DNA from: a virus | IMG/VR virus record: IMGVR_UViG_3300050821_008073 | Coordinates: 1 to 24,281 of that record | Length of the DNA: 24,281 nucleotides | Strand: one strand, 5' to 3' | Part shown: piece after piece, positions 1 to 24,281 of the stretch | Layout of the letters: every line of letters starts with the position of its first letter | Position numbering within the stretch: position 1 is the stretch's first letter | Notes under the pieces: generated by a model | What the model was told of the DNA's origin: nothing | The model's input: only the letters and a program-made list of their open reading frames with translations | Database searches by the model: none | Position numbers and translations under genes: made by a program

Positions 1-125
1 ACGGCGCTGTGCATCAGCACCCCGGCCACCTCGCAAATCGCAGCCTTGGTGACCGGCTCGGGCAGTTCGATGCCGCAGCGCATGCTCGCGCCGTGGCAGT
101 AAATCACCTGGAAGTGGACCTTCAT
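1..125 (-). CDS. Hypothetical phage protein, N-terminal part (runs off left edge)
   Basis: This is an open frame of 41 codons from an ATG at 125 to the window edge, with no stop reached. It begins MKVHFQVIYCHGASMRCGIE. The ATG overlaps the TGA of the gene upstream on the same strand (an ATGA junction), the coupling used throughout this genome, and that overlap is the main reason to accept the start. It would be the distal gene visible in the leftward operon 2179 to 1. I do not recognise a family. Two cysteines are present, but no complete motif can be read from the fragment. The rest of the gene lies outside the window. Confidence 0.6.
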   Translation of the reverse strand, partial: MKVHFQVIYCHGASMRCGIELPEPVTKAAICEVAGVLMHSA

Positions 126-1039
126 GTGACCTTCCGATCCTCCTGGATGGCGAGTCCGGGACAGCTTCTCAGCTTCTCTGACCGGATCGCGTACCCGATG
201 CGCGTGGTGTTGAACTGCACGAAATCGAGCGGCGCTTTACCAGCCGCGATGGCCTTGACCAGCATGAGAAGATCGCTCGCCTCGACATCCAGCTTCCACC
301 GCGTCGTGAGGGACGCGACGCCACCGAGCGGTGAGTAGACCCGCGACAGTTCGGCAGCCGGTGCCAGGGCAGCATCGGCGGCGTCCTGGGCGGCGTCGCC
401 AAGGCGCGAGGCACTCTCCAAGGCGTCGGCGTCGTCATGCTGGATCGCCTGTGCAGCGGCGGCAGCGGCCTTGTCAGCCAACGCCTTTGCCTCAGCCTGG
501 GCCTTGGCGCGACGCTCGGCCTCGACCTTCTGGGCGTAGGCGGTGCGCCGGCGGTTGATGACCGGCAGCGCGGCCTCCAGCTTGGAGGACAGCGCCTTGA
601 AGAAGCCGTCCACCGCGCGCTGCGCCACGAGCACGGGCGCCTTCTCGATGGCGTGATGCGTCCCGATCAGCTTGATGTGATCACGGATCTTGTTGGCCAG
701 ATCGGTCGCCCGACCCTGCACATCGTCGTTGTCGATGACCGGAAAGCCCTTGTCGAACCGGCCGAACGACTCCAGCAGCTCCTTCTCGCGCTCGCGCAGG
801 ATGGCGCACTGGTGCTCAAGCCACGCGATCCAGTCGTCCGCCGTGAAGATTAGCGCTGGGCCGGGCGGCAAGTTGTCACCGATGCCGCGCGTGGCTTCGG
901 CAGCGGCTTGCAGCGCCGCATTCGGTTCCGGCGGGTTCTCCAACGAGTCGACGAACTGCTGGCTCCCGGTGGGACCGAGCTTGGTGGTCCGTTCACGACG
1001 GCGCGCGGCGCGCTGGGCTGCGGACATGCGGATGGTCAT
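122..1039 (-). CDS. Phage protein with IGDNLPP motif and Ala-rich coiled coil
   Basis: This is a protein of about 305 residues. A basic N-terminus (several Arg between residues 10 and 20) is followed by IGDNLPP at about residues 54-60. A Lys/Glu/Ala-rich segment near residues 175-235 should form a long helix or coiled coil, and the C-terminus is compact. IG(H/D)N(N/Q/L)PP motifs recur in alphaproteobacterial phage and prophage proteins near recombination or replication genes, but their function is unknown to me. The start could be the ATG at 1039 or the adjacent GTG at 1042. It lies 4-7 bases from the stop of the upstream gene, and the downstream partial gene overlaps its stop by ATGA, so it is clearly operonic. 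Some role in DNA metabolism is only an inference from such neighbourhoods. Confidence 0.85.
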   Translation of the reverse strand: MTIRMSAAQRAARRRERTTKLGPTGSQQFVDSLENPPEPNAALQAAAEATRGIGDNLPPGPALIFTADDWIAWLEHQCAILREREKELLESFGRFDKGFPVIDNDDVQGRATDLANKIRDHIKLIGTHHAIEKAPVLVAQRAVDGFFKALSSKLEAALPVINRRRTAYAQKVEAERRAKAQAEAKALADKAAAAAAQAIQHDDADALESASRLGDAAQDAADAALAPAAELSRVYSPLGGVASLTTRWKLDVEASDLLMLVKAIAAGKAPLDFVQFNTTRIGYAIRSEKLRSCPGLAIQEDRKVT

Positions 1040-1046
1040 CACATGC

Positions 1047-1211
1047 CTACCCGGTTTTCGCCCACGATATTTCCTGTGTGCCTCTCACCGGCTGCCGGTC
1101 GCACAAGTTGCACTGCAAAGTCTTTTTTCCGGACTTGCTATCCAAGTCAGTGCGCCAACAAAGCGTACCATGCCCACACCACCAGCACTTTGCTCCCTCA
1201 TAAACTGCCAT
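1047..1211 (-). CDS. Small zinc-ribbon-like protein
   Basis: This is a 54-residue protein beginning MAVYEGAKCWWCGHGTLCW. It has a CxxC pair (CWWC) near the N-terminus and a second pair (CNLC) about 27 residues later, the spacing of a small zinc ribbon. The start at 1211 is chosen over an in-frame start at 1253 because AAGGAAG sits about seven bases upstream of it. It ends just before the IGDNLPP gene in the leftward operon. Zinc binding is inferred from the cysteine pairs. A nucleic-acid or adaptor role is possible but not shown. Confidence 0.7.
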   Translation of the reverse strand: MAVYEGAKCWWCGHGTLCWRTDLDSKSGKKTLQCNLCDRQPVRGTQEISWAKTG

Positions 1212-1259
1212 TTTCGACTTCCTTTTCGGCTTGAGTGTCAACCGGATAAGCATGGGCCA

Positions 1260-1523
1260 TCAGAACGGGCTTTCCTCGTCGACCGGGCGCGCCGGGACCG
1301 GATCGTCAGCCGTTGAGATCGGCGTCGGCGGGGCCTCCTCGAAGTCGTCGAGGATCGCGCTGGTGATGAAAGTCTGGCGCTCGCCGGTCGCCCGGTACGG
1401 ATTGCCGTACCCGTCACGCTTCACCAGCGGCGCGCGCTCGGCCATGTCAGCGAGAAACGAGAAATCGTGGGGCGTGAACGCGTAGGTGTCGTAGCCGATG
1501 CTCACGATCATACGCTTGGGCAT
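1260..1523 (-). CDS. Hypothetical phage protein
   Basis: This is an 87-residue protein (MPKRMIVSIGYDTYAFTPHD...) with a hydrophobic and aromatic N-terminal half and an acidic, proline-rich tail ending DEESPF. Its start follows the TGA of the upstream gene with a single base between them (TGACATG), an arrangement repeated at other junctions here. I do not recognise a domain. Reading frame, spacing and operon position support it as a real gene. An overlapping plus-strand frame (1231-1485) looks like its shadow. Confidence 0.7.
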   Translation of the reverse strand: MPKRMIVSIGYDTYAFTPHDFSFLADMAERAPLVKRDGYGNPYRATGERQTFITSAILDDFEEAPPTPISTADDPVPARPVDEESPF

Positions 1524-1524
1524 G

Positions 1525-1890
1525 TCAAAATTCCTCGACAGGTTGAAGCCGCAGGTCGATGGCCTCCATCGGGTTTGCGGCAGGGTGGCGGGGCCTGTGC
1601 AGCTTGGCGTAGTCGCGCAGGGCGTTCAGGTAGTCGTACTCGGACTGGTCGATCCGCTCGCCGTACAAATGCACCCTCTGAGCAAGGTTTGTGTCGGGCA
1701 GGTCGCGAAACTCCTCCAGCGTCCAGAAGCCGAGCGCTGGCGAGCCGTCCACCGTCGCGGTCCAGACATCGTGCAGCATGTCCAGCTTGGCCGGGACCTT
1801 CCACGCACGCGGGGCAAGTCTGACCTTGTAGAAGCCAGCCGTCGGCTCCGTCACTACGCGCGGCTTGGTCCAGTCCCTTGTGTCAGCCAT
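1525..1890 (-). CDS. Hypothetical phage protein
   Basis: This is a 121-residue protein starting MADTRDWTKPRVV. The frame is open further upstream to 2028, but that extension overlaps the preceding gene completely. The ATG at 1890 follows that gene's stop as TGACATG, so it is the preferred start. The protein is mixed alpha/beta in composition, with a conspicuous charged stretch (LYGERIDQSEYDYLNALRDY) that should be helical. No family is recognised. It sits second in the leftward operon, and nothing in the sequence points to a specific function. Confidence 0.7.
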   Translation of the reverse strand: MADTRDWTKPRVVTEPTAGFYKVRLAPRAWKVPAKLDMLHDVWTATVDGSPALGFWTLEEFRDLPDTNLAQRVHLYGERIDQSEYDYLNALRDYAKLHRPRHPAANPMEAIDLRLQPVEEF

Positions 1891-1891
1891 G

Positions 1892-2179
1892 TCAGTGCGC
1901 GTTCCTGGCGCCCTCGGCGGCTTCCAGTAAAGCTGAGGCGAACATGGCCGCCGCGGCTTCCAAGGGAAGATTCGCAGGAAGTTTGGCGGCGAGCCACCGG
2001 CCGATGATGATCGCCAGTGCTCGAACACCTCCGGCCGCCCCCTCTCGCCATTCGGGATCGACCGCCTCGTAGTCGCGCAGCCAGCCGAGAACGATCGGCT
2101 CCCAGGCCGCGACGCTCGCGCCGGTATCAGATTCGAATTGGGCGATCAGCTCTGGTGTGAGCTCGTGGTGCTGCGTCAT
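1892..2179 (-). CDS. Hypothetical phage protein, first gene of leftward operon
   Basis: This is a 95-residue, mostly helical protein beginning MTQHHELTPELIAQFESDTG, with alanine-rich helices towards the C-terminus (KLPANLPLEAAAAMFASALL). The start at 2179 has a GGGGG tract about four bases upstream. An alternative in-frame start exists at 2209. It is the first gene of the leftward operon and is transcribed away from the ribbon-helix-helix gene, so the ~110 bp between them should contain both promoters. I do not recognise the family. Confidence 0.7.
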   Translation of the reverse strand: MTQHHELTPELIAQFESDTGASVAAWEPIVLGWLRDYEAVDPEWREGAAGGVRALAIIIGRWLAAKLPANLPLEAAAAMFASALLEAAEGARNAH

Positions 2180-2289
2180 GTAACCCCCGATCGCGGCTAT
2201 GGAAGGCACGACCCGCGCGCCAAGTCAACACCGATTTTGTGTCTTGCGTGTGCAATTTTTGTGTGGCAACGTTCGGCCAGGAGACCAGT
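2180..2289. promoter_or_regulatory. Divergent control region with repeat pair
   Basis: This is the gap between the leftward and rightward early operons. Two copies of TTTTGTGT (2235-2242 and 2257-2264) stand 22 bp apart, about two helical turns, and flank an inverted repeat TTGC-gtgt-GCAA (2244-2255). On the minus strand a TTGACT hexamer (2228-2223) is a possible -35, but no good -10 follows at normal spacing. AGGAGA before 2290 is the ribosome-binding site of the rightward gene. Operator function is inferred from symmetry and from the neighbouring ribbon-helix-helix gene. Confidence 0.5.
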
Positions 2290-2505
2290 ATGGCCGAAAC
2301 CGTCCGCCTCAACCTCGTCGTCTCGTCGCAGCTCCAGGGCGAGTTGGAGCGCATCGCCAAGGAAAGCGGCTCGACGATGAGCAACGTATTCCGGGTTGCC
2401 TTCGCGATCTATCTCCGATGCCACAAGGCGAAGCAAGACGGCTTGCACATCGGCATCGTGGCCGATCCGTCGAAACTCGACACCGAGCTGGTGGGCCTGC
2501 TGTGA
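2290..2505 (+). CDS. Ribbon-helix-helix (CopG/Arc-like) DNA-binding protein
   Basis: This is a 71-residue protein. Residues about 4-11 (TVRLNLVV) form a predicted strand, followed by a helix (SQLQGELERIAKESG) and a second helix (TMSNVFRVAFAIYLRCHKA). That is the strand-helix-helix order of ribbon-helix-helix repressors such as CopG and Arc, which bind DNA as dimers through the strand. The ATG at 2290 has AGGAGA about six bases upstream, and an in-frame start at 2239 is less likely. It is the first gene of the rightward early operon and faces the divergent region with repeated TTTTGTGT, so autoregulation is plausible. The next gene starts inside its stop codon (GTGA). Confidence 0.8.
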   Translation: MAETVRLNLVVSSQLQGELERIAKESGSTMSNVFRVAFAIYLRCHKAKQDGLHIGIVADPSKLDTELVGLL

Positions 2506-3038
2506 CAGGTTGGTCCGAGGCGCGAGAAATCCCGGGGTATCCCGGTTATCGGGCGACCGACACGGGACTGATCTTGTCCAAAGCTGGGCGTCCGATGTCA
2601 CCGCGTTTTACTCGCGGGTACGGTTATCCATACCTTGCGCTGGTGGTCAACGGACGCAAGAAATCCAAGCCCGTGCACTGTCTCGTTGCCTATGCGTTCC
2701 ACGGCCCGCGGCCATCGCTGAGGCACGAAGTTGCGCACGGCGACGGCAACAACAAAAACAGTCGGCCAGACAATCTCCGCTGGGCGACTCATGCAGAAAA
2801 CGGCGCCGACGCGCACGCACATGCCGCGATGGCTCACGGCGAGCGCCACACGTTTGCGAAGCTCACCGAGGCGGCCGTTCTAGAACTGAGAAGCATGCCA
2901 GCCTGTCCGGCGACTTATCACCTTTTCGCTCGGCGTTTCGGCATGCGCTACACGAGCGTCTATCACGTCCGTCGGGGCGATGGCTGGCCCCACACAAAAT
3001 CGAAGGAGTCAAAAAATGCCTCGCAAGCCGCGCTCTGA
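2502..3038 (+). CDS. NUMOD4/HNH endonuclease (homing-type)
   Basis: This is a 178-residue protein starting at a GTG that overlaps the TGA of the preceding gene. Residues about 9-26 (EIPGYPGYRATDTGLILS) match the NUMOD4 DNA-binding motif. The HNH nuclease core follows at about residues 58-100, with VHCLVAYAFHG, then VAHGDGNNKNSRPDNLRWAT, which supplies the His, Asp and Asn positions typical of the family. The C-terminal segment (residues ~112-165) resembles the helix-turn-helix tail of HNH homing endonucleases. Such enzymes nick or cut DNA and often behave as free-standing selfish genes in phages. No intron is apparent. Its last 23 bases overlap the next gene. Confidence 0.9.
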   Translation: MTGWSEAREIPGYPGYRATDTGLILSKAGRPMSPRFTRGYGYPYLALVVNGRKKSKPVHCLVAYAFHGPRPSLRHEVAHGDGNNKNSRPDNLRWATHAENGADAHAHAAMAHGERHTFAKLTEAAVLELRSMPACPATYHLFARRFGMRYTSVYHVRRGDGWPHTKSKESKNASQAAL

Positions 3039-3780
3039 CGGATCGACGCCGCCAGTTGGTGACAATGGGATCGGCCACAACGGCTCCGCCGAAGAACCGA
3101 CTGACGCGCTCGGACAGGTGATCGCTGAATGCTACCTCGGCTATGCCCAGCTTGCCGGCGAGCGGACTGCGATCAACTGGGATATTGCTGCCCACTTCGA
3201 TAAGTTTGAGGCGCGCGGAATCAAGGCGAAGGAGAAGAAGGCGATCAAGGCCGCATACTCTGATGCCCATAACGCGGACAAATCCTCGGCCAAGGATCAG
3301 CACAGGGCGAACATCCGCGTGAAGCTGGCCCTCGGCCACATTACCCTCGCCGACGCGACCTGGACGACGTCCGTCAGCCAAGCGAGCTTGTTCCCGGACG
3401 CTACCGCTCAGGGCGAGATCGCCTACCGGACGGCCTACGATGAGGGGCGCAAGGCGTCCGCGGTGCAGTGCCTGGTCAAGTCGCTAAACCCGAACGCGCG
3501 CGGCACGCGGTCGTTCGAGGGCTGGGACGACGGATGGAACATCGGCGCCTCTGACCGAGCCAATGCTGGTTTGGACGCGCCCGATCGGACCGAGCGAAAG
3601 AAGCCCGGCCGACCGGCCAAGGCAGCCGATGGCGAGGACTCGGTTCTCGATGAGGTGGGGGCGCTCGCCGCTACGCCTGCCAAGCGCGGTCGGAAGGCGT
3701 CACCGGCCGCCGCAGCCGTCGAGGCGCTGCAGGCCCAGGCCGAGCGGCTGGGCGGCGACATGCCAGCGGATCCTGCCTGA
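3016..3780 (+). CDS. IGHN-motif phage protein with RMF-like segment and AT-hook-like tail
   Basis: This is a 254-residue protein. The start at 3016 is supported by AAGGAG seven bases upstream and lies inside the end of the HNH gene. Residues 19-23 read IGHNG, echoing the IGDNLPP motif of the leftward gene at 122-1039. Residues ~137-174 (AYRTAYDEGRKA ... NPN ... FEGWDDGW) vaguely resemble the G..A...NP....W..GW pattern of ribosome-modulation-factor-like domains. The basic tail has KKPGRPAK (195-202) and KRGRKAS (223-229), like AT-hooks. The family is unknown to me. DNA contact is inferred from the tail, and the RMF resemblance is weak. Confidence 0.8.
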   Translation: MPRKPRSDGSTPPVGDNGIGHNGSAEEPTDALGQVIAECYLGYAQLAGERTAINWDIAAHFDKFEARGIKAKEKKAIKAAYSDAHNADKSSAKDQHRANIRVKLALGHITLADATWTTSVSQASLFPDATAQGEIAYRTAYDEGRKASAVQCLVKSLNPNARGTRSFEGWDDGWNIGASDRANAGLDAPDRTERKKPGRPAKAADGEDSVLDEVGALAATPAKRGRKASPAAAAVEALQAQAERLGGDMPADPA

Positions 3781-3782
3781 CC

Positions 3783-4031
3783 ATGGCGAACGGTTGGCTG
3801 CCATTGCCGGCGGACGGCGACCAGGCCGCGGCGCCGTGGGACGGCAAGCCTGTCCTGGTTCTGACGAACCACACGTGGACCGGCCGCGTTCATCGAGTCA
3901 TCTGGACGGACCGGGTTCACGGCGCAGGCATCTTCGGGTGGGCTGTGGAGGACTGCAAATTCGGTCCCTATCCCTTGCGCGGATATACGGTCGTCACGCA
4001 CTGGCAGCCGCTGCCGCCCGCTGAGCCCTGA
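3783..4031 (+). CDS. DUF551-like small phage protein
   Basis: This is an 82-residue protein starting MANGWLPLPADGD, two bases after the preceding stop. The ending GYTVVTHWQPLPPAEP matches the THW-x-PLP signature that closes DUF551 proteins, which are common in phage early regions and have no known function. Tryptophan-rich strands (VLVLTNHTWTGRVHRVIWTD) fill the middle. Its TGA overlaps the ATG of the RusA gene (TGATG), so the two are probably translated together. Confidence 0.75.
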   Translation: MANGWLPLPADGDQAAAPWDGKPVLVLTNHTWTGRVHRVIWTDRVHGAGIFGWAVEDCKFGPYPLRGYTVVTHWQPLPPAEP

Positions 4032-4480
4032 TGACCGAGGGCGAGGCCTTCCGCTGCACCTTCACTGTCCCGGGCTCGCCGCGGGGCAAAGGACGTCCTC
4101 GCACAGCGGTCATCGGCGGCCACGCGCGCATCTTCACCGACAGCAAGACGCGGGCCGAGGAAGGGGCGATCCGGGTGATCGCTGCCGCGGCGATGCGTGG
4201 TGCGCCGCCGTACGACGGGCCGGTTGTGCTCCGAATGTGCGCCTATCGGCAAATCCCCGCCTCGTGGTCGGCCAAGAAGCGTGCTGCTGCCGAAGCCGGC
4301 GACATCGTGCCGACCTCCCGGCCGGATTTCGACAACTACGGGAAAATCGCCTGCGATAGCCTCAATGGGATCGTGCTGCGCGATGACAGCCAAATCGTCA
4401 GTGCTGTGATCCACAAGCGTTTTTCCGAACGACCTCGGCTTGTTCTTGACCTGCGGAGCGCCGAGCAACAGGCTGGCTGA
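4031..4480 (+). CDS. rusA: RusA-family Holliday junction resolvase
   Basis: This is a 149-residue endonuclease of the RusA family, close to the usual length of 120-150. The family cuts four-way DNA junctions as a dimer during phage recombination and replication. Residues 16-26 (SPRGKGRPRTA) match the conserved N-terminal basic segment. The acidic catalytic cluster is visible: D99 and D101 in RPDFDNYGK, D109 before SLNG, and D118/D119 in LRDDSQI, followed by a C-terminal strand (RPRLVLDL). It lies between the DUF551-like gene, which it overlaps, and gcrA, within the replication operon. The family call is firm, but cleavage preference cannot be read from the sequence. Confidence 0.93.
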   Translation: MTEGEAFRCTFTVPGSPRGKGRPRTAVIGGHARIFTDSKTRAEEGAIRVIAAAAMRGAPPYDGPVVLRMCAYRQIPASWSAKKRAAAEAGDIVPTSRPDFDNYGKIACDSLNGIVLRDDSQIVSAVIHKRFSERPRLVLDLRSAEQQAG

Positions 4481-4499
4481 CATCTGATCGGGGGACGAA

Positions 4500-5072
4500 A
4501 TGCCAATCGGAGTCTACGACCGGACGACCTACAACCGGACACCACAGGACACCGATTGGCCGAGCGATCGGATCATTCGGTTGCGTGCGCTTTGGGACGA
4601 GGGCCATTCGACCGCTGAGATCGGTCGGCGTCTCGGGGTCAGCAAGAACTCGGTGGTGTCGAAATCTCACCGGCTTGACCTGCCGGGACGGCCGTCACCG
4701 ATCCGGCGCCGCGAGGATGGCGCTCCCGCACCGCAGCGCCTTACCACTCCCAAGCGCGAAGGCCCGACCCTTCCGCCGATGACCGCCGCGCCGATCGTCC
4801 TGCGGGAGCCGTTACCGCCGCTGCGCGCCGAGTCGCCAAAGCCCAAGCCGGTCGCGCTGTTCGGTCGCGTGGCTACGTGCGTTTTTCCGATGGGCGAGCC
4901 GAAAACCCGGGATTTTCACTACTGCGACGCGCCGACACTGCCCGGCGGCGTCTACTGCGAGGACCACGCGAAGCGCTGCTACGTGAAGACGCATCGGCCG
5001 GACCCCGCCGCCCCGATCCCGCACGAAACCCCGAGCCGCTTCAGCTTCCAGCGTCGCGCCGGCGGCGAGTGA
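4500..5072 (+). CDS. gcrA: GcrA-family cell-cycle regulator
   Basis: This is a 190-residue protein. Residues 20-63 (DWPSDRIIRLRALWDEGHST... to SHRLDLPGRP) match the N-terminal helix-turn-helix of GcrA, normally W(T)-ER-..LW-EG-S...IA..LG-..-SRNAVIGK-HRLGL. The C-terminal part has the family's Cys/His block: C127-VFP, DFHYC142, YC153 and H156. In Caulobacter, GcrA works with sigma-70 RNA polymerase at promoters methylated at GANTC by CcrM. A phage copy could redirect host promoters or read phage methylation. GGGGGACGAA precedes the ATG. Its stop overlaps the ATG of the next gene, a DNA methyltransferase. A long basic and proline-rich linker separates the two domains. Confidence 0.93.
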   Translation: MPIGVYDRTTYNRTPQDTDWPSDRIIRLRALWDEGHSTAEIGRRLGVSKNSVVSKSHRLDLPGRPSPIRRREDGAPAPQRLTTPKREGPTLPPMTAAPIVLREPLPPLRAESPKPKPVALFGRVATCVFPMGEPKTRDFHYCDAPTLPGGVYCEDHAKRCYVKTHRPDPAAPIPHETPSRFSFQRRAGGE

Positions 5073-5803
5073 TGAGGATCGAGCGCATCGGGAGCGCTAC
5101 CCTCTACCTTGCCGACTGCCGGGACGTGCTGCCGACGCTCTCGGATGTGGATGCGGTGGTGACTGATCCGCCGTATGGGATCGCCTACGTCAAGGGGAAG
5201 GGCGGCAAAGGTTGCCACTCGTCCCGGCGCAACGGTGGTGAGGCGAAGCGCAACATCGAGGCTATAGCTGGCGACGGTGAGCCGTTTGACCCTCAATACT
5301 GGCTGCGCTTCCCTGAGTTGATTATGTGGGGAGCCAATCATTTTTCCTCCCGTATGCCGGATGCTGGTCGGTGGTTGGCGTGGAATAAACTGGGCGGCAT
5401 GGAGCCGTGGGACAGTTTTTCTGATGTCGAGTTCGCATGGTGCAGTTCGCCGGGTGCCGACCGCATTTTCTCACACCTGTGGAAGGGCCTTTGCCAGAAG
5501 GGTGCTGGCACGCTGCGCGAACATCCCACGCAGAAGCCCGTCGAATTGCTGGAATGGTGCCTGTCATTCGTCGGCAACGATCTGATCCTCGACCCCTTCC
5601 TGGGCAGCGGGACCACCGGCGTAGCCTGCGCACGCCTAGGCCGCCGATTCATCGGCATTGAGATCGAGCCCCGCTATTTCGACATCGCCTGCCGCCGCAT
5701 TGAGCAGGCCCAGCGACAACGGGACCTGTTCATACAGGCGCCCATCGCCGAGGACCCAGCGGACCAGCGCATCGCCGATTTGTTCGCAGAGCCGGGAAAG
5801 TGA
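5072..5803 (+). CDS. DNA amino-methyltransferase (N6-adenine/N4-cytosine, beta-type order)
   Basis: This is a 243-residue protein. The catalytic motif TDPPYG (DPPY at 32-35) comes first. The S-adenosylmethionine-binding motif DPFLGSGTTG (174-183) comes near the C-terminus, after HPTQKP (151-156) and before GRRFIGIEIEP. This order defines the beta group of N4/N6 methyltransferases. CcrM belongs to the same group but is about 350 residues with an extra C-terminal domain that is absent here, so this looks like a compact phage enzyme. The target sequence cannot be read. The ATG overlaps the gcrA stop, and its own TGA overlaps the helicase GTG, placing methylation between a methylation-responsive regulator and replication. 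No cognate restriction endonuclease is adjacent. Confidence 0.93.
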   Translation: MRIERIGSATLYLADCRDVLPTLSDVDAVVTDPPYGIAYVKGKGGKGCHSSRRNGGEAKRNIEAIAGDGEPFDPQYWLRFPELIMWGANHFSSRMPDAGRWLAWNKLGGMEPWDSFSDVEFAWCSSPGADRIFSHLWKGLCQKGAGTLREHPTQKPVELLEWCLSFVGNDLILDPFLGSGTTGVACARLGRRFIGIEIEPRYFDIACRRIEQAQRQRDLFIQAPIAEDPADQRIADLFAEPGK

Positions 5804-7287
5804 ACGAGGCAGGCCTGTTCGGCACGTCGCTGCGCGCGCCGCCGAGCAACGTCCTGGCCGAGCAAAGCCTCCTGGGCACGCTCCTGGCCTCAAACCGGAC
5901 GCTCGACAAAGTGCTCGACCTGCTGGAGCCTGAGTCGTTTGCTGACCCGGTAAATTCGAGGCTGTACGAGATCATCCGTGACCGCGTGACGACCGGGCTG
6001 CTGGCCGATGCCGTGACGCTGCGGTCGGTGCTGGACGGCGCGGGCATACTCGACGAGGTCGGCGGCACGGCCTACCTGGCGCAGCTCGTGAGCGCGATGG
6101 TGGCGCCGCTGATGGCCAGCGACTACGCGGCGACCATCCGTAATGCGTGGCTTCGGCGGCAGTTACTCGAGATCAGCCAGGACATGATGGCGCTGGCGTT
6201 CGGTGCGGATCCGTCGCTGGATGCCGCTGCACAGATCGCGTCAGCTGAACGCGCCCTGGCCGAGTTGGGCACCGGCGGCCGCAAGGGCGCGGTCCTGTCG
6301 TCGCTCGGAGCCGCTGTGCACGCCACACTGGCGCGGGCTACGGCAGCCGCTGCGACCGGTCAGTCGCCGGCGCTGATGACCGGCCTGGCCGCGGTGGATC
6401 AGGCCTTGGGCGGGTTCTGGCCAGGCGAGATGACGATCCTGGCCGGCATTCCGGGTTCCGGGAAAAGTGCCCTTGCGGCAGGGATCGCCACCTCGATCGC
6501 CCAGTCCGGTAAGCCGGTCCTGTTCCTCAGCCGCGAGATGTCGTCTGAGCAGCTTGCGGCCCGAATCGCCGGTCAGCGCGCCGGGATCAGCGCCAGGTCG
6601 GTCATGCGCGGGGATTTCGACATGCTCGCTGCGGATCGCTTGGTGCTGGCCGAGAAGGAAATGCACGACTGGCCGTTGGACATCTACGACTGCCGTCGGA
6701 CGCCGCTGCGTGTCCTGGGAGCCAAGACGCGCATGCTCCTGCAGCGCAAGCCGGCCGCGCTGGTGATCCTCGACCACCTGCTGGTCGCCAACCCCGAGGA
6801 ACAGCAGCAGGACAAGCGCCGGTCAGCCGGTCACGACGCGAGCAGCGTATCCGCCGCGGCCTATGCCCAGCGCGAGATCGCCGGCGACTTCAACATCCCG
6901 TTTTTGGTCCTGACCCAGATGTCGCGGCCGCCCTCCGACAACCGCGCGCGCCGTCCAACTATGCAGTCGCTGAAGTACGGTGGCGAGGAAGCGGCCGACT
7001 CGGTGATGTTCGTGCACCGGCCGATCCTCTTTATGGACCACGACCCGCCGCCGCGTGGGAAGCGCACGACCGAGTCGGACTGGGCGCTCGAGCGCGCTGA
7101 GCACTACGCCAAGCTGGACGCCGCGCGCGAACTCGCTGAGCTGATCGTGGCGAAGAACCGCATGGACGAGGGCGCCAAGGTGGTGAAGATGCGGTACGTC
7201 GGCGCGCTCACGCAATTTGTCGAATGGTCGGACGACGCTCCGGCCCCGGTTTCAGTGCCGCCTGGCGAACTGTGGAATGGAGAGTGA
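5800..7287 (+). CDS. dnaB: DnaB-type replicative DNA helicase
   Basis: This is a 495-residue helicase that would unwind DNA at the phage fork. Residues ~13-130 match the helical DnaB N-terminal domain (NVLAEQSLLGTLL, PESFADPVNSRLYEII). The RecA-like motor has Walker A GIPGSGKS (216-223), the SREMS segment (244-248, replacing the usual SLEMS), Walker B LVILDHL (321-327) and LTQMSR (371-376). SLKYGGEEAADSVMFVHRP near residue 390 matches the late motif where most DnaB proteins read IEQDADVV. It starts at a GTG that overlaps the methyltransferase stop (GTGA). The length suits a phage DnaB. A DnaT-like protein encoded at 8957 could help to load it. Confidence 0.95.
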   Translation: MNEAGLFGTSLRAPPSNVLAEQSLLGTLLASNRTLDKVLDLLEPESFADPVNSRLYEIIRDRVTTGLLADAVTLRSVLDGAGILDEVGGTAYLAQLVSAMVAPLMASDYAATIRNAWLRRQLLEISQDMMALAFGADPSLDAAAQIASAERALAELGTGGRKGAVLSSLGAAVHATLARATAAAATGQSPALMTGLAAVDQALGGFWPGEMTILAGIPGSGKSALAAGIATSIAQSGKPVLFLSREMSSEQLAARIAGQRAGISARSVMRGDFDMLAADRLVLAEKEMHDWPLDIYDCRRTPLRVLGAKTRMLLQRKPAALVILDHLLVANPEEQQQDKRRSAGHDASSVSAAAYAQREIAGDFNIPFLVLTQMSRPPSDNRARRPTMQSLKYGGEEAADSVMFVHRPILFMDHDPPPRGKRTTESDWALERAEHYAKLDAARELAELIVAKNRMDEGAKVVKMRYVGALTQFVEWSDDAPAPVSVPPGELWNGE

Positions 7288-7288
7288 C

Positions 7289-7465
7289 ATGGCAGATCCA
7301 GCAGACTTCGCGAACGTGCCGCCCAGCCAGCCGAATGCGTACGGTCCAGGCCAGCCAGTGTCAGCCGAGGAGTTCGCCCGTTGGGTGCGACTTGGTGGCT
7401 GGGCGCCGAAAGGGTGGGAGTCGCAGAGCGGCCCACCGAGGCCGCTGAAGCCTGCCGGTGACTGA
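7289..7465 (+). CDS. Small hypothetical phage protein
   Basis: This is a 58-residue, proline-rich protein (MADPADFANVPPSQPNAYGP...). The ATG follows the helicase stop as TGACATG, the same junction seen at 1523 and 1890. The central EEFARWVRLGGWAPKGWES could form a short helix. The next gene begins at a GTG eight bases before its stop. No function can be assigned, and its reality rests on its tight placement in the operon. Confidence 0.65.
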   Translation: MADPADFANVPPSQPNAYGPGQPVSAEEFARWVRLGGWAPKGWESQSGPPRPLKPAGD

Positions 7466-8195
7466 CCGTCCGCTCGCCATCGACCTCTACTGCGGGCTCG
7501 GCGGCTGGGCCTCGGGCCTGCTCGCCGAGGGCTACGATGTGATCGGCTTCGACATCGAGCGCCACGTCTACGGCGAGCACCGATACCCCGCCACGCTGGT
7601 GTTACAGGACGTGCTGACGCTGCACGGTCGCCAGTTCAAGGACGCGGCGCTGATCGTCGCCTCGCCGCCATGCCAGGCCTATAGCTACCGCGCGATGCCG
7701 TGGAAGCGGGCCAAGGCGCTGCCGCCGCCCGACAATACGCTGTTCGAGGCGTGCTTTCGCATCCAGCGCGAGGCTTGCGAGGCGGCTGGGCGCCGCATTC
7801 CGTTGGTGGTCGAAAACGTGCGCGGCGCTCAGCCTTGGGTGGGTCGGTCGCGCTGGAACTTTGGTAGTTTCCACCTTTGGGGCGATGTGCCGGCGCTCAT
7901 GCCGCCGAGAGGAACCCTTCCCGCGAAGCGCGCAATGGATGACCTCAAGTACGGACAGCGGAAACTGGTCCATGCGCACCTGCCGGTAGGGAACGGGCCG
8001 CTTGGACGCAACGACGGAACCGAGGGCACCAAGCAGCCCGGCCTCCCTGGCGTGCTCTGGTTCGACCAAGGTGCGGCCTCTTTCGCGTCCAAATCTCCCG
8101 CGCGCAAAGCCGCCAGCGCCATGATCGCCAAGATACCGCTCCCGCTCGCCCGGTGGATCGGCCGCGCTTGGTATCCGCTGAGGGACGCCGCATGA
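7458..8195 (+). CDS. C5-cytosine DNA methyltransferase
   Basis: This is a 245-residue protein with the C5-methyltransferase motifs in order: motif I DLYCGLGG (9-16, SAM binding), motif IV SPPCQ (69-73, Cys72 being the expected nucleophile) and motif VI VVENV (117-121). It transfers methyl groups to cytosine C5. It is short for the family, which often exceeds 300 residues, so the target-recognition region after residue 125 is compact and specificity cannot be inferred. The GTG start at 7458 overlaps the preceding gene by eight bases and the next ATG overlaps its stop. This is the second DNA methyltransferase of the operon and again has no restriction partner, which is typical of phage anti-restriction or regulatory use. 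Confidence 0.9.
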   Translation: MTDRPLAIDLYCGLGGWASGLLAEGYDVIGFDIERHVYGEHRYPATLVLQDVLTLHGRQFKDAALIVASPPCQAYSYRAMPWKRAKALPPPDNTLFEACFRIQREACEAAGRRIPLVVENVRGAQPWVGRSRWNFGSFHLWGDVPALMPPRGTLPAKRAMDDLKYGQRKLVHAHLPVGNGPLGRNDGTEGTKQPGLPGVLWFDQGAASFASKSPARKAASAMIAKIPLPLARWIGRAWYPLRDAA

Positions 8196-8416
8196 AGGTC
8201 CGCACCTGGGGCGACCCGTGCCACGACTGCGGCTCCTATCATGGCGAGACGCGGTTTCCTCGCGGTCGGCGCCCGATCGGTCAGCCTCGCCTCTGCTGCG
8301 ATTGCCTGGTCGAGCGTGCGCGCGTGGCCCGGCGGGATGCGGTCGCCGGTTCACTAACGCTTAACCCCCGCACGATAACGGCCCGCCACTGGTTGACAGG
8401 GCGAGCCGCTCCGTGA
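8192..8416 (+). CDS. Small Cys-pair (zinc-ribbon-like) protein
   Basis: This is a 74-residue basic protein starting MKVRTWGDPCHDCGSYHGET. A CxxC pair (CHDC) is followed some 24 residues later by CCDC, a four-cysteine arrangement that could hold zinc. The tail is rich in Arg. The ATG overlaps the TGA of the C5-methyltransferase (ATGA). It is the last gene of the early rightward run before the 540-bp structured block. I do not recognise a named family. Confidence 0.7.
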   Translation: MKVRTWGDPCHDCGSYHGETRFPRGRRPIGQPRLCCDCLVERARVARRDAVAGSLTLNPRTITARHWLTGRAAP

Positions 8417-8956
8417 GATTTTCGATCTCGACGCGCCGGCAGGATTACAGTCCTCCGACGCTCCGCTCGCCGCCGCGAGCAGCAGGTGTCAGTTGCATAT
8501 AGCGACTCGGGCCTGCGTTCAATCCCCGCGGCTGTGACGTGCGCGTGAAGGCCTGCCGGTCTCATCGGGCTATCGCTACGTCCGGATCGGTAGGAAGCAA
8601 CTGCGTAGGAGAGGCCCGCAGAGCGCGGACGCCCAGACTGGCCGGCAACGGTTGGCACCAGGGGCGGCGGGAGTCGGATGCAACGGCTATCAGGCCGCGC
8701 CGGTCGCCATGCCCGCGCGCCACGCCGTCCCGACGCAAGCGGGGTGTCTACGTCGGCGGGGAGCACTCCCGTCGGCTGCCAGGGTGGGGCGCGGCTCCCT
8801 TCGGGAAGTGCTCTCTGGCAACGGTCGGCGGGAATTGGCGCAGGCCGTTCCCAAGGCCGACTGTTGCCAGAAGCCAAAACGCTCACCGCTTGGGAAGTTG
8901 AGACTTTGAAGGGAAGAAGAAGATAGCCTTCCTCTGAGGTACGGGAGCATTCCGAC
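8417..8956. other. Gene-free, hairpin-rich block (possible structured RNA or origin)
   Basis: No convincing gene lies in these 540 bp. The open frames present (for example 8539-8901 plus) are Arg/Gly/Ser-rich with no domain or ribosome site. The block is dense in inverted repeats: GCTCGC-cgcc-GCGAGC at 8465-8480, GAGCACTCCC (8761-8770) with GGGAAGTGCTC (8803-8813), and a 15-bp pair at 8815-8829/8856-8870. GANTC sites occur at 8504 and 8671. A weak promoter-like TTGAGA (8898-8903) precedes the next gene. It may be a structured RNA, an origin or a decayed gene. The sequence alone does not decide. Confidence 0.45.
8761..8870. repeat. Two adjacent long inverted repeats
   Basis: The first pair is GAGCACTCCC (8761-8770) and GGGAAGTGCTC (8803-8813), complementary except for one bulged base. 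The second pair is CTGGCAACGGTCGGC (8815-8829) and GCCGACTGTTGCCAG (8856-8870), complementary at 14 of 15 positions. An inner GGGAA (8830-8834)/TTCCC (8848-8852) extends the second stem. TGCCAG at 8777-8782 could alternatively pair with CTGGCA at 8815-8820, so two folds compete. No T-run follows, so these are not simple terminators. Confidence 0.6.
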
Positions 8957-9562
8957 ATGAAAGTGACCGACAAGCGAACGCGAATCGCCGAGGACTGGCA
9001 GCCGAGCGCGCGGTGCGCGGCATTTGCTCGCGACCTCGGCCTTGAGCCGGCCCAACTGGTCGGCCCGTTCGTCGACCACCATCTGGCGAAAGGCAGCCTC
9101 ATGGCTGATTGGGACGCGGCATGGCGGACCTGGTGCAGAAACGATGTGAAGTTTGCGCAGCGCCGTGCGCCCGGGCTGGCGTTGTTCGCTGTGGTCAAGG
9201 GCGGCCAGCCAGCGCCGACTGACGACCCGTATGGCGCCCGGGCATGGGCCGCGACCCTACCGGACGCGACAGCGCAGGACGGCAAGTGGTGGCTCGGCGG
9301 CTTCACCGGCCACGGCATCGACGCGGCGGGCTGGGCTTGCGACGTGTGCGACGCTGCAGGCATGGACCCGAGCCGAGTCGCCGGCGGCCTGGCGATCGTG
9401 GCGGAATGGCTGCGGGCGAACAAATCGCCATATTGGATCGAGGACCTGATCAAACGGTCGCGCAAGCCGGCCGGCGGGGTCAAATCGCTGGAGTACTTCC
9501 GCCAACCAGTCGCCGACGCTGGAGCGAAGCTGGAAGCGGATCGGCAGGAGGCGTTGCTGTGA
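8957..9562 (+). CDS. DnaT/replication-protein-O-like protein
   Basis: This is a 201-residue protein. Residues ~13-63 (EDWQPSARCAAFARDLGLE... FVDHHLAKG... ADWDAAWRTWCRND) match the W-P-x...A...G-x...F-x-D-x...G...DW-x-AWRxW pattern of the DnaT/replication-O C-terminal domain, which binds single-stranded DNA and partners in helicase loading. The rest (DPYGARAWAATLP... KWWLGGFTG) is not recognised. The ATG at 8957 has GGGAG some eleven bases upstream. It is the first gene after the structured block, and the next gene overlaps its stop by GTGA. A role as primosome or helicase-loader partner of the phage DnaB is an inference from the domain and context. Confidence 0.8.
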   Translation: MKVTDKRTRIAEDWQPSARCAAFARDLGLEPAQLVGPFVDHHLAKGSLMADWDAAWRTWCRNDVKFAQRRAPGLALFAVVKGGQPAPTDDPYGARAWAATLPDATAQDGKWWLGGFTGHGIDAAGWACDVCDAAGMDPSRVAGGLAIVAEWLRANKSPYWIEDLIKRSRKPAGGVKSLEYFRQPVADAGAKLEADRQEALL

Positions 9563-10422
9563 GCGCCGTCTTGGCCTGCACGCGAGTCGACGGCAGCCGC
9601 GACCGTCCCGCAGCCGAGCCCGGCGGCTGTGAATGCGAGGAATGCGGCTGCGTGTTCATCGGCGCCGCATGGGATAGGCTCTGCGGTGCATGTGCATTCC
9701 CAGCAGGAGGACCGACGATGTTGGAAGGCAAGCTACTGGACGCGGACGAACGCAAGCGGCTGGAGGACGCGGTACACCGCACCGGCTGGTCATGGGTCAG
9801 CTTCGGGGAGAGGTTCGACCTGACGATCAGCCAGGCGCTGGCGGTGCGCAAGGGCAAGCGGCAGTGGCCGGTCCGGCTGACGGAGTATGTCGAAGCGGTC
9901 GCGGACGCAGTCGAGTCGGTGCCGGTACCGGCTCCGCAGGGGCAGGAGGAGATTGCGGTGGGTGTAACGCCGAGGGTGATCGTCGATACGCTGGGTGAGC
10001 CGATTGGAGGGCCGTACGTTCCGATCACCCAGGGCTATTCGCCGCCGGGTGGTTACGTGGCAACAGGCGAGAATGCCAAGCGCCTTTTGGCAGAGATGGA
10101 TCGGTCCGACCCCACGCGGCTTCTATCGGTCGCCGATGTCGCTGGCGCGCTCGCCGACATCTTCATGTCAGCCGATGCCAGGGGAGACGAGGCCGTTCAG
10201 GCTGCGGTGGATGCGGCGGTGGAGCGGCTGGGGATAGAGCCGGAGGTGGTGGAGGCGATACGGGAACGGCAGCAGGCTGCGGTGGACGCGGCTGAGACGG
10301 AGGCAATGCTGGCGGATCAGGGAGCGGATCCGGCTCAGGGCTATCGGTCGCCGCCGCAGTCTCGGCAGCCAGGCGCTCTGACAGGAGTCTCGCCTTTTCC
10401 TCACGACGGGCCTTCCGGGTAG
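9559..10422 (+). CDS. Cys-rich/helical hypothetical protein with a second internal start
   Basis: From the GTG at 9559 (GTGA overlap with the DnaT-like gene) this encodes 287 residues. The first ~50 carry six cysteines in a ribbon-like pattern (CECEECGC and CGAC). The remainder is helical, with TGWSWVSFGERFDLTISQAL near residues 71-90 that could be an HTH, and an Ala/Glu-rich C-terminus. An in-frame ATG at 9718 has a strong AGGAGG eight bases upstream, so a shorter product lacking the Cys module may also be made. The last 260 bases are antisense to the gene at 10163-10747. The family is not recognised. Confidence 0.65.
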   Translation: MSAVLACTRVDGSRDRPAAEPGGCECEECGCVFIGAAWDRLCGACAFPAGGPTMLEGKLLDADERKRLEDAVHRTGWSWVSFGERFDLTISQALAVRKGKRQWPVRLTEYVEAVADAVESVPVPAPQGQEEIAVGVTPRVIVDTLGEPIGGPYVPITQGYSPPGGYVATGENAKRLLAEMDRSDPTRLLSVADVAGALADIFMSADARGDEAVQAAVDAAVERLGIEPEVVEAIRERQQAAVDAAETEAMLADQGADPAQGYRSPPQSRQPGALTGVSPFPHDGPSG

Positions 10423-10747
10423 CCTCGATCACGAATTTAGGCGGCCGCCAAGCCTCGGGGTCGTAGTAGCCGGTCAGCTCGTCCATCAGCCCCGGGTGGC
10501 GCTCGAACAGCCACAGGACGCGCAGCAGCCAAGACTGAGGCTCGGTCTGGCGCTGCCCCATGCCGAACCAGCGGTAGACGGTATCGGCATCCAGTCCGAG
10601 CAGCTTGGATAGGCGAAAGGGCGTGACGGCTAGGCGTTCGATCGCAGCTTTCGCGCGCTCTGACCGGGGTGTGACCAGCGGATCGCGCCATCGCCTGCGG
10701 CCGCGGGCGGGCTCGGGGAATACCGATCGCTTCGGCTTGCGGGCCAT
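10163..10747 (-). CDS. HTH protein with proline-rich tail
   Basis: This is a 194-residue protein. A basic N-terminus (MARKPKRSVFPEPARGRRRW) leads into a helix-turn-helix at about 42-62 (TPFRLSKLLGLDADTVYRWF), followed by a helix with several Trp and Leu. From about residue 135 the protein is almost entirely Pro/Ala, and this part lies antisense to the end of the plus-strand gene at 9559-10422. The tail may be genuine or may be read-through of non-selected sequence. The ATG overlaps the stop of the upstream gene (TGATG). It is the last gene of the leftward operon beginning at 13452. DNA binding is inferred from the HTH, and the target is unknown. Confidence 0.7.
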   Translation of the reverse strand: MARKPKRSVFPEPARGRRRWRDPLVTPRSERAKAAIERLAVTPFRLSKLLGLDADTVYRWFGMGQRQTEPQSWLLRVLWLFERHPGLMDELTGYYDPEAWRPPKFVIEATRKARREEKARLLSERLAAETAAATDSPEPDPLPDPPALPPSQPRPPQPAAVPVSPPPPPALSPAAPPPHPPQPERPRLPWHRLT

Positions 10748-11034
10748 CAGTGAGCGGGGCCGGTTTTTTCTATCGGTCGCTTCCAGCGTCGAACCATGGC
10801 CAGAATCTCCCGATACCTCTCCAAGTCGGCGCGCTCCTCTGGGCCAAGGGCAGACAGTTCAGCCGCGCTCGCAGGTTGCCAGCCGTGCGCATGCATGACG
10901 CTGAACGCACCGCAGTTGACGCACAGGGACCAATCGCCCGGCTCAGGGACGCGCCCGCCGCCGTCGAATGAGCTGTCCGTGTCCAGCAGATGGCCGCAGG
11001 CGTCGCACAGGCGCGGCGGGGAAGGGGTGCTCAC
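10747..11034 (-). CDS. Phage zinc-ribbon protein
   Basis: This is a 95-residue protein from a GTG at 11034, which overlaps the upstream TGA (GTGA). CDAC (residues ~10-13) and CVNC (~38-41) bracket a PEPGDWSLC segment. Small phage zinc-ribbon proteins of the C..C...P.PGD.s.C..C...E type are common and of unknown function. A charged helix (ERADLERYREILAMVRRWKR) follows. The frame is open to 11139, but that extension would cover two tiny membrane-protein genes, so the coupled GTG is preferred. Confidence 0.75.
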   Translation of the reverse strand: MSTPSPPRLCDACGHLLDTDSSFDGGGRVPEPGDWSLCVNCGAFSVMHAHGWQPASAAELSALGPEERADLERYREILAMVRRWKRPIEKTGPAH

Positions 11035-11123
11035 GGCTCGGGGCCCGTCCAGGCCAGCATCAGCACGAAAGCCGCCCAGGCGCCCAGCGTGGCGCAGGCG
11101 ACGGCCAGCAGGATGATGGTCAT
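11031..11123 (-). CDS. Micro-membrane protein (30 aa)
   Basis: This is a 30-residue open frame (MTIILLAVACATLGAWAAFV...WTGPEP) that is nearly all hydrophobic and forms one predicted transmembrane helix with a short acidic tail. It is too short for routine gene finders. The ATG overlaps the stop of the gene upstream (ATGA), and its stop overlaps the GTG of the zinc-ribbon gene. Both junctions are the coupling type used throughout this genome, which is the main support. The function is unknown. Confidence 0.6.
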   Translation of the reverse strand: MTIILLAVACATLGAWAAFVLMLAWTGPEP

Positions 11124-11266
11124 CGGTGTCCGTCTCCACGATTGGCGCGGCCCAGCACGATCAGGACCGCGAGGCTTGCGAGAAAGGCCCAGCCGCGACG
11201 CCAGCCCAGGGCACGCAATGCCCAGAAGGTCAGCGCCGCGGCCAGGACGGCCAGGAGCCAGGTCAT
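11120..11266 (-). CDS. Small two-helix membrane protein (48 aa)
   Basis: This is a 48-residue protein. A hydrophobic helix (MTWLLAVLAAALTFWALRAL) is followed by a basic turn (GWRRGW), a second hydrophobic helix (AFLASLAVLIVLG) and a charged tail. It overlaps its upstream and downstream neighbours by ATGA. Two helices with a tight basic loop would suit a hairpin in the inner membrane. Holin-like behaviour is conceivable, but nothing specific shows it. The longer open frame to 11518 is rejected because it would bury two other coupled genes. Confidence 0.6.
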   Translation of the reverse strand: MTWLLAVLAAALTFWALRALGWRRGWAFLASLAVLIVLGRANRGDGHR

Positions 11267-11364
11267 AGCCCGACCGACTCGGCCATGATCGCCAGCACCG
11301 GCAGAAGCGCCGGGAGTGCCAGGATCAGACCGAGTGCCAGGATTGCCCAGGTGTGGCGGGTCAT
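11263..11364 (-). CDS. Micro-membrane protein (33 aa)
   Basis: This is a 33-residue protein (MTRHTWAILALGLILALPAL...MAESVGL) with one predicted transmembrane helix and a short charged N-terminus. It is joined by ATGA overlaps to the 101-residue protein upstream and the 48-residue membrane protein downstream. With its two neighbours it forms a run of three tiny membrane-protein genes in 334 bp. No family is recognised. Confidence 0.6.
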   Translation of the reverse strand: MTRHTWAILALGLILALPALLPVLAIMAESVGL

Positions 11365-11666
11365 GCGCCGGCCAGCGTGCCGAAGCCCAGCTTGCGACGG
11401 CGATCGGCCTGCGAGGCCTCGAGGTACTCTGGCTGTGACCATGCGCGTTCGTTGGCCTCCATCGCGGCGCAAATGACCGTCGGCTCGTTTCCGTCCATGA
11501 TGGAGCGGCTGGCACCATGCTGCGGGCCCTGCACCTCCCAGTGGCCAGCCGCGGTGATCACGGCGGATATGCCGCCCGGGTAGTCGCGCCGCGCGCTGCC
11601 GGGTCCGATCAGGCGCCAACCATTGCGCTTCAAAGCCTCGGCGTCGCGTGAGTGAATTTCAACCAT
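11361..11666 (-). CDS. Hypothetical phage protein
   Basis: This is a 101-residue protein starting MVEIHSRDAEALKRNGWRL. AAGGA about ten bases before the ATG supports 11666 over an in-frame start at 11732. A mixed strand/helix N-terminal half (GGISAVITAAGHWEVQGPQH) is followed by a charged C-terminal helix. It is the first of a tightly overlapping five-gene run after a 91-bp gap that contains two palindromes. No family is recognised. Confidence 0.7.
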   Translation of the reverse strand: MVEIHSRDAEALKRNGWRLIGPGSARRDYPGGISAVITAAGHWEVQGPQHGASRSIMDGNEPTVICAAMEANERAWSQPEYLEASQADRRRKLGFGTLAGA

Positions 11667-11702
11667 GATCCTGTCCTTTCGTAGTTGCCCGGTCCCCCCG
11701 GG

Positions 11703-11738
11703 TGTGGCGTCGCCACAATGCCGACCTGGCAAGCCAGG
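11703..11738. promoter_or_regulatory. Two back-to-back palindromes downstream of the DUF932 gene
   Basis: TGTGGCG-T-CGCCACA (11703-11717) is a perfect 7-1-7 palindrome. CCTGGC-AA-GCCAGG (11725-11738) is a perfect 6-2-6 palindrome. They fill the 91-bp gap between the DUF932 stop and the next gene of the leftward operon. There is no T-run, so they look more like protein-binding or RNA-processing sites than a terminator. GTCGCC (11709-11714) can also pair with GGCGAC (11738-11743), giving an alternative larger fold. Confidence 0.5.
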
Positions 11739-11757
11739 GCGACACAGTGGGGGCGCG

Positions 11758-12627
11758 TCAGGCCGCGTTTTTCAGTGCCGCCATGTGTTCCGAAAGCATC
11801 CAGAGCGCGCGGTTGAGCCGTACGTCCCCGTCGATGTTCTTGACCTCGCGAGTCGTCGTGCGCCGCTGGCGATTGTTCGCATCCCGTCCCCAGGCCGACA
11901 GTCCGCCCCGGATCACATTCTCCTGGATGACGTTGTGGGTCAGCCAAAGCGACTCGCCCCGATCTTCCGACCGGCGCACGCGCAGAAGCTGGTCAGGCGT
12001 GATCGCCGTGTCCGTCTCGCCCTCGGGATCCCCGAACCGCAGCACATGCGCGGCTTGCGCCATGATCTGCCGATCGTCACGCGACAGGCTGACACCCGCC
12101 CAGGTCTGCGCCGCTTCGATTGCCCGCCGACTTTCCTCGATGACCGTATAGCTGCCCTCGATCACCTTCGAGACCACATCGCCCTTATGCGCCACGGTCA
12201 CGCTGCCGATCTCGCGGTCGGAAACCATCATGCCGTTGAGGCAGACCAGCCGCATCAGGCCGGCCATCACCTTGTAGGCACTCGTCCCGTCATGGCTGTT
12301 GACCACAACCACCTCGGGATACAGCCCGCCAATCTCGCGCGCGACTGGCTCCGTCCCGGCCGGCCGGAACCGGATCAGGTGCTTGGTAAACTCCGCCTTC
12401 CCGGCAATCCGGCTGCCACCCTGCTTCGCCATGACCGGCTCGAAGCCCTCGCGGCGCATCCCGGCAACCACATCGGCCGTGGGGATGTAGCTGTACCGAT
12501 CTGTCCGGCTTTCGTGGCGCTCAGTCGCAAAGATGGACGGCGCGCGACGGCGCAACTCGTCGTCGTCCAACGGTCCGCCGTTCAATGACGAGCGCGACAT
12601 CGAAGCAAAGCGATTCGAGATGTACAT
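11758..12627 (-). CDS. DUF932 phage/plasmid-like protein
   Basis: This is a 289-residue protein beginning MYISNRFASMSRSSLNGGPL. The sequence matches the DUF932 family found on phages and plasmids: the SYIPTADVVAGMRREGFEP segment, PEVVVVNSHDGTSAYKVMAG, LMRLVCLNGMMVSD and a long C-terminal helical part. The function is not established. Neighbourhoods elsewhere suggest a link to recombination or plasmid maintenance. The ATG at 12627 has AGGA about ten bases upstream, and an in-frame start at 12768 is less likely. It sits mid-operon with gaps of about 91 bp on both sides, each holding a perfect palindrome, so it may be expressed separately from its neighbours. Confidence 0.88.
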   Translation of the reverse strand: MYISNRFASMSRSSLNGGPLDDDELRRRAPSIFATERHESRTDRYSYIPTADVVAGMRREGFEPVMAKQGGSRIAGKAEFTKHLIRFRPAGTEPVAREIGGLYPEVVVVNSHDGTSAYKVMAGLMRLVCLNGMMVSDREIGSVTVAHKGDVVSKVIEGSYTVIEESRRAIEAAQTWAGVSLSRDDRQIMAQAAHVLRFGDPEGETDTAITPDQLLRVRRSEDRGESLWLTHNVIQENVIRGGLSAWGRDANNRQRRTTTREVKNIDGDVRLNRALWMLSEHMAALKNAA

Positions 12628-12668
12628 TGTCCAAGGTCCTTTCGAGAGTCCGCGCCGTCCCGCGGCGC

Positions 12669-12683
12669 CATGCCGGCGGCATG
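12669..12683. promoter_or_regulatory. Palindrome upstream of the DUF932 gene
   Basis: CATGCCG-G-CGGCATG is a perfect 7-1-7 palindrome 42 bases upstream of the DUF932 start in the leftward direction. The architecture (odd centre, 15 bp) is the same as that of the palindrome downstream of this gene at 11703-11717, although the bases differ. An operator role is inferred from symmetry and position only. Confidence 0.4.
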
Positions 12684-12718
12684 AGGAGGCAGTCGAAGCT
12701 GACTCCCTATGCTGCCAG

Positions 12719-12931
12719 TCAATCGTCCGCGTAGCAGGCGAACCGCAGGCCAGTGACATCGCCGGCATTGACGCGATCCCGGGCCGTCTCCGCTTCCGTC
12801 CGCGTAGACCGGCTATCGAGCGACTCGATCACCGAAGCCGTCCCAGCGCCCGCGTACCGTCGCAACCGATAGACGCAAATCGGCCGCATCTCGGCGTCAT
12901 GTGTCGGGCTGGCTGTCACTTGGTAGGCCAT
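12719..12931 (-). CDS. Hypothetical phage protein
   Basis: This is a 70-residue protein (MAYQVTASPTHDAEMRPICV...) with two cysteines, a predicted strand-helix-strand pattern and an acidic end (ACYADD). GAGGGGGGA about nine bases before the ATG at 12931 supports this start over the longer frame to 13060, which would overlap the preceding gene. It is third in the leftward operon. No family is recognised. Confidence 0.65.
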   Translation of the reverse strand: MAYQVTASPTHDAEMRPICVYRLRRYAGAGTASVIESLDSRSTRTEAETARDRVNAGDVTGLRFACYADD

Positions 12932-12945
12932 GATCTGATCCCCCC

Positions 12946-13209
12946 TCAGTAGCCGCGAATGACTACGTCGGCGCCGAGCATCCGTTCGATATCGCGGATC
13001 GCCAGACTCCAAGTCGCAAACGGACCGGACGAAAAGGACCGAGCGGTATCCCAGTACCATCCAGCCTTGTCCTGCGCGTCCGCCAATGTCCGTACGCCAG
13101 GCCAGCGCGCGTCCACAATGTCCTGCGCGGTGATCCGATAGACCGTCGCGCCGCTGCGCTTGCTCGCAGCCAGCATGTCAGCAATCGGCGCCGATACGTT
13201 GCTTGCCAT
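12946..13209 (-). CDS. Hypothetical phage protein
   Basis: This is an 87-residue soluble protein beginning MASNVSAPIADMLAASKRSG, with a likely helical N-terminus, a central WYWDTARSFSSGPFATWS segment and a C-terminal helix/strand ending VVIRGY. Short gaps of 9-15 bases separate it from the genes on either side, which fits co-transcription. No domain is recognised, and no function can be proposed. Confidence 0.65.
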   Translation of the reverse strand: MASNVSAPIADMLAASKRSGATVYRITAQDIVDARWPGVRTLADAQDKAGWYWDTARSFSSGPFATWSLAIRDIERMLGADVVIRGY

Positions 13210-13218
13210 GTCCGCCCC

Positions 13219-13452
13219 CTATGCCGCGCGCCGGATCATGGCCTGGCGCAGTTCCTCGGCTCGGATCACCGCAATCCAGCGCGCGCAATGAACAATATCA
13301 GGCCCCGAGGCCAGCCAGCCCGGACGCGCCGGGATCACCGGCTCGCGCATCGTCTCGCGAGCCCAGCGGCGGTGCATGGCCAGTCGACGCTGAGGCCAGC
13401 CACGAACAAGCAAGCGCATCTGTGTCGTTGTCGTGCGTGGTGTACGTGTCAT
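13219..13452 (-). CDS. Hypothetical Arg-rich protein, first gene of leftward operon
   Basis: This is a 77-residue strongly basic protein (MTRTPRTTTTQMRLLVRGWP...). AAGGGA about nine bases upstream of the ATG supports 13452. It follows the candidate promoter/operator at 13497-13519, so its transcript should have a short leader of about 40 bases. The basic charge suggests contact with nucleic acid, but no motif is recognised. Overlapping plus-strand frames in this interval look like shadows. Confidence 0.6.
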   Translation of the reverse strand: MTRTPRTTTTQMRLLVRGWPQRRLAMHRRWARETMREPVIPARPGWLASGPDIVHCARWIAVIRAEELRQAMIRRAA

Positions 13453-13644
13453 CTGATTGTCCCTTCAGGTCCGAAAGCACGTTCCCCCGTGCCGTCATTA
13501 TATATACCGCACCGTGCGGGATATGTACAGCTAAATCGTCCCCTCCCGTAAACTTTCTTTCGCTCGCACTCCCACATGGCACGCTTCATGCCGCCGCGTG
13601 CTATCGCTCCCATGCCCGATCAATCCCAGCAGGAGCAATGACCG
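13453..13644. promoter_or_regulatory. Divergent promoter/operator between leftward operon and small terminase
   Basis: On the minus strand a consensus TATAAT lies at 13502-13497, about 45 bases before the start codon at 13452. Immediately upstream, in the spacer expected between -10 and -35, is the palindrome CCGCAC-c-GTGCGG (13507-13519), a good repressor-site candidate. The flanks are unusually A/T-rich for this genome. No clear -35 is seen (CATATC at 17-bp spacing). On the plus strand AGGAG (13631-13635) serves the TTG start of the small terminase. Confidence 0.6.
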
Positions 13645-14274
13645 TTGAGCGAAGCCGTCGACCCCGCGACTACTGCAACGCCACGCGCCAAGTCAGCACC
13701 ACGCCGCTATGGCCTCCGACCGCTGACCGACAAGCAGCGCGCCTTCGTCCAAGCCCTGCGCACCAACGGAGGCAATCGCAGCGCCGCGTATCGTTCTGCC
13801 TACCCTGACAGTTCACCAGATCCCGCCAGCATTCGCTCCATGGCGTCCAATCTCTGCAAGGTCCCCCAGGTCGCCGCGGCGCTCGCTCGGGTCGACAACG
13901 CGGCGCAAGTGGCCGTGCGCGAGCTTGCCGACCGGTACGCGGTGTCCCAGCAGGCGCTGGCGTCCATGCTGATCCGGCTCGCCGCTTATGACGTGCGCGA
14001 CTACTTCGAGATTGAGACAACGCCAGACGGCAAGCGACTGATCGTTAAGGATATTCAGGCGCTCACTCGTGATCAGTCGTATGCGATCGTCGGCATCAAG
14101 ACCGCAAAGGATGGCTCGATCTCGTATGAGTTCGCAGACAAGCGCCAAGCCGCCGTTAACGTCGCCCAGCTGATGGGCCTCATCACCGATCGCGGGGCAT
14201 CGGCCGTCGACCCAGTCACCGGCAAGCCAGTGGATCGGTTCCAGCCCGTGGTGCTGCAGATTGTGAGGAAGTAG
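13645..14274 (+). CDS. terS: Terminase small subunit (Terminase_2 type)
   Basis: This is a 209-residue protein. Residues 27-55 (LTDKQRAFVQALRTNGGNRS ... AYRSAYP) match the N-terminal DNA-binding domain of Terminase_2 small subunits. These recognise the packaging site and hand DNA to the large subunit. The C-terminal half keeps the family pattern: VRELADRYAVSQQALASMLI, DVRDYFEI, KDIQALTRDQ, then VGIKTAKDGS and FADKRQAAVNVAQLMGLI. The start is a TTG at 13645 with AGGAG nine bases upstream. An ATG at 13638 is in another frame with no domain content. Unusually, the large terminase is 5.8 kb downstream, and the gene is followed by a repeat-rich gene-free tract. Confidence 0.88.
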   Translation: MSEAVDPATTATPRAKSAPRRYGLRPLTDKQRAFVQALRTNGGNRSAAYRSAYPDSSPDPASIRSMASNLCKVPQVAAALARVDNAAQVAVRELADRYAVSQQALASMLIRLAAYDVRDYFEIETTPDGKRLIVKDIQALTRDQSYAIVGIKTAKDGSISYEFADKRQAAVNVAQLMGLITDRGASAVDPVTGKPVDRFQPVVLQIVRK

Positions 14275-14319
14275 CGCGCCTGTCCTGTCAATGTCCTGTC
14301 ACGGGTCGGCGCGCTTTCT
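14273..14319 (+). terminator. Hairpin after the small terminase gene
   Basis: AGCGCGCC (14273-14280, beginning in the terS stop codon) pairs with GGCGCGCT (14308-14315), an 8-bp GC-rich stem followed by TTTCTG. The T-run is short and the 27-base loop is long, and the loop holds two copies of TGTCCTGTCA. It may therefore be a weak rho-independent terminator, or part of a cis-acting packaging site. Confidence 0.5.
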
Positions 14320-14389
14320 GTAAGCTATTGGCATTGCTGGCATTGTCGCGCGTAACCCGCTGATTGGTAATCCCCGCGCTGTCCTGTCA
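14281..14389. repeat. Three direct copies of TGTCCTGTCA
   Basis: Identical 10-mers stand at 14281-14290, 14292-14301 and 14380-14389, just downstream of the small terminase gene. Between them GGCATTG is repeated 9 bp apart (14330-14336 and 14339-14345). Short direct repeats beside terS are a common form of small-terminase binding site, so a packaging role is a reasonable inference but is not proven. Confidence 0.6.
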
Positions 14390-14510
14390 TGCGTCGGACC
14401 GTGCGAGCCCATGCCTGCGCACCAGGGCAGCGCCGACCGCGGCAGGCCACCCGGCCCCCAAGGACGTTCGAACTGCGCCATGGCCTGGGTCCCCCCATCC
14501 TCGCTGTGCT

Positions 14511-14630
14511 GAACCCCCCGGGGCCTCGAACATCAGATCGCGCCCGGAATTTTCTGGGAGTTCTGCGGTGGGAGCGATTGACCCCCCGGCCTTGGTGTGA
14601 GGACCGCGCTCGGGAATTTTTGGGAGCGAG
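14511..14630. repeat. Imperfect ~67-bp tandem duplication
   Basis: Unit 1 has ACCCCCCGG at 14513 and CGCGCCCGG-AATTTT-CTGGGAG at 14539-14560. Unit 2 has ACCCCCCGG at 14581 and CGCGCTCGGG-AATTTT-TGGGAG at 14605-14626. The two conserved blocks are offset by 67-68 bp in the same order, with diverged sequence between them. It looks like an old tandem duplication with two preserved boxes, the pattern expected of repeated binding sites. Confidence 0.6.
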
Positions 14631-14748
14631 TTTTGGCGAATCGGCACCTGGGCGGTGCGTTTGGAATTTCGCTGTGTGAAACGCGAATGGGGGTTTGGTG
14701 GGGAAATGGTGTTGGTTCACGGTGTTGTGATAATTCGTGGGTATTTGC

Positions 14749-14774
14749 GGTACCCCGTAGGACACCGGGGTACC
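14749..14774. repeat. 9-bp inverted repeat with 8-base loop
   Basis: GGTACCCCG (14749-14757) and CGGGGTACC (14766-14774) are perfect complements around TAGGACAC. No T-run follows on either strand. An alternating purine/pyrimidine stretch of 20 bases (14779-14798, mostly CG) lies five bases further on, which could adopt unusual DNA structure. It may be an operator, a packaging element or an origin element. Confidence 0.6.
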
Positions 14775-15159
14775 CAGTTACGCGCGCGCGCATGTGCGGG
14801 AAAGAGTTTTCGTAGGCCGCGTGCACGACCTGTAGCCAAGGTTACGGATGAAATCGTATCGGAATTTCAAGGCTGGTGGTGATCGCGGGAACAAGCTGGT
14901 CCGGGCGAAGGGTCTTGGTCGGCAGTCGAGCGGGGCTGCTGGGCCGTGCGTCAGCTTGGTGACTGGACGGGTTTGGGCGCCTGCGCCGGCTCAGGACGCC
15001 AAGCCGCGATACTCGGGCATCAACGGCTCGCCCAACCGATAGCCTGGTTGAGCCAGTAGCGTGCGGCCCAGCGGGCGAATGGATCAGAATGTCTGGCCCA
15101 GATCGCCGCTGCGGTCATGCAGGAGCGGAAGCAGCTATCTGCGTACCAGGGCGGCTCTT

Positions 15160-15342
15160 TCACCGCAGCCCCTCGACGCGATCGACGGTGATCCAGTGAG
15201 GCCTGCCGGCGAGGCTGATCTTGATCAGCGACCCGTCGGCTCTGGTGGCCTCGACGTGGAACTCGATCAGCACCTTCGCCCCCGGTTGGATGGGGGGATA
15301 GTAGGCGACGGTTGGTGGGGCGGCGTCAAGACGGTTGCTCAT
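15160..15342 (-). CDS. Hypothetical phage protein
   Basis: This is a 60-residue protein starting MSNRLDAAPPTVAYYPPIQP. Predicted strands (GAKVLIEFHVEATRADGSLI, HWITVDRVEGL) suggest a small beta fold. The ATG overlaps the stop of the membrane-protein gene upstream (ATGA). The open frame extends to 15570, but that extension would lie under two coupled genes. It is the last gene of a three-gene leftward cassette set among rightward genes. No family is recognised. Confidence 0.65.
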   Translation of the reverse strand: MSNRLDAAPPTVAYYPPIQPGAKVLIEFHVEATRADGSLIKISLAGRPHWITVDRVEGLR

Positions 15343-15521
15343 GGGCGGCGTTCCGGGATGCGGCTGCGGAGGAAGCTGCCGATGGAGGACGTCACCGCGG
15401 CGAGTGTCGCGAGGGCCAGGGAGAGGACCGGTGCTGGTCCGATCAGGACCGAGAACCATGTTCCGATGGCGAGGCCGGTCATTGAGCCGGCGAGCCAATC
15501 CCACCAGCGCTGCGGGATCAT
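15339..15521 (-). CDS. Small two-helix membrane protein (holin candidate)
   Basis: This is a 60-residue protein: a Trp-rich N-terminus (MIPQRWWDWLAG), a hydrophobic helix (SMTGLAIGTWFSVLIG), a short turn with Pro, a second hydrophobic helix (VLSLALATLAAVTSSIG) and a basic tail (RSRIPERRP). Two helices, small size and a charged end are the shape of class II holins, but the topology alone is weak evidence and no endolysin is adjacent. It overlaps both neighbours by ATGA. It could equally be a superinfection-exclusion or other inner-membrane protein. Confidence 0.65.
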   Translation of the reverse strand: MIPQRWWDWLAGSMTGLAIGTWFSVLIGPAPVLSLALATLAAVTSSIGSFLRSRIPERRP

Positions 15522-15853
15522 GCCGGCACCCTGGCGATGATTGTGCCGATGGTCTCGGATAGGCGCGCATTAGTCTCGATCACGCGGTCCACGGCCTCCT
15601 TGAGCGGTCCAAGGTCGAGCGGCGACCGTGGCGCCCCGGCCCGCAGATGCTCGATCTCGGCCACGGCGTCGCGGAGCACATCGCGCATAGAACCGACGTC
15701 GAGCGGCCGCTCCATGGACCTTTCGAGGAACCTCTCATGTAGCCCCAGAGCGCCTTTCAGCCGCGTCAGCACGTCGTCCGGTGTGGTCGGATTGAACGCG
15801 GAGTCTTGGAACCGGCTGCTGATGCCGTTCGGGGGATGGTGAAGTTCGGCCAT
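15518..15853 (-). CDS. Hypothetical helical phage protein
   Basis: This is a 111-residue protein starting MAELHHPPNGISSRFQDSAF. The body is a series of charged amphipathic helices (LTRLKGALGLHERFLERSME, MRDVLRDAVAEIEHLR, LKEAVDRVIETNARL) likely to form a coiled coil. GGAG nine bases upstream supports the ATG at 15853. It is the first gene of the leftward cassette and its stop overlaps the ATG of the two-helix membrane protein, so they probably work together. No family is recognised. Confidence 0.7.
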   Translation of the reverse strand: MAELHHPPNGISSRFQDSAFNPTTPDDVLTRLKGALGLHERFLERSMERPLDVGSMRDVLRDAVAEIEHLRAGAPRSPLDLGPLKEAVDRVIETNARLSETIGTIIARVPA

Positions 15854-16097
15854 TCGGCAAGCTCCTTCATGTTCGGGCTTGCCTCGGCCGGTGCGGCACC
15901 ATATCGGGAGGTGCCATTTGGCTGATGCGTGCCCTGGATCCGTGTCAGTCGCCCTCGGGGCTGCGAACCCCGCTGGCCATCCGAAAATAGCCGCAAGCCC
16001 GTCCCCAGCGCAAGCCGGGTGGCGGGCTTCGCGTTTCTAGGGTTATACTGCGACACCCCAGCGAGGGCTGCGGGTTACGAGCACTAGGAGCAGCACC
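15854..16097. promoter_or_regulatory. Divergent intergenic region
   Basis: This gene-free gap lies between the leftward cassette and the rightward late run. AAGCCCG (15995-16001) and CGGGCTT (16023-16029) form an inverted repeat. TATACT (16044-16049) is a possible -10 for the rightward gene at 16098, but no convincing -35 is visible. AGGAG before 16098 is its ribosome site. Promoters for both directions are expected here, but none is secure. Confidence 0.35.
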
Positions 16098-16337
16098 GTG
16101 TACCTCAAGATTATGGATGCGAACTCCGCATCTGATGCCGAGTCGCGAAAAACCTATCTCATGTTGGCCGATGTGATATCGGTCAAATTCTCTCGCGCTT
16201 TGGGCGCAGGCCCCGCGCCGGAGATGGAGACCGTGGCATTCGTCCGGCTTAGATCCGGGGAACTGCAAACGCACCATGTCCCGGGTGATGCGTATCTCAT
16301 GAATGACGATGGGAAGACGATTTCATCCTCAACATGA
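16098..16337 (+). CDS. Hypothetical phage protein
   Basis: This is a 79-residue protein from a GTG at 16098 with AGGAG about nine bases upstream. It has predicted beta strands (YLMLADVISVKFSRAL, METVAFVRLRSGELQTHHV) and an acidic end (NDDGKTISSST). It is the first gene of the rightward run after the divergent region. No family is recognised. The good ribosome site and its position are the main support. Confidence 0.6.
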   Translation: MYLKIMDANSASDAESRKTYLMLADVISVKFSRALGAGPAPEMETVAFVRLRSGELQTHHVPGDAYLMNDDGKTISSST

Positions 16338-16536
16338 GCAGTTTCGGACGCTAATAGCGCGCCGACGTCGGAAAATGCTTGAATCGCAGCGCATGAGCGG
16401 TCATATCGCGGCTGTCCCTGCGGCTTTTCGTCCCCCGATCAGCCGCGCACAGGTCCAGGTCATGGCGCCCCGTCCGAAAGATGGCTGGCGCCATGACCAC
16501 GTCTGGGCCATGGTGACCCCGCATAACTTACCCTGA
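16303..16536 (+). CDS. Possible small hypothetical protein
   Basis: This is an open frame of 77 codons with a basic N-terminus and the ending GWRHDHVWAMVTPHNLP. No ribosome site precedes the ATG at 16303 or the later in-frame ATGs at 16375 and 16393, and the first 35 bases overlap the gene before it. The only support is its stop lying 17 bases before a good terminator, as expected for the last gene of a transcript. It could be untranslated sequence. Confidence 0.3.
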   Translation: MTMGRRFHPQHEQFRTLIARRRRKMLESQRMSGHIAAVPAAFRPPISRAQVQVMAPRPKDGWRHDHVWAMVTPHNLP

Positions 16537-16551
16537 TCGGATAGCAAAACT

Positions 16552-16584
16552 GCGGCCGTCCCATGCCAGAGGCGGCCGTTTTTC
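16552..16584 (+). terminator. Rho-independent terminator
   Basis: CGGCCG (16553-16558) and CGGCCG (16573-16578, self-complementary) form a GC stem that can extend inward by two pairs around a 10-base loop. TTTTTC (16579-16584) follows directly. Stem plus T-run in the plus direction is a standard intrinsic terminator. It separates the 16098-16536 segment from the genes starting at 16646. Confidence 0.8.
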
Positions 16585-16645
16585 TTGCATCGGCGTGGCA
16601 ATCGGGGCGAATGTGGCGTTCATTGCCACCTCGGGGGACGCCAGC

Positions 16646-16810
16646 ATGCGCAACACCGACCCGCTTCGAAACGCCTATCCGGGCGACTTCTTCCACGTGA
16701 AGCCGCGGAAGGACTGGGCGGCAACGGTGATCGCGATCTGTGCCTTGGTGGTCTGCCTGGTGCTGACCGTGCTGTTCACCTCGGCGCTCCTTGGGTGGCC
16801 GATCGGATGA
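16646..16810 (+). CDS. Small single-helix membrane protein
   Basis: This is a 54-residue protein starting MRNTDPLRNAYPGDFFHVKP, with one predicted transmembrane helix at about 25-48 (TVIAICALVVCLVLTVLFTS). GGGGG about eight bases upstream supports the ATG at 16646 over the GTG at 16595. The basic segment (KPRKDW) before the helix suggests the N-terminus stays in the cytoplasm. The next gene overlaps its stop (ATGA). The function is unknown. It is the first gene after the terminator. Confidence 0.65.
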   Translation: MRNTDPLRNAYPGDFFHVKPRKDWAATVIAICALVVCLVLTVLFTSALLGWPIG

Positions 16811-17046
16811 TCAAGGAATATCGGACGGACCCGGATATCGAATATCGGAACAACCCCGATGGCGGCTCCTCGGTCGAATATCTGACCTGGCACCATCGTG
16901 TTGCAGTCGACCTCCGCTACGTGACCACCGCAACACCATATATCGCCGGTTCGACGTGCATCGGGGTGGTGGGACGCATCAGCACGTTCGCAATCGACGT
17001 TGAATATGAGGTCTTTGTTCGTGACTGGCAGAGCGTGAAGCGATGA
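16807..17046 (+). CDS. Hypothetical beta-rich phage protein
   Basis: This is a 79-residue protein starting MIKEYRTDPDIEYRNNPDGG. Alternating hydrophobic residues (VAVDLRYVTTATPYIAGSTC, ISTFAIDVEYEVFV) predict a beta-sheet protein. ATGA overlaps tie it to the membrane proteins on both sides. No family is recognised. Coupling to membrane proteins may mean it acts near the envelope, but that is speculation. Confidence 0.65.
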   Translation: MIKEYRTDPDIEYRNNPDGGSSVEYLTWHHRVAVDLRYVTTATPYIAGSTCIGVVGRISTFAIDVEYEVFVRDWQSVKR

Positions 17047-17237
17047 GAGGCATGCTTGGTGGGCTCCCGGGCTTGGTCGTCGCCTGCACCGTTACGGGCG
17101 GCTGGGTCGGCATTGGCGGATCGGCGGTCGCGGTGCGGCTGCTCTCGCCGGCCGATGAGCGTGCATTCGGCGCGCTGTTGATCGCGTTCATGTGCACGGG
17201 CATCGCTACGTTGGTTGCCTGGGGCGACGTGGCATGA
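17043..17237 (+). CDS. Small two-helix membrane protein
   Basis: This is a 64-residue protein with two predicted transmembrane helices (LVVACTVTGGWVGIGGSAVA and AFGALLIAFMCTGIATLVAW) joined by a charged turn (SPADER). It begins and ends with ATGA overlaps with its neighbours. The topology would allow a holin or another small inner-membrane role, and no sequence signature decides. It is the second membrane protein in this three-gene group. Confidence 0.65.
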   Translation: MRGMLGGLPGLVVACTVTGGWVGIGGSAVAVRLLSPADERAFGALLIAFMCTGIATLVAWGDVA

Positions 17238-17614
17238 ACGGCTCCGAGATCCAGGGCCTGAAGCTGGCGATCCCGAAAAAGCGGCGCGAGGAGCGGTGCG
17301 ACACCTGCTATTGGGTCCACCATGACGCGATGCGCGGGCTCGCCTGCCATGGTGCACCACCGACGGCCCACGTCCTGCAGGAGCAGGAGACGCCGCCGGT
17401 GATGAACCCGCTCCGGCCCGGCGAAGTCATCCCCGGTCGGATGCGGTTGCGGCCGATCACGGTCTGGCCGCCGGTGGCCCCGGACGACTTCTGCCGCCAC
17501 TGGGACCTCCGCGCCGGGCCGGCAGTGTCCGCGATTCCCCGACTCGGTGAACCGGACCTTGAACCTGGGGCGCCGCTCGAGGAAGTCCAGGCGGTCCCGA
17601 GCAATGGCGGTTGA
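17234..17614 (+). CDS. Cys-motif phage protein (CxxC...C...C-x-x-W type)
   Basis: This is a 126-residue protein. CDTCYW (residues ~22-27) is followed by LACHGAPP and then WPPVAPDDFCRHWD. This resembles a widespread small phage protein pattern (C..CRfW ... CrR.PP ... WP.....DWCgeW), probably a metal-binding fold of unknown role. The C-terminal 35 residues are acidic and proline-rich. The ATG overlaps the preceding stop (ATGA) and the next gene begins eleven bases before its own stop. Confidence 0.75.
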   Translation: MNGSEIQGLKLAIPKKRREERCDTCYWVHHDAMRGLACHGAPPTAHVLQEQETPPVMNPLRPGEVIPGRMRLRPITVWPPVAPDDFCRHWDLRAGPAVSAIPRLGEPDLEPGAPLEEVQAVPSNGG

Positions 17615-17999
17615 CGGGGTCGCCCTAAACTCAATGAGTCATCCTCGTGGCAAGAGACGCGCGCCGCGGGACATCTCGGCTGCTTCAGTCGAGACGGTCG
17701 AACTCGAACGAGACGACGAAACCGGCCATCTACGCATAATCGTCGGTCCCGTGGCCCTCTCCTCGGACGCGGCTGCGCGAGGATGGGGTCGCGTAGAGAC
17801 AATTGTCGAATGTCGGACCGCTACCGGGACAGCGCCAGGCCGGTTGGCCTGCGACGTTCACCCTGATGGAAGTTCGATCTATGTGATGTCCCCGGATGGC
17901 GCCAACTCCCTGATTTTGCGGCTCTCGACGGCCAAAGCGCTACTCGATCTGCTACCGAAGGCGATCATCATGGCAGAGGTTGTTGGCCGTGGCGGTTGA
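17604..17999 (+). CDS. Hypothetical phage protein
   Basis: This is a 131-residue protein starting MAVDGVALNSMSHPRGKRRA. A basic N-terminus is followed by strands (VETVELERDD, HLRIIVGPVALSS, SSIYVMSPDGANSLILRLS) and a C-terminal helix (AKALLDLLPKAIIMAEVV). The start at 17604 overlaps the preceding gene slightly. An in-frame ATG at 17634 is the alternative, and neither has a strong ribosome site. No family is recognised. Confidence 0.6.
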   Translation: MAVDGVALNSMSHPRGKRRAPRDISAASVETVELERDDETGHLRIIVGPVALSSDAAARGWGRVETIVECRTATGTAPGRLACDVHPDGSSIYVMSPDGANSLILRLSTAKALLDLLPKAIIMAEVVGRGG

Positions 18000-18201
18000 C
18001 GTCACGAACCACTCGGTCCTGGTGATCGCCCGCGGCCAATCGCGTGAGGTGGTCGGCCGGCCCGGGCACATGACGCTGGAGGCGGCCGTGCAGGTCGCGG
18101 CGTCGGCCGGTGGCAAGCTGGTCGCCCTCCGGCTGAACCGAGGGCTCTCCAAGGACGGCGGCGTCCGACTTATATCTGTGCAGCAGGGGACGGGACGGTA
18201 A
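17989..18201 (+). CDS. Small hypothetical phage protein
   Basis: This is a 70-residue protein from a GTG at 17989 with GAGG nine bases upstream (TTG codons at 17980 and 17983 are alternatives). It shows a compact strand/helix pattern: HSVLVIARGQS, TLEAAVQVAASAGGKLVALR, GGVRLISVQ. It overlaps the preceding stop by eleven bases, and its own TAA overlaps the next ATG (TAATG). The fold looks like a small alpha/beta domain. No family is recognised. Confidence 0.6.
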   Translation: MAVDVTNHSVLVIARGQSREVVGRPGHMTLEAAVQVAASAGGKLVALRLNRGLSKDGGVRLISVQQGTGR

Positions 18202-18392
18202 TGCCGTTGATTCACTCTGCCTCGAAGGCCGACGTCGGGGAGAATATAGGTCGCGAACGGGAGGCCGGAAAACCGGAGCGACAAAGCATCGCCATTGCGC
18301 TAAACGTGCAGCGAGAGGCGCAGCACGCTCACCACGACCCTGAGCACAAGGAAGCACACCATGGCCGAGTCGAGCGCACACGCGCCGGGTAA
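18201..18392 (+). CDS. DUF6496-like small phage protein
   Basis: This is a 63-residue protein starting MPLIHSASKADVGENIGRER, then EAGKPERQSIAIALNVQRE. This matches the familiar phage pattern MPL-x-S-x-SK-x...NI-x...E...AGKP-x-KQ-x-IAIA-x-x-x-R, found in many prophages (DUF6496-type) and of unknown function. The last third is unusually His-rich (AQHAHHDPEHKEAHH). The ATG overlaps the upstream TAA. The 3' end overlaps the next, histidine-rich gene by 32 bases in another frame. Confidence 0.8.
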   Translation: MPLIHSASKADVGENIGREREAGKPERQSIAIALNVQREAQHAHHDPEHKEAHHGRVERTRAG

Positions 18393-18735
18393 CCTGATCA
18401 ACTCGGACGACAGCGGCGGGATCCGCCAGCGCGCCCGCATGGGCGAGGGCAAAGGGCCGGTCGGGGCGTCGAACTTCGGCGTCGGGCCGCTGCCAGGCCA
18501 TGCCGTGGCGCACAATCACGGGGACCACATGCCGCACGACGGCGTCCATCTCGGCGATCACGAGCGCGCCGGTCCGCCAGCGCTGCACATGGGCGACGAT
18601 AACATGCACGCGACGGCGCACAGCCACCACGGGCCACATCACCACAACCACGACCACCACCACCTGCTCAACCACGACGAGGTCCGGCCGCATCACGTCG
18701 ACGGGCACAAGGGCCACAAGCGCGGGAAGCGCTGA
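18361..18735 (+). CDS. Histidine-rich phage protein
   Basis: This is a 124-residue protein with about 25 histidines, almost all after residue 47, in runs such as HATAHSHHGPHHHNHDHHHL, and a basic end (GHKRGKR). The N-terminal part is polar and Gly-rich. AAGGAAG about eight bases upstream supports the ATG at 18361. Such His density usually means binding of nickel, zinc or copper ions, or a pH-sensitive structure. I know of no phage family to which I can assign it. The reading frame is supported by its ribosome site and position. The repetitive CAC/CAT codons could also reflect local sequence expansion. Confidence 0.65.
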   Translation: MAESSAHAPGNLINSDDSGGIRQRARMGEGKGPVGASNFGVGPLPGHAVAHNHGDHMPHDGVHLGDHERAGPPALHMGDDNMHATAHSHHGPHHHNHDHHHLLNHDEVRPHHVDGHKGHKRGKR

Positions 18736-18801
18736 GTTTCCATTTCCGATTATTGGCGGGTTTTGGCCTGAAACTGGCCCGAAACTAGCCCGGGAGCGAG
18801 C
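18736..18801. promoter_or_regulatory. Short gap with tandem 11-bp repeats
   Basis: GGCCTGAAACT (18765-18775) is followed directly by GGCCCGAAACT (18776-18786), a tandem repeat with one mismatch and a period of about one helical turn. The preceding 25 bases are T-rich for this genome. GGGAG before 18802 is the ribosome site. It could be a promoter or operator for the genes that follow, and no clear -35/-10 pair is seen. Confidence 0.4.
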
Positions 18802-19296
18802 ATGAGCGACACCGAGACGACCGCCGCCGTTCCTGGCGAGACCGAGATACACCCCCCAGAGCAGACTGATGCTGCCGGGGCCGCTCCGGATGCCAGCGAT
18901 GGGTCCGGAGCGGCTGCCTCTGGGGATGAACCGACCGACCGCGAAGCCGCGGTCCAGCGACTCGGGGTCGCGACCGACGCCGCGCTGAACGAGATGGGGT
19001 ACGAGCGGGCCACGACCGAACCGCTCACCGAGGTGGAAGCGCAGATCGCGCCCCCGCCACCCCCGACTCTCGGCATCCTGATCCACGACATGGGCGACGG
19101 CAACGCCGGGATCCACGCGATCGAGCCCGACGGCACAGAGCACGCGATCTCGATGCCGATGGCGCACGGCGCGCTGATCGCGTTCATGGACATGATCCGC
19201 GGTCGGCTGCCCGAACTCGGCAACCGGGCGACGGCCTACACGGTCAAAAAGCCGGGTGATGACGACGAGCCGGCCGAACCTCCGGCGGCCGCATGA
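18802..19296 (+). CDS. Acidic hypothetical phage protein
   Basis: This is a 164-residue protein. The first ~60 residues are low-complexity and acidic (Glu, Asp, Ala, Pro, Gly). A folded part follows with TLGILIHDMGDGNAGIHAIE, HAISMPMAHGALIAFMDMIR and an acidic end. GGGAG about six bases upstream supports the ATG. Its position before the packaging genes could suit an assembly or scaffold-like role, but that is only a guess from charge and location. No family is recognised. The next gene overlaps it by ATGA. Confidence 0.7.
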   Translation: MSDTETTAAVPGETEIHPPEQTDAAGAAPDASDGSGAAASGDEPTDREAAVQRLGVATDAALNEMGYERATTEPLTEVEAQIAPPPPPTLGILIHDMGDGNAGIHAIEPDGTEHAISMPMAHGALIAFMDMIRGRLPELGNRATAYTVKKPGDDDEPAEPPAAA

Positions 19297-19595
19297 CCAT
19301 CACCACCGGCAACGAGCCGAAGGGACTGAGCGGAGGCACCAGGATGGCGAAAACCACGTTCACCCCGAGCGGCGGCGTCAAAGCATCCAGCCGGCATGCT
19401 TCCGAGAAGCGCGGTCACACGATGAAGGGTGGCGGCTTTCCGATCGAGGACAAGGCCGACCTAGCGCGGGCCAAGCACGACATCGGCCGGGCGAAGAACC
19501 CCGCCGCGGCGCGCGCCTGGGTAAACAAGCGGGCGAAGCAGCTTGGCGGCGCTCCGGTCGGCGCCCACGCGCACCACCCGCCGGCGCACCGATGA
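19293..19595 (+). CDS. Small basic phage protein with GGGFPIEDKADLARA motif
   Basis: This is a 100-residue basic protein. The segment GGGFPIEDKADLARAKHDIG, then NPAAARAWVNKRAKQLG, resembles the FPI-x-D-x-x-D-L-x-x-A...RAK-x-LG signature at the end of several phage structural or assembly-associated proteins (DUF6582-like). It begins at ATG 19293 (ATGA overlap). A second in-frame ATG at 19344 has GGAGG upstream and is a real alternative. It ends in a short His-rich tail (GAHAHHPPAHR). The exact role is unknown. Confidence 0.7.
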   Translation: MTITTGNEPKGLSGGTRMAKTTFTPSGGVKASSRHASEKRGHTMKGGGFPIEDKADLARAKHDIGRAKNPAAARAWVNKRAKQLGGAPVGAHAHHPPAHR

Positions 19596-19849
19596 TCTAC
19601 GTCGACGGCGATGACCTTCACACGCTTGCGTCGGGTTTGCTCGACGTGGTCCAGGAACTGAAGGACTACAGCGGACGCGCGCTGAAGGCTCCTGTGATCG
19701 ACGATATTAAGCGCGCGCAGGCAGAAATGCTGGTGAAGTATGCCATCGCGATGCTTTACGGACCGCCATTTGATCTTGTCGAGCAGCGCGGCGTGCAGCG
19801 GCTGATGGGGGATTTCACATTTGGTGCGGACGATGCCAGCCGTTCTTGA
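19592..19849 (+). CDS. Hypothetical helical phage protein
   Basis: This is an 85-residue protein starting MIYVDGDDLHTLASGLLDVV, with helices (VVQELKDYSGRALK, DIKRAQAEMLVKYAIAML) and an end reading LMGDFTFGADDASRS. The ATG overlaps the preceding stop (ATGA) and the following gene begins 17 bases before its own stop. No family is recognised. Translational coupling on both sides and the absence of low-complexity sequence support it. Confidence 0.65.
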   Translation: MIYVDGDDLHTLASGLLDVVQELKDYSGRALKAPVIDDIKRAQAEMLVKYAIAMLYGPPFDLVEQRGVQRLMGDFTFGADDASRS

Positions 19850-20096
19850 ACCCCAGATTAACCCGAATCTGATGTGGAAGATGACAGGTGATGAGCGCCG
19901 ACAACGATTCCGCGCTCTGGCGACCGAACTCTATGGCGGCTGGGATGGCACTGAGATTGCCCGCGATATGCGGAAGGACCCTCGAACCGTCAGGCGTTGG
20001 ACATCCGGGGAGACCGACATCCCGCGAGTGGTCCTAGTCGCGCTCGGGGCAATGTTGGCCGTCAAGCGAGCGGAGCGCGCCGGGCTGATGGTCTGA
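19833..20096 (+). CDS. HTH protein directly upstream of the large terminase
   Basis: This is an 87-residue protein. Residues ~39-60 (GTEIARDMRKDPRTVRRWTS) form a helix-turn-helix with the RTVRRW-x-SG signature often seen in small phage DNA-binding proteins, followed by a hydrophobic helix (VVLVALGAMLAVKR). Its TGA overlaps the ATG of the large terminase (TGATG). Small terminases normally occupy this place, so it could assist packaging or replace the distant terS, but a transcriptional role is equally possible. The ATG at 19833 is preferred to the TTG at 19821, and neither has a strong ribosome site. Confidence 0.7.
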   Translation: MPAVLEPQINPNLMWKMTGDERRQRFRALATELYGGWDGTEIARDMRKDPRTVRRWTSGETDIPRVVLVALGAMLAVKRAERAGLMV

Positions 20097-21583
20097 TGCC
20101 CCTGGTCTACTCCTGCGAGGGCATGCCCACGATCCAGCGGTTTTTCGAGAGCGACGCCTTCTTCCGCGGTCTGATGGGCCCATTCGGCTCCGGGAAGTCC
20201 TCGGCCTGCTGCATCGAACTCGGCCAGCGCGGCGTCGCGCAGAAGCCGCTTGCCGATGGCGTCCGCCGGTCGCGCTGGGCGGTCATCCGCAACACCTTCC
20301 GCCAGCTCGAAGACACGACCATCCGGACGTTCCTCCAATGGTTCCCGCCGCACCAGTTCGGCGACTGGGTCCCGTCAAAGCACCAGTACGTCATCCGCGC
20401 GCTCCGGGCGGAAGGCGACGACCGCGGTGCCGAGATCGAAGTCATGTTCCGCGCGCTCGATCGGCCCGACCAGCTCGGCAACCTGCTGTCGCTCGACCTG
20501 ACCGGCGCCTGGGTCAATGAGGGCCGGGAAATCCCCTGGACGATCTTTGAGGCGCTAGAAGGCCGCGTCGGACGCTTCCCGCGCATGGCCGACGGCGGCC
20601 CGACCTGGCAGGGCGTCTTCACCGACACGAACGCGCCAGACGTCGACTCCGAGTGGTACAAGTTTTTCGAGGAACGCGACCTGTCCGAGCACGTCGCGGA
20701 GCTCGCCAAAACGACCCCTGGCTTGACCGTCGACACCTACCGGACGCTGTTCAAGCAGCCGAGCGGTCTGTCGCCCAAGGCCGAGAACCTCAAGAATCTC
20801 CCGGTTGGCTATTACCCGCGCCTCGCGATCGGCAAGGACCCCGAATGGGTCAAGGTCTACATCCACGGCGAGTACGGCTTCGTCGTCGAGGGCAAGCCGG
20901 TCTGGCCACGCTACAACGACACCCTCCACTGCCCGGCCGACAAGCGCCTCTGGCCGAAACCGATCAGCGGCCTGCCGATCCTGCGCTCATGGGACTTCGG
21001 CCTGACGCCGGCATGTGTGCTCAGCCAGATCACACCCCGCGGCCAGTGGATCGTCTTCGACGAGCTGACATCGAGCAGCATGGGGGCCGACAAATTCTCC
21101 GACGAGGTACTCGACCACTGCGCTCGGGAATACAGCCACGAGGACTTTCAGGACGTGGGCGACCCGGCCGGCATGCAGCGGGCGCAGTCGGACGAGAAAA
21201 CGTGTTTCCAGATACTGCATGCCAAGAGCATCGGGATCGAGCCGGCGCTTCAGACCCTGGCAATTCGCATCGAGTCGGTCGCCAAACCGCTGCGCACCCT
21301 GGTTGACGGCGGCTACCCGCAATTCGTGCTGCACCCGCGCTGCAAAGTGCTCCGGCGCGCGCTGATGGGCGGCTACCATTTCCGGCGCATGCGGATCAGC
21401 GGCGAGCGGTACGCCGAAAATCCCGAGAAGAACCACTACAGCCATGTGGCCGATGCGCTGGGCTACGGCGGGACGCGGATGTTCGGCGCCGGCCTCCGTG
21501 CACCGGTTGATGACGGCGGCTCGCGCGGGCGCTACGGTGAGTTCCTCGATGACCGCAGCCGGAGCATAGTGACCGGCTACTGA
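20096..21583 (+). CDS. terL: Terminase large subunit
   Basis: This is a 495-residue DNA-packaging motor and nuclease. The ATPase has Walker A GPFGSGKSS (28-36) and Walker B with the catalytic acid in LLSLDLTGAWVNEGRE (130-145). The RNase-H-like nuclease domain has RSWDFG (D300), DVGDPAG (D356) and SHVADALGYG (D453), the three acidic positions expected. It cuts concatemeric phage DNA and pumps it through the portal, encoded two genes further on. The length is typical. The ATG overlaps the stop of the HTH gene. The Terminase_2-type small subunit lies 5.8 kb upstream. Confidence 0.96.
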   Translation: MPLVYSCEGMPTIQRFFESDAFFRGLMGPFGSGKSSACCIELGQRGVAQKPLADGVRRSRWAVIRNTFRQLEDTTIRTFLQWFPPHQFGDWVPSKHQYVIRALRAEGDDRGAEIEVMFRALDRPDQLGNLLSLDLTGAWVNEGREIPWTIFEALEGRVGRFPRMADGGPTWQGVFTDTNAPDVDSEWYKFFEERDLSEHVAELAKTTPGLTVDTYRTLFKQPSGLSPKAENLKNLPVGYYPRLAIGKDPEWVKVYIHGEYGFVVEGKPVWPRYNDTLHCPADKRLWPKPISGLPILRSWDFGLTPACVLSQITPRGQWIVFDELTSSSMGADKFSDEVLDHCAREYSHEDFQDVGDPAGMQRAQSDEKTCFQILHAKSIGIEPALQTLAIRIESVAKPLRTLVDGGYPQFVLHPRCKVLRRALMGGYHFRRMRISGERYAENPEKNHYSHVADALGYGGTRMFGAGLRAPVDDGGSRGRYGEFLDDRSRSIVTGY

Positions 21584-21594
21584 GCAGGTGCAGC

Positions 21595-21831
21595 ATGCTG
21601 ACCGTCGCTGAGATGGACGAACTGAATGCCCAGTTTCAGCGCGAGGCGTTCCTTTGGCGCGAGACCGAACTGCCGAAAATTCGTGAGCAAATGCTGCGCG
21701 GCGGCTTTGTGACGCGGGAGGCAATTCAGGATCAGATCATCAGTCCTGAGGAACTTCAGGCCGATCCGCATGAGGTTTGGCGACAGTCGTCTTGGAGCCG
21801 CGGTTGGGAGCGGGTGGAGATCGAAGGGTGA
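21595..21831 (+). CDS. Hypothetical phage protein
   Basis: This is a 78-residue protein starting MLTVAEMDELNAQFQREAFL, mostly charged helices (WRETELPKIREQMLRGGFVT) with a Trp-rich end (VWRQSSWSRGWERVEIEG). AGCAGG about seven bases upstream supports the ATG. It lies eleven bases after terL, and the next gene starts inside its stop (GTGA), so it belongs to the packaging operon. No family is recognised. Confidence 0.7.
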   Translation: MLTVAEMDELNAQFQREAFLWRETELPKIREQMLRGGFVTREAIQDQIISPEELQADPHEVWRQSSWSRGWERVEIEG

Positions 21832-22241
21832 ACCAGCGCCGTGCCAACAACACCTTCCGAGGCGCCCCGCTGCGCCTGGCGACGCGCGAGAACGAGATGT
21901 CGGCCTACGACTCGCTGCCGGCCGACCTGCGCCGGGTGATCGACGAGAACGCGACCAACCTCTCGGCGGTCAACTGCGTCGTGCAGGCCTGGAAGCTGCT
22001 GGACATGGGCGCGTCGCCGGCGCGGGCCGCCCAGGCCGTGGCGAATAAGATCAGGCAGATCGAGCCGCATGAGATCGCCGTGTTCGCCGGCGAATATCGT
22101 GCCACATATAAGTCTGAGCTGCCGCACGTCGCCGCCCGGGCGACCGTGATGCGCTACGGCCCCGACGGCCCGAGCCGGCATCCGCCGCGACGCGCACCCC
22201 GGATCAGGGGCTTTCGGCTGGATGTGCAGGTGGCGGCGTGA
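21828..22241 (+). CDS. Hypothetical phage protein (DUF6525-like N-terminal half)
   Basis: This is a 137-residue protein from a GTG at 21828 (GTGA overlap). RENEMSAYDSLPADLRRVID followed by LSAVNCVVQAWKLLDMGAS is reminiscent of small phage proteins with an NEM-x-AYD-x-LP-x-x-LR signature, sometimes labelled DUF6525. The resemblance is by eye and moderate. The C-terminal third is basic and proline-rich (RHPPRRAPRIRG). It sits between terL and the portal gene. The function is unknown. Confidence 0.7.
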   Translation: MNQRRANNTFRGAPLRLATRENEMSAYDSLPADLRRVIDENATNLSAVNCVVQAWKLLDMGASPARAAQAVANKIRQIEPHEIAVFAGEYRATYKSELPHVAARATVMRYGPDGPSRHPPRRAPRIRGFRLDVQVAA

Positions 22242-22348
22242 CCGACGATCAGCTTGAGATTTTCCTGCTCGTCTGCATGTGGCTTGGCGCCTATCGGGTG
22301 TTCTGCGTCGTGATGGCGATCTTGTCCGCGGGTCGGTTCCCGCCATGA
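22238..22348 (+). CDS. Micro-membrane protein (36 aa) overlapping the portal start
   Basis: This is a 36-residue frame from a GTG at 22238 (GTGA overlap with the preceding stop) to a TGA at 22346-22348 that overlaps the portal ATG (ATGA). The middle is hydrophobic (IFLLVCMWLGAYRVFCVVMA) and forms one predicted transmembrane helix. It exactly fills the gap between two coupled genes, which is the main support. It may mainly serve translational coupling of the portal gene. Confidence 0.55.
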   Translation: MTDDQLEIFLLVCMWLGAYRVFCVVMAILSAGRFPP

Positions 22349-24281
22349 GCGCCACCCTCGCCGGTCCCGCGCCCCCTTCGCTGCCCGGCCTGCCGCCGAG
22401 TCTGCTGCCGAAGGGCAACGGCGCCGCGCCGCCCGACACCGCCGAGGACACCGAATCGGCCTCCGAGTCGCAAAAACCGCCCGAATCCGAGCACGCCGCG
22501 CTGCTGAAGCGCTGGGCGCGGATGGTCAATATCGCTGACGAGTTCTTCGACCGGGAAGGCGATACCAACGCCGAACTCGACAAGCTCCAGATGCGCGTCA
22601 GCCGGGAGTACGAGGTCGACAAGCAAAGCTGCGCCGACTACCTCGAAAAATACCAAAAATGGCTCGATTTCGCCATGCAGATCACGGAGGAGAAGACCTA
22701 TCCGTGGCCGCGGGCGAGCAATGTCATCTACCCGCTGCTGAGTTCGGCCGCCATCCAGTTCGCCGCGCGCGCCTACCCGTCGATCATCCGCGACAAGGAC
22801 GTGGTCAAGGGCCAGATCGTCGGGGACGACAAGGGCACGCCGACACCTGATCCGGCCACCGGCGGCCAACTGCAAATCCAGGGCGTCCCGCAGTGGGTCT
22901 CGCCGCCTGGCGCCAAGAAGATCAAGGCCGATCTCGTCGGTCGCCACATGAGCTGGCAGCTCCTGACCGAGCAGGAGGAGTGGGAGCCGCAGACCGACCG
23001 GATGCTGATCGTCCTGCCGATCGTCGGGACCATGTTCCGGAAGTCGTTTTTCGACCCCAACCTCAAGCGCAACGTCTCCGAGACCGTCGATGCGACCCGG
23101 CTGTGCGTGAATTACCATGCCCGCAGTTTCGAGACCGCCCCGCGGAAGACCGAGATTTTCGAGCTCTACCCCTGGCAGATCGAGGAGCGCATTCGGTCCG
23201 GAATCTATCTGGACCGCGACTACGGGGCCGACACCGATGAGCGCTCGGCCGAGGATGAGGACAGCCCGGTCACCTTCCTCGAGCAGCACCGCCGCTATGA
23301 CCTGGATGACGACGGCTACGCCGAGCCGGTGATCGTCACCATCGCCCGCGACTCGGGAAAACTGGCCCGAATCCGCGCCGGCTGGGAGATGAGCGGCGTC
23401 GAGTGGACGCGCGACGACCGGATCCGCCGGATCGAACCGGTCGATTACTACACCAAATTCGGCTTCATCCCGTCGCCGGCGTCATGCGTCTACGACATCG
23501 GCTTCGGCCATTTGCTGTTCCCGATCAACGAGGCGATCAACACGTCGCTCAACCAGATGTTCGATGCCGGGCACCTGCAGAATGTGGGCGGCGGCTTCAT
23601 CGGCTCGGGGCTGTCCATCAACACCGGCGCGGTCCGTTTCCAGGTCGGCGAGTACAAGCCGGTCAACACCATGGGCGGCAACATCCGCGACCAGGTGTTC
23701 ACCCTGCCGTTCCCCGGGCCCAGCCAGGTGCTGTTCGCCCTGGTGCAGTTCCTGGTCGAAGCCGGCAAAGAGATCGCCGCGGTCAAGGATGTCATGGTCG
23801 GCGACATGCCAGGGGACAACACCTCGGGCATCACCACGCTGGCCGTGATCGAGCAGGGGCTGAAGGTCTACTCGGCCATCCACAAGCGGATCCTGCGGTC
23901 GCTGGGGTACGAGTTCCGCAAGCTGTTCCGGTTGAATCGGCTCTATCTGCCGCTCGAGGGCGGCTGGATGGACGGCGACGAGTGGAAGTCGATCACCCGG
24001 GACGACTATGCAAAATCGGCAGGGGTCGCCCCGGTCAGCGACCCGCAGATGGTCACCGACATGCAGCGCCTCGGCCGGGCGCAGTTCCTGATGCAGTTCA
24101 AGGACGACCCGTTGTTTGACGGCCGTAAGATCAGGATGGCGATCCTCGATGCCGCGCTGATCCCCGACGCCGAGGGCTTCCTCGCCCAGCAGCCGCCGCA
24201 GGACCCGAAAGTCGCCTTGAAGGGCCGCGAACTCGACATCCGCGAAGCGCACGAGCACGCCGAGGCATTCCTGCGGAAGCG
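22345..24281 (+). CDS. Portal protein, 5' part (runs off right edge)
   Basis: The frame is open from the ATG at 22345 to the window end, 645 codons without a stop. After a Pro/Glu-rich N-terminus of about 50 residues comes LLKRWARMVNIADEFFDREG, then TYPWPRASNVIYPLLSSAAI and FAARAYPSIIRDKDVVKGQI, which match large portal proteins of podovirus/P22-like type. Later segments (GFGHLLFPINEAINTSLNQM, GDMPGDNTSGITTLAVIEQG) agree with the portal stem and clip region. Twelve copies form the DNA channel at the capsid vertex, where the large terminase docks. The ATG overlaps the preceding stop. Minus-strand frames here (22291-23289, 23482-24258) are shadows of it. Confidence 0.92.
   Translation, partial: MSATLAGPAPPSLPGLPPSLLPKGNGAAPPDTAEDTESASESQKPPESEHAALLKRWARMVNIADEFFDREGDTNAELDKLQMRVSREYEVDKQSCADYLEKYQKWLDFAMQITEEKTYPWPRASNVIYPLLSSAAIQFAARAYPSIIRDKDVVKGQIVGDDKGTPTPDPATGGQLQIQGVPQWVSPPGAKKIKADLVGRHMSWQLLTEQEEWEPQTDRMLIVLPIVGTMFRKSFFDPNLKRNVSETVDATRLCVNYHARSFETAPRKTEIFELYPWQIEERIRSGIYLDRDYGADTDERSAEDEDSPVTFLEQHRRYDLDDDGYAEPVIVTIARDSGKLARIRAGWEMSGVEWTRDDRIRRIEPVDYYTKFGFIPSPASCVYDIGFGHLLFPINEAINTSLNQMFDAGHLQNVGGGFIGSGLSINTGAVRFQVGEYKPVNTMGGNIRDQVFTLPFPGPSQVLFALVQFLVEAGKEIAAVKDVMVGDMPGDNTSGITTLAVIEQGLKVYSAIHKRILRSLGYEFRKLFRLNRLYLPLEGGWMDGDEWKSITRDDYAKSAGVAPVSDPQMVTDMQRLGRAQFLMQFKDDPLFDGRKIRMAILDAALIPDAEGFLAQQPPQDPKVALKGRELDIREAHEHAEAFLRK

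Follow-up and report, generated by a model that had tools for sequence, protein, structure and literature searches.

GcrA is the best-known bacterial reader of adenine methylation at promoters. Its labour is divided between a DNA-binding and a sigma-interacting domain (PMC7403470), the former solved on methylated DNA (5yiv) and the latter on domain 2 of sigma-70 (5yix), and the GcrA proteins characterised so far prefer or need m6A (PMC3667746, PMC7403470). Both GcrA-type cofactors and orphan methyltransferases are already known in phages. The former were reported in 2012 in phiCbK-like Caulobacter phages, where GcrA was proposed to steer host replication (PMC3556154), and other reports place it in a cyanophage (PMC9382816) and a coral-associated phage (PMC11309003), while a survey of phiLM21-like prophages includes it in five of its entries (PMC12429752). 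For the latter, a 2017 study of alphaproteobacterial phages described examples encoded within replication modules and noted that some copy GANTC; one, phiLM21_p027 of the phrog_799 family, has been shown to methylate GANTC (PMC5537653). We found no paper, among the openly licensed literature, that describes the neighbourhood of gcrA and a methyltransferase gene.

Here we describe a phage locus in which these two genes overlap. The stretch of DNA analysed (‘the window’) is one entire IMG/VR record of 24,281 bases, so the phage is known here as a fragment only. With moderate confidence we favour the following account: the locus encodes a GcrA-type cofactor of sigma-70 and, separately, an exchangeable orphan methyltransferase, both within a phage replication operon. 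The arrangement is ordinary though informative: phages that carry gcrA beside differing methyltransferases are natural variants with which to address the co-evolution of readers and writers.

Anatomy of the locus

The locus is a piece of a tailed-phage replication/recombination operon, with these features:

4031..4480, + strand: rusA-type Holliday junction resolvase, the upstream flank of the gcrA-methyltransferase pair (PF05866, 106.8 bits; phrog_140)
4500..5072, + strand: gcrA-family gene, 190 aa (PF07750, 83.4 bits, cut-off 26.9; PDB GcrA 7ye1, E=1.1e-16)
4545..4682, + strand: GcrA DNA-binding domain, aa 16-61, recognition helix VSKNSVVSKSHRL (model matches 5yiv)
4860..4988, + strand: GcrA sigma-interacting domain, aa 121-163, C..P..C..YC..H (model matches 5yix)
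5070..5074, + strand: TGATG junction of gcrA stop and methyltransferase start, one base common
5072..5803, + strand: beta-class amino-methyltransferase, 243 aa, orphan, without RAMA domain (PF01555, 81.7 bits, cut-off 26.7; phrog_67, E=1.6e-48)
5165..5176, + strand: methyltransferase motif IV, DPPY, aa 32-35 (invariant in 48 relatives)
5591..5620, + strand: methyltransferase motif I, AdoMet-binding, DPFLGSGTTG, aa 174-183 (conserved in 48 relatives)
5800..7287, + strand: dnaB replicative helicase, 495 aa (PF03796, DnaB_C, 136.9 bits; PF00772, 78.5 bits)
7458..8195, + strand: second DNA methyltransferase, C5-type, short, 245 aa (PF00145, 26.7 bits, cut-off 22; phrog_363)

The gcrA gene runs from an ATG at 4500 to a TGA at 5070-5072, and it shares base 5072 with the ATG of the methyltransferase; the latter ends with a TGA at 5801-5803, overlapping by four bases (GTGA) the dnaB gene, which opens with a GTG at 5800 and closes with a TGA at 7285-7287. 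Both overlaps are as a sequence-only reading of this DNA had described them, and the three gene names that it assigned hold, the Pfam scores for GcrA, N6_N4_Mtase and DnaB all lying well over their cut-offs. The C5-type gene lies 3′ of dnaB, in the same operon as gcrA. A mechanically called open reading frame at 4877-5803 offered an earlier start for the methyltransferase, which we rejected: all 48 relatives in the alignment keep the methionine encoded at 5072 (M1). At a divergent junction, window positions 2290-2505 encode a small protein that resembles the ribbon-helix-helix family only weakly (PF07878, below cut-off) and is possibly a regulator of the operon.

The two predicted proteins

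Structural models show both working halves in the predicted GcrA, namely a DNA-binding helix-turn-helix and a sigma-70-binding domain: the first model aligns with 5yiv at TM 0.89 (rmsd 0.8 over 43 residues) and the second with 5yix at TM 0.68, and in the sigma-interacting domain C127, C142, Y152, C153 and H156 are invariant among the aligned relatives. The PF07750 score, the fold of the DNA-binding domain and these conserved Cys and His residues place the protein in the GcrA family, and it scores below the cell-cycle GcrA ortholog equivalog (NCBIfam NF050816; 69.8 bits against a cut-off of 280). The closest GcrA proteins from bacterial genomes are those of Acetobacteraceae and other Rhodospirillales. 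The chromosomal GcrA of Acetobacteraceae (Siccirubricoccus, L100; Neoroseomonas, L109) is of the same WDEGHSTAEIGRR type, at ~50% identity, but carries A51 and G54 in its recognition helix; an alignment of 30 relatives shows these two residues in almost every protein, whereas the phage protein has serines there (A51S, G54S). In contrast, the GcrA of phiCbK-like phages, likewise a phage-borne PF07750 protein (PMC3556154), is 30.6% identical over 77% and belongs to giant phages of another host; moreover, in phiCbK no methyltransferase gene is annotated adjoining gcrA, unlike in the window.

In a tree (quick search only), the window GcrA falls in a phage clade with SH-aLRT 96, near the chromosomal GcrA of Acetobacteraceae. 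The hosts are probably Acetobacteraceae-like alphaproteobacteria; all five host genomes that we sampled encode GcrA together with a strongly matching PF01555 enzyme. On one Neoroseomonas alba contig (L103), which we read from its gene content as a prophage, the gene order is gcrA, small ORF, methyltransferase, dnaB. The genome of this species (G001) also holds a third GcrA-like match, at C1:915784-915927, covering the C-terminal (sigma-interacting) part only.

Turning to the methyltransferase, motif IV (DPPY) comes before motif I (DPFLGSGTTG), which is the beta-class order; within motif I, P175 and G178 are invariant and D174 and positions 177-183 are mostly at least 90% conserved in the 48 relatives. 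Together with the PF01555 match, this order upholds the earlier call of a beta-type amino-methyltransferase, which is probably adenine-specific. The folds nearest to its model are M1.HpyAVI, M.BceJIV and the core of CcrM (PDB 6pbd), with which it shares the beta-class N6/N4 methyltransferase core. However, CcrM has at least 358 aa and a RAMA domain, a domain present in all three host CcrM-type enzymes that we checked, whereas a Pfam search found no RAMA in the 243-aa window enzyme. The extra C-terminal region of CcrM is indeed missing, as the sequence-only reading had stated, and the profile comparisons it had proposed, with CcrM and with phage solo methyltransferases, are informative: PF01555 covers a common core, the CcrM equivalog cut-off is far from reached (NF050803; 64.5 against 830 bits), and the strong match is to phrog_67.

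No partner nuclease was recognised among this enzyme's neighbours, gcrA and dnaB, and we found no close relative of it that has been characterised. The phiLM21_p027-type enzymes of phrog_799 are, like it, orphan phage methyltransferases encoded in a replication module upstream of dnaB (PMC5537653), but they form an unrelated class with an NPPF motif: phrog_799 is absent from the profile matches of the window enzyme, and BLAST against phiLM21_p027 gave no similarity beyond a short motif stretch. Its phrog_67 relative in Rhizobium phage 16-3 (p097, an orphan enzyme, 42.3% identical) adjoins a phrog_799 methyltransferase (p096), with no gcrA annotated nearby; that the two enzymes lie side by side suggests that they have different targets.

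The company that gcrA keeps

A first test comes from the closest relative that we found, a record of 70,887 bases (L217/G060) in which DnaB is 91% and GcrA 82% identical to the window's. There, the TGATG junction recurs and links gcrA straight to dnaB; no PF01555 enzyme was found in the whole 70.9 kb, the C5 methyltransferase is also absent, and a different Holliday junction resolvase takes the place of rusA. The recognition helix of its GcrA is the same as in the window, including A51S and G54S, unlike in nearly all relatives. The window methyltransferase thus behaves as a presence/absence cassette between gcrA and dnaB, and the comparison of these sequences shows gcrA persisting in a close relative that has no neighbouring methyltransferase. 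The record is not methyltransferase-free, as it contains an unlinked Dam-type enzyme (PF05869, phrog_111; L241, 3817-4416 of G060). The two genes lie near each other in the Neoroseomonas alba contig, and they do not form an obligate unit. The sequence-only reading had proposed that the phage carries a methylate-and-read module; as a unit, such a module finds no support here, and the relative without the enzyme restrains what is, for the window, a tempting story.

The distribution of the methyltransferase points the same way: members of its family are common among phages that infect Mycobacterium, Gordonia, Streptococcus, Staphylococcus and Flavobacterium. GcrA is not expected in those hosts. 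Among the best 80 viral loci for this methyltransferase, just nine have a GcrA-type ORF within 3 kb, some of these below the Pfam cut-off.

Viewed from gcrA, the association is modest. A PF01555 enzyme is present in 18 of 50 gcrA-bearing viral records; its absence from the other 32 is weak evidence, since many of these records are fragments. We compared distances with random placement in the 16 of those 18 records that had been found independently of a methyltransferase search. The enzyme lies within 2.5 kb of gcrA in 9/16 (random mean 4.2, p 0.006) and within 700 bases in 5/16 (random mean 2.1, p 0.03), p values that are generous because random placement takes no account of how the module is built, and because the records are in part incomplete and interrelated. 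As a control gene we took RusA, found by Pfam search of whole records (local RusA and DnaB profiles were too insensitive): it lies 56-461 bases from gcrA in all four records that have it. Because RusA is equally close, closeness to gcrA mostly reflects membership of the replication module. The neighbouring methyltransferases fall into several size classes, with gcrA adjoining much longer PF01555 enzymes in other phages, and adjacency requires ~10 changes on the GcrA tree. We dropped the C5 methyltransferase as a neighbour of interest: it is 3.5-8 kb from gcrA in the five records measured.

In two other phages, gcrA is overlapped directly by a phrog_799 methyltransferase (L155, 8486-9010; L158, 8495-9025). 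The L158 enzyme shares 43% identity with DSS3P8 AMO44073, which is listed among putative or confirmed CcrM-like enzymes (PMC5537653); it has no direct BLAST homology to phiLM21_p027, and both nonetheless match phrog_799. The L155 and L158 enzymes have NVPW where the catalytic motif NPPW is expected. A functional link between gcrA and a methyltransferase is possible in some phages, and these two make the write-and-read idea directly testable.

GANTC sites and competing explanations

GANTC is under-represented in the window, with 59 sites where dinucleotide frequencies predict 111 (observed/expected 0.53). We considered this depletion as a sign of self-methylation and rejected it: the ratio is lower still in host contigs (0.35) and in other gcrA phages (0.34-0.37), so that the under-representation reflects the host group. 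Conservation of GANTC sites between the window and its closest relative (25/35) is within the range of other palindromes. The divergent region at 2180-2290 probably holds the operon promoter; it contains no GANTC site, and a scan with the sigma-70 consensus found no match and predicted no promoter there. The extended GcrA motif YGAKTCG occurs at 27 window sites, a bare count with no tie to promoters. There is, then, no sign that GANTC marks phage promoters, and the GANTC counts argue neither for nor against this motif as the target of the window enzyme.

We set out our favoured account, of a GcrA-type cofactor and an independent methyltransferase, in the conditional. The phage GcrA would bind host sigma-70 and raise transcription from chosen promoters, which may be those of host replication genes and/or of phage genes. 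Methyl marks, if GcrA reads them, could come from the host's own CcrM, and we think that it probably uses such host-made marks; capture of host control by the phage GcrA is plausible, as proposed for phiCbK (PMC3556154). The methyltransferase would be an orphan that can be exchanged and whose marks on phage DNA most likely serve as a defence against host restriction. Shared membership of the replication module, and not a partnership as writer and reader of one mark, would explain why the two genes are adjacent, although a link is still conceivable because methyltransferases of several size classes lie near gcrA more often than random placement gives (9/16, 5/16).

Three fuller alternatives appear unlikely. 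The best placed of them holds that the phage GcrA reads the marks of host CcrM to activate the host's replication genes while the methyltransferase copies or extends the GANTC marks of CcrM. The host-type GcrA, hosts with CcrM-type enzymes, the phiCbK precedent (PMC3556154) and the GANTC-mimicking enzymes of alphaproteobacterial phage replication modules (PMC5537653) are consistent with it; the window enzyme, however, has no RAMA and scores far below the CcrM cut-off, its relative in phage 16-3 sits beside a phrog_799 enzyme with a suggested different target, and GcrA occurs in cyanophages too (PMC9382816).

We give slightly less credence to GcrA acting on phage genes through sigma-70 with no methyl mark involved. 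Those same cyanophage genes (PMC9382816), the 32/50 gcrA-phage records that show no PF01555 enzyme (many being fragments) and the serines at 51 and 54 of the window and L217 proteins argue for this, against which stand the preference or need of characterised GcrA proteins for m6A (PMC3667746, PMC7403470) and the supply of CcrM by the hosts.

Less probable again is a write-and-read module, in which the phage GcrA would time phage genes by reading m6A that the methyltransferase places at their promoters. The overlap of the two genes, which are probably co-translated, the recurrence of gcrA near methyltransferases of varied size with those ~10 adjacency changes, and the two phages that pair gcrA with a phrog_799 enzyme, to whose family a proven GANTC methyltransferase belongs (PMC5537653), speak for it, but the closest relative retains gcrA with an identical recognition helix minus the enzyme, the RusA control is as close to gcrA, and GANTC is both absent from 2180-2290 and conserved no better than other motifs. 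Most doubtful of all is a circuit in which the methyltransferase marks new phage DNA and the neighbouring GcrA, with its altered helix, reads that mark (maybe not GANTC) and switches on phage promoters as replication proceeds.

Two further forms of GcrA-like gene were seen among the viral records: several contigs (L163-L172) encode 69-aa proteins that match the DNA-binding domain only, without the sigma-interacting half, and four records (L183, L159, G044, G049) each carry at least two GcrA-like genes.
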